Shown piece after piece: positions 1-48,960 of a stretch of 48,960 nt of DNA. Origin of the DNA: a virus. The stretch is taken from positions 1 to 48,960 of the IMG/VR virus record IMGVR_UViG_3300017948_000002, one strand, 5' to 3'. The notes beneath the pieces were generated by a model. That model was given only the letters and a program-made list of their open reading frames with translations. It made no database searches and was not told the origin of the DNA. Each line of letters opens with the position of its first letter. The stretch's first letter is position 1. The position numbers and the translations under genes were made by a program.

Positions 1-123
1 ACCCCTTCGGCTATGGTTGATGTGGCCTTGTTCCAGAAACCCTCTCGTGTTGGTAACGCGTCAGACCAGAATTGATGATTAGCATCTTGTAGTTTAGCCC
101 CTTTTGATACTAACCCTTCAGTA
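1..123. repeat. Terminal direct repeat, left copy (circular overlap)
   Basis: These bases are identical to 48838-48960. A single 123-base exact overlap at the two ends is what an assembler leaves on a circular or circularly permuted molecule. A long reading frame passes through the junction without a break, so this is not a natural intergenic terminus. The unique unit is 48,837 bp. Confidence 0.95.
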
Positions 124-842
124 TGCGGAACCGCAACTATCTCATTATGAAAATCAGCTAACTGATCGTGCCAAGGTTTCTGTAAAGCAGCTTGACGTTC
201 TGCATCGGGTAAAGCTCTAAACTTTGATTGATTCTTCCACAACTGCACTATATCATCCGTAGCATTTCCAATCATAGTGCTAACACGGCCAAAACCTCTA
301 GCAGTAGCAGCGAGACCCTCGTTCCAACCGTGTCTTAGATCGTGTGTGAAATTAGATTCATAAGCATCATCAATATTGTATTCTGCTGCCTTATTAAATG
401 CCTGCTTTAGCCACAAACTCTTATCCATCGGCGTGAGCTTAGCTTGAGCATAAGCTGGTAGAATCATGTGATCGTAGAAGTTAGAAGCTATTTGATCTTC
501 ATTCTTCCACGCCGTGTTAGTCGGATCAGCCTTAATCTTTTGAACAACCTGTGTCCATACATGAAAATTATGAGCCAACGCATCGTACGGATCTTTAATC
601 TTTGCCGGATCAAGATGCGGATCTTTAAGAGCCTCTATTTTCTGGGACCGTTGGAGGTTCTGTATTGTAGAATACTTATCCGGTTTCGGCGCTGGTAGTT
701 GTTTAATGTCTACCGCCGATAACGCCAACCATATTTTAGCCAGTTTTGGATCACTGGTTGTCGTCTGATCCTGGCGCGTTGGTGTAGTTGAGTGGATCGG
801 AGTAGTCTCCTGTGTCGGTATCAGTGGTACTATCTGCGGCAT
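1..842 (-). CDS. Very large internal-virion-type protein, N-terminal part (gene spans the contig junction)
   Basis: The frame is open from an ATG at 842-840 leftward to base 1 and continues from base 48837 down to a stop at 47127, giving an 850-aa protein. The start is fixed by a near-perfect Shine-Dalgarno (GAAGGAGG) five bases before the ATG. It lies inside the end of the upstream gene, so the two genes overlap by 92 bases in different frames. The N-terminus (MPQIVPLIPTQETTPI) is rich in Thr, Pro and Gln; the rest is alpha-helical and charged. The position after connector and nozzle genes and before another large protein fits the internal or ejection proteins of short-tailed phages. No enzymatic motif was recognised, so the role is inferred from size and context only. 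Confidence 0.85.
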   Translation of the reverse strand, partial: MPQIVPLIPTQETTPIHSTTPTRQDQTTTSDPKLAKIWLALSAVDIKQLPAPKPDKYSTIQNLQRSQKIEALKDPHLDPAKIKDPYDALAHNFHVWTQVVQKIKADPTNTAWKNEDQIASNFYDHMILPAYAQAKLTPMDKSLWLKQAFNKAAEYNIDDAYESNFTHDLRHGWNEGLAATARGFGRVSTMIGNATDDIVQLWKNQSKFRALPDAERQAALQKPWHDQLADFHNEIVAVPHTEGLVSKGAKLQDANHQFWSDALPTREGFWNKATSTIAEG

Positions 843-2172
843 CAGAACCTCCTTCCCCACCTGTAGCACCGTATGTGCTACGAAGTGTATTATAATTCTT
901 CAGCAAAGAATCATGCGAAGATTGCATATTTTGCATGTGTTGTTTCACATATTGAATAGCTTGATCTGCTGCTTGTACGTCACCTGGCTCGGGTTGTTTA
1001 CCTCTAGGTTTATTAGTTGCTGGATCCATATACATAGCAGTACGCGCTGATTGCAGTTCAGCTAATTTAATAGCATCAGCTTTAATAGCATCGTCATACG
1101 TTTTAATTGACTTTTGCATTTTCTCACCAAGCATGATAGGATCACTCTGGCGATCAGAGAATATGTCCCTAGCTGTTTGACGAGCCTGCGCTCCACGAGC
1201 AGCAATCTCACCTAAAGCATCTTTGTAACGCGTATCTTGCATTACTTTACTTTGTGCGAATCTCTTATCTAGAAGCTCCTGCGCCTGATCGAACTTGGTC
1301 TGTTGTAAAATTCCAGCTCCAATAGCACGAATCTGAGCCGCTTCAATTGTAGCATTGGCATGTGCCATAGAAGATTTAAAGGTGAGATAATCTTTAAGCG
1401 CAACCTGTGAAGCTGAGCGGTTAGCCTGCTCAAATTGTAATTTCTGCTGCGCTTCAGTATTAGCTTGAAACGTAGTCGGCTGTTGTTGAGCATATGCAGA
1501 ACCGAGTGCTTTACCAGCTTGCTGATTCTGTTGTTGACGAGCTTGCTGAATTAACTCTTTCTTCTGTTGAGCCGTTTGAGCCTGTTTAATACCAGCCATA
1601 ACGGCTTTGTGTTCTTCAGAATCATTCGATTGTGGATCGGTATAGTTAATATTAAATCCCTTCGCCAATCCTTTACGAAGTTTCGGATCTGCAAAAACAC
1701 CATCTCGTACAGCCTCGTTTTGATCTATAATCTTCTGTGCTGCAGCCATACCGTTCGTGTCACCAGACGCCTTAGCAACTTCACGCTGGCGAGTAGCTTC
1801 ATCTATGGCTTGCTGTGATTGAATAACTTTAACAGAAGCATCACGAAGTGTATCTTGTTTTTGCTGGCGCTCTCTAGTTACAAAAATTCCAACGTTATTC
1901 ATAACTCCAGTTATAGCATTACCTATACCCTGTGCGCGAGCATTGCCACGTCCTACAACTGGTCTATTATCCATTGTACCAGGTTGAATAGGTTCTATTG
2001 GACGTTGTAAACTAGACGGTACTTGTGTAGTCCTAGGTCCCTGCGTTGGAGTAACAGCAGCTTTAACCAGATTCGGATCAATAGGAGTTGTAATAGTTTT
2101 TAACAAACTATCTACAATAGGATCAGACTCTCCTTGTGTGGATGCTGGTACTGACATAGCATTTGTAGCCAT
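751..2172 (-). CDS. Gln/Ala-rich helical protein, probable internal virion protein (473 aa)
   Basis: The start has a good Shine-Dalgarno (AGGAG) eight bases upstream. The central part, roughly residues 100-400, is very rich in Gln, Ala, Lys and Glu and should be almost entirely helical or coiled coil. Residues 1-90 are Pro/Thr-rich, and the C-terminal 40 residues are acidic, Gly/Asp/Thr-rich and probably disordered. It sits between a small low-complexity protein and the 850-aa giant, a position typical of internal core or ejection proteins in podovirus late operons. The DNA encoding GGEGGS near its end also forms the ribosome-binding site of the next gene, which starts 92 bases before this one stops. 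Function is inferred. Confidence 0.85.
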   Translation of the reverse strand: MATNAMSVPASTQGESDPIVDSLLKTITTPIDPNLVKAAVTPTQGPRTTQVPSSLQRPIEPIQPGTMDNRPVVGRGNARAQGIGNAITGVMNNVGIFVTRERQQKQDTLRDASVKVIQSQQAIDEATRQREVAKASGDTNGMAAAQKIIDQNEAVRDGVFADPKLRKGLAKGFNINYTDPQSNDSEEHKAVMAGIKQAQTAQQKKELIQQARQQQNQQAGKALGSAYAQQQPTTFQANTEAQQKLQFEQANRSASQVALKDYLTFKSSMAHANATIEAAQIRAIGAGILQQTKFDQAQELLDKRFAQSKVMQDTRYKDALGEIAARGAQARQTARDIFSDRQSDPIMLGEKMQKSIKTYDDAIKADAIKLAELQSARTAMYMDPATNKPRGKQPEPGDVQAADQAIQYVKQHMQNMQSSHDSLLKNYNTLRSTYGATGGEGGSDAADSTTDTDTGDYSDPLNYTNAPGSDDNQ

Positions 2173-2181
2173 TATAAACTC

Positions 2182-2964
2182 CTATCCAAACATCGCCGCT
2201 AAATCTTCGGTAGATTCTGCCTGTGCAACTACAGCGGGATCTAACTGACTCGAAGGTACTGTTCCTTGACTTAAAAGATCAGAATTCTCGGCCGCCGTCA
2301 TATCATTACCACTCACAGTAGAAGCAGCAGCATTAGCCGGAGTTGGTGATATACTACTAGCTATACTACCAAGAAGACCACCACTTAGAACATTACCCAA
2401 AATACTCCAGTCACTTGTAGCTACTTCTGAAGCCGCTGAACCTTGGAAGCCTTGAAGAAGTTGAGCGGTTAACTCTTCTTGACTGAGTGTAAGTTTAGAT
2501 GATTCGTCTGCTATAGAACTGAATTCTTGAGATTGCAGGTTAGCATTACCAATCGCCGCTACAGAAGAATTAGAACTAACCCCACCAGCACCTAAAGCAG
2601 CATCTAAATTAGCCTGTCCGGTCGCTTCTGACGGAGTTAGACTCTGAATATACTCTTGAAGCTCCGCAGAGTCTGAGCCACTCATATTATTAATGAGGTT
2701 AAACTCCGAAGCTCCAACACCTTGACCATAAATGTCAACAAGTTGAGTTTCAAGATTATTAGAAGCCACTCCACCCGGTACAATAGGAAGTGAGTTTGTA
2801 GCTGCTGTATTAGGACTTGTACCTGCTGGAATATTTGAATATGGAACCGGCGCCGCTATAGCAGTTGGTGGAACATACGGATTCGTTGGTGAAGACGTGG
2901 ACGATGTCTGTCCAGGTTGAGAAGCTGGATTAGAATATGGAACCAAACCTGAATTAGTAGCCAT
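2182..2964 (-). CDS. Low-complexity structural-type protein (260 aa)
   Basis: Not recognised as a known family. The first 70 residues are rich in Pro, Ser, Thr and Asn with a repeated VPYSN motif. The middle and C-terminal parts are Ala/Ser/Leu/Gln-rich and probably helical, with Gly-rich hydrophobic stretches around residues 180-210. It starts right after the stop of the adaptor-like gene and ends ten bases before the next start, so it is translated as part of the late operon. The context between the connector and the large internal proteins suggests a minor virion or ejection protein. Confidence 0.75.
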   Translation of the reverse strand: MATNSGLVPYSNPASQPGQTSSTSSPTNPYVPPTAIAAPVPYSNIPAGTSPNTAATNSLPIVPGGVASNNLETQLVDIYGQGVGASEFNLINNMSGSDSAELQEYIQSLTPSEATGQANLDAALGAGGVSSNSSVAAIGNANLQSQEFSSIADESSKLTLSQEELTAQLLQGFQGSAASEVATSDWSILGNVLSGGLLGSIASSISPTPANAAASTVSGNDMTAAENSDLLSQGTVPSSQLDPAVVAQAESTEDLAAMFG

Positions 2965-3711
2965 TTAAACACGTCCCATTCTGATACGCAGTCTGCGAGT
3001 AGTAGTTGCTTGATCTCTGTTACGCTGTGAGGTACGTTGAAAAATCAGTCCAGGTGCTCCTTCAATACCTGAAGACGATTGAAACTTTGTGTCACCATAT
3101 AATGACGTATGAAGTTCTGTTTTCTTATCGGCTAAATTGACCTTAGGCGCTACTCTCATAGCACAGGCATACTCAAGAATCTCTTGCCATGTGTCAGCCA
3201 TGAGTATTTGTGTAGTAGAAGTGAAACCATTTACAGTGTTAGCCAATGGATGTTCACGCTGATAACGCATGTATAAATAATACGAATTATCAGGAATAGA
3301 GCCTAGATAAATTTGATTATTATTTCGACTCCAGTATACAGGTATCCCAGGTATATTCATTAGCACTTCAACAGCGTCTATAGAGCGATACTTCAGATTA
3401 TAACCTGAATTAGTCAACGTACTACTTGGAGATGGCGGTCCGTTATAAGATTCAAAAATAAAAAATGAATTCACCATCGATACATCTAAACCAGCATCAG
3501 GTGCGTTCATGAAAAAATCCGGAGAATACACGTTCACATCTTGTGTCAACTGCACTGTAGGACCAGTTGCTTCCAATAACGGATGTTTATAATTCTCTGT
3601 AAACTCCAATACGGATTTCCGAAGTTCCTCAAGCATCAATGCTTGTTGAACCGGACGATTCATCAACAGTGCTTGAATACCTGTAAAACAATCTTCACAT
3701 TGAAAAGACAT
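2965..3711 (-). CDS. Probable head-tail adaptor / connector protein (248 aa)
   Basis: The protein begins with a helical region (residues 12-45) and continues with beta-type sequence containing VYWSRNNNQIYLGSIP, then YMRYQREHPL near residue 150, and an ILMADTWQEILEYACAMRVA helix. This pattern is typical of the small phage proteins that cap the portal in short-tailed phages (gp4/adaptor-like). The C-terminus is basic (RRLRIRMGRV). It is next to the nozzle-like gene and upstream of the internal proteins, where adaptors are usually coded. The assignment rests on pattern and context, not on catalytic residues. Confidence 0.6.
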   Translation of the reverse strand: MSFQCEDCFTGIQALLMNRPVQQALMLEELRKSVLEFTENYKHPLLEATGPTVQLTQDVNVYSPDFFMNAPDAGLDVSMVNSFFIFESYNGPPSPSSTLTNSGYNLKYRSIDAVEVLMNIPGIPVYWSRNNNQIYLGSIPDNSYYLYMRYQREHPLANTVNGFTSTTQILMADTWQEILEYACAMRVAPKVNLADKKTELHTSLYGDTKFQSSSGIEGAPGLIFQRTSQRNRDQATTTRRLRIRMGRV

Positions 3712-3719
3712 TAGAACTC

Positions 3720-4139
3720 CTAAAATACGTAGATCGTATTGGAGACTGCGTTACTAGTGGTCGCTAGTGTTATAGTATTTACCGTTGGAGCAGCGGTACG
3801 ATACACATTAGAATTCCCATCTGCGTCAACAACATGAAAACCAATAGGAACACGAAGTAATTGATGATTAATAGTCAACGAACCAGAAGCAGGCCAATTG
3901 TACGGTGCTCCAGTTCCAGCGACACCATTGGCTGCTATCCTAATCAAAACCCCGGAACCATTACCTTTGTTAAACTGTGTGGCAACTCCAGCATTAATCC
4001 CCGCCGATGATGGAGCGGTACCACTAGATGTACCCATATCCACATTACCAGCCAGCACACCGCTAACAGAATTTGTCCACTGGTACTGCTCACGAGAAAC
4101 AACTCCGGCAAGAACTTGTGAATTAACTGGTTGCGTCAT
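3720..4139 (-). CDS. Small beta-rich virion protein of unknown role (139 aa)
   Basis: The sequence is rich in Gly, Ser, Thr, Val and Asn, consistent with a beta-sandwich. The C-terminal half contains LLRVPIGFHVVDADGNSNVY and ends in NTIYVF. Proteins ending this way are frequent beside phage tail-nozzle genes and are annotated only as structural. It overlaps the end of the 690-aa gene by four bases (ATGA), so translation is coupled. A collar or tail-surface protein is likely, but this is inference. Confidence 0.65.
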   Translation of the reverse strand: MTQPVNSQVLAGVVSREQYQWTNSVSGVLAGNVDMGTSSGTAPSSAGINAGVATQFNKGNGSGVLIRIAANGVAGTGAPYNWPASGSLTINHQLLRVPIGFHVVDADGNSNVYRTAAPTVNTITLATTSNAVSNTIYVF

Positions 4140-6208
4140 ACTGGCCTTTGTGTTGGATCATAAGAACCAAACTTAGAAACTTTAGCGATCCTGAGTTGGT
4201 TTAATGTTGAGCCTGCATTCGTAGGTACAGAAATCTGTAATTGAGGTGCCTTACCTGTACCAGTACAAGAACCAGTTGTGCTATCAAAAAGTTGGTAATC
4301 AGTGTAAGTATTATAAGAAGCTCCCACTGGAAGTGTTAAAGAGCCTTGCAAAATTATACTGCCAGTTTGACTATCAGTAATCTGCCAATTAATTATTTGA
4401 CCTGCGGTTCCAGCGATCTTTACGTATAAACCATCAATAGTTATATCACGTCCAAAAGAAATTTCCTCTTGTGGAAAAACTACAGTAGTAATTGAACTAG
4501 TTGGACTAACAGAGTTTTGAACCGCCTCTGCTACTTTATAAAAACCGGCCGGAGTAGCTACTGTTGATAAAGCTCCGAACACTAGTTGTGACTGCTTTTG
4601 CCACGGAATATAAAAATTAGGAGTTCCTAGGACAGGCCAATTTTCTAACACAAGTCCTTGAATACCATTGCCATATCCTATATCAGAAACAGCATTTACA
4701 GAACCCCATGTACCATTAGAAGCATTATACATGAAAATACTTGAGCCTGCATAAATAGCATAAAACAAAGTCTCCGTACCTAACATAAATAACGAAATAG
4801 CTTTAGACCCAGCCGATACATTAGGCTCGCTCAAAGTTGGAGACAATAAAGGAAAAAGCTGATTCTTAATCTTCTCACCAATAGGTTGCATACTTTGTAC
4901 AAACGAGTACACATTAGAATTACCTACAAAGAATCCAGCCGCTCCATATTGAGAATTAAGTACAGAATTCTGACAACCCTCACCTTCTGGTGCTAGATCT
5001 ACATGGGAAAAATTAAACGGTAAAACTGAATTCCCAGTTACAGTTCCGTAAGAAATTCCCTTAGCTCTAAGAATAAATAAGGTACTATTATTTACAAAAC
5101 CACCGTTAATAATATCCTCAATATCTTCAAGTTGATCAAAACCAGCTCCAGTTACGTTACCAGAACTATTCAATGGATTCCACGTACTGAAATTTCCGGC
5201 CACACTCCAAGCTACAACCATCTCAGGGCTTGCAATTACAGTACCAGGAGATGGATTAATACCTAAAGCTAATAGAGAACCACCAAATTTCTTTAGTGTT
5301 GCGGCACCTACATATTGCGAGGCCAGTGAAAATACTCCATTTACATATTGAAATATAGCCGTGCAACCACCACCCGATAAATAAAGATTCTCCCCCTCAG
5401 ACACAAACGACAACGGAGATGGAGGTACAGCTGTTGGGTAATTATAAGCATTTATACCTCCTTGAAAACCTGCATTGAGAGTAGCATAAGTGCCTAAAGA
5501 TGGAACTATACCAAAACTAATATGTGTGCTATTAGCAACTGCGCCTGTTGCAATAGTCGTTAATGTAACTGATGTACCTGATACATCTACTGAGGCTGAA
5601 CAAATAACCGAAGGTAGAGCTGTAACAGCTGCGGCAAAAGCAGTAGCCATAGCTGAAGGTGTATCTGTGGAGGGAAAACTATAAGGCTCTACTGTATTAC
5701 CTGAAATCAAATTAATAAATGTCGTACTAGAACCAGGAGGGCCAGGTTCAAACAATACATCTGCAGTAGCTGAAGTAGCTGGAGCGGTTGTAGATGCCTG
5801 AATAAAATTGAATACTATCCCCGCTGGTATAGCCGTGTTAGAAGAAGGCCATACGAACAAACAAAGTTTAGTTTGAAAACCACCAGTCACAGAAGTGGTA
5901 TCTCCAATAACAAGAGCAAAGTTTTGATAACCAGCTGATTGAGTATAGAAATTACCAAATCCACTCAATAGCGGCGTGGTAAAACCAGTCACGGGCAAAT
6001 GCAAAGTAATAGCTAGTGGCTGTAATGACACAGCCACTAGCTGGTTATCAATTACAACAAATCCCTGTAGCACAGTTTGACACTTAGGATCAATATACGC
6101 CGGTGGTGCAGACGAGTCTATACCACCAAAAGGAGCCTCTAGTCCTCCGTAAGTGATCTCTAACTCAACATTGTTATTAGCTATTTCTCGTGTCTTAATT
6201 ACTCCCAC
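4136..6208 (-). CDS. Probable tail nozzle / packaged-DNA-stabilising beta-propeller protein (690 aa)
   Basis: A long beta-rich protein with blade-like repeats such as GENLYLSGGGCTAIFQY (about residues 268-284), VVAWSVAGNFSTWNP (about 329-343) and TLFYAIYAGSSIFMYN. The W-S...G-D/N-F-S-T-W spacing is usual in the phage nozzle/gp10-type proteins that read position data in propeller blades. An NSQYGAAGFFVGNSNVY segment resembles the blade where such proteins test a display value. It is in the correct order downstream of head genes and beside the adaptor candidate. Compared with P22 gp10 it is longer, with an inserted Thr/Ala/Pro-rich region near residues 135-265. Confidence 0.6.
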   Translation of the reverse strand: MGVIKTREIANNNVELEITYGGLEAPFGGIDSSAPPAYIDPKCQTVLQGFVVIDNQLVAVSLQPLAITLHLPVTGFTTPLLSGFGNFYTQSAGYQNFALVIGDTTSVTGGFQTKLCLFVWPSSNTAIPAGIVFNFIQASTTAPATSATADVLFEPGPPGSSTTFINLISGNTVEPYSFPSTDTPSAMATAFAAAVTALPSVICSASVDVSGTSVTLTTIATGAVANSTHISFGIVPSLGTYATLNAGFQGGINAYNYPTAVPPSPLSFVSEGENLYLSGGGCTAIFQYVNGVFSLASQYVGAATLKKFGGSLLALGINPSPGTVIASPEMVVAWSVAGNFSTWNPLNSSGNVTGAGFDQLEDIEDIINGGFVNNSTLFILRAKGISYGTVTGNSVLPFNFSHVDLAPEGEGCQNSVLNSQYGAAGFFVGNSNVYSFVQSMQPIGEKIKNQLFPLLSPTLSEPNVSAGSKAISLFMLGTETLFYAIYAGSSIFMYNASNGTWGSVNAVSDIGYGNGIQGLVLENWPVLGTPNFYIPWQKQSQLVFGALSTVATPAGFYKVAEAVQNSVSPTSSITTVVFPQEEISFGRDITIDGLYVKIAGTAGQIINWQITDSQTGSIILQGSLTLPVGASYNTYTDYQLFDSTTGSCTGTGKAPQLQISVPTNAGSTLNQLRIAKVSKFGSYDPTQRPV

Positions 6209-6221
6209 AAGAGACTCCTAG

Positions 6222-6503
6222 TTACTTGGTGCCAAGGAATAGATCGACTTCGCCGGTGTATGTACCACCAATAGTAATAGGGCCAGAAAGCCAACCCAGT
6301 TCACCAAAAGTTATCTGTTGTGAATTAGCTCCCCATATAGAGGTATAAATCCTACCAGCTACGTCTGTAATAGTGAATGTATTACCACTAGCGCCGCCTG
6401 TCCAGGAACCACCTTTAATTTTTACATTCTGGGTTCCAAAAGGAGAAGTTACAGCGGTACCGGCACTGAATTTCCAAATACGACCTGTAAAATCTGATGC
6501 CAT
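6222..6503 (-). CDS. Small structural protein (93 aa)
   Basis: Entirely beta-type sequence, Gly/Thr/Ser-rich, with the core GELGWLSGPITIGGTYTGEV. It resembles the short tail- or head-decorating proteins of phages but no specific family is recognised. It lies 12 bases downstream of the 229-aa gene and 13 bases upstream of the nozzle start, within the same late transcript. Confidence 0.7.
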   Translation of the reverse strand: MASDFTGRIWKFSAGTAVTSPFGTQNVKIKGGSWTGGASGNTFTITDVAGRIYTSIWGANSQQITFGELGWLSGPITIGGTYTGEVDLFLGTK

Positions 6504-6515
6504 CCTACATTCTCC

Positions 6516-7205
6516 TTAGTTAAAGTTATAATGACAATGAAACACTACCCCATAAAAAAGCAAATTGCCACTACCCTGAGTGGTGAAATTCAAATTCAGA
6601 ACCACTTCAGAATCCGGTGTCACTAGCATCGCTGGTGTTGTTACAGCGATGCTTTTAACATAAGGCTGCGCCTGAGTTAACGTTGGTAGACCATTAGAAC
6701 CAAGGGTAATCAGGTTAGTAATCACAGGCGCTGCATTGTTAGCAAATACTGTATTAGTTAAACCGATAGTAGCCGTAGTAAGAGCTGCTCCTCCAACAGT
6801 ATAAATAACATCTACACTATCAATCTGAATACCCTTAGGAATAGGCCCACGTTGAAGATTTCCAAGTGTTGCCATGCTAGCAGCCGGAATAGGTGGATAC
6901 ACTGGAAGCATTGAAAGAGGTCCATTTGTATTAGCAACAGCCGACGGACCAGGAACACTTGCGGCTGTACCATACTGCTCCTGATCATATGCTGTAGTAG
7001 CATACACACCAGTTCTTAAATACGGCCCGACATTAGCAAACAACGTACTAACCAAAGACTGAGCCAATGTCTGACTAATTAAACCAGCACCCTGTGAAGC
7101 AAACACAGCATGTGCCGATGTGTCTTGAAAATCATCAAACCCGATAAAAAACTGCAAATCGGGAAATGATGTATTTCCTTCAAACCTACCTTCACTTACA
7201 CTCAT
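6516..7205 (-). CDS. Structural protein (229 aa)
   Basis: Not recognised. Residues 20-75 contain a helical segment (ISQTLAQSLVSTLFANVGPY); the C-terminal half is beta-rich and ends NLLFYGVVFHCHYNFN. The composition (Ala, Thr, Asn, Val; few charged residues) is that of a virion protein. It lies between a zinc-ribbon gene and the small beta protein in the head-to-tail part of the late operon, so a head or neck component is likely. Confidence 0.7.
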   Translation of the reverse strand: MSVSEGRFEGNTSFPDLQFFIGFDDFQDTSAHAVFASQGAGLISQTLAQSLVSTLFANVGPYLRTGVYATTAYDQEQYGTAASVPGPSAVANTNGPLSMLPVYPPIPAASMATLGNLQRGPIPKGIQIDSVDVIYTVGGAALTTATIGLTNTVFANNAAPVITNLITLGSNGLPTLTQAQPYVKSIAVTTPAMLVTPDSEVVLNLNFTTQGSGNLLFYGVVFHCHYNFN

Positions 7206-7232
7206 AATATCTCCTCGGCGCTATGGCGCTGG

Positions 7233-7526
7233 TTAAACTAGAAAATCCTCAACATCCTCAGCAAAGTCTGGGTTACGAAGTTTATCGACTGGGGCTAGTT
7301 CATTTTCCTCTTTACCGTCTGTTAGAACTTGTGCTATTTTAATATCTCTCTCACCTAACAATCCTGGGTTACCATTAGAGTCCTGACAACGTGGACATAC
7401 TAAAAGGCCACGTTCCCACTGCATATCAGCAATCTTACATTTAAAATCACACCTATCACAATAATGCCACGGCCCACTCCAAAATGAGTGTTTAGGATTA
7501 GCCGAGTTGAACTGCCCACCAGCCAT
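7233..7526 (-). CDS. Zinc-ribbon protein of the head gene cluster (97 aa)
   Basis: Two CxxC knuckles are visible: YCDRCDFKCK at about residues 22-31 and LLVCPRCQD at about 42-50, separated by a W-containing linker, a classical single zinc ribbon. The C-terminal half is acidic and ends DVEDFLV. Small zinc ribbons of this sort are common between capsid and connector genes in phages and may be minor structural or assembly proteins. The gene has an HNH gene immediately upstream, which probably inserted between it and the capsid gene. Confidence 0.7.
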   Translation of the reverse strand: MAGGQFNSANPKHSFWSGPWHYCDRCDFKCKIADMQWERGLLVCPRCQDSNGNPGLLGERDIKIAQVLTDGKEENELAPVDKLRNPDFAEDVEDFLV

Positions 7527-7538
7527 TACTTAAACCTC

Positions 7539-7577
7539 TGGGGTACTGAGAGCAGGGACAATCAGTACCCCATTTTT
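7539..7577 (+). terminator. Hairpin with T-tract, oriented against the late operon
   Basis: An 11-bp perfect stem (TGGGGTACTGA at 7539-7549, TCAGTACCCCA at 7562-7572) with a 12-base loop is followed on the plus strand by TTTTT. Read rightward this is a textbook intrinsic terminator; read leftward (the direction of the surrounding genes) the hairpin is preceded by A residues and followed by GAGGTTTAAG. It may block antisense transcription or be a remnant carried by the neighbouring HNH gene. A second inverted repeat (TCATAGC/GCTATGA) lies at its right edge. Confidence 0.6.
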
Positions 7578-7603
7578 CATAGCGATCGGCGAGGAGCCTA
7601 CGG

Positions 7604-8161
7604 CTATGAACTTTTCTTGAGTATTTGCTCTAGTTCCTCTTTAGAAAGACCCTTAGCAAGTTGCTCAAGTTGTTGTAACGGTGTCAACCTAATACGAGGA
7701 GTTGGATTAATAGCTCTGGATTCAAGAAGTTTATCTGTCCATGTAAGATATTCTTCTTTGGTTTTATCCTTATGAGGACAAATTCCTCCATTGGCACTTC
7801 GGCCACAATTACAGTTATAACAAAGAATCTGATAGAGTTCTGGTTGATAATTGGCTACAGCATTAGCCATAATTTGATTATCAGCCAAATTTTGTCTGTG
7901 TTTACTGCCATCACTATTAACATGATCTAAGGTCAAGAATCTTGGCTCATCCTGACCACAGCAAACACACTTACCTCCATACATAGATAAAAAGGTAAGT
8001 TTAGTTCTAACTCTATCCCTTAATCCATAGCAAGCCTTACATCTATGCTTACGATTTTCATTCTGGTTAAAACCCATCTTAGCATTCTGACCAGCAAATG
8101 AAACTTGAAAAGCATTCAATGGTTTAAGCTTACCACAAGTATTACAAATTTTAGAATCCAT
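7604..8161 (-). CDS. HNH endonuclease, probably free-standing homing type (185 aa)
   Basis: The protein carries N-terminal zinc-binding pairs (KICNTCGK, HRCKACYG), then CVCCGQDE, the catalytic-type LTLDHVN, and ILCYNCNCGRSANGGICPH, the usual endings of an HNH/treble-clef domain. The last 40 residues form a helical tail (LEQLAKGLSKEELEQIL). It separates the major capsid gene from the zinc-ribbon gene and contributes no structural function, as is typical of free-standing homing endonucleases in phage late operons. Its family differs from the two related HNH proteins at 17914-18420 and 30487-30969. Confidence 0.85.
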   Translation of the reverse strand: MDSKICNTCGKLKPLNAFQVSFAGQNAKMGFNQNENRKHRCKACYGLRDRVRTKLTFLSMYGGKCVCCGQDEPRFLTLDHVNSDGSKHRQNLADNQIMANAVANYQPELYQILCYNCNCGRSANGGICPHKDKTKEEYLTWTDKLLESRAINPTPRIRLTPLQQLEQLAKGLSKEELEQILKKSS

Positions 8162-8192
8162 TTGAAACCTCGTATAGGTAATTTTTAGTTAT

Positions 8193-9149
8193 TTATGGCC
8201 CCTGCGTTCCCCAGACCCCTTGCCACCTTGTCGCGCCTGCTGACATACGAAGTCTTGTCTTTTGCTTAATCGCATCCGTATCAAAATCATCATCGAAATC
8301 AGTTTCTGGCCGAATACGATGAAATACCTTCAACGAATGGTCAATCTTCTCGGCTACCAAGAACCAAGCAGATGGACTGTTAAGCCAAGGAACTTCAATG
8401 TTCTTGTAATCTTCAGGCAACAAAGAGTTAATCGTATTGTCCGCTACGTAAGGCTTACCAGTAGAACCCAGAATCTCACGTACCAAGAAACGAAGTTCAG
8501 GAGGTGTAATCAGATTAACCCACTTCAAACGAATCGGGAAGCCGGTATTATCAATCATACGAGCTGCATGATTGGTAGCAAGCTGAAGTCCCGCTACGCT
8601 AAAGTCTACATCAACCGCCGGACGATTAGGATACGTACCAGGAGCACTAATCACACCGGCTACACCAGGTGCAATCTGAGTAGCCTGTGCGCCCCAGAGC
8701 AGATTATGCTGATTGTAGAACAAAGGATTACCGTCAACAGTAGTTACGGCTGAGGTAAATCCTTGGTTAAGCACATTCCACGCAATCATTTCTTCTGTGA
8801 AAGCAGCAGCACGCGCCAGCAATCCTGGACCTTTCTTTACAAGCCCATACTTATCATCTTCCCACAGTTCTTTGGAAGTTCTAATTCCAAGACTGTAAGT
8901 AAGATGAATATACCGTTTCGACCCACCTTGCTTCATTTCTGTGTAAGATGTGCTAGCATCTTCCGGTTTCTCTAACAAATTCTGAACACCAGCCATTTCA
9001 AGTTCTTGCTCGTATTCAGAATCAGATGTTTCTTCGTTGAATACCATCGGATAATCCGACTTCTTCAACTGGGCATCAAGGCTATCGAAGTATATCTTCT
9101 TAAGCCCCGACTGCATCAACTGCGGAAATTTCGCTCTTACTTGAGGCAT
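8193..9149 (-). CDS. Major capsid protein, Mu gpT-like HK97 fold (318 aa)
   Basis: The N-terminal region (MPQVRAKFPQLMQSGLKKIY) and the acidic stretch around residues 38-65 are followed by the E-loop-type and A-domain segments. Features shared with Mu-type gpT heads are ELWEDDKYGL, the DGNPLFYNQHN segment near residue 140, LITPPELRFLVREIL, and SAWFLVAEK near the C-terminus, ending in a basic/aromatic TRWQGVWGTQGP. Length is close to that family's norm. It follows a decoration-type gene and a scaffold candidate, the usual capsid cassette order. Confidence 0.8.
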   Translation of the reverse strand: MPQVRAKFPQLMQSGLKKIYFDSLDAQLKKSDYPMVFNEETSDSEYEQELEMAGVQNLLEKPEDASTSYTEMKQGGSKRYIHLTYSLGIRTSKELWEDDKYGLVKKGPGLLARAAAFTEEMIAWNVLNQGFTSAVTTVDGNPLFYNQHNLLWGAQATQIAPGVAGVISAPGTYPNRPAVDVDFSVAGLQLATNHAARMIDNTGFPIRLKWVNLITPPELRFLVREILGSTGKPYVADNTINSLLPEDYKNIEVPWLNSPSAWFLVAEKIDHSLKVFHRIRPETDFDDDFDTDAIKQKTRLRMSAGATRWQGVWGTQGP

Positions 9150-9168
9150 ATAAAAGAATCTCCTTCGA

Positions 9169-9798
9169 TTAAGCCACTTGAACAGCGGCGGTTAGAAACA
9201 CAAAGTTAACTGGTGCATTGACGTAACCAAGAGGACCAGCAGGGAGTCCTACAATCTGAACAATCGCAGAACCACCAGTCTTGTTCTTATCAACATACCA
9301 GAAACCGTTAGCATCTTTGGTCATACCATAAGTAAGACCGAGACTCGCCTGCACCGGAGTGTAGTCCGCTGCTACTAAACCGTTGCTGTTATCAAACAAG
9401 GCTTGGAAAATATTATCTTGATTCGGCTCCATATACAGAGTACGACCATCTGAAATAGGAGTACCGAGTGCAATATTAAAAGCCAAAGGCTCATTAGGTA
9501 CTGAACCATATGTCTGAATAGCCCCAGGACCTGTAATCTGACCAAAATACGGAGTAGGTGCTCCAAGTCCAGCAGATCCTAGGTTAAGCCCAAATGACTC
9601 AGACACACCTAGAATACCCGCTGTAGTTGTAACTCCATCCCACTGTTGAACAAAGCCAGAACCATTAAGTTGTACAGGCGATCCAAATTGAAACGTCTGC
9701 GAGGCTGCCTCAGGCTGCGAGCTGGTATATGGCGTGGTACCCGCCTTCTCCAGCACTTGCAGTATGGGCACATGCGTAGTAAGATTCGCTCCGGCCAT
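9169..9798 (-). CDS. Probable head decoration protein (209 aa)
   Basis: A Gly/Pro/Ala/Thr-rich, beta-type protein with few charged residues, containing FQFGSPVQLNGSGFVQQWDG early and APVNFVFLTAAVQVA at its end. Its place directly upstream of the major capsid gene and its composition match phage head-stabilising (gpD-like) proteins. About 50 bases without a gene separate it from the preceding 218-aa gene; these bases are A/T-rich and contain no clear promoter consensus. Confidence 0.65.
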   Translation of the reverse strand: MAGANLTTHVPILQVLEKAGTTPYTSSQPEAASQTFQFGSPVQLNGSGFVQQWDGVTTTAGILGVSESFGLNLGSAGLGAPTPYFGQITGPGAIQTYGSVPNEPLAFNIALGTPISDGRTLYMEPNQDNIFQALFDNSNGLVAADYTPVQASLGLTYGMTKDANGFWYVDKNKTGGSAIVQIVGLPAGPLGYVNAPVNFVFLTAAVQVA

Positions 9799-9848
9799 AC
9801 ACCAATTCCTCTCTTAGTTATACGTTCGTTATTGTTTTATCCCTGTGT

Positions 9849-10505
9849 CTAATAGAGTGAAAAACCTGGTTCAAGTATAGGTTCGTCTGAAGTTAGATCA
9901 AACGTGCCTTTCAGACGTTGTTGTGGAATTTTATTAGTGTTTTTAAGTTGACGCTGTGAGATGTCGAGTGCCTTACGACGCTTACCATACAAAATACGTT
10001 TATGCACTCGCATAGCAATAACGTCAACGTAAATGTAAAGATCTTCACTGTCAAACCTGAGGGGTAACTTAAAATGTGGATCGATGTGTTCTGGCTTAAT
10101 ACACTCATAACCCTCAGCTAAAAGTTGCCCAAGCCTACGTTGATCCTTAGATGACCATACAACTTCATACGCCTGATCTTTAAGTTTAAGATTCATGTAA
10201 TCAGGCACGTCATGTTCAATTACAGGAATGTAAATATCTTGTCTGTAAGCATCCTGCTCTGAGATCTTAGTCCAATCAGGCTCTTTGGGTTTAGAAGCCT
10301 CGGCGCGAGCTTTCTTTCTCTCCTCTAAAATACGGTCAATCTCATTTTCAAGAGCTTCAACCGTTACTCCAGCCTTTAAAATACTCTCAGCAACACTACG
10401 AGTAGGTGTCACAGGTTGAGCAGGAGTTACGGGATTGGGATCAGGAGCCTGCACTGTTGGCTTCTCCACCGCGTTTACAAAAGGTGTATGTTTAATCTCA
10501 GGCAT
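9849..10505 (-). CDS. Protein of the capsid-assembly cluster, unknown function (218 aa)
   Basis: Residues 1-40 are Pro/Thr-rich (PNPVTPAQPVTPTRS) and probably disordered, followed by a charged helix (residues 45-75) and a mixed alpha/beta domain containing LAEGYECIKPEHIDPHFKLP. It starts with a one-base stop/start overlap (TAATG) with the scaffold candidate. Possible accessory scaffold or head protein; no family was recognised. Confidence 0.7.
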   Translation of the reverse strand: MPEIKHTPFVNAVEKPTVQAPDPNPVTPAQPVTPTRSVAESILKAGVTVEALENEIDRILEERKKARAEASKPKEPDWTKISEQDAYRQDIYIPVIEHDVPDYMNLKLKDQAYEVVWSSKDQRRLGQLLAEGYECIKPEHIDPHFKLPLRFDSEDLYIYVDVIAMRVHKRILYGKRRKALDISQRQLKNTNKIPQQRLKGTFDLTSDEPILEPGFSLY

Positions 10506-11242
10506 TATACGTAACCAATCCCTTCTGCATCAAGCATCTTGCGATATTCACCTGGTTTAAAGCCAAGAAGTTTTGCTGCTTTAGCAATATCATCTTTCTG
10601 GCCTAGAGAATCAAATGGAACTTCAGAATCTCCTGTACCAGTTCCAGAACCTGCACTCCCGCTGCTTGTTCCACGTGAACCACCGTCGGAAGATGCAAAA
10701 CGATTCTTCAACTTGCCTTGTACAATCTCATCAATGTGATTACCAACAATGGTCTTGTAGCAATTCTCAACTACAGACCGATCATTGCGATTCTTAAGTG
10801 GTTGACCCTCAATTAATTTGTCAACCTCTTTCTTAATATCACCATGATAATACGGAAAGTCCTTTTCACTCTCAAAGACCTCACGCTTAATATTATCAGC
10901 ACGTAGAGTAAGAAGTGCAATATTGGTATCACGTGTGGCATTCTGAACCGCAATTTCAACACCACGTTTCGGATCAGTAATCATCAATTCATCAAGTTCA
11001 GCGTCAGTGGCTTCTTGACTTTTAGCAGCAGCCGCCGCTGCTTGTTTCTTCTTTGCTTCTTCACGTTCACTCTTAAACATCGTAATAAACTCATCAACAG
11101 AATCAAGCTTTGAGAGTTTCTTATTTACTTCTTCAAGTTTGCTAGCAGCCCCTGCTCCTGCTTCAATTTGTTTCTTCAGCTCATCAGGAAACTCAATCTC
11201 ACCTGATTCTGATTCTGGCTTCTTCATCCAGGGTAGTTTCAT
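10505..11242 (-). CDS. Probable scaffolding protein (245 aa)
   Basis: A highly charged, helix-rich protein. Residues 20-75 are coiled-coil-like with Lys, Glu and Ala (KLEEVNKKLSKLDSVDEFI; poly-Ala near residue 68), and a Gly/Ser/Thr linker (about residues 188-205) separates a C-terminal domain with AAKLLGFKPGEYRKMLDAEG. A coiled-coil protein with a flexible linker and a small C-terminal domain, coded between portal and capsid, is the usual description of a phage scaffold. No protease was found nearby. Confidence 0.65.
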   Translation of the reverse strand: MKLPWMKKPESESGEIEFPDELKKQIEAGAGAASKLEEVNKKLSKLDSVDEFITMFKSEREEAKKKQAAAAAAKSQEATDAELDELMITDPKRGVEIAVQNATRDTNIALLTLRADNIKREVFESEKDFPYYHGDIKKEVDKLIEGQPLKNRNDRSVVENCYKTIVGNHIDEIVQGKLKNRFASSDGGSRGTSSGSAGSGTGTGDSEVPFDSLGQKDDIAKAAKLLGFKPGEYRKMLDAEGIGYV

Positions 11243-11577
11243 TGATTACCTCCTGCATCATGCATTCCAGTAGCTTCATTTGCTGCTTGCATTCTAGCTA
11301 CTGTTCTTTGCTTTTCTTCTATTTGTTGCCTAGTGGTTTTAATAACCTCTGGCAAATCAATAAGCGTTGATGTAATATTGAGTTGCATCTTGAGCATCGC
11401 CGCTGATGCTTTTACATCCTCGCTTGATTTAGTTATATCCATAACTCTAACTTGTGTAATAGCCTCTTCTTTAAGGCTCTTGAGGAGACATAATACTGGT
11501 TGGAACTGCTCCTCCTCCCACAGATCCTTGAGGGACTCCTGATACGGCAGAAGGTCTGCCACTGTTTTGATTTCCAT
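11239..11577 (-). CDS. Small helical protein overlapping the portal gene (112 aa)
   Basis: The ATG at 11577 has a strong Shine-Dalgarno (AAGGAG, six to seven bases before it), which supports this start even though it lies 107 bases inside the portal gene in a different frame. The protein is almost entirely helical and charged, with a predicted coiled coil in residues 75-100 (TTRQQIEEKQRTVARMQAAN). It overlaps the start of the scaffold candidate by four bases. It could be an assembly chaperone or portal-associated factor. Confidence 0.7.
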   Translation of the reverse strand: MEIKTVADLLPYQESLKDLWEEEQFQPVLCLLKSLKEEAITQVRVMDITKSSEDVKASAAMLKMQLNITSTLIDLPEVIKTTRQQIEEKQRTVARMQAANEATGMHDAGGNQ

Positions 11578-13420
11578 TCCCCACTCCTTGTGTTAGTTGT
11601 TGCATTGCTTGATCAACAATAGCTGAAACACTAGGTATTAGTGTTTCAGTATTATCCTTATTAAAGGCTCGTAAAAGCCCAATCATTAAAGCTCTACCAG
11701 CTACTAAAGTATCGAGATAATACTTCTTCATATCAGGCGGTATATTTGGGGTGTTAATTGCCTGAAGAATTTGAGCCTGCTGTTGATAAAAACGATCGAG
11801 CCGATCTGATAATAGAATGTCATTCTGTCTATCTAATTCTTTATTCATCGACGCCGAAGCTGGACGGAGACGAAGACCTAAAGTTCCTTCTTTGTATAAC
11901 TCAAGAGCCTTTTTTAATTGGTCAGCGTTCGTACCATACTTCTTCAGCCTATCTCCAATACCAAAATTGGAATACATTGTAAGAAACTTAAGCCCCAACT
12001 TAACATGTGCCGCACGCATATCACCAGTACGAAGATTATTTCTATTGTTAGCCTGATTCATCACCATTGATGTACCAGCAGCGCTGTAAATTCCACGCTT
12101 GGGATTAACAATCCCACCACCAGTTCCACCAATCGCCGGATCTACTCCAACACGCTCTTTAGCTACCGCCATGTGAAATTGATCGGGCCCATCGGAATAA
12201 CCTATATCAGCGCCAACTTGAATATGTTCAACTTCATCCTTGCGAGCGGGTATTCCGACTCCTGGAAATACATCAAGAATGGATGTCAACTTACTCTCAG
12301 GGTCAATCCTCCACGCACCAAGCATAGCATAGTTGCGATTATTAGTACGCCAGTTATTATTGTTAGAAAGTTCAGTCTGTGCAATGCGAAGCATCTCAGC
12401 AAAACCCTTACCAAGATAACTCTCATCATCATATGCAAGTTTCATATCTTGGTAAGGTAACATATTCTTTGGATAATTATTAAAAGTTATCCAGAGAACT
12501 CGATCGCTGCGTTTGTGGTAGCGAGCTTTAAACGCATACTCATCGCCACTCAGACGGTACTTAAACTCAAGGTTATAAATATTCCACCGTGCCGCACCTG
12601 TATCAATCCCACCGTTATCAATATCAAACGCTTGATTAATCTCACGCTCCATCTCAGTTTCTTGAATAGCATCAGGTTGAGAGAGCAGATAATCAATATC
12701 GGATTGCTTGTAATACGGTGACTGACTTCTAAGATCTTGTAATGCCCACATATCAATAGGCTCTATGTGGCCACACAGCTTCATATTCTCAAGCTTCGGA
12801 ATCGATGGGTCAAATATAAAACGATTCAGCGGTAACAGTTCTGGTGAAGGACCATCCTTTATAGTACGAAGACTCTTCTTGCCTACCGGTGGATCGTTAT
12901 CTTCCATACCACCACCAGTATAAACATATTCTACCTGTTGCTTAAAGTCATACGGTGTATAAATAATACCAGTCCCGTATTTAATCGCTGAATGATCCGC
13001 AGACTGCTCAACTCTATATAAATCAAGTTCATCCGGATCATACGCCATATCCATCAAAAATGTTTGAATAATTTGCTTGAGTGCCTCACCATCTTTCGAT
13101 GCCAAATCGCCAGATATAGTAGCACCCCAAAGAGGATCGTACATCCAAATCCCGCCCATGATTCGGGCCAGAAGTTCGTCACTATAAGTGCCAATGATAG
13201 GAATAACAAGGTTAGCAGCTCCAGGCCAAGGCCAATCAACGTCTTTGTTCTTTGGGCGAGCATTGTATAACCTCACTAACTCCGGCAACTTTTCTGTTCT
13301 AAACTGAGACAATCGCCGATCAAGATGAGCAACTTTATCACGAATGAAGGTACACAATTCCTCATAGTGATCTTTACCTATAAGTTTCTCAGTAACTTCA
13401 ATCGGCGGTGTGTATGGCAT
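11471..13420 (-). CDS. Portal protein (649 aa)
   Basis: Contains the segment DWPWPGAANLVIPIIG (about residues 61-76), typical of large portal proteins of podovirus-type heads, then NRFIFDPSIPKLENMKLCGH (about 200-219) in the clip/stem-preceding region and a helical C-terminal half. Residues 460-500 include long amphipathic helices and the extreme C-terminus is Gln/Gly/Ser-rich and disordered. The order terminase, holin-like, portal, scaffold, capsid agrees. Length matches P22-like portals rather than shorter lambda-type ones. Confidence 0.8.
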   Translation of the reverse strand: MPYTPPIEVTEKLIGKDHYEELCTFIRDKVAHLDRRLSQFRTEKLPELVRLYNARPKNKDVDWPWPGAANLVIPIIGTYSDELLARIMGGIWMYDPLWGATISGDLASKDGEALKQIIQTFLMDMAYDPDELDLYRVEQSADHSAIKYGTGIIYTPYDFKQQVEYVYTGGGMEDNDPPVGKKSLRTIKDGPSPELLPLNRFIFDPSIPKLENMKLCGHIEPIDMWALQDLRSQSPYYKQSDIDYLLSQPDAIQETEMEREINQAFDIDNGGIDTGAARWNIYNLEFKYRLSGDEYAFKARYHKRSDRVLWITFNNYPKNMLPYQDMKLAYDDESYLGKGFAEMLRIAQTELSNNNNWRTNNRNYAMLGAWRIDPESKLTSILDVFPGVGIPARKDEVEHIQVGADIGYSDGPDQFHMAVAKERVGVDPAIGGTGGGIVNPKRGIYSAAGTSMVMNQANNRNNLRTGDMRAAHVKLGLKFLTMYSNFGIGDRLKKYGTNADQLKKALELYKEGTLGLRLRPASASMNKELDRQNDILLSDRLDRFYQQQAQILQAINTPNIPPDMKKYYLDTLVAGRALMIGLLRAFNKDNTETLIPSVSAIVDQAMQQLTQGVGNGNQNSGRPSAVSGVPQGSVGGGAVPTSIMSPQEP

Positions 13421-13429
13421 TATTCACCC

Positions 13430-13690
13430 TTAAAAATGTAAATGATTACTAATAATATCCCCAAGCATAGTAAACAGCGCAGCTATTAGAAGCCATTTTA
13501 ACGTATCAGTGTTCTTTACAAATTTCTCCACAGCAGTTTCAAGCCTATCAAGTCGCAGAGTCACCGGCGGATCTTCTTTTCCACGACCAAAATACATATC
13601 AATTTCCATCTTTTCGACTTTAGCTTCCACGGTATCCATTCTTTCGTTACACTCCTTGTTTGTAGGATATTTGTTATCGTATGTTGTCAT
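13430..13690 (-). CDS. Small coiled-coil/TM protein, holin-like (86 aa)
   Basis: Residues 15-60 form a charged coiled coil (ERMDTVEAKVEKMEID; RLDRLETAVEKFV); residues 65-80 are a single hydrophobic segment (WLLIAALFTMLGDII). An N-terminal coiled coil with one C-terminal membrane helix is the architecture of XhlA-type holin partners and some phage spanin or holin accessory proteins. It lies between terminase and portal genes. A lysis role is inferred; the lysin itself is far away at 28224-28649 on the other strand. Confidence 0.6.
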   Translation of the reverse strand: MTTYDNKYPTNKECNERMDTVEAKVEKMEIDMYFGRGKEDPPVTLRLDRLETAVEKFVKNTDTLKWLLIAALFTMLGDIISNHLHF

Positions 13691-13705
13691 TCTTGTCCCC
13701 AGATA

Positions 13706-15610
13706 CTAGGCAACGGCAGAAGCAATTCTTGCCCTGAAACTACTCATTTGTTTGTCCATAAACTCTCGTGTGTTATCTTCTGAGCGGGTGTCAAACTTCC
13801 AGAGCATTAAACCTTTACGATCTTTTACTAGTCCATACGAGATTACATCCAACAAATCAATAAGACCCTTACGTTGACCAAACGATTCAGCTTCTTCTTT
13901 AAACTCTACACAATTATTAACATCAAGCCAAAACTCATGACGTTCTACTACGGGAATAAAATTCTCAATCCGTTCCATTTTAGCATCCGCTTGCTGAGGA
14001 GTGAATAATGGAACTATTTGAATTGAAGCTAACTCTGGTCTGTCATGGGAATGTTCTTGTACAAATTGCTGTAGATGATACAATAGATATTTCTGCGCTC
14101 CAACTGCTTCGACATGGATCTTGGTAAGTTTCCATTTAATAGCGTAGAAGAAAATACGAGCTACAAACTCACCTATAGGACACGCCTTGGCCCATTGGTC
14201 AAGTAAATACACTCTACGGGGGTCAATAGAGACCCCCGTGACGGCTATAGCATGACGGCAACGTCCATTCTTTCCGACTTCTTTTCCTAAGTGTGAGCCA
14301 CCATGGTTTGGATCTACTACCATATAGCGAGCTAGATTACGAGGATACACGTCTTTTTCAGCATCACCTTGTGCTACATGATGACGAATTGCTATACGGT
14401 ATTGCTCCGGCGCCGCATTAGCGAACTCGAATAACCGGCCAGCTAAGTGAGCTGGAAGTTCCTTAGGGATTGAAAGTGCGCCGGTTACTTTCTCGAAGTT
14501 AAAGTATCTGAAGTCTCCCATGTTGAAACGCGACTTGCTTGGATCAATTGGGAAATTGAGGAATTGACAGGAGAAATGGTATGATCCAAGACGGCGCTTC
14601 CAGCGAAGAAGCTTTTCACGGGTGAAAGCTTCAGGAAAGATTGGTTCCCCAAATGGATGCAAGTCACAACAACCCCCGAGGGCAGAATGTGTGACAGGAA
14701 CGAAGTAGGGTTCTTCGACTCTAATATGTGAGTTGAGATCATCATGACTCCATCTATTACCAACCACTATCTCATCAAAGTCTCGTCCTGGGTTATCGGG
14801 ATTATTATCAGTCGCCCCAACAAGAACCTGATGGTAGTCGATAGTATCTTGCATAACAATCGACGATTTCCGTGCTTCACGGCCAACCAAGTCATCTTCA
14901 ATAACCACATCATAGTGGCGCGATTGGAGAGCCGCTCCAACACCGATGAAATCATACGTGCCTTCACCTTGACCAGCTCCTGCTGGTGTACGACGGTGGT
15001 GCATTGATTCTTTTGTCCACACGTTACGCTCAGTCGGCATAATCTCCGGAAAGAGATGCCTAAACAGAGTGTTGTTTTCGTAGTGATTACTAATACGAAC
15101 ACCTAGTTTAACGGCATTTGTGATTGTCTCTGACACGAGCAGGATTCTGATATCTTGAGAATGTGTTCTTCGCATCCATTCAATATAGAGATCAGAGTAT
15201 CCGGCATTACTAAACAGATCGCACTCTCGGTCTCCAAAAGGTAAAGCTCTCCAAAGTGGAAACCCTTCAGAATATATTGTGGATTTGAAGTGGTCACGAG
15301 GGATTTCAATTAGCTCCTTTAGACCATCTTTCATTGGAATGAGACACATTTGATAGTGGAGATTCTTTGCTTTATCAGGATTCTTAGAGAGACGATTCTT
15401 GCCCAGTACGATTGTAATAAAGTAGTACAGGTCCATCAAGGAATTCATTCTGTATATGTGACGCTTCTCTTGTGGATCTTTTACAATATCCGTCGGGATC
15501 AAATTGTATCCCAGAACGGTTGAACGAGGTACGAAAGTATCTCCAAGTTCTCCAACCTCAAGAGCACGAAGACCGTCTCGTAACCTCTGTTCAAACTCGC
15601 GCTGGCTCAT
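13706..15610 (-). CDS. terL: Terminase large subunit (ATPase-nuclease, 634 aa)
   Basis: Packages DNA into the prohead through the portal. ATPase motifs: a deviant Walker A, IPRDHFKST (about residues 103-111), Walker B YDVVIEDDL (233-241) and a coupling-type VVGNRWS (282-288). The RNase H-fold nuclease follows with MVVDPNHGG (Asp433), IHVEAVGAQ (Glu501) and DLLDVISYG (Asp588). These three acidic residues form the usual metal site. The length is usual for TerL. The start shares one base with the previous stop (TAATG). Confidence 0.93.
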   Translation of the reverse strand: MSQREFEQRLRDGLRALEVGELGDTFVPRSTVLGYNLIPTDIVKDPQEKRHIYRMNSLMDLYYFITIVLGKNRLSKNPDKAKNLHYQMCLIPMKDGLKELIEIPRDHFKSTIYSEGFPLWRALPFGDRECDLFSNAGYSDLYIEWMRRTHSQDIRILLVSETITNAVKLGVRISNHYENNTLFRHLFPEIMPTERNVWTKESMHHRRTPAGAGQGEGTYDFIGVGAALQSRHYDVVIEDDLVGREARKSSIVMQDTIDYHQVLVGATDNNPDNPGRDFDEIVVGNRWSHDDLNSHIRVEEPYFVPVTHSALGGCCDLHPFGEPIFPEAFTREKLLRWKRRLGSYHFSCQFLNFPIDPSKSRFNMGDFRYFNFEKVTGALSIPKELPAHLAGRLFEFANAAPEQYRIAIRHHVAQGDAEKDVYPRNLARYMVVDPNHGGSHLGKEVGKNGRCRHAIAVTGVSIDPRRVYLLDQWAKACPIGEFVARIFFYAIKWKLTKIHVEAVGAQKYLLYHLQQFVQEHSHDRPELASIQIVPLFTPQQADAKMERIENFIPVVERHEFWLDVNNCVEFKEEAESFGQRKGLIDLLDVISYGLVKDRKGLMLWKFDTRSEDNTREFMDKQMSSFRARIASAVA

Positions 15611-15945
15611 TAGACAGTAGGGGCTTTCGTATTAGCACCGATAGGAGTTAAACTAGGATTATTAACCGTAGCAATAAGTTCTGCTATCTCTTCTGCCATA
15701 CCGTTTATGATTGTAGAGGCTGGAATGAACAGAGGTTTCTTCAGACACTGAACGGTGAGAATGTTAGTGGCTGAATCGTACTTATAAGTGAACGTAAATG
15801 ATCCGTGTACAATCTCGCCAGCAGGTGCTGTATCAGTTTCAGTAATTGGATTCGGTGTTACGCCAGTGTCTTTTTGAATTTTTGTAGCAAACGCCGTATA
15901 CATTGCTGGAGTGAAGTGATTAAATGTTTGTAGCTGTAAAGCCAT
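15610..15945 (-). CDS. Hypothetical protein upstream of terminase (111 aa)
   Basis: Unrecognised. A small alpha/beta protein with a conserved-looking core HGSFTFTYKYDSATNILTV (about residues 48-66). Its stop overlaps the terminase start by one base, so expression is coupled. No transmembrane segment or metal motif is visible. Confidence 0.7.
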   Translation of the reverse strand: MALQLQTFNHFTPAMYTAFATKIQKDTGVTPNPITETDTAPAGEIVHGSFTFTYKYDSATNILTVQCLKKPLFIPASTIINGMAEEIAELIATVNNPSLTPIGANTKAPTV

Positions 15946-15957
15946 ATCGAAGTCTCC

Positions 15958-16395
15958 TTAGAGAAGAGTTTTTGTTGCTACCTGCGTTTGAACAGAAGGC
16001 GCTGAAGCCGGTGCGACGGGAGTTGTTACGGTTGCAGCACCAGGAAGATTCTGCAAAAGTTGAATAAATAATGAAACAATCGCTTGCTGTTGTGTGGTTT
16101 CAATTGTAGAACCACTTGCAGATTCATACTCAGCAAAAGCTGCCTGCGCATCTGCTATCACTAAAGCTGTCATCTGAGTCGTAGTTAAGCCTGTTGGAAC
16201 ATTTGCCGCAAGTCCTTGTGCTGCTGCGATAGACTTTTGAATTGAGGTTAACAACGGTGATACCGCTGGAAATGCAATTTCGGCAATCGAGAATCCAGTA
16301 GACTCAATCTCTTCTGCGGTCTTATTGGTGAAGAACCATTTAATACCTTCACCAACTTTATCAAGCACGTTAACAAATGAATTTGTAGTTGTCAT
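15958..16395 (-). CDS. Ala/Thr-rich small protein (145 aa)
   Basis: Residues 15-60 contain FFTNKTAEEIESTGFSIAE followed by a mildly hydrophobic stretch; the middle is helical (QMTALVIADAQAAFAEYES) and the C-terminus is Pro/Val/Thr-rich. It carries a good AGGAG ribosome site. Hydrophobicity is too low to call a transmembrane protein with confidence, so a holin role is only a possibility given the neighbouring terminase and holin-like genes. Confidence 0.65.
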   Translation of the reverse strand: MTTTNSFVNVLDKVGEGIKWFFTNKTAEEIESTGFSIAEIAFPAVSPLLTSIQKSIAAAQGLAANVPTGLTTTQMTALVIADAQAAFAEYESASGSTIETTQQQAIVSLFIQLLQNLPGAATVTTPVAPASAPSVQTQVATKTLL

Positions 16396-16410
16396 TGTCC
16401 TACTCCTTTG

Positions 16411-16824
16411 TTAAAGATTAACTACAGTCTTGTCGTACTCGTTCCAATCTACATTAAGTTCTGCTGCTACCAGTCGTTCAATTGAAGTAGCAAAGAAATG
16501 CTCCTTACGATAAGGAGCAAGTATATGATTCCCAGGCTCGTCGGTGTTACCTTCAGCCCGATGAGCCTCAAACATCTTGTCGAAAGCAGTTACATCTTCC
16601 TCACGAATACCACGTTTGTGGCAAAGATAAGCCTCAATCATCTCGTGAAGACCGACAAGAAACTCATAATCAGCATTCTTCATTTCTGACACAGCAATGT
16701 GAAGAACAGGCCCTTCAACTGGAGTGCCTCTTTGACCACCGCCACCTTCGGCGGTGAATTGCCAGTCTCCGACTGTCGGGTACCGCTGTTCTGAGTGTGC
16801 GATTGTATCAATATATATGTGCAT
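16411..16824 (-). CDS. Conserved phage protein with HExxE motif (137 aa)
   Basis: The centre carries LHEMIEAYLCHKRGI (about residues 60-74), a motif repeatedly seen in small phage proteins of unknown function, followed by FDKMFEAHR and a late HILAPYRKEHFFA. His-Glu-x-x-Glu together with later His residues could bind a metal, but the classical HExxH protease motif is absent. It precedes the terminase region in the late operon, beside the small-terminase candidate. No activity is claimed. Confidence 0.7.
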   Translation of the reverse strand: MHIYIDTIAHSEQRYPTVGDWQFTAEGGGGQRGTPVEGPVLHIAVSEMKNADYEFLVGLHEMIEAYLCHKRGIREEDVTAFDKMFEAHRAEGNTDEPGNHILAPYRKEHFFATSIERLVAAELNVDWNEYDKTVVNL

Positions 16825-16826
16825 GT

Positions 16827-17546
16827 TTACTGCTCCCTGGTCTCGACAGGCATCGCCGCGAGTGCATCAACCGTAAGACTTGTGTTTTGTTCAAGATCAG
16901 TCAATGCTTGTTGTTGAGCTTCAACTGAAAGTGTGGTGCCCTTTGCAAACAAGCCACTCGTCGCAATCACATCTTCTATTAACCCTTGTTGTGTGGATGG
17001 TTGTGCGTGATTCTTAATTGCCTGAATCACTCCACGTGAAGCCGCATCTGTCTGTTCGAAGTCAAACTTATCAACTGGTTTAACTTCGGTGCGAGATACC
17101 TTAGCAAATGTTCCCTCACGGTCCATGACTTCTAGAGCCACGGCGGTTTTGTGTTTCTTATCGGCGATTGTGAGAGCGGGTTCTTGTAGAGTGTTTGCAA
17201 GATGCTGAAGCGCCGGTGGAAGTAACTGTGTGAGCATCTCTCTGCGCTGAGATGCTATCTGTGCGAGAGCTCCTTCATGATCGACTATGATTCCATGGGT
17301 GATCTTGATTCTAGCGGCGAGATAATCCGGTTGCCGCTTGTACCACATGAAACGATTCACGCTGATTCCGGCCATTGCAGCTATGGCAGCAGCTGTAAAT
17401 TGAGCGTTTTCGAGACGAATCAAAGTCTCGATCATTTTATTCTTCTTAAAGGATGTACCTTTACCGGGACGTGAACCAATCTTAGTGTTTGTGGCTGGTG
17501 CGTAGGAGCCACCATAGTGAAGATGAGATGTAGGTGTAGTTGTCAT
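16827..17546 (-). CDS. Candidate small terminase / HTH DNA-binding protein (239 aa)
   Basis: Residues 40-75 form a helix-turn-helix (FTAAAIAAMAGISVNRF) followed by a WYKRQPDYLAARI helix, a pattern common in phage terminase small subunits of the HTH type. The remainder is helical. It begins right after a TAG stop of the leader gene and lies four genes upstream of TerL in the same transcript. The N-terminus has a basic Gly/Lys-rich segment (SRPGKGTSFKKNK). A DNA-recognition role in packaging is likely but not proven by sequence alone. Confidence 0.65.
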   Translation of the reverse strand: MTTTPTSHLHYGGSYAPATNTKIGSRPGKGTSFKKNKMIETLIRLENAQFTAAAIAAMAGISVNRFMWYKRQPDYLAARIKITHGIIVDHEGALAQIASQRREMLTQLLPPALQHLANTLQEPALTIADKKHKTAVALEVMDREGTFAKVSRTEVKPVDKFDFEQTDAASRGVIQAIKNHAQPSTQQGLIEDVIATSGLFAKGTTLSVEAQQQALTDLEQNTSLTVDALAAMPVETREQ

Positions 17547-17792
17547 CTAAATTTGGGCTCCGCTGCTAGAATCACGTTCCTGAGTCACGTCATGAAATTT
17601 ATTTAGATACGTCGAAAAAGCTCGGAGAAGCGGGCTGGCACAAGCAGCATTGTCATGCTCTGCACCTACCAACCTCTCCGAGTCCCATGCGTGTTCGTCC
17701 GCCTCTTGTTTGTATGAATCCATGTCCTGACGCATCACAGAGCTGATCTCAGATGGTGTGTCTCTGGTGTCGCGTGTGATACACTTCTCCAT
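17547..17792 (-). CDS. Leader gene of the late operon (81 aa)
   Basis: No family is recognised. The ATG at 17792-17790 lies nine bases past the -10 box of the promoter at 17801-17829, so the message would be nearly leaderless. An upstream in-frame GTG at 17810 is ruled out because it precedes the -10 box. The protein is charged, with DMDSYKQEADEHAWDSERL in the centre. It ends TAG directly before the ATG of the next gene. Coding status is likely from continuous spacing but less sure than for its neighbours. Confidence 0.55.
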   Translation of the reverse strand: MEKCITRDTRDTPSEISSVMRQDMDSYKQEADEHAWDSERLVGAEHDNAACASPLLRAFSTYLNKFHDVTQERDSSSGAQI

Positions 17793-17800
17793 ACCACTAA

Positions 17801-17829
17801 AGCATACCACACACTGCGTGTGGTGTCAA
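17801..17829 (-). promoter_or_regulatory. Sigma-70 promoter of the late (leftward) operon
   Basis: On the minus strand: TTGACA at 17829-17824, a 17-base spacer, and TATGCT at 17806-17801, with an extended -10 TGG directly before it. It is the only strong consensus promoter seen at the head of the leftward structural operon. TGGTATGCT is identical to the extended -10 at 20081-20089. Confidence 0.75.
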
Positions 17830-17913
17830 GGGTTTTTTCAGTATTTCTCGCCCCTGAAATACCCTCATCCCCACCTGTATACGGTTGGCGCGCTGCGCCG
17901 TAGACACTAATTT

Positions 17914-18420
17914 TTATTTCATTTTATTTAATAAACTCTTTAACTGTTGCTGTAATCTATATTGTTTTTGATACTCTATATAACATATCTTACACTGTTT
18001 ATTACCAGTTTTTGGATCTGTCTTAGTGCTCTCTTGGTTATATTCATGTCCCTTTGGACAATGAGTTTTAGCCACTACACCTAAAACTGCTGTGCCTGCT
18101 TTTACAGAATCTTTATAATTATCCAAATGTGTTCCCATATATGTATGATATAAATTAAAACATAATCTATTATTACAACTATGACAAACTAATAAATTAT
18201 CCTTGTATTCATCAGGTTTTAAAAGTTTAAAAAATATTTTATGAACTGTAACACGTTTTCCCTTGTATTTTATAAGACCATAACCTCCATCATTAGTCTT
18301 ACCAGTGAAATTCCAGCAGCCTTTCTCATCAATAATCCTCTTCTGTAAAATTCTAGTAATTACATCACACTCATCAACTCCTAGTTTAACTGCCCTTAAT
18401 ACAATCTCACTTTCTTCCAT
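17914..18420 (-). CDS. HNH endonuclease, HNH_3 type (168 aa)
   Basis: Shows the zinc/HNH pattern DEKGCWNFTGKTNDGGYG early, then LLVCHSCNNRLCFN, the GTHLDNYKDSVKAG core and a C-terminal HCPKGHEYNQESTK ... QCKICYIEYQ. The arrangement matches the 160-aa HNH protein at 30487-30969, so the two are paralogues or independent arrivals of one family. The gene is strongly AT-rich compared with its neighbours, which suggests recent acquisition. It has its own promoter (18440-18468) and a GGAGG ribosome site. As a free-standing homing nuclease it would cut related genomes lacking it. Confidence 0.85.
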   Translation of the reverse strand: MEESEIVLRAVKLGVDECDVITRILQKRIIDEKGCWNFTGKTNDGGYGLIKYKGKRVTVHKIFFKLLKPDEYKDNLLVCHSCNNRLCFNLYHTYMGTHLDNYKDSVKAGTAVLGVVAKTHCPKGHEYNQESTKTDPKTGNKQCKICYIEYQKQYRLQQQLKSLLNKMK

Positions 18421-18439
18421 AATACCTCCTCATTTAGCT

Positions 18440-18468
18440 ATCATATCATACAGGACTGAGCTTGTCAA
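18440..18468 (-). promoter_or_regulatory. Promoter of the HNH gene at 17914-18420
   Basis: Minus strand: TTGACA at 18468-18463, 17-base spacer, TATGAT at 18445-18440. Six bases later the transcript would begin ATGAGGAGG, whose GGAGG is the ribosome-binding site of the HNH start at 18420. Confidence 0.75.
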
Positions 18469-18647
18469 ATTTATGCCGACCTCTAACTCTTTGACACCAT
18501 TAGACTTACAACAAAGGGGGTCCAATCCCCACATCTCAAAAATCTTAGAATTTTAGTAACAGAGTCCCCCCTCAATCTCACACAGGAATAAATTTTTTGA
18601 CCCCCACCTTCGGGTATCGCAGTGTGGGACGGTGTATCACGGTAGAT

Positions 18648-18676
18648 GCTATAACACAAGACTGTGAAGATGTCAA
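18648..18676 (-). promoter_or_regulatory. Second leftward promoter with no gene of its own
   Basis: Minus strand: TTGACA at 18676-18671, 17-base spacer, TATAGC at 18653-18648 with an extended TGT before the -10. It would make a leader of about 220 bases before the HNH gene, or an independent small RNA. No reading frame with a good ribosome site lies in that leader. Confidence 0.55.
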
Positions 18677-18880
18677 TACAACTTTCTAGCCATTGTACCA
18701 GGTAGCAGGGAGCGTAGACTGGTATCAGTAACAGGGAACAGGAGAGATAACCTGGACCCGGTCGTCCGTGGCAGACTCCTATCGTGGTACTAGTTGCTAC
18801 TCACTGTATATGAGAGTCCAATCGGTTACACGTTGACTGCTACGGCTGCGCTGTATTCATTGACAACTTGAGATTGATAT

Positions 18881-18955
18881 TAGCAGGGAAGGCGCTACGC
18901 GCCTGAGTGGAAACACGCTGCCTGCTAGGCACAAGGGTAACTAACCTTGTGCTAG
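18881..18955 (+). promoter_or_regulatory. Multi-hairpin leader of the first rightward gene
   Basis: A closing stem TAGCAGG (18881-18887)/CCTGCTA (18921-18927) encloses the hairpin GGCGC-TAC-GCGCC (18891-18903). It partly competes with a second hairpin, CTAG-GCACAAGG / CCTTGTGC-TAG (18925-18955, one bulged G). The start codon of the next gene comes 13 bases later. Likely affects message stability or translation. Confidence 0.5.
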
Positions 18956-18967
18956 GGGGAAAACACA

Positions 18968-19174
18968 ATGGAGAATAATCGCAAGGGTACAATCAAGCCA
19001 GCGTACATCTATGACTTGGTTGACTGGAATTCACGCTGTTCGTTCTGTATGAATGACAGCGCGGATCATACCGTTGAAGAGCATGAGACAAGCATCGCGA
19101 ATGCACTACGACGCGAATGTGATAGATACCAGAGTCTTATGCGTGCGGCTAAGAAACAGTATGAAAGCGCTTAA
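18968..19174 (+). CDS. Small early protein with CxxC (68 aa)
   Basis: Unrecognised. Contains the pair CSFCMNDSADH (about residues 24-34) and His38 a few residues later, a plausible half zinc site, followed by a basic helix (NALRRECDRYQSLMRAAKKQ). It is the first rightward gene after the divergence zone. The ribosome site is the G-run AGGGGG immediately after the leader hairpin. Confidence 0.7.
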   Translation: MENNRKGTIKPAYIYDLVDWNSRCSFCMNDSADHTVEEHETSIANALRRECDRYQSLMRAAKKQYESA

Positions 19175-19179
19175 GCCGC

Positions 19180-19214
19180 GCTAGGGTTCCTCCTAGCACA
19201 GGGCTAGTCCCTGT
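19180..19214 (+). promoter_or_regulatory. Two back-to-back hairpins before the 155-aa gene
   Basis: GCTAGG (19180-19185)/CCTAGC (19192-19197) is directly followed by ACAGGG (19198-19203)/CCCTGT (19209-19214). Both are perfect six-base stems, ending two bases before the GAGGAG ribosome site. They probably act on message stability or start-site access. Confidence 0.45.
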
Positions 19215-19228
19215 AGAGGAGAATGATT

Positions 19229-19696
19229 ATGTCACAAGAAACATTGAAGGATCAGCTTACCGCTGTGGTGGCTGAGCAGACGCATAGCGTTATTGCTATG
19301 CTGACGGTGGAACAACAGGCTGCGCTTGAGGCTAAGTTGCTGGCACTTCCAATCGAAGTACGAAGCAGTTTGGCTGCGAAGTATCCCACGCTGTCAAACG
19401 TCGAGGCGTACATTATTCGTCAAATGGTACGTGAGGCGAACGGTAGACTGGCGAGCAACAAACGGCCGGTTTGGTATTCAATCCTCAAGACGAACGCCGA
19501 TTCGCTTCGTTCATCCAATAAGGACGTAGCAACCTGGGCAGAGACACAGCTCCGAAATCTGGCAGAGGAGATTGATACCAAAGAATCAATCAATCTGCTT
19601 AAGAAATACAAGGTATCGCAGGATACTAACAGCAAAGATGCTCACATTGTGAAGTTGTGTGGTATCTTCGGTGTGAGTCCGGCGAATCTGGCTTGA
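19229..19696 (+). CDS. Helical early protein, unknown function (155 aa)
   Basis: Start chosen at the second of two in-frame ATGs because AGGAG is seven bases before it; the first ATG (19223) is too close to the site. The protein is helical: an N-terminal half rich in Ala/Leu/Glu (VEQQAALEAKLLALPIEV), then NVEAYIIRQMVREANGRL. No enzymatic motif was seen. It is more GC-rich than most of the early region. It ends just before the origin candidate. Confidence 0.75.
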   Translation: MSQETLKDQLTAVVAEQTHSVIAMLTVEQQAALEAKLLALPIEVRSSLAAKYPTLSNVEAYIIRQMVREANGRLASNKRPVWYSILKTNADSLRSSNKDVATWAETQLRNLAEEIDTKESINLLKKYKVSQDTNSKDAHIVKLCGIFGVSPANLA

Positions 19697-19715
19697 CAGT
19701 GGTGTGTGGACTATG

Positions 19716-19765
19716 ATGGCCACCCAACCCGCTCATTAGATGTGAGTTAAGGGAAGGGTGGCCAT
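19716..19765. repeat. Ten-base perfect inverted repeat (transcript-end hairpin)
   Basis: ATGGCCACCC at 19716-19725 pairs with GGGTGGCCAT at 19756-19765. No T-tract follows on either strand, so an intrinsic terminator is uncertain. It lies 20 bases after the 155-aa gene and just before the symmetric AT-rich structure. Confidence 0.55.
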
Positions 19766-19766
19766 C

Positions 19767-19980
19767 TGTCCAAGTTGTGTTGGCTCGCGGGCATGCCGCG
19801 TCTCTCGCGAGGTCGGTGTGCATGTTCGGATAAGCTATTCTCTTATAGTATATAGTTAAAAAAAAAAATAAAAAAATATATATAATATACATACATATAT
19901 AAGAAAAAACTCTCTTCTCTCGTGATGCACGCGAGGTCGGTTGAAGGCCGGGGTCGCGGGTGACGTGAACAACTTGGACA
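19767..19980. other. Candidate replication origin: AT-rich tract inside inverted and direct repeats
   Basis: Outer inverted repeats TGTCCAAGTTG (19767-19777) and CAACTTGGACA (19970-19980) flank two direct copies of GCGAGGTCGGT (19807-19817, 19931-19941), each close to a TCTCTCG and a GTGCAT/ATGCAC element. Between them lies an A/T run of about 75 bases (19835-19910) with almost no G or C. Symmetric initiator-type sites around a melting region in the non-coding divergence zone fit a phage origin. No DnaA box consensus is seen and no adjacent initiator is identified, so this is inference. Confidence 0.5.
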
Positions 19981-20059
19981 GAGGGGGAGAGATGGGTTAA
20001 ACCCAATGGTTTCAACCGTTTATCAAGAGATGCGCATGGGTACGCTTCCCACATTTGAC

Positions 20060-20089
20060 TTGACAAGTCCTGATGGGCCATGGTATGCT
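20060..20089 (+). promoter_or_regulatory. Early rightward promoter
   Basis: TTGACA at 20060-20065, 18-base spacer, TATGCT at 20084-20089 with extended TGG. The predicted start is near the A of ATGGAG at 20096; that GGAG then serves as ribosome site for the ATG at 20108. Confidence 0.8.
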
Positions 20090-20107
20090 TATTAAATGGA
20101 GTGTGAT

Positions 20108-20614
20108 ATGCCTCTGTTAAAAGCATTACAAAACAAAGGATTAGGACCGGAGCATTATGAGTATGTTAATGCTATGCAATTGTATAAGCAGGCTTGTAAA
20201 CGTTATGCTCGTGTTCCGAAAGATTTTAGGTTTTCTAATGAACCGCTTAAGAGGCTCCAGTTCTTTAATGAGCAAGAGTTGTATAAGCTAGAGTGTAGGA
20301 AATATCACCTAGCACGTGGTAAATGGTTGGAGTTTAAAGCGGAGCAAAAGCTAGGCTCAGAATTAACTCCCGCAAAGATTGCAGAATTGCTAAGAATTGA
20401 AATACCTTCGACACAGAAAGAAATTGAAGCTGATATCAAACGTGAAGCGATAGCTGATTCATTTACAAAAGAAGAATTAGAGAAACTTAAAAAAGAAGTC
20501 AGAGAACGCGCTGGGATAAGCACAAGAGAACAGTTCAAGACATCGAACACTGCAAATGATCCCACTGTTAATGACTTTGAACCTTTACCAGATGATGAGG
20601 AGAAGAATAAATAA
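20108..20614 (+). CDS. Charged helical early protein (168 aa)
   Basis: First gene of the promoter at 20060-20089. The ATG at 20108 has GGAG six bases before it; an in-frame ATG at 20096 lies at the predicted transcript start and would give a leaderless form four residues longer. The protein is alpha-helical and highly charged (KEELEKLKKEVRERAG, about residues 115-135) with an acidic C-terminus (LPDDEEKNK). No family was recognised. Its stop overlaps the next ATG by one base. Confidence 0.75.
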   Translation: MPLLKALQNKGLGPEHYEYVNAMQLYKQACKRYARVPKDFRFSNEPLKRLQFFNEQELYKLECRKYHLARGKWLEFKAEQKLGSELTPAKIAELLRIEIPSTQKEIEADIKREAIADSFTKEELEKLKKEVRERAGISTREQFKTSNTANDPTVNDFEPLPDDEEKNK

Positions 20615-20790
20615 TGTACTTCTATATTATCTGGAAAAAAGCTTATGCTAGACCATGGAAGGATTATGAAGAGCAAATTGCACCCATTCTCAAAGCTATT
20701 CCTGAAATTGAAGCTGTTGAAATAAGCGACAGCAAAAGAATTTATGGATGGGGTTTGAGAATAAGAAAAAATAACAAACAGGGAAAATAA
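20614..20790 (+). CDS. Small basic protein (58 aa)
   Basis: A short gene with a stop/start overlap (TAATG) to the previous gene and a GAGGAG ribosome site. The sequence begins MYFYIIWKKAYARPWKDYEE and ends in a Lys/Asn-rich tail. It is a compact alpha/beta-looking protein of unknown role. The next gene starts four bases after its stop, which supports its reality. Confidence 0.65.
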   Translation: MYFYIIWKKAYARPWKDYEEQIAPILKAIPEIEAVEISDSKRIYGWGLRIRKNNKQGK

Positions 20791-20793
20791 CAA

Positions 20794-21150
20794 ATGGCAA
20801 AAAACACAAATCGAACCGCACAGGCATCTATACCGAGTCTTGAGCCTGAACCAGAACCTAGGGTCACGCTATTCAACGGTGATGACCCGAAGCTGGCTCT
20901 GTTAGTTCGTTCGTTGCATGAACGTATGCAGAATGATCCAACGGCGCCAACACTATCACTGTCGTATGATGCACAAGCACAGGTGTACAAAGCACAGATC
21001 ATACGATACAAAAGCGTAAATCATCAATACGCGTATGTATTGTGCACAGCAACTGCTACAGACATACGCAAAGCTATTGGCGGAGCACTTGCACAGTGGA
21101 TTGAACGTATCACACCGAAGCAGAGTGCGACGGAGATGCTTATCAACTAA
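20794..21150 (+). CDS. Early protein, unknown function (118 aa)
   Basis: An N-terminal Thr/Pro/Glu-rich region (residues 10-22) is followed by an alpha/beta domain with LALLVRSLHERMQNDP and YVLCTATATDIRKAIGGAL. No recognised motif. It is placed in the same transcript as the two previous genes; the following gene has its own AAAGGAGAG ribosome site. Confidence 0.7.
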   Translation: MAKNTNRTAQASIPSLEPEPEPRVTLFNGDDPKLALLVRSLHERMQNDPTAPTLSLSYDAQAQVYKAQIIRYKSVNHQYAYVLCTATATDIRKAIGGALAQWIERITPKQSATEMLIN

Positions 21151-21180
21151 CTACAACGCTAACAACCAAAGGAGAGTGAC

Positions 21181-21489
21181 ATGACACAAAAGAAAGCAGT
21201 AAATAAAAAACACTACGTGATAGTTCGCACATACTCCGCTGGAGTGTTTGCTGGCTATCTTGAATCACACAAAGGTAAAGAAGTAACACTTTCCAATGCT
21301 CGTCGTTTATGGTATTGGAGTGGAGCCGCTTCCTTATCACAGCTTGCAATGGAAGGAACAGCTAACCCAAATTATTGTAAATTTCCAATTGCAGTAGACT
21401 TTATTACTTTAACGGAAGCTATTGAAATCATTAACACAACAGAAAAAGCAAGAGTTTCTATTGAAAGAGTAGCCATATGGAAAATATAG
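21181..21489 (+). CDS. DUF6948-type conserved phage protein (102 aa)
   Basis: Contains the family hallmarks HYVIVRTYSAGVFAGYLES (residues 11-29), NARRLWYWSGAASLSQLA (39-56) and KFPIAVDFITLTEAIEI (67-83). This small family is widespread in phages and prophages and lacks an assigned function; it often sits in early clusters. A ribosome site AAAGGAG precedes it. Its end overlaps the possible Gly-Ser repeat ORF by 13 bases. Confidence 0.8.
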   Translation: MTQKKAVNKKHYVIVRTYSAGVFAGYLESHKGKEVTLSNARRLWYWSGAASLSQLAMEGTANPNYCKFPIAVDFITLTEAIEIINTTEKARVSIERVAIWKI

Positions 21490-21716
21490 ACTATGGCGAC
21501 GGCTCTGGCTCTGGCTCTGGCTCTGGCTCTGACTCTGGCTCTGGCTCTGGCTCTGGCTATGGCTCTGACTATGGCTTTGGCTCTGGCGATGGCTTTGGCT
21601 CTGGCTCTGGCTCTGGCTCTGGCTATGGCTCTGGCTCTGACTATGGCTTTGGCTCTGGCGATGGCTTTGGCTCTGGCTCTGGCTCTGGCTATGGCGACGG
21701 CTCTGGCTCTGGCTAA
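21477..21716 (+). CDS. Possible Gly-Ser repeat protein, frame 1 of the first microsatellite (79 aa)
   Basis: Starting MENIDYGDGSG, the frame reads Gly-Ser repeats with occasional Asp, Tyr and Phe and stops directly after the repeat. It mirrors the better-supported Gly-Ser ORF at 22350-22562, where a good GAGGAG ribosome site precedes the same type of start. Here the site is weaker (GAAAGAG). It overlaps the alternative Ala-Leu frame at 21493-21894, so at most one frame may be used, or both. Confidence 0.4.
   Translation: MENIDYGDGSGSGSGSGSDSGSGSGSGYGSDYGFGSGDGFGSGSGSGSGYGSGSDYGFGSGDGFGSGSGSGYGDGSGSG
21493..21714 (+). repeat. Hexanucleotide microsatellite (GGCTCT)n, first copy
   Basis: About 37 imperfect hexamers of GGCTCT with point variants (GACTCT, GGCTAT, GGCTTT, GGCGAT). 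A 72-base higher-order unit repeats: GACTATGGCTTTGG occurs at 21567 and 21639. Both ends carry the same 26 bases beginning CTATGGCGACGG (21491 and 21689), as expected of tandem expansion. Being hexameric, length changes keep every frame open. Confidence 0.9.
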
Positions 21717-21894
21717 TTGTATCTGTCATCATTCTCAATATATTCATTACAAATTAACAGGAGCCTGTGATGCTCAAGATTTAATAACAGGTAAAACTTG
21801 TGAATGTAGTGAGTACAGAGAAGATGACAGCAAGAAACAAAAAACAGAGCCATTACCATTACCACAACAATCAACAGATTTAAATGAGAACTAA
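21493..21894 (+). CDS. Cys/His zinc-type phage protein with Ala-Leu repeat N-terminus (133 aa)
   Basis: In this frame the microsatellite codes Ala-Leu repeats with occasional Met and Thr (about 70 residues, hydrophobic), then reads NCICHHSQYIHYKLTGACDA and TGKTCECSEYRED. The Cys/His pattern C-x-C-x(n)-H-x(n)-C-x(n)-CxC matches small zinc-type proteins found in many phages, so the C-terminal 60 residues are probably the true gene. A third possible start, ATG at 21691, would give the zinc protein with almost no repeat. The Ala-Leu part would be a membrane helix if translated. Start uncertain. Confidence 0.6.
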   Translation: MATALALALALALTLALALALAMALTMALALAMALALALALALAMALALTMALALAMALALALALAMATALALANCICHHSQYIHYKLTGACDAQDLITGKTCECSEYREDDSKKQKTEPLPLPQQSTDLNEN

Positions 21895-21993
21895 GATGTT
21901 TTTAGTTCTCTTCCGGATAGTGATGGAATACTCAACATAAGAGATATTCCGAAACACGAGCATAGCTGTATAGTCTCCTATCCGGAAGAGAAC
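21886..21993 (+). promoter_or_regulatory. Candidate RNA switch: two mutually exclusive stems before the 113-aa gene
   Basis: A 16-bp perfect stem (GTTCTCTTCCGGATAG at 21905-21920; CTATCCGGAAGAGAAC at 21978-21993) encloses about 57 bases containing a GGAATA/TATTCC hairpin. The left arm can instead pair upstream: GAGAACTAA (21886-21894) with TTAGTTCTC (21902-21910). The two folds cannot coexist. The CDS stop TAA lies in the upstream arm, and a GGAGAATC ribosome site follows the element. Confidence 0.6.
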
Positions 21994-22026
21994 CAAAATC
22001 ATCAAATTGAACAAAGGAGAATCAAA

Positions 22027-22349
22027 ATGACACTTGAAAATTTGACAATGAAACAGTTACAAGCAATACTAAAATTGCTAGACAACAAAGAAGAAAATTC
22101 CACTGACAAACAAAATCATGGAATCCAAATAGTTGTTGCGGATCGTGGCTTTATCTATGTAGGTGAGGTATCAACTGATGCAGAATGGGTGTATATACAA
22201 AAAGCATCCAATATACGCCTCTGGGGAACAACTAAAGGACTGGGTGAGCTTGTAAATGGTCCTTTAGCCAATACAAAATTAGACAAAACAGGAAATCTGA
22301 AGTTATCTCGCAGAGCTTTAATTAGTCTAATCAGTGTCGAGGAGAATCC

Positions 22350-22368
<19 letters not shown>
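22027..22368 (+). CDS. Conserved phage protein (113 aa)
   Basis: Central segment IQIVVADRGFIYVGEVSTD (residues 34-52) with AEWVYIQKASNIRLWGTTKG (56-75) and LELVNGPLANTKL-like continuation matches a small phage family usually found beside the DUF6948 protein, as here. Function unknown. It has a GGAGAAT ribosome site, follows the candidate RNA switch, and overlaps the next start by 19 bases. Confidence 0.75.
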
Positions 22369-22562
<194 letters not shown>

Positions 22563-22590
22563 TTGTATTTGAACAAAGGAGAATATCCCA

Positions 22591-22860
22591 ATGGACGCAA
22601 AAACAGAATCACTTTTGAAGCTGTACAAAGCAATACTCAAAATGGGACCACTTCAAGACAGCGATCTAACTAGACTTGATACTCTAGTAGAAGTAGCATT
22701 TCAAGCCGGTCGTGCCTCTGGTATCGATGAAGGTTTACGTATTCTAGAAGAGAAGAGTGAATACTACATCCAAGAAATTTCATCTCCATATATATCAGAA
22801 TACACTAAACCTGTTTATCCAGCTAATTGTCCTGTTTGTAAGACAAATAAGATAAACTAA
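22591..22860 (+). CDS. Small early protein with C-terminal CxxC (89 aa)
   Basis: Mostly helical and charged (LLKLYKAILKMGPLQDSDL; GRASGIDEGLRILEEKSEYY), ending PANCPVCKTNKIN, a single CxxC. The ribosome site is AAAGGAGAAT. It ends just before a 13-bp inverted repeat. No family recognised. Confidence 0.7.
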   Translation: MDAKTESLLKLYKAILKMGPLQDSDLTRLDTLVEVAFQAGRASGIDEGLRILEEKSEYYIQEISSPYISEYTKPVYPANCPVCKTNKIN

Positions 22861-22872
22861 GTTTTTATAAAA

Positions 22873-22930
22873 ACACCATACGTAGGGTCAGAAATACTAT
22901 AACTTATATTATAAACTCTACGTATGGTGT
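22873..22930 (+). promoter_or_regulatory. 13-bp stem enclosing an A/T-rich loop
   Basis: ACACCATACGTAG (22873-22885) pairs perfectly with CTACGTATGGTGT (22918-22930) around a 32-base A/T-rich loop with internal pairing (AATACTATAA...). It follows the 89-aa gene; a palindrome GTTTTTATAAAAAC precedes it. Possibly a transcript-end or stability structure; no T-tract after the second arm. Confidence 0.5.
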
Positions 22931-22988
22931 ATATATCACCGCGCACGGTTGTCTACGCGGGAGTTGCATAGTTTACGAACTTGTTTTG

Positions 22989-23059
22989 TCCTAGCCGTTC
23001 TGAGAATGGTGACTGTGAAGGCGGTCTTAATGAGGAACGCCAGTCCGGAGCGGCTAGGA
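22989..23059 (+). promoter_or_regulatory. Nested stems in the leader of the 29-aa membrane protein
   Basis: TCCTAGCCG (22989-22997)/CGGCTAGGA (23051-23059) encloses a nested pair GACT-GGCG (23011-23023)/CGCC-AGTC (23038-23045). It lies between 22930 and the start at 23094, in a stretch without a supported gene. Probably a folded leader RNA. Confidence 0.5.
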
Positions 23060-23093
23060 GAGCACAAGACAGAACTAAAACAGGAGAATAACC

Positions 23094-23183
23094 ATGACAC
23101 CAGAAATAAGAGATACCATTGTAGGTGTAACAGCATTTGTTTTATGGACAGCGTTTGTGATCGTGGTGTTGGCGATTTTCTAA
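23094..23183 (+). CDS. 29-aa single-pass membrane peptide
   Basis: Has a CAGGAG ribosome site. After MTPEIRDT the remainder (IVGVTAFVLWTAFVIVVLAI) is one hydrophobic membrane helix ending at Phe. Such tiny early membrane proteins in phages can be toxic host-takeover factors or holin-like. The length is only 30 codons, so coding status rests on the ribosome site, hydrophobic pattern and the following gene being close. Confidence 0.6.
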   Translation: MTPEIRDTIVGVTAFVLWTAFVIVVLAIF

Positions 23184-23205
23184 CCTTACAAAAAGAAGGT
23201 GTAAA

Positions 23206-23460
23206 ATGTTTGTATTAACTGCCGATAACAAAATCGTAGAAGGTAGAGAACTCTCTACCGAAGAACTTAATGCGATGAAATACTTTGACGAACATATTCA
23301 CGATAAGTGTTATCTAACTTCACGTGAAACTAATTACATCAAAGAATTCATCTTTACGGAATTCGATATAAAAGTCAAAATTAATGATAAATCAAATGAA
23401 CCCACTACAAATAACGCCGCAACGTCTGTTTTAGATCAACCTGAAAGCGCCGAGGGTTAA
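23206..23460 (+). CDS. Small early protein (84 aa)
   Basis: Unknown. N-terminal half is mixed alpha/beta (MFVLTADNKIVEGRELSTE) and charged; residues 55-84 are Asn/Thr/Pro/Glu-rich and disordered. Ribosome site AGAAGGTG. Its stop lies ten bases before the promoter at 23470. Confidence 0.65.
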   Translation: MFVLTADNKIVEGRELSTEELNAMKYFDEHIHDKCYLTSRETNYIKEFIFTEFDIKVKINDKSNEPTTNNAATSVLDQPESAEG

Positions 23461-23469
23461 ATTTTTCAC

Positions 23470-23499
23470 TTGACAACCACCCACCTGGCATGGTACAAT
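23470..23499 (+). promoter_or_regulatory. Internal rightward promoter
   Basis: TTGACA at 23470-23475, 18-base spacer, TACAAT at 23494-23499 with TGG before it. Six bases later comes ATGGAG, the ribosome site of the gene at 23522. The geometry is the same as at 20060-20089. Confidence 0.8.
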
Positions 23500-23521
23500 T
23501 AAGAAATGGAGCCTAACCATC

Positions 23522-23785
23522 ATGGCAGATCAAACCGAACCAAACACAGCAACCCAGCCTGCACCACCTGCGCCTGTTACATTCCCCCTTGAAATTGACG
23601 TACCAATCACATTCAAGATTCGTATTGATGTGAAGGAACTGTACGATTACTACACCGCAGATAACGGTGTCAATGCGGTAGCTGATCTCTATGATATCCT
23701 TGACGATCAGATGTTTGGAACCGTAATTTCCATTAACGGTATGACACCTGAAGATATACGAAAGATGTTACAAAATAACACGTAG
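23522..23785 (+). CDS. Small acidic early protein (87 aa)
   Basis: Residues 1-20 are Pro/Thr/Ala-rich; then a beta strand pair FPLEIDVPITFKIRIDVKEL and helix ELYDYYTADNGVNAVADLYD; acidic overall. No family. Directly served by the promoter at 23470-23499 and followed by a strongly folded RNA. Confidence 0.7.
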   Translation: MADQTEPNTATQPAPPAPVTFPLEIDVPITFKIRIDVKELYDYYTADNGVNAVADLYDILDDQMFGTVISINGMTPEDIRKMLQNNT

Positions 23786-23795
23786 CTAATGACTA

Positions 23796-23917
23796 CTGAG
23801 AAAGTCTTCAAACGATGCTTTCTCAGAGTGGCAGAGATAAAAGCACCGATGGGTTCTCTTACATTATTCTCCTTCCCATCCTGAGCTTAGTATACTGCCA
23901 CTCTGAGAGTGCATCGT
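23796..23917 (+). promoter_or_regulatory. Candidate RNA switch: long stem with a competing upstream hairpin
   Basis: ACGATGC...CTCAGAGTGGCA (23812-23833) pairs with TGCCACTCTGAG...GCATCGT (23896-23917), about 22 bases per arm, and encloses GATGGG (23848-23853)/CCCATC (23875-23880). The left arm also pairs upstream: CTGAGAAAG (23796-23804) with CTTTCTCAG (23818-23826), excluding the long stem. It precedes the 193-aa gene by about 100 bases, with a small CCTGC-GAA-GCAGG hairpin (near 23944) in between. Confidence 0.6.
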
Positions 23918-24021
23918 CAATACACACAGACATTGTACTCTATCCTGCGAAGCAGGGGTTTTGCAAAACTCGCATCATAAATCAAACCGCAGCATAGCTG
24001 CATGAAATGGAGAAATACAAT

Positions 24022-24603
24022 ATGACAGACGCAGTTGAAACCACGGGCGCACTAACAACGGAAAAATTCACATCCCGTAAGTACGTGAAACTCGGCACCG
24101 ACGACAAGGGTAACACTGTTATTACTGACACGAAGATTCAAGCTGAAGCTCAAGCGAAGGTAACCGATCCTAAGAGTGATAAGGTCGGCATGGCTGTTAA
24201 CTGGGCAAAGCTTGAGGAAGCTGGCTATACACTTTTCAGTGAGAATGAGTTTGTTCGTTACACTGTCAAGAGTGTAGAAGGGTTCCAACACCTGATTCCT
24301 GCTGAGGACCAACAAGTCTATATCATCCAAGCTGGTCTCAATTATATCCAGAATGCGAAAAGCAATAAACTCATGGATGAAACAATCGAAGGCGCTCCTG
24401 AGCCTACGCCGGCATCCAATCAGGAAACGATTGATCTCCGTGAATCAATCAATGAACCCCCTACACGTAAGTCCCTGACTGACATGGAGAAGCTCCAGAA
24501 GCTGCTCGGTGGTTTGAATCTGACCGCAGAACAGAAGAAGGACCTGCTCGTGTCTCTGGCTGCGACACAGGTAGAAGCAGCAGAGCAGGAAGTGGAAGCG
24601 TAA
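24022..24603 (+). CDS. Early protein, unknown function (193 aa)
   Basis: Start chosen at 24022 because ATGGAG lies nine bases upstream, the same arrangement as other promoter-proximal starts here. The protein is Glu/Lys/Thr-rich: a basic N-terminus (TSRKYVKLGTDDKGN), a mixed centre and a helical C-terminus (SLTDMEKLQKLLGGLNLTAE) ending very acidic. No family. It is bracketed by two of the folded RNA elements. Confidence 0.7.
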   Translation: MTDAVETTGALTTEKFTSRKYVKLGTDDKGNTVITDTKIQAEAQAKVTDPKSDKVGMAVNWAKLEEAGYTLFSENEFVRYTVKSVEGFQHLIPAEDQQVYIIQAGLNYIQNAKSNKLMDETIEGAPEPTPASNQETIDLRESINEPPTRKSLTDMEKLQKLLGGLNLTAEQKKDLLVSLAATQVEAAEQEVEA

Positions 24604-24620
24604 TATGTCACACTAAGAGC

Positions 24621-24786
24621 GAGGGGATCAACCAATCCCCTCTTCTCTTTCTATAGAGGCTCTGCTTAGCCCACCTCGTATTTTCATACGGTCTGACAAG
24701 CGTAAGTCCTGAAATATGGTAGCTATCAAGACTATTGTACAGCGTGGAGACCTAACGGAGCCTCTATAGAAGGAGAATCACTCCTT
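24621..24786 (+). promoter_or_regulatory. Folded intergenic RNA: terminator-like hairpin, 12-bp multi-branch domain and a sequestered ribosome site
   Basis: GAGGGGA (24621-24627)/TCCCCTC (24636-24642) is followed by TTCTCTTT, terminator-like. Next, CTATAGAGGCTC (24651-24662) pairs with GAGCCTCTATAG (24758-24769), with inner TTAG/CTAA, CCAC/GTGG and CGTAT-TTTC-ATACG helices. Last, AAGGAG (24770-24775) pairs with CTCCTT (24781-24786), hiding a ribosome-site sequence with no start codon near it. About 45 bases remain before the J-domain gene. Confidence 0.6.
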
Positions 24787-24831
24787 AAGTAACATAAATT
24801 CTAGTCTCGTCGAGACAGAAAGGACACGTAA

Positions 24832-25419
24832 ATGTACGTGTTTTTTGAACACCATCGTGACCCGTCGGGTCAAATCACTCTAACTGAACTACGTCTATCT
24901 AGCTATCCAGATTGGCTACGGATTCAGTTTAAGAATGCAACCGAGAATACCGCATTTGAAGCTGCCAAAGTACTATTGAAACAAGCCCCGGTAGCGGTTA
25001 GATCATGCGACACCGATTTAAAAGTCTGGTCTTACCTTGGCTCAGAGTGGGGACAACGTACTTTAGACCAACTCAAAGCGGTAATCTCGAACATAACACC
25101 GGTCAAATTCGTAGAGGTCAAAGACCTCCGCATGTACGCGGCGGTTAACCGCTATGATCCGAGTCGTAAACAAGAGATTAAGGTAGAAGATTTCTTCTAT
25201 CAACACGCACCAACAGTCACAGTTGTGTCGAAGGAATCCATCACAATACAGCTTACGAAACTATTAGAAGTCAGTGAAGCTGAACTACACGCTGCTGATA
25301 AAGACACTCTCAAAAAGCTATATCGTCGTGCGTGTCTTAAACTGCACCCAGACCGTAACAACGGTAACGGTGCAGCTATGAGTGAACTCAATATGTTATG
25401 GGGGATTTATAATGCCTAA
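24832..25419 (+). CDS. J-domain (DnaJ-like) protein (195 aa)
   Basis: The C-terminal 55 residues form a J-domain: helix II KKLYRRACLKLHPDRNNGNG with the diagnostic HPD at residues 172-174 and a following MSELNMLWGIYN helix III. Residues 1-135 are a separate alpha/beta domain without a recognised family. A J-domain stimulates Hsp70 (DnaK) ATPase, so the phage protein would recruit host DnaK to a target; the N-terminal domain would choose it. No Gly/Phe region or zinc finger is present in this protein. It overlaps the next gene by eight bases. Confidence 0.75.
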   Translation: MYVFFEHHRDPSGQITLTELRLSSYPDWLRIQFKNATENTAFEAAKVLLKQAPVAVRSCDTDLKVWSYLGSEWGQRTLDQLKAVISNITPVKFVEVKDLRMYAAVNRYDPSRKQEIKVEDFFYQHAPTVTVVSKESITIQLTKLLEVSEAELHAADKDTLKKLYRRACLKLHPDRNNGNGAAMSELNMLWGIYNA

Positions 25420-25744
25420 ACCACAACTCTCAGCGATAATAGCACTTCCAATCAATCAAGCATACATCTGCTCTGAGTGTGATGTTGTAATGAATCAGGT
25501 TCAGTGTCCGTATTGTCTAACAAATAACTCAGCACCGTTGAGTACGTGGTTGAATCGAAATATTAAAAATAAAATTAAGACAAAAACAGCAATTATGCGA
25601 TATGCTGTTTTACCTGAAGATGAAGGAAGATCAGAATTAATTATGATTGTAGATTCTGAGGAAGAAGCCAAAGAATGGATAAAAAATCAAACTGATGAGT
25701 ATTTCAGACCGTCAGATTATTATATAATGAAACAAATAATCTGA
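25412..25744 (+). CDS. Zinc-ribbon protein downstream of the J-domain gene (110 aa)
   Basis: Start fixed by GGGGG eight to nine bases upstream and by overlap with the J-domain gene's end. Two knuckles are visible: YICSECDVVM and VQCPYCLTNN (about residues 18-40), a zinc ribbon. The C-terminal half (MRYAVLPEDEGRSELIMIVD) is alpha/beta and acidic. Co-transcription suggests a partner or regulator of the J-domain or vWA proteins. Confidence 0.7.
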   Translation: MPKPQLSAIIALPINQAYICSECDVVMNQVQCPYCLTNNSAPLSTWLNRNIKNKIKTKTAIMRYAVLPEDEGRSELIMIVDSEEEAKEWIKNQTDEYFRPSDYYIMKQII

Positions 25745-25762
25745 TGAAAAAGGAGAATCTCA

Positions 25763-26008
25763 ATGCCAAAGAAACCAATAATTCTATGTAAGCACTGTGG
25801 ACATAGAATTCACCAAATTGGAAAGCGTCATAAAGCAATTAGAGATGGTGTACCGCGAGGTTCATGGATTCATTATCCATTTACATTCGGTCCATATGAA
25901 TATTTTACGTGCCAAGTACAACCCATTGGAAATAGAACTGTATATGCAGAACCAAAGGAGAATCCCGAATGTCAAACTTCCAACTCGGTAAATACGCCGT
26001 CGGCGTAG
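25763..26008 (+). CDS. Small CxxC protein overlapping the vWA gene (81 aa)
   Basis: Starts with a single CKHCGHRIHQIGKRHK segment resembling half a zinc ribbon with His ligands; the rest is aromatic and basic (WIHYPFTFGPYEYF). The AAAAGGAGAAT ribosome site is good. The last 40 bases overlap the vWA gene in a different frame. Function unknown. Confidence 0.65.
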   Translation: MPKKPIILCKHCGHRIHQIGKRHKAIRDGVPRGSWIHYPFTFGPYEYFTCQVQPIGNRTVYAEPKENPECQTSNSVNTPSA

Positions 26009-26730
26009 ACGCTAAGAAAGCGGCGATTGAAGCGGCGCGAGGCAAGTCACAGAGTGACTCTGCTATAGTCAAATGGATCAATCCCGCCGACTGCCCTGAA
26101 CGAAATCGTATCGTCTTTGATGACTCTAGCTCCATGAACGGATACATTGAAGATGCGAAGAAAGGTGTAGTCGAGTTTCTCAAGAACTGCACTCCTAACC
26201 AAACAGCCGTAGCTATTCATCCTATGAATAGCCCTGAGATGAAACTACAGAGTGACTTGATTCAACTCGCACTTGACATACAAACCAAGCACTTCAACAG
26301 CGGTGGAACACCGTTCTTTAACACAATGAAAATCGCTCTTGAGGCAAAACCAACACTCACGCGATTGGTCGCGTTCACAGATGGGTCTCCGACAGATAGA
26401 TTACAACCAGAGGAAGGTGAATCTACTCTACGTGGGTATTATCAACGTGATTATTGGCACGATAGCGCTGACATCATTATTAAAATCGCTAAGAATATTG
26501 TACCGGATAAGTGTATCCCCATCGACACCGTATTCTTTGGTTCACTTGGTAACATCGTGGAGATTAAGCTCTTGAAGTATCTCTCCGAAGCCACCGGCGG
26601 TATCTTTCTACACTTTGATCCCGCGAAGATTAACTTTAAAACAGCGTTTAAGTATCTTGCGCCGTGCTACAGAGCTATGCTGACTGATGGCGGCTTTAGA
26701 GCCGCGGTGGAGAGGGGGGAGAAGAAATGA
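25969..26730 (+). CDS. von Willebrand factor A (vWA) domain protein (253 aa)
   Basis: A complete MIDAS metal site is present: IVFDDSSSM (Asp51, Ser53, Ser55), GGTPFFNT (Thr114) and AFTDGSPTD (Asp138). Residues 48-235 form the Rossmann-like vWA fold, which binds partner proteins through a divalent ion. There is no signal peptide, so it acts in the cytoplasm. It is coupled to a 58-aa protein and an FtsK-type ATPase. vWA proteins often pair with AAA ATPases, so a physical link with the FtsK-like motor is possible but unproven. Confidence 0.8.
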   Translation: MSNFQLGKYAVGVDAKKAAIEAARGKSQSDSAIVKWINPADCPERNRIVFDDSSSMNGYIEDAKKGVVEFLKNCTPNQTAVAIHPMNSPEMKLQSDLIQLALDIQTKHFNSGGTPFFNTMKIALEAKPTLTRLVAFTDGSPTDRLQPEEGESTLRGYYQRDYWHDSADIIIKIAKNIVPDKCIPIDTVFFGSLGNIVEIKLLKYLSEATGGIFLHFDPAKINFKTAFKYLAPCYRAMLTDGGFRAAVERGEKK

Positions 26731-26903
26731 CACCAGATAATGATTTTACTATCAGAGTAATATTTAAACATCCCCCCATTCCGATAAGACATTTTGACTG
26801 GCTAGCTTATGTAGATGGGCAGGAAGAATCTGGTTTACACGGTACAGCAGAAGAGCCTCTTCAAGCAGTTAGAAACTTATTAGACCAGATTGAGGAGGCG
26901 TAA
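26727..26903 (+). CDS. Small linker gene between vWA and FtsK (58 aa)
   Basis: Begins with a four-base ATGA overlap with the vWA stop and ends directly before the GTG start of the FtsK-like gene. The protein starts MTPDNDFTIRVIFKHPPIP and contains FDWLAYVDGQEESG and a helical acidic C-terminus (LQAVRNLLDQIEEA). Family not recognised. Tight coupling implies a joint role. Confidence 0.65.
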   Translation: MTPDNDFTIRVIFKHPPIPIRHFDWLAYVDGQEESGLHGTAEEPLQAVRNLLDQIEEA

Positions 26904-28085
26904 GTGCTCCCATCTCAACAAGCAAATAGTTTAGCAAACGCGATAGCACAGTATCCCGAAGCTACTCGTCAGCAAATAGCACTCTTGACCCGTCGCCTCT
27001 TAGTACTCGGCTTTGCTGGTGCTTTCACACGTATGGTAGAAGGTCCAGTAGTGTGTACCTTCTATTTCAAACCTCAAGGTGATAGTCAATTCTCGCGTGT
27101 GCTCAATAAAGAAGAAGAACTCGCCGGAGCACTCTCAGTTGAGTCTGTACGTGTTGAGCGTCTACTAGGTGAAATCTCAATCGCTCTCCCACGTCCTGAC
27201 CGTCAACTAATCTGTTTCGACAAATGCATCCACACAATGATGACTTCACCAATAACCGCTAACATGGCTCTACCACTACTAATGGGCCAATCACCAGACG
27301 GAGAATATCTCTATGCTGATCTCTCACTACAGCCTCACCTCTTGGTGGCAGGGGCTACCGGCTCTGGGAAAAGTGTGTTTACAGCTCAGCTTGTATGTAG
27401 TCTTAGTCTCTTTAGAGATACTGATACTCTTGAGTTTATACTCGTTGACACCAAGAACTTAGATTTAGTGTTGTTCAAGCCGTTGGAGCATGTTAAATAC
27501 ATAATCAACAATATTCCCGATACACGTGCCGTACTGCAAGAATTACTTCGCGAAGTACGATTTCGCAATAGTCAAATGTCCGGTGTGGCACGTAATATTG
27601 GAGAATGGAACACTCTCTACGGTGGGTTTGAAAAACGAATGAAGTACAAAGTCTTAATCGTAGATGAACTAGCAGACGTGTTCGATCAAGATAACACTCT
27701 GCTCCGTCCAATTCCACGTAAGGAACGGCCACCGTCCATACAAGAACTGTTAAAGCAGATCGCCCAGATAGCACGTGCGGCTGGAATCCACTTGATCGGC
27801 GCTACTCAACGTCCGAGTGTTGAGGTACTGCCAGGTGATATTAAAACCAACTTTCCAGCTCGCGTCTCGTTCAAGCTACCTACACAGATAGATAGTCGGG
27901 TGATCCTTGATGAGAAAGGTGCAGAATCTCTATTAGGACGGGGTGATTATCTTTACAAAGTATCAGGAAACGATACCGTTAAGCGTGCTCACAGTGCCTT
28001 TGTAAGCATGACTGATATTGTAACAATCATTGAACAAAATTCAGAGATAAGGAGAAGTTATGATAGAACCTCAATATCTGGGTGA
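26904..28085 (+). CDS. FtsK/SpoIIIE-type DNA motor ATPase, soluble form (393 aa)
   Basis: GTG start with GGAGG seven bases upstream. Motifs: Walker A VAGATGSGKSVF (about residues 148-159), LVDTKNLDL (180-188), Walker B VLIVDELADV (250-259), GATQRPSVEVLPGDIK (299-314) and ARVSFKLPTQIDSRVIL (319-335), all typical of FtsK motors. Residues 1-130 resemble the alpha domain. The membrane N-terminus and the C-terminal winged-helix gamma domain (KOPS reader) are missing, so it would be a cytoplasmic motor without sequence-oriented loading. Possible roles: moving phage DNA, clearing proteins, or host chromosome handling. Confidence 0.88.
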   Translation: MLPSQQANSLANAIAQYPEATRQQIALLTRRLLVLGFAGAFTRMVEGPVVCTFYFKPQGDSQFSRVLNKEEELAGALSVESVRVERLLGEISIALPRPDRQLICFDKCIHTMMTSPITANMALPLLMGQSPDGEYLYADLSLQPHLLVAGATGSGKSVFTAQLVCSLSLFRDTDTLEFILVDTKNLDLVLFKPLEHVKYIINNIPDTRAVLQELLREVRFRNSQMSGVARNIGEWNTLYGGFEKRMKYKVLIVDELADVFDQDNTLLRPIPRKERPPSIQELLKQIAQIARAAGIHLIGATQRPSVEVLPGDIKTNFPARVSFKLPTQIDSRVILDEKGAESLLGRGDYLYKVSGNDTVKRAHSAFVSMTDIVTIIEQNSEIRRSYDRTSISG

Positions 28086-28227
28086 TAGTGTTTACATTCA
28101 AAATGATGATACAGCAGTAGTATTAACTACTGGGTCACATGATATAGACAACGCGGATCAAGTTATCTATCTTGAACAAGAAGTTATTGCTCAATTTTTA
28201 AATTGGTTGGAAAGGAGCAAAGCATGA
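28060..28227 (+). CDS. Small conserved phage protein (55 aa)
   Basis: ATG with AAGGAG five bases upstream, starting 26 bases inside the FtsK-like gene. Sequence MIEPQYLGDSVYIQNDDTAV then HDIDNADQVIYLEQEVIAQF. The opening YLGDSVY and the closing LEQEV...FLNWLE are shared by a small family frequent in phages. Function unknown. It overlaps the lysin start by ATGA. Confidence 0.7.
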   Translation: MIEPQYLGDSVYIQNDDTAVVLTTGSHDIDNADQVIYLEQEVIAQFLNWLERSKA

Positions 28228-28649
28228 CCCAACTAGAACAAGCAATACCCGCTCTCTGCGCCTGGCGTGAGGCACGCGGTGGTGGTACACCTGGGATGCA
28301 ATCAGTAATCAACGTTTTATCCAATCGCGCTAAACATAACAACACAACTCTATACATCGAAGCTACGAAATATGAACAGTTTACCTCAATCGCCCCACCC
28401 GCTGGTATGACGGCGCAACAATCAGAAGCAGATTTATGGCCCACAAAGATTAACTCATATGAATGGAGCTTATATCTAACCGCCGAGGATCTTGTATCCC
28501 TCGCCATCGCTGGAACCCTTCCAGATATTACCGGCGGCGCAACCATGTACTACGCCGAATCCATGACTGAACCACCCAAGTGGGACTGGTCTAAACTGCA
28601 ATACACAGTTACGATTGCTAATCAGAAGTTTTTCAAGGTTATCGCTTGA
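28224..28649 (+). CDS. SleB-type cell-wall hydrolase, probable endolysin (141 aa)
   Basis: Start at 28224 has AGGAG six bases upstream. Residues 12-70 carry the family pattern WREARGGGTPGMQSVINVLSNR (in part, residues 14-33) with the catalytic Glu in REARG, then YEQFTSI, and TGGATMYYAES (about residues 111-121). These are the signature of the SleB/Hydrolase_2 lytic transglycosylase/amidase fold. No signal peptide, so release would need the holin-like protein or other membrane factor. It lies in the rightward early block rather than near the holin candidate. Confidence 0.78.
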   Translation: MTQLEQAIPALCAWREARGGGTPGMQSVINVLSNRAKHNNTTLYIEATKYEQFTSIAPPAGMTAQQSEADLWPTKINSYEWSLYLTAEDLVSLAIAGTLPDITGGATMYYAESMTEPPKWDWSKLQYTVTIANQKFFKVIA

Positions 28650-28668
28650 GGCTGCTGATCCGAATGTG

Positions 28669-28702
28669 CGGGATGCCGAGGGTGCGGAAAATCGGCATCC
28701 CG
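28669..28702 (+). terminator. Probable terminator after the lysin gene
   Basis: CGGGATGCCGA (28669-28679) pairs perfectly with TCGGCATCCCG (28692-28702); the following bases are T-rich (TTAACTTGTTGATTTT) but not a clean U-tract. It separates the 20-28.6 kb block from the promoter at 28735. Confidence 0.65.
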
Positions 28703-28734
28703 TTAACTTGTTGATTTTGAAGGCTTTGCCGGAC

Positions 28735-28763
28735 TTGACGACCGTATACAAAGGGGGTACAAT
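28735..28763 (+). promoter_or_regulatory. Promoter of the replication block
   Basis: TTGACG at 28735-28740, 17-base spacer, TACAAT at 28758-28763. Six bases further is ATGG (28770), which opens a 22-codon frame, as at other promoters of this genome. Confidence 0.7.
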
Positions 28764-28769
28764 TGCATT

Positions 28770-28838
28770 ATGGTTTCACTTTGGGAAATGTTTGAGAAAC
28801 ATGATGCTAAATGTATAATTTGGGAATTATATATTTGA
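28770..28838 (+). CDS. Possible leader peptide (22 aa)
   Basis: ATG at the predicted transcript start opens MVSLWEMFEKHDAKCIIWEL and stops at 28838, before the next gene's ribosome site. There is no upstream ribosome site because the message would start at the ATG. It may be a leaderless peptide or just an ATG-containing transcript start; coding status is uncertain. Confidence 0.3.
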   Translation: MVSLWEMFEKHDAKCIIWELYI

Positions 28839-28860
28839 CTCCCGACGCGGAAAGGTAAAC

Positions 28861-29145
28861 ATGAAGCACAGAAAAGGCCCAGCTCCCACTCACACCGACG
28901 AGCAATATCTAGCCTTCGACCCAGGAGCGAGTGATGATTTCCCTGTCGAGGTCGAAGCCAGAAAGACGAAGTTAGTTGTCACGCGAAAGGAGCATATCTG
29001 TTTCGGATGGAAGGCTGACACTCAACATTCTATTCAGGCTGGTACGAGAGTTTTCCGCGAGTCCGGTAAGTGTGAGGGGCAGTTTGGTACTAACTATATG
29101 TGCCTCCCCTGTTTAGATATAGCACTAGAACCTGATTTTTGGTAA
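28861..29145 (+). CDS. Conserved phage zinc-type protein (94 aa)
   Basis: The C-terminal half carries HICFGWKADTQHSIQAGTRV followed by YMCLPCLDIALE: a Cys at HIC, a His, and CxxC, a pattern recognised in a widespread small phage family (ICfG ... H.I ... C..C). The N-terminal 30 residues are basic and Pro-rich. A zinc-binding role is likely; function unknown. Confidence 0.7.
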   Translation: MKHRKGPAPTHTDEQYLAFDPGASDDFPVEVEARKTKLVVTRKEHICFGWKADTQHSIQAGTRVFRESGKCEGQFGTNYMCLPCLDIALEPDFW

Positions 29146-29211
29146 ACGGGAGTCAAGTACGTAAATCCCCTTTTTTAAAGGTTGGCGAGAACTTGTGGAG
29201 GATAAAACTAA

Positions 29212-29442
29212 ATGACGCACCCCTCGACCCAAACGGTCCCGACCACCATACGTATCACAGCCGCACAGCACAGCGAACTAAAAAAGCATCCTATATCTTC
29301 GTCAGTGATTATCCGAGTCCTTCTCAATCTATGGATAGAAGGAAAGATAACCATTGACGAAGCTATAGCAGAGGAGAAACAACGTACCGATGCTGTAGTT
29401 ACTGAGAACCAATTACGGTTCACAAAAGAAAATGCTGCATAA
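29212..29442 (+). CDS. Ribbon-helix-helix-type DNA-binding protein (76 aa)
   Basis: N-terminal beta strand TVPTTIRITAAQHSEL followed by two helices (SSSVIIRVLLNLWIEGKIT), consistent with the RHH fold used by small phage repressors. A GGAGG ribosome site lies ten bases upstream. It may regulate the nearby promoter at 28735. The C-terminal helix is charged (DEAIAEEKQRTDAV). Confidence 0.65.
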   Translation: MTHPSTQTVPTTIRITAAQHSELKKHPISSSVIIRVLLNLWIEGKITIDEAIAEEKQRTDAVVTENQLRFTKENAA

Positions 29443-29477
29443 TGCAGTCCACTACTGAGTAGTAAGGAGCCTATGCA

Positions 29478-30266
29478 ATGGAAGATAAAGTTCAGCAAGA
29501 CCCACTTGTGCAAGAAATAGACTTGATTGGACAAGTCGATAGTGCATTACTTGAAACAAATGACACTGAGCTTGAAAATGAAGTCAGTGACTCACCGATT
29601 GAAGAAATCCCAACAGATGAGCCAGAAGAGATAACAGCAGCAGAAGCAGCGCTGTCGGATATACCGTTAGCGTCGCCAGAAGTAACGGCGTTAGCAACAC
29701 TAGTGTGTGACGTTTGTATTGAGAAGAACCTAACAGAACGTTGCACGATTGAATGTATGCGTTGTAATGAGTTATTTTGCCTTCACTATGCTTCAAACGT
29801 GGATGCCTGTTATTGTGTAAATTGTATGAGTGATGTTAATGTCACAAAACAAGTTATCACAAAGACGTATGAATCCACTAACGCAGAGGGTGAGAAAACT
29901 TTTTACAGACGTCGTGCTCGCCAGATAACTATTGGTGGGCTGGACTGGTTGTTTACACAGAGAAAGATTCCAGAGTATTCTGATGCGGAGTTAGACCTTA
30001 CGATTGAGTATCACCGTGAGAGACTTAATCTTTTACTAGGTGAGAATGAACGTCGTCGCACCGAGAAAATGCACCGTTATGCTGGTGTCAAGGTTGTATT
30101 ACCCAGCACGAATGGTACCGCTACAACAACTACTACGACGGTGAAGAAGACTCGTACTATTAGTAAGAACAAACAACAAGAACAACTAGCGGCGTTGTTA
30201 AAGAGCTTGCAAGCTCAAGGCATGAGTGTAGCTGCTATAGCTGCGGCGCTGGGAGGGAAGAAGTAA
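29478..30266 (+). CDS. Zinc-finger and helical phage protein (262 aa)
   Basis: Residues 1-70 are acidic and disordered. Then a cluster of zinc ligands: VCDVCIEKN, IECMRCNELFCLHY and ACYCVNCMSDV (about residues 76-122), typical of a double zinc ribbon. After a basic beta segment (TFYRRRARQITIGGLDWLF), residues 170-205 form a helix with ENERRRTEKMHRYAGV. The Thr-rich segment (TATTTTTTVKKT) and a C-terminal Ala-rich end follow. This order is common in an uncharacterised phage family. Function unknown; DNA or protein binding likely. Confidence 0.75.
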   Translation: MEDKVQQDPLVQEIDLIGQVDSALLETNDTELENEVSDSPIEEIPTDEPEEITAAEAALSDIPLASPEVTALATLVCDVCIEKNLTERCTIECMRCNELFCLHYASNVDACYCVNCMSDVNVTKQVITKTYESTNAEGEKTFYRRRARQITIGGLDWLFTQRKIPEYSDAELDLTIEYHRERLNLLLGENERRRTEKMHRYAGVKVVLPSTNGTATTTTTTVKKTRTISKNKQQEQLAALLKSLQAQGMSVAAIAAALGGKK

Positions 30267-30490
30267 TGGATAACGATCCAGTAAATCATCCTCCTCATTA
30301 TACTTTCGGGCGTTTTGAAGTTATAGATGTATTGATGGATTGGTTTGCTACTGATCCTTTGCTCTGGCAAGTAGTAAAGTACGTAGCACGAGCCAAACAT
30401 AAAGGAAATGAGATTCAGGATTTAGAGAAGGCCGAGTTCTATCTCAAGAAGAAACTTGAAACTCTCAAACCGAGAGGAGAAGTAAAGTGA
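30266..30490 (+). CDS. DUF3310 protein (74 aa)
   Basis: Opening DPVNHPPHYTFGRFEVIDVL is diagnostic of DUF3310, small proteins common in phage nucleotide-metabolism and replication regions. The rest is helical (YVARAKHKGNEIQDLEKAEF). Stop of the upstream gene shares one base with its start (TAATGG). Function unknown. Confidence 0.85.
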   Translation: MDNDPVNHPPHYTFGRFEVIDVLMDWFATDPLLWQVVKYVARAKHKGNEIQDLEKAEFYLKKKLETLKPRGEVK

Positions 30491-30969
30491 AGTTTTACGG
30501 AGTAAAAACTCCAATAAAAGGTATAGCCAAATTGAATCATCATAAGATAGTAATGTCTGATGGTTGTTGGTTGTGGAACGGCTGTACAGATAAAGATGGT
30601 TATGGAGTGGCAAGGTACGATGGTAAAAGTTGGAGAGTTCCAAGATTAGCTTTATTTTTATTTAAACCCGGAGAATTTAAATCTGGTTTAGATGTATTAC
30701 ATACATGCAATAGGCCAACTTGTTTTAATCCAAACCATCTGTATTCTGGTACTCAAGTTGATAATATGCAAGACAGACTTAAAAGTGGTAATAATCCTGG
30801 ACGTAATAAAACACATTGCCCTCAGAATCATGAATATACCGCTGAAAACACTTATACTGGTCCAGATGGGCACAGAGAATGTAGAATTTGTTTAAGATTA
30901 AAAAGTAAACTTAATTACTATCGAAAAAGTTTAAGTGGAGGTACGAAACAATGTACTCAACAGAGTTAA
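30487..30969 (+). CDS. HNH endonuclease (160 aa), related to the one at 17914-18420
   Basis: GTG start with GAGGAG eight bases before it and a four-base overlap with DUF3310. HNH features: SDGCWLWNGCTDKDGYGVAR, DVLHTCNRPTCFNPNHLYSG, TQVDNMQDRLKSG and HCPQNHEYTAENTY, then RECRICLRLK. The order matches the other HNH protein closely. The gene is AT-richer than its neighbours, as expected of a homing element, and its end overlaps the PD-(D/E)XK nuclease start by 19 bases. Confidence 0.85.
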   Translation: MKFYGVKTPIKGIAKLNHHKIVMSDGCWLWNGCTDKDGYGVARYDGKSWRVPRLALFLFKPGEFKSGLDVLHTCNRPTCFNPNHLYSGTQVDNMQDRLKSGNNPGRNKTHCPQNHEYTAENTYTGPDGHRECRICLRLKSKLNYYRKSLSGGTKQCTQQS

Positions 30970-31994
30970 TAGAATATATAAATCAAAATAAATTGCCGTG
31001 GATAAGTTATGATGATGGCAAGATTATACTCGTCTTAGATAATCATTTGATGTCTCTTTTTAGGGCTTGCCCGCGGCACTTTATAAACTACGCCGTCCTT
31101 GGACTACACAAAAAAGGTAATAAGCTAGAAGGACGTGAACGTATTTGGTTCCTAGACTTTGGCATTTTGTTACACCGTATGATCGAACTGTACTATAAGA
31201 GCTTCCGTGAACCAAACTTCGATCTAGTGGAATGGTCAACTACCCGCGCTGTGGCGGAGTGGAATGAGATGGAGATGGATGTTCATCTAGCTCATCCAGA
31301 ATGTAAAATGATCGGAGGGATGCATGGATTCGTTGGTTTACTCGTACAGTTTGGTACAATCTTCACACCCCAAAATGAGAAGCTTAGAATTATTGGATCA
31401 GAAGTATCCTTCGGGAAGAATAAAGAAATCCCGCTCTATCTGGGTCCTGATCTTGAAATATATTTGGCGGGACGAATCGACCTTATTGTTGACGATGGCG
31501 TATTCATATCACCAATGGACCATAAATCACACGGATACTTCAAAGGGGATATGACTCTCCAGTACATGAATCAAGAAGGGCCAACGGGTTATGTCTATGC
31601 TCTTAGTAGTATTCTTCCAAAGATAATCCCCGCCGATCAAATACTCACTCGTGATTGCTCACGAATCATTATGAATCTTATCAGTAAAAAACCAACAGAC
31701 GTACCGTTGGGGAGATTCAAACGATTCGCTATGAGAAAGACCGTATGGCAACTTCAACAGTATCAGCTACGCATGGTCCACACGGGTGAGGATATTCTAC
31801 GTGATCTTGAGCGCCATGTACTAGGTAGACCTGTTTACAGGAACGACAAAATGTGCTCTAACTGGCACATGCGTGAATGTTTGTATCTTGATGATTGCCG
31901 GCAGGGATCAGCCGAATTACAGGCTGCAACACGAAAGAACGGCTACGTAACATTACCGATATGGAACACCGAGGAAGTTAAACCGATTACATAG
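30951..31994 (+). CDS. PD-(D/E)XK nuclease, Cas4/RecB-like with Fe-S cysteines (347 aa)
   Basis: Nuclease motifs: GSEVSFG (Glu151), AGRIDLIVDD (Asp177) and PMDHKSHG (Asp190, Lys192). Four cysteines in the arrangement of AddB/Cas4 clusters are seen: Cys40 (LFRACPRHF), Cys302, Cys310 and Cys316 (MCSNWHMRECLYLDDCRQ). This supports a 4Fe-4S-stabilised exonuclease for recombination or DNA end processing. It precedes the Sak4-like ATPase and SSB-like genes, a typical single-strand-annealing cassette. Ribosome site GGAGG. Confidence 0.8.
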   Translation: MYSTELIEYINQNKLPWISYDDGKIILVLDNHLMSLFRACPRHFINYAVLGLHKKGNKLEGRERIWFLDFGILLHRMIELYYKSFREPNFDLVEWSTTRAVAEWNEMEMDVHLAHPECKMIGGMHGFVGLLVQFGTIFTPQNEKLRIIGSEVSFGKNKEIPLYLGPDLEIYLAGRIDLIVDDGVFISPMDHKSHGYFKGDMTLQYMNQEGPTGYVYALSSILPKIIPADQILTRDCSRIIMNLISKKPTDVPLGRFKRFAMRKTVWQLQQYQLRMVHTGEDILRDLERHVLGRPVYRNDKMCSNWHMRECLYLDDCRQGSAELQAATRKNGYVTLPIWNTEEVKPIT

Positions 31995-32008
31995 CAGAAA
32001 GGAAAAAT

Positions 32009-32212
32009 ATGGCTAGTTCTTATGCTCATTGTACTGGTATCAACGGTTCATTTAGACATGATTTAATTGAAAATATTGCTGATTCCTATGAAGCATGTCA
32101 AGAAATGCACTGGATGATTAGATTTTTAGCCAATAATGATTCGAATAAAATTATGTTAGCACATATGGCTGGTGTGCTGGCTAAATGGGATGAGGATGAA
32201 TTACCAAAATAG
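32009..32212 (+). CDS. Small early protein (67 aa)
   Basis: Unrecognised helical protein starting MASSYAHCTGINGSFRHDLI with a central helix (SYEACQEMHWMIRFLANN). AGAAAGGA ribosome site. It lies in the recombination operon; no role can be given. Confidence 0.65.
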   Translation: MASSYAHCTGINGSFRHDLIENIADSYEACQEMHWMIRFLANNDSNKIMLAHMAGVLAKWDEDELPK

Positions 32213-32223
32213 GGAGAAAAATC

Positions 32224-32451
32224 ATGGCACTCGATCCCAAAAGTAAAATCTACGAGTTCGATATTGATTTTAATCGAATGGTAGTTATACCAACTCATAT
32301 TGGACGTATTCATTTTGAAGATGGAAGTTCTATTAGATTGTATTTCGGTCCCAAAGGTATGATGGCTTTAATTTATAAAGCTCAAGGTTCAAAACAAATT
32401 TTAATCCAGGAACAAGATGATAACACAGAATTAGCTGTGTTATCAACATAG
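32224..32451 (+). CDS. Small early protein (75 aa)
   Basis: A beta-rich protein (KIYEFDIDFNRMVVIPTHIG, then IHFEDGSSIRLYFGPKG) of unknown family, preceded by GGGAGAAA. Its size and operon position suggest an accessory factor. It follows the 67-aa gene by 11 bases. Confidence 0.65.
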   Translation: MALDPKSKIYEFDIDFNRMVVIPTHIGRIHFEDGSSIRLYFGPKGMMALIYKAQGSKQILIQEQDDNTELAVLST

Positions 32452-32474
32452 CAGAGAGAAGGAGTTACACAGTA

Positions 32475-32828
32475 ATGAGTCTTAACTACGCCAAAACTTA
32501 TCAACCACTTAACACTATCAACAACGGTAGCTCATATGGCAAACCGTTGAAGGTACCTGTAACAGTATGCTCCGGACTCTTAGAGAATCACATGCAATGC
32601 TGGAGAGCCGGAGATGTGCTTATCACTACTACAACTACTACACTAGCACCGACAGAAGCAGATCCGAATGCTACGGTTGATACAATCTCAACCTATCAAA
32701 TGTGCTACAGACATTCGGCGGCAGATCAAGCGCAGTATAATCAACTCGTGACTGATGATACCAACGCCACCACATTAGCACAGCAAGCTGTGGCAGCGGA
32801 AACTAAGGTAGAAGCAGAAAAGTCTTAG
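32475..32828 (+). CDS. Thr/Ala-rich protein (117 aa)
   Basis: N-terminal alpha/beta part with TVCSGLLENHMQCWRAGDVL (two Cys, one His), a Thr run (ITTTTTTLAPTEAD), then TYQMCYRHSAADQAQ and a helical Ala-rich end. Two Cys/His patches hint at metal binding. Unknown function. It precedes the Sak4-like gene. Confidence 0.6.
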   Translation: MSLNYAKTYQPLNTINNGSSYGKPLKVPVTVCSGLLENHMQCWRAGDVLITTTTTTLAPTEADPNATVDTISTYQMCYRHSAADQAQYNQLVTDDTNATTLAQQAVAAETKVEAEKS

Positions 32829-32876
32829 CCTGTAACCGCAAAGAAATAACACGCACCCAAGGAGCAGGGAATTCTT

Positions 32877-33656
32877 ATGTCAACCCCACCAAACCCATTC
32901 TTCGGAATGGAAGGTACTCCAACAGAACAGCTTAAAGCTGAAGACCAGTTACGAATTGCCCTGCTTGGTAAAGCCAAATCCGGTAAAACTACACTGGTAT
33001 CTACAGCTAGAAAGCCTATGCGATTTTACGATCATGATAATAGAAAGGAGACCCTTGAGGGTAAAGAAGGAATTTTTGTAGTATCTAGGCCCACTATGCT
33101 TCAGGTAGAGACTGATCTTTCTATCATGAAGGCGAATAAGGTTAAGAAGCTACCCCTTCCAGCTACGGTAGTGCATGATAGTGTTACGTATATGATCCGT
33201 GCGATGGAAGAAGAGATTTTCAGGCAAGATCCAAAACTTGCTAGGTTGATTAGAGTTGGTAACAATACCACTGTGAAGATTCGTAATTCATGGGATGTAA
33301 TTAATGGGGTACAGCGTTATATAGAGTATCTTGTAGCTGAATACAGTGCTCTCGGTGTTGACCTCATTTTCGTGTTCCATGAGAAGGACGAAAAAGATCG
33401 TACAGAGTCAACTCCGAATGAGGCTAAGTATACTGGACTTGTAACTACTGATCCTCAGTATTTGCAAAACAGTCTCAGTCTCTTTAACGAAGTCTACCGT
33501 ATCACGGTTGATGGCAATAGAAAGTATCAAGTCGCTTGTAGAACCAACTTTGATGTAAACGCATCAACTACCATGATGTTGGACCCGTTTGAGGAACCGA
33601 ACATTATGAAAATGATCGCTAAGCATCAGGCAAAGCGAGAGGCTTCGGTAAAATGA
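32877..33656 (+). CDS. Sak4-like RecA-fold ATPase (single-strand-annealing type, 259 aa)
   Basis: Walker A at LLGKAKSGKTTL (residues 29-40), DLIFVFHEKDEKDR (about 161-174) as Walker B-type strand, and an N-terminal strand that leads into the P-loop as in AAA_24/Sak4 proteins. Together with the adjacent PD-(D/E)XK nuclease and the SSB-like protein it forms a phage recombination cassette. It likely anneals or pairs single-stranded DNA. It overlaps the next gene by four bases. Confidence 0.75.
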   Translation: MSTPPNPFFGMEGTPTEQLKAEDQLRIALLGKAKSGKTTLVSTARKPMRFYDHDNRKETLEGKEGIFVVSRPTMLQVETDLSIMKANKVKKLPLPATVVHDSVTYMIRAMEEEIFRQDPKLARLIRVGNNTTVKIRNSWDVINGVQRYIEYLVAEYSALGVDLIFVFHEKDEKDRTESTPNEAKYTGLVTTDPQYLQNSLSLFNEVYRITVDGNRKYQVACRTNFDVNASTTMMLDPFEEPNIMKMIAKHQAKREASVK

Positions 33657-33862
33657 AACAGGGTGAGCGCACACTTAAAAGTTACGAGATGATGGTAATG
33701 CAGACTCGTGCCAATATGCGTTTTGAACATACTGCTTGTTTGCTGGCTACTGAGATACTCTGTAATCCAGATAAAAAGATTGAACTATTATCAGAATCTA
33801 AAGAACACACTGATAGATTGCTGAAAAGGGTCAATGAGATTTTAACTAAACTAACCAAATAA
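33653..33862 (+). CDS. Small helical protein (69 aa)
   Basis: Starts with an ATGA overlap at the Sak4-like gene. Entirely helical and charged (MKQGERTLKSYEMMVMQTRA; a C-terminal RLLKRVNEILTKLTK). No family. Coupled to recombination genes. Confidence 0.65.
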   Translation: MKQGERTLKSYEMMVMQTRANMRFEHTACLLATEILCNPDKKIELLSESKEHTDRLLKRVNEILTKLTK

Positions 33863-33875
33863 GGAGCAGGACAAA

Positions 33876-34412
33876 ATGGCGTTTCAAATGAATTTCAGTA
33901 AAGAAGAACTAACCGGTGCTCCGCCAATTCCGGCGGGTAAGTACACCCTTCAACTCAAGGGATTCAAGCCAAAAGCATCGGCCTTGAAGCCTGGAGAAAC
34001 AGAAAGCGGTTCCGTCAATCTCAATCCCGAACTAGTAGTAGTTAATCACCCGGATTACGACGGTCGTCGTGTATTCTGGGGTATGAATTCTAAGGCAGCG
34101 TTTCTGTGGACTGATTTTGTTCACGCTTGCGGATTGGCTATGGAGGTTGTTCAGAACGAATTCGCCGGCACCGCGAAGGAGCAATATACTATCCCTGGCG
34201 TTTTCGAGGGATCAGATGATCCGACTAAGAAGCCTGAGGATTGGAAGTATCTTGGACCGCTCACAAACAAAACACTGGATGTAGAAGTTGCTGAGATTCC
34301 AGCGGGACCGGATAAGGGCGGTGTGTATCGTCAGGCGAAGAATGATATTCGGCAGTTTTTTTGTGCGGTGCAGAATTGCACTGACAAGCATTCAACCAAT
34401 ATGATTAGGTAA
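33876..34412 (+). CDS. SSB-like protein (178 aa)
   Basis: The beta-rich N-terminus PPIPAGKYTLQLKGFKPKA and the later YDGRRVFWGMNSKAAF segment resemble the phage single-stranded DNA-binding proteins that accompany Sak4-type recombinases. It lacks the acidic C-terminal tail of cellular SSB (ends NMIR). A ribosome site AAGGAGCAGG precedes it. The role is inferred mainly from the conserved cassette. Confidence 0.65.
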   Translation: MAFQMNFSKEELTGAPPIPAGKYTLQLKGFKPKASALKPGETESGSVNLNPELVVVNHPDYDGRRVFWGMNSKAAFLWTDFVHACGLAMEVVQNEFAGTAKEQYTIPGVFEGSDDPTKKPEDWKYLGPLTNKTLDVEVAEIPAGPDKGGVYRQAKNDIRQFFCAVQNCTDKHSTNMIR

Positions 34413-34414
34413 TT

Positions 34415-34624
34415 ATGGATCTAAATACACAACCACGTAAATGGCTTGGTGAAGAGTTATACCAAGTAACTCTTCCGTACTGCTGTGCTGGTATTATCGT
34501 TAGAGCTAACGAATGTATCGCTGCAGCTCCTATACTTCACTGGATGGTAGGTAATTATTTACCATTTATTGAAGAGTGGCTTACTAAACCGGGCAGATAC
34601 GGCTCCATAACGAAAGTCAAATAA
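34415..34624 (+). CDS. Conserved phage protein (69 aa)
   Basis: Begins three bases after the SSB-like stop. The segment LPYCCAGIIVRANECIAAAP and ILHWMVG is characteristic of a small uncharacterised phage protein often placed beside polymerase genes. Function unknown. It is followed by a terminator-like hairpin. Confidence 0.7.
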   Translation: MDLNTQPRKWLGEELYQVTLPYCCAGIIVRANECIAAAPILHWMVGNYLPFIEEWLTKPGRYGSITKVK

Positions 34625-34659
34625 CATGCACTGGCAATGCACTTACGTTGATACAACTA

Positions 34660-34700
34660 GAAGGCGATGTGATTCTCCGGCGTCATTTCGCCTTCATTTT
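34660..34700 (+). terminator. Terminator-like hairpin before the HAD gene
   Basis: GAAGGCGA (34660-34667) and TCGCCTTC (34688-34695) form an eight-base stem followed by ATTTTTC. An inner GTGA/TCAT adds pairing. It could end most transcripts, or its read-through could limit polymerase expression. Confidence 0.55.
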
Positions 34701-34720
34701 TCAAATGAGGCCAAATATCT

Positions 34721-35059
34721 ATGAATGACGGCTGGATAGGCGTAGACTTAGACGGTACCCTCGCCAAGCAACTAGATTCCCGAAGTGAAACCATGATAGG
34801 CGCGCCTATACCTAAAATGGTCGCTAGAGTTAAAAAATGGTTATCCGAAGGTCAAGAAGTTCGCATCTTCACCGCTCGTATAGCAAATCCACATGACTTT
34901 GACGGTGTGAGGCAGGCCATAGAATGGTGGTGCGCTCTTAACCTCGGAAAGAAACTAAAGATTACTTGCAGAAAAGACCACAAGATGATCGAGCTATGGG
35001 ACAATACAGCCATTCAAGTTATAACCAACACTGGTGAAAGAGCGGACGGTAAAGAATAA
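34721..35059 (+). CDS. HAD-superfamily phosphatase-like protein (112 aa)
   Basis: Motif I IGVDLDGTLA (Asp9, Asp11) with motif II-like VRIFTARIA (residues 48-56) and ELWDNTAIQV toward the end. This is the compact phage HAD type, often a 5'-nucleotidase or polynucleotide phosphatase. It shares one base with the next start (TAATG). It stands in the replication block beside polymerase genes, so nucleotide or DNA-end processing is the likely role. Confidence 0.78.
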   Translation: MNDGWIGVDLDGTLAKQLDSRSETMIGAPIPKMVARVKKWLSEGQEVRIFTARIANPHDFDGVRQAIEWWCALNLGKKLKITCRKDHKMIELWDNTAIQVITNTGERADGKE

Positions 35060-36144
35060 TGCCCTATCTACCAAATCGCGGCACTCCAACAGCGCCAATA
35101 TGGATTGTTTGTGAACGTCCATATCCGTCTGACATACCACGCGGCTATCTATGGAGCGGTGGTCTAGGAAACGTGTATGACAAGATGCTCAAAGAGGCTG
35201 GTATTAGTGACAAGGATGTATACGTATGCTGTCGCCGTCCTGACACAGACGCGCCGTCAGGAATTAAGATCATAGAAAATGACATCAACCATCATAAGCC
35301 ACCATTCATTCTACTTCTAGATGAAGTCGGAGGTATGTTTTTAGATGAGCTTAGAATCAAAGGAACCTTTGTCAGAGGACAGCTTCAAAAAAACGTCGGA
35401 AGCTTACTTAGATCAGATTCTTTTACTTATAAACATTATGCCATCCCAATGTATGGACCTCAATTCTGCGTTGCGGACTGGACTGAACGGAATATATCAA
35501 CATATATCGACTTGCAAAAAGTGCGAGAAGAACTCGCTTATTATCGCAGCAATAATGATCTACAATCAACTCCAATCAGGGAGTTGAAGTTTCAGGAAAT
35601 GCCGTTGGATGAGCTACTGAGCTATATAGACCGATTTAAGAATGCAACTCACATATCGAATGATATTGAGAATCCTGTTTATCACAGTGAAATGTACAAG
35701 CCGCATCCTGGTTATCCGTTGCTTCTCGGTCTAGCAGATTCACCATCATTCGGCATCAGCTTTAAGTTGTTCCGTGATTCTCAATCCGAAACGGTCAAGT
35801 TATGGCGAGAGTTGTATGAGTTATTTCAGAGCGTGATAACCATCGGGCAGAATTTCTTGAACTACGACGTGTTCTATGAGAACGCTCTAGGTTTTAACAT
35901 TCCGTTGGATAAGATTCAAGACACTCTTATTCGCCATCACATACTGTGGCCGGAGTTGCCTCATAAGTTACAGTTTTTGACTCGTCAATATACGAGAGAA
36001 CCCTTTTATAAAGATGAGGGGCAACATGGTAGCTTGAAATCTATGGACAGATACCGACGTTATAATGCTCTTGATGCTACCGTTACTTACGAAGTGTGGA
36101 TCGGGCAGGAAGAAGAGTTCAAGACAAGGAGTCATCTAGCGTGA
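35059..36144 (+). CDS. UDG-like domain fused to a DnaQ-type 3'-5' exonuclease (361 aa)
   Basis: Residues 12-145 fit the uracil-DNA glycosylase fold (IWIVCERPYP, then GGLGNVYDKMLKEAGI, DVYVCCRRPDT), but the classical catalytic signature is altered, so glycosylase activity is doubtful. Residues 197-345 form the proofreading exonuclease: Exo I SNDIENP (Asp202, Glu204), Exo II GQNFLNYDVF (Asp270), Exo III YNALDA (Asp339). The polymerase domain is a separate gene 170 bases downstream, so this replicase is split and carries a UDG-like module on the exonuclease half. Confidence 0.78.
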   Translation: MPYLPNRGTPTAPIWIVCERPYPSDIPRGYLWSGGLGNVYDKMLKEAGISDKDVYVCCRRPDTDAPSGIKIIENDINHHKPPFILLLDEVGGMFLDELRIKGTFVRGQLQKNVGSLLRSDSFTYKHYAIPMYGPQFCVADWTERNISTYIDLQKVREELAYYRSNNDLQSTPIRELKFQEMPLDELLSYIDRFKNATHISNDIENPVYHSEMYKPHPGYPLLLGLADSPSFGISFKLFRDSQSETVKLWRELYELFQSVITIGQNFLNYDVFYENALGFNIPLDKIQDTLIRHHILWPELPHKLQFLTRQYTREPFYKDEGQHGSLKSMDRYRRYNALDATVTYEVWIGQEEEFKTRSHLA

Positions 36145-36326
36145 AAATCCTCTGTGACACCAAAGAACCACATCAGTGCGGTGAGTTGATCTGGTTATCT
36201 AAGTTAACCAGTACTTATTGTATGCGTGAGCGTGGTCACCCGGACGAAGGTGTTAAAGGTTTTCCGGGTGGACATAATATCGTTAATGAAGTGCCAGTAG
36301 CGAAGGTTAAAGATGAGAGTAAGTAG
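36141..36326 (+). CDS. Small cysteine-containing protein between the exonuclease and polymerase genes (61 aa)
   Basis: GTG start overlaps the previous stop by four bases, with AAGGAG eight bases upstream. Contains ILCDTKEPHQC, TYCMRERGHPD and a C-terminal GGHNIVNEV. Three Cys and two His could bind a metal. It overlaps the polymerase start by 14 bases. Its conserved position suggests a replisome accessory. Confidence 0.65.
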   Translation: MKILCDTKEPHQCGELIWLSKLTSTYCMRERGHPDEGVKGFPGGHNIVNEVPVAKVKDESK

Positions 36327-37830
36327 CACCTACGAGCATAATTTACAAGCAGTCTACTGTCACATAGGCAGTCGTGGTATACGTGTAGACACAAAGCGTC
36401 TAAGCCACGCTAAGCAAGTTGTGAAGGCTGAGATTCATCGCTGGTTAGCCGTAGCCTCTAATCAATGGGGCTGCAAAGTGTTTATCGGTGCGGCTAACAA
36501 TCCAGAAAAAGATGCCATTGACGCACTCGGAGCGGTCAATCTAAATGCTACACAGGGTAAATACGCCTTGCTCTCCAAGCTTCGAGACTTAGGTTATGAA
36601 CTACCAAAGATAACCAAAAAGGACCAAGATGGAAACTACGAATCAGAAGAATCAACCGCCGAACTCGCACTCCAAAAGATACTATCGAAAAACCAATTTA
36701 ACTATCCAGGAGGCGATCCAGCTATTAAAGCTGTGCTCCGAATCCGAGAGCTTGGTAAACTCAGTTCAAGTTACCTCAACGCTCTCTTATTCGCCCGCGG
36801 CGATGAGCATTACTTCTTGTCTAACTATAACGTTGCCGGCACTTTATCTGGACGTAGAAGCTCACGCAAACATACATTCCGTTTTGGAAACAATGCACAG
36901 AATTTTCCCAAACATAGTGATACATCCGAGTTGTACAGAAGATGTCTTGTATCTAGACCCGGGCACATCTTCTTAATGGTAGATCAAATCAGCGCAGAGG
37001 ATTGGCCTGTATCAGCACTTGCTGAAAACTATAAATCCTTAGAGCAACTTAAGAATACAAATGATATATATGGACGCCATACCAGATTAGCTTCTGACTT
37101 ATTTAATATACCTTTAGCGTCTCGGCCACCCGATGAGGGCCTAGATAACTGGAAAGACTCCATTGAAAGGTATATTGCAAAACAAACTCGTCATGCGTCT
37201 AACTATGATATGTTAGCGCCACGATTGTCAGAACATTTTGCTAAGTTTGGATTTTCATATTCAGAGTCTAAGTGTAAATTACTACTGGATAAAATGGGTC
37301 AGATTGATCCGAATATCAAAACCATATTTCATAAGTATGTACGCACAAAGATCAGTAATGACCGTGTTCTAATCTCACCAGAACCGTTTCTACGTGAACG
37401 TCAGTTTCTAGGAGCACGCCCAAATGATGCAAACAACAGCCTTTTCAAAGAAGCTTATTCTTGGATACCACAAGGATGTATCGGAGATAACACAGGATTT
37501 GCTATCTTTGAACTTGAAAGTAGCTACCCTGTCAACGAGAGATACGTTGTCCAAGAAGGACACGATAGCATTGTTCAAGACATTCCAGATGATGCAGACA
37601 CAATCTACAAAACTCTGCTACGCACTAATAATGCTTTCGATAGAACTATCAGGTTTCATAACGGTATTGAAATCAAAATCCCGATTGAAACCGAGATCGG
37701 CTACGACTTCGCAACAACTGTCAGAATCAGAGAGTTTACGCGGAAAGCGATACAGAATGCGCGTGAATCGCTCCAGAGCAGAATTGCTGAAATACGGAAA
37801 AGTGATAACAGAGTAACAGTAACGGTGTAA
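36313..37830 (+). CDS. DNA polymerase, family A (polymerase domain only, 505 aa)
   Basis: Polymerase motifs: motif A FLMVDQISAEDWPV (Asp224, Glu229), motif B RYIAKQTRHASNYDM (Arg286, Lys290, Tyr298) and motif C VVQEGHDSIVQDI (His417, Asp418). The 3'-5' exonuclease domain is in the separate protein at 35059-36144. Motif A has Trp-Pro where most homologues have Arg, an unusual substitution beside the catalytic site. It is the phage replicative polymerase. Confidence 0.88.
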   Translation: MRVSSTYEHNLQAVYCHIGSRGIRVDTKRLSHAKQVVKAEIHRWLAVASNQWGCKVFIGAANNPEKDAIDALGAVNLNATQGKYALLSKLRDLGYELPKITKKDQDGNYESEESTAELALQKILSKNQFNYPGGDPAIKAVLRIRELGKLSSSYLNALLFARGDEHYFLSNYNVAGTLSGRRSSRKHTFRFGNNAQNFPKHSDTSELYRRCLVSRPGHIFLMVDQISAEDWPVSALAENYKSLEQLKNTNDIYGRHTRLASDLFNIPLASRPPDEGLDNWKDSIERYIAKQTRHASNYDMLAPRLSEHFAKFGFSYSESKCKLLLDKMGQIDPNIKTIFHKYVRTKISNDRVLISPEPFLRERQFLGARPNDANNSLFKEAYSWIPQGCIGDNTGFAIFELESSYPVNERYVVQEGHDSIVQDIPDDADTIYKTLLRTNNAFDRTIRFHNGIEIKIPIETEIGYDFATTVRIREFTRKAIQNARESLQSRIAEIRKSDNRVTVTV

Positions 37831-37848
37831 CATGAGCAGGGGATTAAA

Positions 37849-39075
37849 TTGGCAAGAATCTTAAATAAGCCATGGCACGACGCTTTTGCAGAGTGTCTTG
37901 AACCACATACGGATATACCCAAATCATTTGTTACTTGGTCAGCATTATCTTTAATTGGCGCTACACTTAAGAACAATGTCTTTTTTGAAACTGGTACATA
38001 CACTCTGTATCCGAATCAATTCATAATCCTCGTTGCTCCCCCAGGTATCGGTAAGGGTACAGCGATGGATATAATCAGCGGCATCATTGATGAAACAAAA
38101 CCAAATAAGATTGTAAATCTTCAAAGTGATCGTATTACCGCCGAGAAGATGATCGAAAATCTAGCCGCAGGTTGGACACCGCCGTTAACAATGGTCAACC
38201 AGCAAATCGTAATTCAACCAGTAGATCATTGCTGTTTGATATTCAGCACCGAAATACGAACCCTTCTAGGAGCATCTGAATGGATGCTGGAGTTCTTAGA
38301 AGAAAGTTGGAGTAAAACAACCTTTGACTATCAGACAAAGAATAAAGGCAGTCTGTTCATCACTGATATGTGTTGCTCGCTGCTTGCCGCTTCTGTACCG
38401 GATTTTCTTCGTAATATCAATAGAGAAATTAGCATGGCCATCACAGGAGGTTTTAGTAGTAGATGTTTATTTATATACGCAGAAGAGCCAAGTTCCTATG
38501 TACCGTGGTTGCCGCCACTTAAGAAGAATGCCGCTTCGTATAAACGATATCAAGAACTAGCAGCCGATCTGAAAGCAATAGCCTCATTAAGAGGCGAATT
38601 CCGTGTTAACACAGAGGCTCGATTACAATTCGAGGACTATCTTAAGAAAAACCGCCAAGTCTCTATCATCTATGATAGTGATGCCGTAGCGAATTTTAAA
38701 GCTCGTCTTAAGCCTCATCTTCTCAAACTTGCTATGGTATTATCTGTGTCAAGAGGCGATTCTAAGATAATAGAAGGCATTGATATGTTAAATGCTATAG
38801 CAGAGATTAACAAAGTTTTAGTCAACCTAGAGAAGTTATTCAGAGGCTCAGGTGAGAGTGATCTATCACCGGCTACTGCCAGGGTTCAGTCAATCTTTGA
38901 TAAGAGCCAGACAATGTTATCAAGAAACGAACTTATTAAGATGACCCAACGTCATATTGATTTTAATGATCTTGATAGAATATTGTATGTTTTAGAGATA
39001 ACTGGGTTCATTAAAAAAGTAACGGCTAATAAAAGAGATTTTTGGCAAGCTACACAACAGAAGAAGAAACCTTAA
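37849..39075 (+). CDS. DUF3987-type replicative helicase-like ATPase (408 aa)
   Basis: The likely start is TTG at 37849 with AGGGGA five bases before it; an earlier ATG (37832) closes after ten codons in another frame. Motifs: SFVTWSALSLIGATLKNNV, Walker A VAPPGIGKGTAMDI (about residues 62-75) and LIFSTEIRTLL (acidic Walker B-type). The C-terminus has a winged-helix-like region (RNELIKMTQRHIDFNDLD). DUF3987 proteins are thought to act as helicases near phage replication genes. No primase domain is visible. Confidence 0.75.
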   Translation: MARILNKPWHDAFAECLEPHTDIPKSFVTWSALSLIGATLKNNVFFETGTYTLYPNQFIILVAPPGIGKGTAMDIISGIIDETKPNKIVNLQSDRITAEKMIENLAAGWTPPLTMVNQQIVIQPVDHCCLIFSTEIRTLLGASEWMLEFLEESWSKTTFDYQTKNKGSLFITDMCCSLLAASVPDFLRNINREISMAITGGFSSRCLFIYAEEPSSYVPWLPPLKKNAASYKRYQELAADLKAIASLRGEFRVNTEARLQFEDYLKKNRQVSIIYDSDAVANFKARLKPHLLKLAMVLSVSRGDSKIIEGIDMLNAIAEINKVLVNLEKLFRGSGESDLSPATARVQSIFDKSQTMLSRNELIKMTQRHIDFNDLDRILYVLEITGFIKKVTANKRDFWQATQQKKKP

Positions 39076-39106
39076 TGACATGGTGACACGCAAGGAGGAA
39101 TGAGAT

Positions 39107-39340
39107 ATGAAGTTGAAAGAGATTCGCCAAAGCCAGAAAGAATTTAGTACCGGGAGGACGTTTTTACTCTTGGAGATAGCGGCGCAGTTGGCCGAGATGA
39201 ACGAGCGACAGACACGCGCCGCATCTGTGAATATAAGCGCTACAGAGGAGATCGACGCCGGAGGTGATGGATTCAACGAAGGTAATGATCCTTCAGGCAA
39301 GCCGCTAGATAGGTCTAGCAAGGCGGTGCGAAAGCCATGA
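39107..39340 (+). CDS. Small helical protein (77 aa)
   Basis: Ribosome site AAGGAGG. Helical N-terminus (LLLEIAAQLAEMNERQT) and a polar C-terminus. This and the next two genes are visibly richer in G and C than the surrounding region. It overlaps the next start by ATGA. Unknown function. Confidence 0.65.
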   Translation: MKLKEIRQSQKEFSTGRTFLLLEIAAQLAEMNERQTRAASVNISATEEIDAGGDGFNEGNDPSGKPLDRSSKAVRKP

Positions 39341-39693
39341 AACCATCACGTTTTACAAACTGCGAATACGATCTTAGGCAACTGACTATGGAACAAGAGC
39401 GTGCGGAAGTAGAGCGGTGCTGGCGCAACGTTCATTACTGCGATGGTTCCTATCAGGGCTATCCGCGTGGAACTATTCTCATTCTGTATGGACCCAACAA
39501 TCGCTCAGATTTTGACTCCTGGCACGCGGCCTACCTCTACACCGTCGAGCACGCGGAGAAGGTCAAGGAAGTTAGAGAAGAAATTACGTGGTTAAAAAGC
39601 CTGAATCACGTGACGCACATGAATGCCGCAATTAGAACACTAAGACGCGCGGAAGTAGAATTGGATAACCTCCTGCGTGGCTGGAAAGGCTAA
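39337..39693 (+). CDS. Protein of unknown function (118 aa)
   Basis: Contains CEYDLRQLTMEQERAEVERC and a helical C-terminal half with KVKEVREEITWLKSLNH. Its start overlaps the previous stop. Codon use is more GC-rich than that of the replication genes, like its two neighbours. Not recognised. Confidence 0.65.
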   Translation: MKPSRFTNCEYDLRQLTMEQERAEVERCWRNVHYCDGSYQGYPRGTILILYGPNNRSDFDSWHAAYLYTVEHAEKVKEVREEITWLKSLNHVTHMNAAIRTLRRAEVELDNLLRGWKG

Positions 39694-39722
39694 CGCGCAT
39701 CGGCGCAGGATGGGAGACGACA

Positions 39723-40292
39723 ATGGCTGAGCAGATACCGGAACTAAAAGGCGCTAGGCATCTTCGCAGATACAACGTGAGCACTTATGCTGCGAAGCCG
39801 ACGACAGATGAACTTCCCAAGAAATACAGCAAAGTCATGGTGACGTGGTTAGACGCTCAGGAAGCTGTCTTAGAGGCACAAGCTGCGCAACGGGATGCAG
39901 AGGCCCAGGTAGCGGCGCTGACCGCAGCCGCCAAAGATCGTGAGGAATATTGGGAAGGATATAAAGCAGAGTCACTTCTTACGTTTAAACAGCTTAGCGA
40001 TGATTTCGACAGATTGACCGCGGAGCTTGAATCGCAACTGGCCGGCAAGTGGATCAGCGTGGATGTTGAGATGCCAAAAGAGGAGGATAGGGAGTTTTGG
40101 TGCTGGTTAGGGCCGAACGACGGAATCCTCGCCAGCGATGGGACGCTCATAAAAGCTGCTTTTGCGAATTACATGAAGATCGTCAAGACGTATCGATCCG
40201 TGGATGGAAGTATCAAATTTAGCTGCGGCTGTCTAGAAAAAGTGACTCATTACCAACCGTTACCCTCACCACCCACCAAGGAGAAACTATGA
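39723..40292 (+). CDS. Coiled-coil protein with C-terminal DUF551-type domain (189 aa)
   Basis: Residues 40-100 form a coiled coil (AQAAQRDAEAQVAALTAAAK). The C-terminal part, GKWISVDVEMPKEEDREFWC and VTHYQPLPSPP, is characteristic of DUF551, common as a short domain in phages. It overlaps the co-chaperonin start by ATGA. Unknown function. Confidence 0.7.
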   Translation: MAEQIPELKGARHLRRYNVSTYAAKPTTDELPKKYSKVMVTWLDAQEAVLEAQAAQRDAEAQVAALTAAAKDREEYWEGYKAESLLTFKQLSDDFDRLTAELESQLAGKWISVDVEMPKEEDREFWCWLGPNDGILASDGTLIKAAFANYMKIVKTYRSVDGSIKFSCGCLEKVTHYQPLPSPPTKEKL

Positions 40293-41035
40293 CCGAAAAG
40301 ATTATCAGTATTTCACCTGATGTAAAACCAAAGAATATCATGTCAGACAACGATAGCACTGCGGCACAAATTGAAGCTCGTGCGGTGCTTGATCGAATGG
40401 ATAAGGAGAAGGAAGATTTACGTACTCAAGAGTTGATACTTGATGGCTCAAATAAGATCAAGTTTATTGGCTATCCGTATATATTTGAAGCCCTAGGCGA
40501 GAAAATCATTGTATCCATTGACGTATTTAAGAGTGGCTATGAGTGTAAAGTATGTAAAGGATTACGAAAAATTAAAGCTGTTTGTGAATGTGAAATTAAT
40601 GGTAGACCAGGTTTTAAATATCCATTAGATTCTATATTAGAAATACGTAAGACTCTAGGAGATCAAATAGCAGATACACGTTCACTAATGCCTTGTCTTA
40701 AATGTAACGGTGACTACGTAGCCGCTCGTCACGAAGAAACTTGTACCGCTTGTAAAGGACGTGGTGCTGTTATCATTCTTCCGAAAGAATCAGAAGCACT
40801 CCCTACCACTGGCACAGTTGTCTCAATTGGTAAACTAGCTCAACGTTTAATTAAGGATGATGAATGGGATTATAAACACGGCGATAAGGTTCTTTTTAGC
40901 CAATTCGCTGGCCAATTCATTCCGTGTAAGGCTGGCGTGTTATTAAAGATTCTAGACTATAATCAAGTAATTACTAAAATCGAAGGTGCTGATGATTTAA
41001 ATTCATTTGATTTTATATTAAGTGAAAAAGATTAA
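40289..41035 (+). CDS. GroES-like co-chaperonin with DnaJ-type zinc module in the mobile-loop position (248 aa)
   Basis: GroES-type strand IFEALGEKIIVSIDVF (residues 65-80) is followed not by a mobile loop but by about 80 residues with three CxxCxG motifs (Cys86/89, Cys136/139, Cys152/155) plus Cys99 and Cys101, like the DnaJ cysteine-rich zinc domain. The GroES pattern then resumes: VIILPKESEALPTTGTVVSI (161-180), HGDKVLFSQFAGQFI (197-211) and LLKILDYNQVITKI. The mobile loop is what contacts GroEL, so replacing it by a zinc module would alter the partner. Residues 1-60 are an extra helical region. It may help fold the capsid or another phage protein. Confidence 0.72.
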   Translation: MTEKIISISPDVKPKNIMSDNDSTAAQIEARAVLDRMDKEKEDLRTQELILDGSNKIKFIGYPYIFEALGEKIIVSIDVFKSGYECKVCKGLRKIKAVCECEINGRPGFKYPLDSILEIRKTLGDQIADTRSLMPCLKCNGDYVAARHEETCTACKGRGAVIILPKESEALPTTGTVVSIGKLAQRLIKDDEWDYKHGDKVLFSQFAGQFIPCKAGVLLKILDYNQVITKIEGADDLNSFDFILSEKD

Positions 41036-41053
41036 AATAAAACTTTACTTATA

Positions 41054-41094
41054 TATAATAACTGAACGGCCTGTTAAGCCGTTCAGTTATTATA
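41054..41094. terminator. Bidirectional terminator between converging operons
   Basis: A 17-bp perfect stem (41054-41070 with 41078-41094; core AACTGAACGGC/GCCGTTCAGTT) and a 7-base loop CTGTTAA. A/T runs flank both sides, so it can stop the rightward co-chaperonin transcript and the leftward late transcript. Confidence 0.9.
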
Positions 41095-41125
41095 TTTATT
41101 AACATGTCCTTCTCTAGCGGGCTTG

Positions 41126-43864
41126 CTAAATCCCACCGCAAATGTAAGAACCTATGAAAGTGTGCGAGGATGTCAACTGCGTTCCACTATAGAGTGGTAA
41201 TGTACTTATCGTCGGTATACTTATGGTCGCATAATAAAATTCAGTCCCTGCCGCGTTGTCAAAAAATGAGATTAGACCGCAATTGGGAAGATTAGTGCGA
41301 CTGGTGGGAAAATTAATAGTTAGAAACACTCCGTTAGCAGAAGTAGTTCCAGTGGTCAAGATAAATTGCCCGGAAAACTGGTCACAGACATGACCAGTTA
41401 CGCAAGCAACGGTTGCTCCAGCTCCTACGATAGAAGAGCCTCCTAGGGTGAAGGTTGCTGTTCCCTGACCGGCAATCCCAGTTTGAAGATTGATCATTGG
41501 AACACTTTCAACTCCGCTTGGTAAGTGTACCTTCGCTAAAATACCACCATTAATAAGCGGTGCTGAAAAAGAGGTTTGATAAGGCTCGTAGATATCTCCA
41601 ATCGAAGTAGCGCTATTCCAAACAACATTTGTTCCTACTGGAAGGTAAGCGGTCCATCCTGTACTTTGAAAATTATAACTTCCAAAATTCATAATGTAAT
41701 ACGTTTCAGCCACAGGTGCAGGTGCAGGAGCACTGTTGGCGATTATGTGTATTGTAGTAGAGGAGAGATTTGTAGGCTGTCCACTTCCAGAAAATGTCGA
41801 GTCCATTCCTATGATTGGCTCCATAACCGTCGCTGCAGATGTGCCGCTTCCGCTGGCTGCTTGACTCAAAGTTACAGTACCGTTATTTATTGCCGTTACA
41901 TATGTTCCTCGAACAACGTTTGAGTTTGTAACTTCGTCGCCTATAGCCCAGCCGGCCATGCTTGCTGGAGTTGCTGTGGTTGTTCCGTTGGTGGTCAAGT
42001 TTCCAGTATATGCTGCATTCTGACATCCCGCGCAAACAAAATTTAGGTTTGAGTCTGAGAGATTTTGCGAGATGTAAAGTGCTCGGGGAAAAACTTCCAT
42101 TTCTCCGATGATCGTATCGTTTAGTGCATATCCTACGGAAACTACTGCGTAGGTTCCCGGGTAGTTGCCTCCGTCAATTTCTCCTATGTCGAACCAACCA
42201 TTACTTACACCATCAAGATATAGACAAACAAGGTCGCACGCCAGCGTTGATTTTCCGGTAATTAGTACCGACTCCATGGTAGTGAGTCCTGTATAAAAAG
42301 CGACACCTGGAGCAGCTATGTTGAATCCATTGGAATTCATTGCAATAAAAGGCTTTCCCGCGTTACCTACAATATTGTGATAGCTGGAAACCTCGGCTCC
42401 GTAGTTTAAAATTCCAATGGTTCCGGCATACCCATTGACCGTTTCGCTTCCTGAGATCGTAGGGCAGGTTCCGGCCGCATTGCCAACGGTGATCCCGGTT
42501 GCGCTGATAGTCTGTATATACGTATTGGCTGGAATTCCAGTGCCAGCTATCCATTCCATGGGCAGCAGATGATTATTCCATGCTATCGCGATTGTACAAC
42601 TCCCAGCGGTGAGGGTCATCGTAGTAGCAAATATCTGATTAGCCGTATTGCTGCCCGGCGTCATGTTATAAGTTATGTCGTGGAAACTGGAGTATTGAGT
42701 ATTTGGATAAAGAGCAGAACGCGCCTGAATCCAGGCTATACTCGACGGATTAGTTACTCCTTCGTTGACGCTCAAATTAAACATTGTCACAAATGATGAT
42801 CCCACAAAGCTAATTACGGGTTTTCCTGGGCCTGTGTCTCCGAGGATGACAGTGTTACCCTGTCCTGAACCGTGAATAGTTATACCCTGTGGAAGGTTTT
42901 CGGCAAGTATGACACCTGTTGCATCGTAGATTGCAGCACCCAATCTAAGATCAACCGTCTTTGTGAAAGCCAAAGAACTTCCCAACGAGACTGTGCCGGT
43001 ATAACCTGTGGCGTCGATGATTCCGCCAGCCGAGGGGAGAGATGCTTGGCACGCCAAAATATCTGAGCCTGCATTGGCGGTATGCTGATTGGCTGCTATG
43101 CAGATATTATTAGTAGTTGCCGCCTCCATTGAATTGAAAGTTCCAAGACCCACGTTGGATAAGGACCACCCACTACCCGCTAACCCTCCTGTGCCGGAAG
43201 AGGATATACCGGGAGCTAGATTATTTAAAGTTGTAGCCGCTCCAGTTCCAGAGAAAGCTATAGCAGCATTAGTAGCCAAGGTACCACCAGCCAACGGTAA
43301 ATATATACCAGCACCAGTAGCCATGCAACCAAACGAAGAGCCACTCCAAACTTCGTAACATGATGATATGACGTTGTAATATAAACTACCAGGCACCTGT
43401 GAAACTTGAGCTTCTGTATTATTATAACCATAAGAACCTATAACAGCTAAAAAACGCGGTGCTGGTATTAAGGCTGTTATGCTAGAAGTAAGGTTCTGAG
43501 TAGTCCCAACTGCCTGTATAGTGAATACGCCACACTTAGAAGATGCGTTGGGACAGATAGTATATTGCCACGTACTACCAGATGGAGACACTGCGGCGCT
43601 TTGATATACGCTTAGTGAAAACGTACCACTACCACCTAGCGAGATCGGTCCTTGGTTAATAACTGATGGAGATAGAGGAACTCCATTGATATTATAAAGA
43701 CTAAGATTCGGCTGAGAAGGATTAGGAATAAATTGAACTGTGATAGTACCATTAGTCCAGGTTGTGCTGTCACTGTCAATCACTGTACCAGACACTGTGG
43801 TTGTTTGAGCATAGCATGAAACAGCAAAAAACAAACACGCCAAGAAAACTAAAACTTTTTTCAT
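41126..43864 (-). CDS. Beta-helix tail spike / fibre with signal peptide (912 aa)
   Basis: N-terminus is a clean signal peptide: Lys-Lys, a hydrophobic LVFLACLFFAV core, then SCYAQ at the cleavage region. Residues 25-130 form a beta domain (SGTVIDSDSTTWTNGT...). Residues 280-390 are right-handed beta-helix-like (VDLRLGAAIYDATGV; GITIHGSGQGNTVILG; FVTMFNLSVNEG). The rest is Gly/Ser/Thr-rich beta sequence. It is the last gene of the late operon, where receptor-binding spikes are coded. A Sec signal on a virion protein is unusual; it might be a secreted or periplasm-routed protein. The central DNA looks GC-richer than neighbours. Confidence 0.7.
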   Translation of the reverse strand: MKKVLVFLACLFFAVSCYAQTTTVSGTVIDSDSTTWTNGTITVQFIPNPSQPNLSLYNINGVPLSPSVINQGPISLGGSGTFSLSVYQSAAVSPSGSTWQYTICPNASSKCGVFTIQAVGTTQNLTSSITALIPAPRFLAVIGSYGYNNTEAQVSQVPGSLYYNVISSCYEVWSGSSFGCMATGAGIYLPLAGGTLATNAAIAFSGTGAATTLNNLAPGISSSGTGGLAGSGWSLSNVGLGTFNSMEAATTNNICIAANQHTANAGSDILACQASLPSAGGIIDATGYTGTVSLGSSLAFTKTVDLRLGAAIYDATGVILAENLPQGITIHGSGQGNTVILGDTGPGKPVISFVGSSFVTMFNLSVNEGVTNPSSIAWIQARSALYPNTQYSSFHDITYNMTPGSNTANQIFATTMTLTAGSCTIAIAWNNHLLPMEWIAGTGIPANTYIQTISATGITVGNAAGTCPTISGSETVNGYAGTIGILNYGAEVSSYHNIVGNAGKPFIAMNSNGFNIAAPGVAFYTGLTTMESVLITGKSTLACDLVCLYLDGVSNGWFDIGEIDGGNYPGTYAVVSVGYALNDTIIGEMEVFPRALYISQNLSDSNLNFVCAGCQNAAYTGNLTTNGTTTATPASMAGWAIGDEVTNSNVVRGTYVTAINNGTVTLSQAASGSGTSAATVMEPIIGMDSTFSGSGQPTNLSSTTIHIIANSAPAPAPVAETYYIMNFGSYNFQSTGWTAYLPVGTNVVWNSATSIGDIYEPYQTSFSAPLINGGILAKVHLPSGVESVPMINLQTGIAGQGTATFTLGGSSIVGAGATVACVTGHVCDQFSGQFILTTGTTSANGVFLTINFPTSRTNLPNCGLISFFDNAAGTEFYYATISIPTISTLPLYSGTQLTSSHTFIGSYICGGI

Positions 43865-43873
43865 CTCTTTCTC

Positions 43874-45181
43874 CTAGTGATTTAGCCAACCATTTTCAAT
43901 GATAAATTGATAACGTTTCAAAGTTGATTTATCAATATCAGTTCGATACTGAATATCAGGAATTTGTATTTTTTCAATGCGTCTTTCTAATTTTTCAAAA
44001 GTCTCTCTATAAGACTCCCCACAAACCATAGGAGAAGCTATTAAACCATAATTACCACTGGTGACAAGTTTATTTTTTGACAGCATAACATCATATAAAT
44101 AAGTTTCACATAAGTCTTCTATATCTTCTGACTCGATTCCACCAATCTCGATTCCTTTACTGTTTGGTAATCTTATATTAGTAGGATACGGAGGTATTGA
44201 AATAGTAGTTGATACACCAAAACTATGATTCCATTTAATATGTGGAACTTTACCAGTAAGTATACTATGAAGCATCTCACCAAAACCACTACCATACATG
44301 GTAGCTATAATAGGATCTGAAAAATAACCAAATCTAGGCGTCCATTCAAGTCCGTACATTTTATCTTCTGTTAAGATGGTATTTAAATCTATAATGCCTT
44401 TAAAACCAATCTGTTGCAGTGCTGTTTTAGCTTTAGCAAGTCCTTCTCTGAAAATTCTCATCTCATGATTCATTATATAAATGAGATTACCAGAGCAACC
44501 TGTATTTGGCCCTTTATTGTCGTTCATAAATTTTTTTTCTTCTAATGTTCCAGTGAGAAGATAAAAATCAAAGCCATTAAAATAGCCAGCTGTACCTACT
44601 TCGGTTCCTTTAATAAATTCTTGTAGAATGAAAGGTGCTCTATGGGATCTATCCCATAGGACATCTATGTATCCTAATAGATCTTCGGCACTTTTGGAGA
44701 CATATGTAATAGCTTTATCATCAGAAGCAGTTCCACCAGTGAATGGTTTATACACATAACGCTTGTCTTCTTTTTTAATAAAACTTTTAGCCTCAGTGGC
44801 ATTATTAAATCTCGTGTATGGAGGAACATTTATACCACTTTCTTCCATAAACTTTAAACCAAACTCACGGTCATTTTCTAGCTTGTTTTCTATCTCGCCA
44901 TCACCAAAAGTAGGAGTGTCTAATTTAGAAGCCTCTGCCCATTTAGTACTTTCAGTAAAATCAAAAAGAGACATATCGTATTTTTTATATGAGGGAAAAC
45001 CATAACCTTGTACGTGTCTTCTTTGATCTATTTGAACTATCTTTGGTTTAGGTATAAGACCGCCTAGCACATCCTCATACTTCTGGTCTGAAAGATAGTA
45101 ATCTACCTCGTGACCTTCAGCCATGAGTCGAAGTACAAACCATGCTCCAATACCAGAAGTAGAGGATAATGCTATCTTCAT
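43874..45181 (-). CDS. PurD-like ATP-grasp enzyme (435 aa)
   Basis: ATP-grasp features: YVYKPFTGGTASDDK (about residues 142-156), ILQEFIKGTEVGTAG (185-199), NDNKGPNTGCSGNLIY (220-235, close to the PurD GPNTGGMG motif) and YGLEWTPRFGY (276-286, like PurD EfNaRfGDPE). The C-terminal domain contains YGLIASPMVCGESY. PurD joins glycine to phosphoribosylamine in purine synthesis; here changed motif positions (GCSGN, WTPR) suggest another amine/carboxylate ligation. It stands between a giant virion protein and the spike in the late operon, far from nucleotide genes. AT-rich codon use suggests acquisition. Confidence 0.72.
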   Translation of the reverse strand: MKIALSSTSGIGAWFVLRLMAEGHEVDYYLSDQKYEDVLGGLIPKPKIVQIDQRRHVQGYGFPSYKKYDMSLFDFTESTKWAEASKLDTPTFGDGEIENKLENDREFGLKFMEESGINVPPYTRFNNATEAKSFIKKEDKRYVYKPFTGGTASDDKAITYVSKSAEDLLGYIDVLWDRSHRAPFILQEFIKGTEVGTAGYFNGFDFYLLTGTLEEKKFMNDNKGPNTGCSGNLIYIMNHEMRIFREGLAKAKTALQQIGFKGIIDLNTILTEDKMYGLEWTPRFGYFSDPIIATMYGSGFGEMLHSILTGKVPHIKWNHSFGVSTTISIPPYPTNIRLPNSKGIEIGGIESEDIEDLCETYLYDVMLSKNKLVTSGNYGLIASPMVCGESYRETFEKLERRIEKIQIPDIQYRTDIDKSTLKRYQFIIENGWLNH

Positions 45182-45189
45182 CTTAATTC

Positions 45190-45345
45190 CTACTTTCCAC
45201 GTGGTTTCATTCTGGTGATCTTACGTCCAGTTTCAACGCTTTTACGTCCAGCGCCGTTGTCGTTAGCATGTGAGCAAGGATGTTGAACGCTCATCATAGC
45301 GGCTTTGGCTTGTGAGATTGATTGATTAGCAGCTTGTCCAGACAT
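45190..45345 (-). CDS. Small basic protein (51 aa)
   Basis: ATG at 45345 directly follows the upstream stop; the ribosome site (AAGGAGG) lies within the coding of the last residues (RRRF) of the 597-aa protein. The sequence SGQAANQSISQAKAAMMSVQ is helical and the C-terminus is Lys/Arg-rich (GRKSVETGRKITRMKPRGK). It could be a small DNA-binding virion protein. Short, but the ribosome site is excellent. Confidence 0.6.
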   Translation of the reverse strand: MSGQAANQSISQAKAAMMSVQHPCSHANDNGAGRKSVETGRKITRMKPRGK

Positions 45346-47139
45346 TTAGAACCTCCTTCTGCCGCGGCGTAAACCGAAGCGTGATCGTGAAGATGAACCT
45401 GACTTCTCTTCCGCTGTAGTAGGTACTAAATGATGAGCTAAAGGTGAACCTATTACTGGAAGAGTTTGTTTAAGAGCGTCTCTAACTACAGGTTTCCAAG
45501 GATGATCTCCGGCTTTGTTTTCAGTAGTTACTGCATTTACAACATCTTCTATATCTTCACCAGCGGCACCTGCTAAAGGTCCAGCCATAGCAGATACTAA
45601 GCGATGAGCATGTATGGCGTTGATGTAGTTAAAGTATACTCCAGCAGCGCCGATGTGACTGAGTAATGCTGCATAGTCACTAAACCAATCACCTGCACTG
45701 TTTGGAGAGTATAATCTTTGGTAACGCTGCTTAGTTTCTTGGACACCTTGTTGAATAGAAGCCGTTCTTGCCATAACTTCAGCGCCTGAGATTAATGGTG
45801 CTATGTTGGGAAATAATATTCCAAGTGTGCCAGCATATTGAGCTAATCCTTTTATATCTCCAGTGTTATACATTTTAAGAAGGGAACGTCTAATATACGA
45901 AGCTTCTGAATTTACAAACTGATGATACATAAACATAGAACGTGTGAAGACATTACGATTCTGGTACAGAGCATTATCGATCTCACGATTCACAAAGAAC
46001 CTGTTATTAACATAATGATAAACACCTTTTGTTAACTGGTCATCATTAAGTTTACCACCTTGTTTAATAACATCTTGTAGATCGATACCCATCTCACCAA
46101 GCTCAGCAGCTGCTCTTTTATTGCCGGTCGTAGCAAAATCCTTCGCCCAATAAATAGCACTATGAAAACCAACCGTACCAGCCATGTTAAGTTGTAACTT
46201 GCGAAGCCAGTTAAATCCTGGTTGATGCATGGTACGAGCTAGAATCTTACCAACCGTAGGCGAACCAGTCCATTCTGATACATGACCTTTCTCTCCAAGT
46301 ATGTCACGATACATTGTATTCCATAGTGTTGATGAAAGTATACCAGAAGCATCTTTAATAGCTTCGGCGTGATTTTGATTCAAACGCAGTATTGAAGCTC
46401 CAATGGCTGGAAGAGGAGAATCAGCTGGTATGTGAAACAATTGCCCCACATGAGGAATAGCCACAAACGGAGTAAGCATAGTATTTAATACTCTATGTGC
46501 GGCATACTCAGCTTGTGATTGACGCTCGTAGGTTGCTTCAGTATTCAGCAGTGGAATCTTAGTTAGCTCAAGTTCATCTCTAACCTTATTAGAAGCCATA
46601 AAGGCTTTATTCATTGAAGCCTTGGCATAACTCGCCGGTCCTTTTGTAGCTGTTCCTTTGCCGAAACCAACAATATCTCGTGTGTCTTTGACTTGATTGG
46701 ATAAAATATCCGCTACTCTATGACCATTCATGACTACACGTGGGTCTTTATCAGATAACATGTTGGCTATAATCGGAGTCGCATTCTCGAAGTGAGGACC
46801 GTATACTTGAGAGATGGCATTCAATCTCGCTTTACCCTTAGCAGCACGCATCTGTTGTTCACGCACGGCTGGAGCGGTTGCAGGATTGATTTTCTTTATT
46901 TCCTGCCCAAGCGTCTGATCATGAACACGAATGTAATTATCATTCATAGCCTTAATAGCTTGGCCACCTGGATGTAGTTCTAGTTCATATTCTTTATTAC
47001 CAGTTAAATTAAGAAACCCACGACCCAAACTATTGCCTTCTAGTTTAGACACACCTTTTTCAAAGGCATCTTCACCTATACCCTTGCCAAGCATTCGGCT
47101 AAAAACATCTGCTACATAAGCGCCCATTAGAAATCCCAC
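45346..47139 (-). CDS. Large internal-virion-type protein with basic tail (597 aa)
   Basis: Predominantly alpha-helical, with several hydrophobic helices (about residues 420-450 LAQYAGTLGILFPNIAPLIS and 475-520 region). The C-terminal 20 residues are Ser/Arg-rich (SRSRFGLRRGRRRF), suggesting DNA contact. The amphipathic, membrane-prone character fits the ejection proteins that form a channel through the cell envelope in short-tailed phages. It overlaps the 850-aa gene by 13 bases. The family is not recognised. Confidence 0.75.
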   Translation of the reverse strand: MGFLMGAYVADVFSRMLGKGIGEDAFEKGVSKLEGNSLGRGFLNLTGNKEYELELHPGGQAIKAMNDNYIRVHDQTLGQEIKKINPATAPAVREQQMRAAKGKARLNAISQVYGPHFENATPIIANMLSDKDPRVVMNGHRVADILSNQVKDTRDIVGFGKGTATKGPASYAKASMNKAFMASNKVRDELELTKIPLLNTEATYERQSQAEYAAHRVLNTMLTPFVAIPHVGQLFHIPADSPLPAIGASILRLNQNHAEAIKDASGILSSTLWNTMYRDILGEKGHVSEWTGSPTVGKILARTMHQPGFNWLRKLQLNMAGTVGFHSAIYWAKDFATTGNKRAAAELGEMGIDLQDVIKQGGKLNDDQLTKGVYHYVNNRFFVNREIDNALYQNRNVFTRSMFMYHQFVNSEASYIRRSLLKMYNTGDIKGLAQYAGTLGILFPNIAPLISGAEVMARTASIQQGVQETKQRYQRLYSPNSAGDWFSDYAALLSHIGAAGVYFNYINAIHAHRLVSAMAGPLAGAAGEDIEDVVNAVTTENKAGDHPWKPVVRDALKQTLPVIGSPLAHHLVPTTAEEKSGSSSRSRFGLRRGRRRF

Positions 47140-48960
47140 CTATCGAATTTACCAGTCGAGGTTATTTGATTGGAGATTTGTGTATCAAGAGTACGGATTT
47201 TATCTTGTGAGTTACGTTTAATATGTGCGTTATCAAATTCATCCATACGAGCTTTTGATAAAGCGGCGTGAGCCGATAAGGCAAGGTCACGTGCTTTACC
47301 ACGAAAGGCGCTCTTTAAATTCTTTTGCTCTTGAAGAGTTTTCTCAATTAACAGCTCTCTCTGCCAAGGCGTTGTCTGGAAAATATTATCATTTGAGGTT
47401 CTGAAAATGTTATGCTCTTTTGGCCAACGTCCTGAGCCAAGAAAGTTATCTACATGATTATACATAGCCTTCGCATAATATGATAATTGTGCATCAGTAG
47501 CAGAACGGCCTTTCATGTAGGATTGAACTTTCATAGTATCAATCAAACGTGACTCCAACTCCTGACCAAACTCTTTCGGCATCTGGCTTATATAATTATG
47601 CATAAAAGACAAGAAATTCGGATTCTGCATACCCTCACGAGTATTCTGATGCTCGAAGAATATCTCAGCTTTCTTTAAAGATTTAGGATAGAAATAATCA
47701 TTAATATCATCTACAAAGTCTTTATCATCTAAATCCTTAAAATAATCCGCTAAACTTTTCCCTTGTTGGCGGGCATTTTTTGAGTGCTCTGCAAGTCGAA
47801 CTTTATAGTCGGGAACAATATTATAACGCGCCGAGGGCTCTCCATATTTATTAGTGGTACGCTCAGAGCGGATTTTAAATCCAGGCGTTTGTTTAACTGC
47901 TCTGTTGGCTCTACTCGCATTAACAACTTTATCCTGCGTAAGTTCTCTCTCTGCTTTTGTTGTGGCCTTCTGTAAGTCCTTGGCATAGAGTTTCTCCGCG
48001 TATTGCTGTAGTTGTTCTGGAGTTACTAGAGTACCAGCACCTGGGGCTTTAGCTAACTCAGTTGTAGCTTTTTTCTGGTAGTATTGAAGAGTGTGAACGG
48101 CACTTGGTTGTTTAAGATTAGAAGTCGCTTTTTGTTCAGAGTGCTCTTCTACATCTATAACACGTGAACCAATTTCGGAACTTGAATCATAAGTTAACTG
48201 AGCTAGTTTTTGTCCAAGTTCTTTCTCCTCCCCAGGCGTGAGATTAGCTAATTTTCTATCGCCTAACCAATCACGAATAAACTTTGCACTTGAAAGCACT
48301 GGTGCCCAGCGAGCAGGATCACGTTCTAGATTATTACGCTCCCAAGCAACTACATCTGAGTGACTCATTCCAGTGAAGTGTTGCATATCATCAATATGCT
48401 GAAGAGCATCTCTAAATATAAGTTGCTGACCAGGTACACCAGTCACCGCTATGTTATTAGCAACTTCAGTCTTGTGTTTATCATACAGTTCAATAGAAGT
48501 ATCTTTAACTAAACCCTGCTGTGCTAAATCAAGACGTTCGGTTTCAGAACTGATCTTTGGTTTCCAAGCTTCTGGAGCTACGTCAGAGAGTTTTTTAAGC
48601 CCTATTCCACCAACATCAAATAAACCATGAAACACAGTAAACCCAAGTGCATCTCTCCAAGCCTCTCCAGGATCACTCTGTTTATGGGTTGCTGCTCCAT
48701 ACGCTAAACCAGTAGAACCTGCCATCAAATAACCAGCAATCTTTTTTCCGACTGGAGTTTTCATCAACCTGGCTGTCAAAGAAGTTCCAACCGCTTCTGG
48801 GCCTAGTTCCAAAGTAGCAAACAACGGTGTGTTTGCTACCCCTTCGGCTATGGTTGATGTGGCCTTGTTCCAGAAACCCTCTCGTGTTGGTAACGCGTCA
48901 GACCAGAATTGATGATTAGCATCTTGTAGTTTAGCCCCTTTTGATACTAACCCTTCAGTA
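47127..48960 (-). CDS. Very large internal-virion-type protein, C-terminal part (continues at 842-1)
   Basis: Frame stays open from the end of the window to a TAA/TAG-type stop at 47127; codon phase matches the 842-1 segment across the 123-base junction. A TTG at 48824 could be mistaken for a start but is internal (codon 286). The segment contains helical, charged regions with hydrophobic patches (LMAGSTGLAYGAATH) and later DDLN-type linkers. Together with the N-terminal part it makes an 850-aa protein, probably an internal or ejection protein. Confidence 0.85.
   Translation of the reverse strand, partial: TEGLVSKGAKLQDANHQFWSDALPTREGFWNKATSTIAEGVANTPLFATLELGPEAVGTSLTARLMKTPVGKKIAGYLMAGSTGLAYGAATHKQSDPGEAWRDALGFTVFHGLFDVGGIGLKKLSDVAPEAWKPKISSETERLDLAQQGLVKDTSIELYDKHKTEVANNIAVTGVPGQQLIFRDALQHIDDMQHFTGMSHSDVVAWERNNLERDPARWAPVLSSAKFIRDWLGDRKLANLTPGEEKELGQKLAQLTYDSSSEIGSRVIDVEEHSEQKATSNLKQPSAVHTLQYYQKKATTELAKAPGAGTLVTPEQLQQYAEKLYAKDLQKATTKAERELTQDKVVNASRANRAVKQTPGFKIRSERTTNKYGEPSARYNIVPDYKVRLAEHSKNARQQGKSLADYFKDLDDKDFVDDINDYFYPKSLKKAEIFFEHQNTREGMQNPNFLSFMHNYISQMPKEFGQELESRLIDTMKVQSYMKGRSATDAQLSYYAKAMYNHVDNFLGSGRWPKEHNIFRTSNDNIFQTTPWQRELLIEKTLQEQKNLKSAFRGKARDLALSAHAALSKARMDEFDNAHIKRNSQDKIRTLDTQISNQITSTGKFDRWDF
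48838..48960. repeat. Terminal direct repeat, right copy
   Basis: Identical to bases 1-123. See the left copy: assembly overlap of a circular or permuted genome of 48,837 bp. Confidence 0.95.

Follow-up and report, generated by a model that had tools for sequence, protein, structure and literature searches.

GroES is among the most conserved parts of the chaperone machinery, and its mobile loop is the docking device. An open reading frame in an uncultivated phage raises the question whether this very loop can carry a folded zinc module of the DnaJ type, and what such a lid would do. The source record is a phage genome of 48,960 bases; this whole stretch of DNA was analyzed and is called the window here. 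The coordinates of the reading frame (40289-41035, 248 amino acids) were confirmed. It begins with ATG, a GGAG sequence resembling a ribosome-binding site lies close upstream, and it overlaps the previous gene by 4 bases. The gene follows replication genes, namely a polymerase in two open reading frames and then a DUF3987 primase/helicase-like gene. The polymerase is a DNA polymerase I divided into an N-terminal part (35059-36144) and a polymerase part (36313-37830), and both match phrog_17 in consecutive segments. Two further reading frames of the window were recorded: positions 43874-45181 encode an ATP-grasp protein like phosphoribosylamine-glycine ligase (GARS_A, E=1.3e-11), and the frame at positions 21493-21894, in which Ala-Leu/Met-Ala repeats predominate (MATALALALALALTLALA...), is probably either a membrane peptide or a repeat array. 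The major capsid protein of the phage is encoded at 8193-9149. The features discussed below are collected in Table 1.

Table 1. Positions in the window of the lid gene, its parts and the J-domain gene.
Feature	Position	Strand	Evidence
J-domain protein, 195 aa; C-terminal truncated J-domain, HPD, no zinc domain	24832..25419	+	Pfam DnaJ E=2e-6
Zinc-module co-chaperonin gene, 248 aa	40289..41035	+	ORF; Pfam Cpn10 E=1.5e-7; ~80 distinct family members
N-terminal extension, residues 1-64; predicted helix 25-45 and short strand	40289..40480	+	Alignment A1; AlphaFold
GroES barrel, N-terminal half, residues 65-82	40481..40534	+	Cpn10 match beginning at profile position 3 after excision
DnaJ-type zinc module at mobile-loop tip, residues 83-159 (77 residues)	40535..40765	+	Cysteine counts; AlphaFold; Foldseek on L094
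Zinc motif I (C86, C89), invariant	40544..40555	+	A1, A2
Motif II (C99, C101), inner site; missing together with motif III in several relatives	40583..40591	+	
Motif III (C136, C139), inner site	40694..40705	+	
Zinc motif IV (C152, C155 in CxxCxGxG), invariant	40742..40753	+	A1, A2
GroES barrel, C-terminal half, residues 160-231	40766..40981	+	Pfam Cpn10 161-230; Foldseek Cpn10 and T4 gp31
Putative GroEL-docking tripeptide I162-I163-L164	40772..40780	+	Aligned with GroES I25-V26-L27, gap-free register to P..TG motif

A GroES barrel split at the mobile-loop position

The Pfam Cpn10 profile matched residues 161-230 with 31.8 bits, above the curated cut-off of 21.1, and residues 65-82 (IFEALGEKIIVSIDVFKS), the N-terminal half of the barrel, correspond to IRPLHDRVIVKRKEVET of GroES. 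Residues 83-158 were then deleted in silico and the Cpn10 profile was rerun. The shortened protein gave an unbroken match to profile positions 3-92 with E=2.2e-9 and 37.6 bits; after the same excision, the match began at profile position 2-4 in three relatives, and removal of the module lowered the E value of the far relative L088 from 4.9e-10 to 5.5e-13. All 15 members of alignment A1 matched Cpn10. The continuity of the match after excision shows that the barrel is truly interrupted and not just preceded by a zinc unit. The NCBIfam GroES equivalogs did not reach their cut-off (best 27.9 bits vs 128), which indicates a divergent relative rather than an ordinary bacterial GroES. Residues 1-64 are variable across the family and lie beyond the GroES homology in A1.

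An AlphaFold model of the window protein, built from 15 sequences, had a mean pLDDT of 71; the zinc module reached mostly 81-94, and the hinges at residues 81-84 and 162-168 stayed below 50. Confidence was also low at residues 1-23 and 40-46 of the N-terminal extension. Foldseek placed Cpn10/GroES structures on top (probability 1.00) and T4 gp31 at rank 12. DnaJ zinc domains were not among the matches listed for this model, probably because of its longer insert. The model of relative L094 (59 sequences, pLDDT 87) matched GroES-type chains at ranks 1-20 and then the Rubisco assembly chaperone BSD2 (6ekc and 6ekb, probability 1.00); further zinc domains were those of DnaJA3 (2ctt, 0.96) and DnaJA2 (7zhs, 0.91). 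The gp31 structures matched by Foldseek were 1g31 and 2cgt. An earlier note on this DNA had proposed GroES-like strands on both sides of an insert, and the excised Cpn10 match, AlphaFold and Foldseek agree with this proposal: together they support a GroES barrel that carries a DnaJ-type zinc module at the loop position. Neither the loss of the GroES barrel nor a zinc domain set apart as an N-terminal unit was seen in the AlphaFold or profile results. The window protein is a co-chaperonin of the GroES/Cpn10 family encoded by the phage, and a zinc module of the DnaJ type splits its barrel at the mobile loop.

The register within the loop was obtained by gap-free backward alignment from the conserved TG, in which G175 corresponds to G38 of E. 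coli GroES. Residues I162-I163-L164 fall on I25-V26-L27, the GroEL-docking tripeptide of E. coli GroES, and directly follow the zinc module. This tripeptide is hydrophobic at all three positions in 64 of 79 members; the other 15 have at least one non-hydrophobic position. The low pLDDT of residues 162-168 is what a mobile segment would give. Because the tripeptide aligns right after the last zinc motif, the alignment puts the module at the mobile-loop tip, with the docking half left in place for putative GroEL docking. The insertion thus lies at the mobile-loop position, as the earlier note had stated, but it does not stand in place of the loop, the tripeptide being kept in most members.

A conserved family with an optional inner cysteine site

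With the window protein alone as query, no close relatives were found in viral contigs. The neighbouring polymerase gene retrieved 38 related loci, most of which carried a homologue at the same place. Alignment A1, made of 15 members, led to 104 matching contigs and a wider alignment to 92; after removal of near-copies, 79 distinct proteins were parsed, and a few more were inspected manually. The relatives occur in about 100 viral contigs and belong to uncultivated viruses of bacteria. One contig, IMGVR_UViG_3300029915_001170 (L023), has 99,640 bases, about twice the usual 46-50 kb of the group, and is possibly a concatemer or an assembly dimer. Cultured phages yielded only ordinary GroES (in Acinetobacter phages beside groEL, and in Bacteroides phages) and no match with a second query; terminase and primase matches to cultured phages were remote. 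Bacterial genomes, searched with patterns that would miss the L088-type clade, gave one match (L118, JARLJL010000016.1). Its contig, 47.7 kb long and binned with a Sulfuriferula MAG, is probably a phage contig of this group, and the MAG encodes an ordinary GroES and GroEL separately. It is the sole hint at a host, and a weak one.

A combination of GroES with a DnaJ-type zinc module was not described in the literature searched, nor in the PHROGs, NCBIfam or Pfam families. A Foldseek comparison with viral models gave GroES proteins that were ordinary or slightly extended, although viral GroES entries of 140-155 amino acids could hide similar inserts.

The insert of the window protein contains three CxxCxG motifs (C86-C89, C136-C139 and C152-C155), in which the earlier note had recognized the hallmark of the DnaJ cysteine-rich domain; the motifs are indeed present and conserved, and the predicted fold is BSD2/DnaJ-like. 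All four cysteine pairs of the DnaJ domain are found, with pair II being C-x-C (C99, C101) instead of CxxC in the window protein; in other clades, all four pairs are regular CxxC and are accompanied by glycines as in DnaJ. Scores of DnaJ profiles stayed below their cut-offs: Pfam DnaJ_CXXCXGXG matched residues 136-162 of the window protein with E=0.0017 and 19 bits, and full-length PF00684 reached 26.4 bits (E=8.4e-6, cut-off 32.7) with L094, the best among the scores shown, so that no member with a score shown attained the gathering score. Profile A2 matched E. coli DnaJ (1exk) precisely at the insert, at positions 39-88, though only with E=0.07.

The number of cysteines in the insert was 8 in 63 of the 79 parsed members, 9 in 8 and 4 in 8; counts of 5, 6 or 7 did not occur. 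Chance cysteines were rejected on the basis of these counts, and the architecture, kept in about 80 distinct phage proteins, is not due to chance. In every member that extends into the region, motif I reads GYECxxC or GFECxxC, and a terminal CxxC is present as well. Cysteine pairs I and IV do not vary in A1 and A2, and neither do the outer cysteines and glycines of the insert in A2; pairs II and III are gained or lost jointly. On a tree of the GroES core, the four-cysteine state required six changes, at least five of them forced, with the outer pair unchanged throughout; hence, the inner site was repeatedly lost or gained. Two sister sequences on this tree, L016 and L020, have 4 and 9 cysteines, respectively. 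In the DnaJ domain, pairs I+IV and II+III bind one zinc each. In our sequences, II and III occur or are missing as a unit, which suggests the same nested layout with two zinc ions in the phage module. The DnaJ cysteine-rich domain is described as two cysteine tetrads in PMC4428491.

Codon comparison of five close relatives revealed purifying selection in every region and identified the zinc module as the fastest-evolving one, with dN/dS of about 0-0.03 for the N-terminal half of the barrel, 0.04-0.20 for the C-terminal half and 0.12-0.40 for the module. Faster evolution of the module would fit a surface facing clients or partners; its role may also be less constrained or differ between phages.

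Probable partner and role of the phage lid

A phage GroEL was not matched in any of 30 phage records, while all control genomes gave matches; many contigs may be incomplete, so that this absence is not proof. The likely partner is therefore host GroEL, as for T4 gp31. The latter has no roof loops and a longer mobile loop, and it is required for folding of the capsid protein gp23 (PMC6318259). In the phage family, the roof segment from SxG to GD mostly comprises 7-14 residues, with 8 and 11 as the commonest lengths, and is longer in a few members; it has 16 residues in the window protein vs 17 in the Sulfuriferula host GroES.

The best explanation, which we consider fairly probable, is a gp31-like ring lid on host GroEL with a zinc module ahead of the docking tripeptide that grips clients and/or tunes the lid. 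The protein most likely forms a ring, presumably a heptamer, on host GroEL and would replace or compete with host GroES during folding of phage proteins, as gp31 does. In the tip of the mobile loop, just ahead of the tripeptide, the module would provide one obligatory zinc site (I+IV) and an optional one (II+III). Docking would still occur via the tripeptide, and seven zinc modules would then line the seam between lid and GroEL, where they may bind phage clients in a non-native state, adjust the affinity of the lid and the shape of the cage, or do both. According to PMC4428491, citing Linke et al. 2003, substrate binding by DnaJ requires its zinc centre I, and interaction with DnaK requires centre II. 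Since only the equivalent of centre I is obligatory here, the analogy favours client binding over a DnaK contact. An extended form, in which a single lid couples capture of unfolded phage proteins by the zinc modules, perhaps via host DnaK and the phage J-domain protein, with closure of the GroEL cage, appears rather unlikely to us.

Alternatively, the module may be a rigid spacer that alters docking strength or cage volume like the gp31 loop and never touches a client. Its position directly before the tripeptide agrees with this idea, as do the wide variation among members in the stretch that starts with motif I and closes with the TG...SxG motif (54-103 residues) and the longer loop of gp31, which enlarges the folding cage (PMC6318259). 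However, a spacer needs neither the CxxCxGxG consensus nor a fold like that of DnaJ and BSD2, and the outer cysteines and glycines are invariant; we thus regard a pure spacer as possible but doubtful.

The earlier note had also pointed to a J-domain protein without zinc finger in the same genome and suggested that both proteins jointly rebuild DnaJ. This J-domain protein is encoded in the window (Table 1), contains HPD and is free of CxxC. The lid protein itself gave no J-domain match in Pfam and hence is no type I J-protein. J-domain matches were present in 24 of 30 phage records of a first set; in the relatives read (L236-L255), HPD is located near the C-terminus, the chain ends about 25-36 residues past HPD, and CxxC is missing in all except two. 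A second set of 11 lid carriers, three repeated from the first and most belonging to the other major clade, gave a J-domain match in only one. The J-domain gene was also not found in three distant phages, themselves without the lid. Hence, the lid gene and the J-domain gene co-occur within a single lineage, yet the lid is independent of the J-protein, which is a possible, not an obligatory, partner. The single match of the second set (L232, G043:C1:16800-16940) is weak and is read through two TAG codons in frame; TAG may be recoded in this 50-kb phage, or the gene may be broken.

These counts weaken the proposed joint DnaJ, and the idea that a split DnaJ holds generally was rejected. Recruitment of host DnaK by the lid zinc module together with the phage J-protein, with clients handed from Hsp70 to GroEL, would be consistent with the frequent HPD-bearing protein lacking a zinc domain in the first set and with the DnaK-binding phage J-protein already known (PMC3486835). 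Co-occurrence within a single phage lineage is weak evidence, though, and the site reported for DnaK contact in PMC4428491, centre II, is the dispensable one here. Together with the weak, TAG-containing match as the only one among the second carriers, this makes such a relay improbable.

A PDB profile search gave Cpn20/Cpn23 subunits of the Chlamydomonas ClpP complex 7ekq as best matches, that is, Cpn10-type subunits in a solved ClpP complex. The lid might accordingly cap another ring such as ClpP and divert host proteolysis instead of serving folding, but the remaining close matches were all GroES/Cpn10, mostly from GroEL-type complexes, and the tripeptide resembles GroEL-binding loops, so we consider this very improbable. 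Descent from the GroES-like barrel of the MDR superfamily (alcohol dehydrogenases), which likewise carries a structural zinc lobe, was rejected as scarcely credible: ADH_N matched some relatives weakly (E=0.001-0.02), below cut-off and over a short stretch, whereas Cpn10 scored above cut-off across the whole barrel, Foldseek put GroES above MDR enzymes, and the lid protein lacks the dehydrogenase domain.

With its DnaJ-type module in a GroES protein, the family brings the worlds of Hsp40 and Hsp60 together in a single chain. A folded zinc module in the loop, found in dozens of phages under purifying selection, means that the lid can be re-engineered far past gp31, and the family is a natural, testable tool on whether lids can select clients.

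Comparison with known systems

The lid protein is classed as a GroES variant and not as a DnaJ protein. With GroES/Cpn10 (PF00166) it shares the barrel sequence, the predicted fold, the mobile-loop position, the hydrophobic tripeptide and the GD..LF..AG strand; it differs in that the tip of its mobile loop carries a zinc module of roughly 30-80 residues, most members have a short roof segment, both termini bear additional segments and groEL is not adjacent. T4 gp31 is likewise a phage-encoded GroES fold with an altered mobile loop and a missing roof loop (PMC6318259), and it works with host GroEL, as the lid probably would. Unlike the lid, gp31 has a flexible loop of 22 residues and no zinc module, and the sequence relationship is not direct as far as shown. 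Helicobacter pylori GroES (HspA) also combines GroES with an added metal-binding part, which is histidine-rich and binds nickel; this extension is C-terminal (PMC5116745) and differs from a structured zinc module in the mobile loop.

The DnaJ cysteine-rich domain (PF00684) shares with the module four pairs, in a presumably nested I+IV/II+III arrangement, the CxxCxGxG consensus and the predicted fold. The phage module, however, scores below the Pfam cut-off, its inner site is optional, and it is part of a co-chaperonin instead of lying between the J-domain and the peptide-binding domain of a J-protein. BSD2, the zinc chaperone matched in 6ekb and 6ekc, resembles the lid in having a DnaJ-type zinc domain without a J-domain, but it is a stand-alone plastid protein outside any chaperonin lid.
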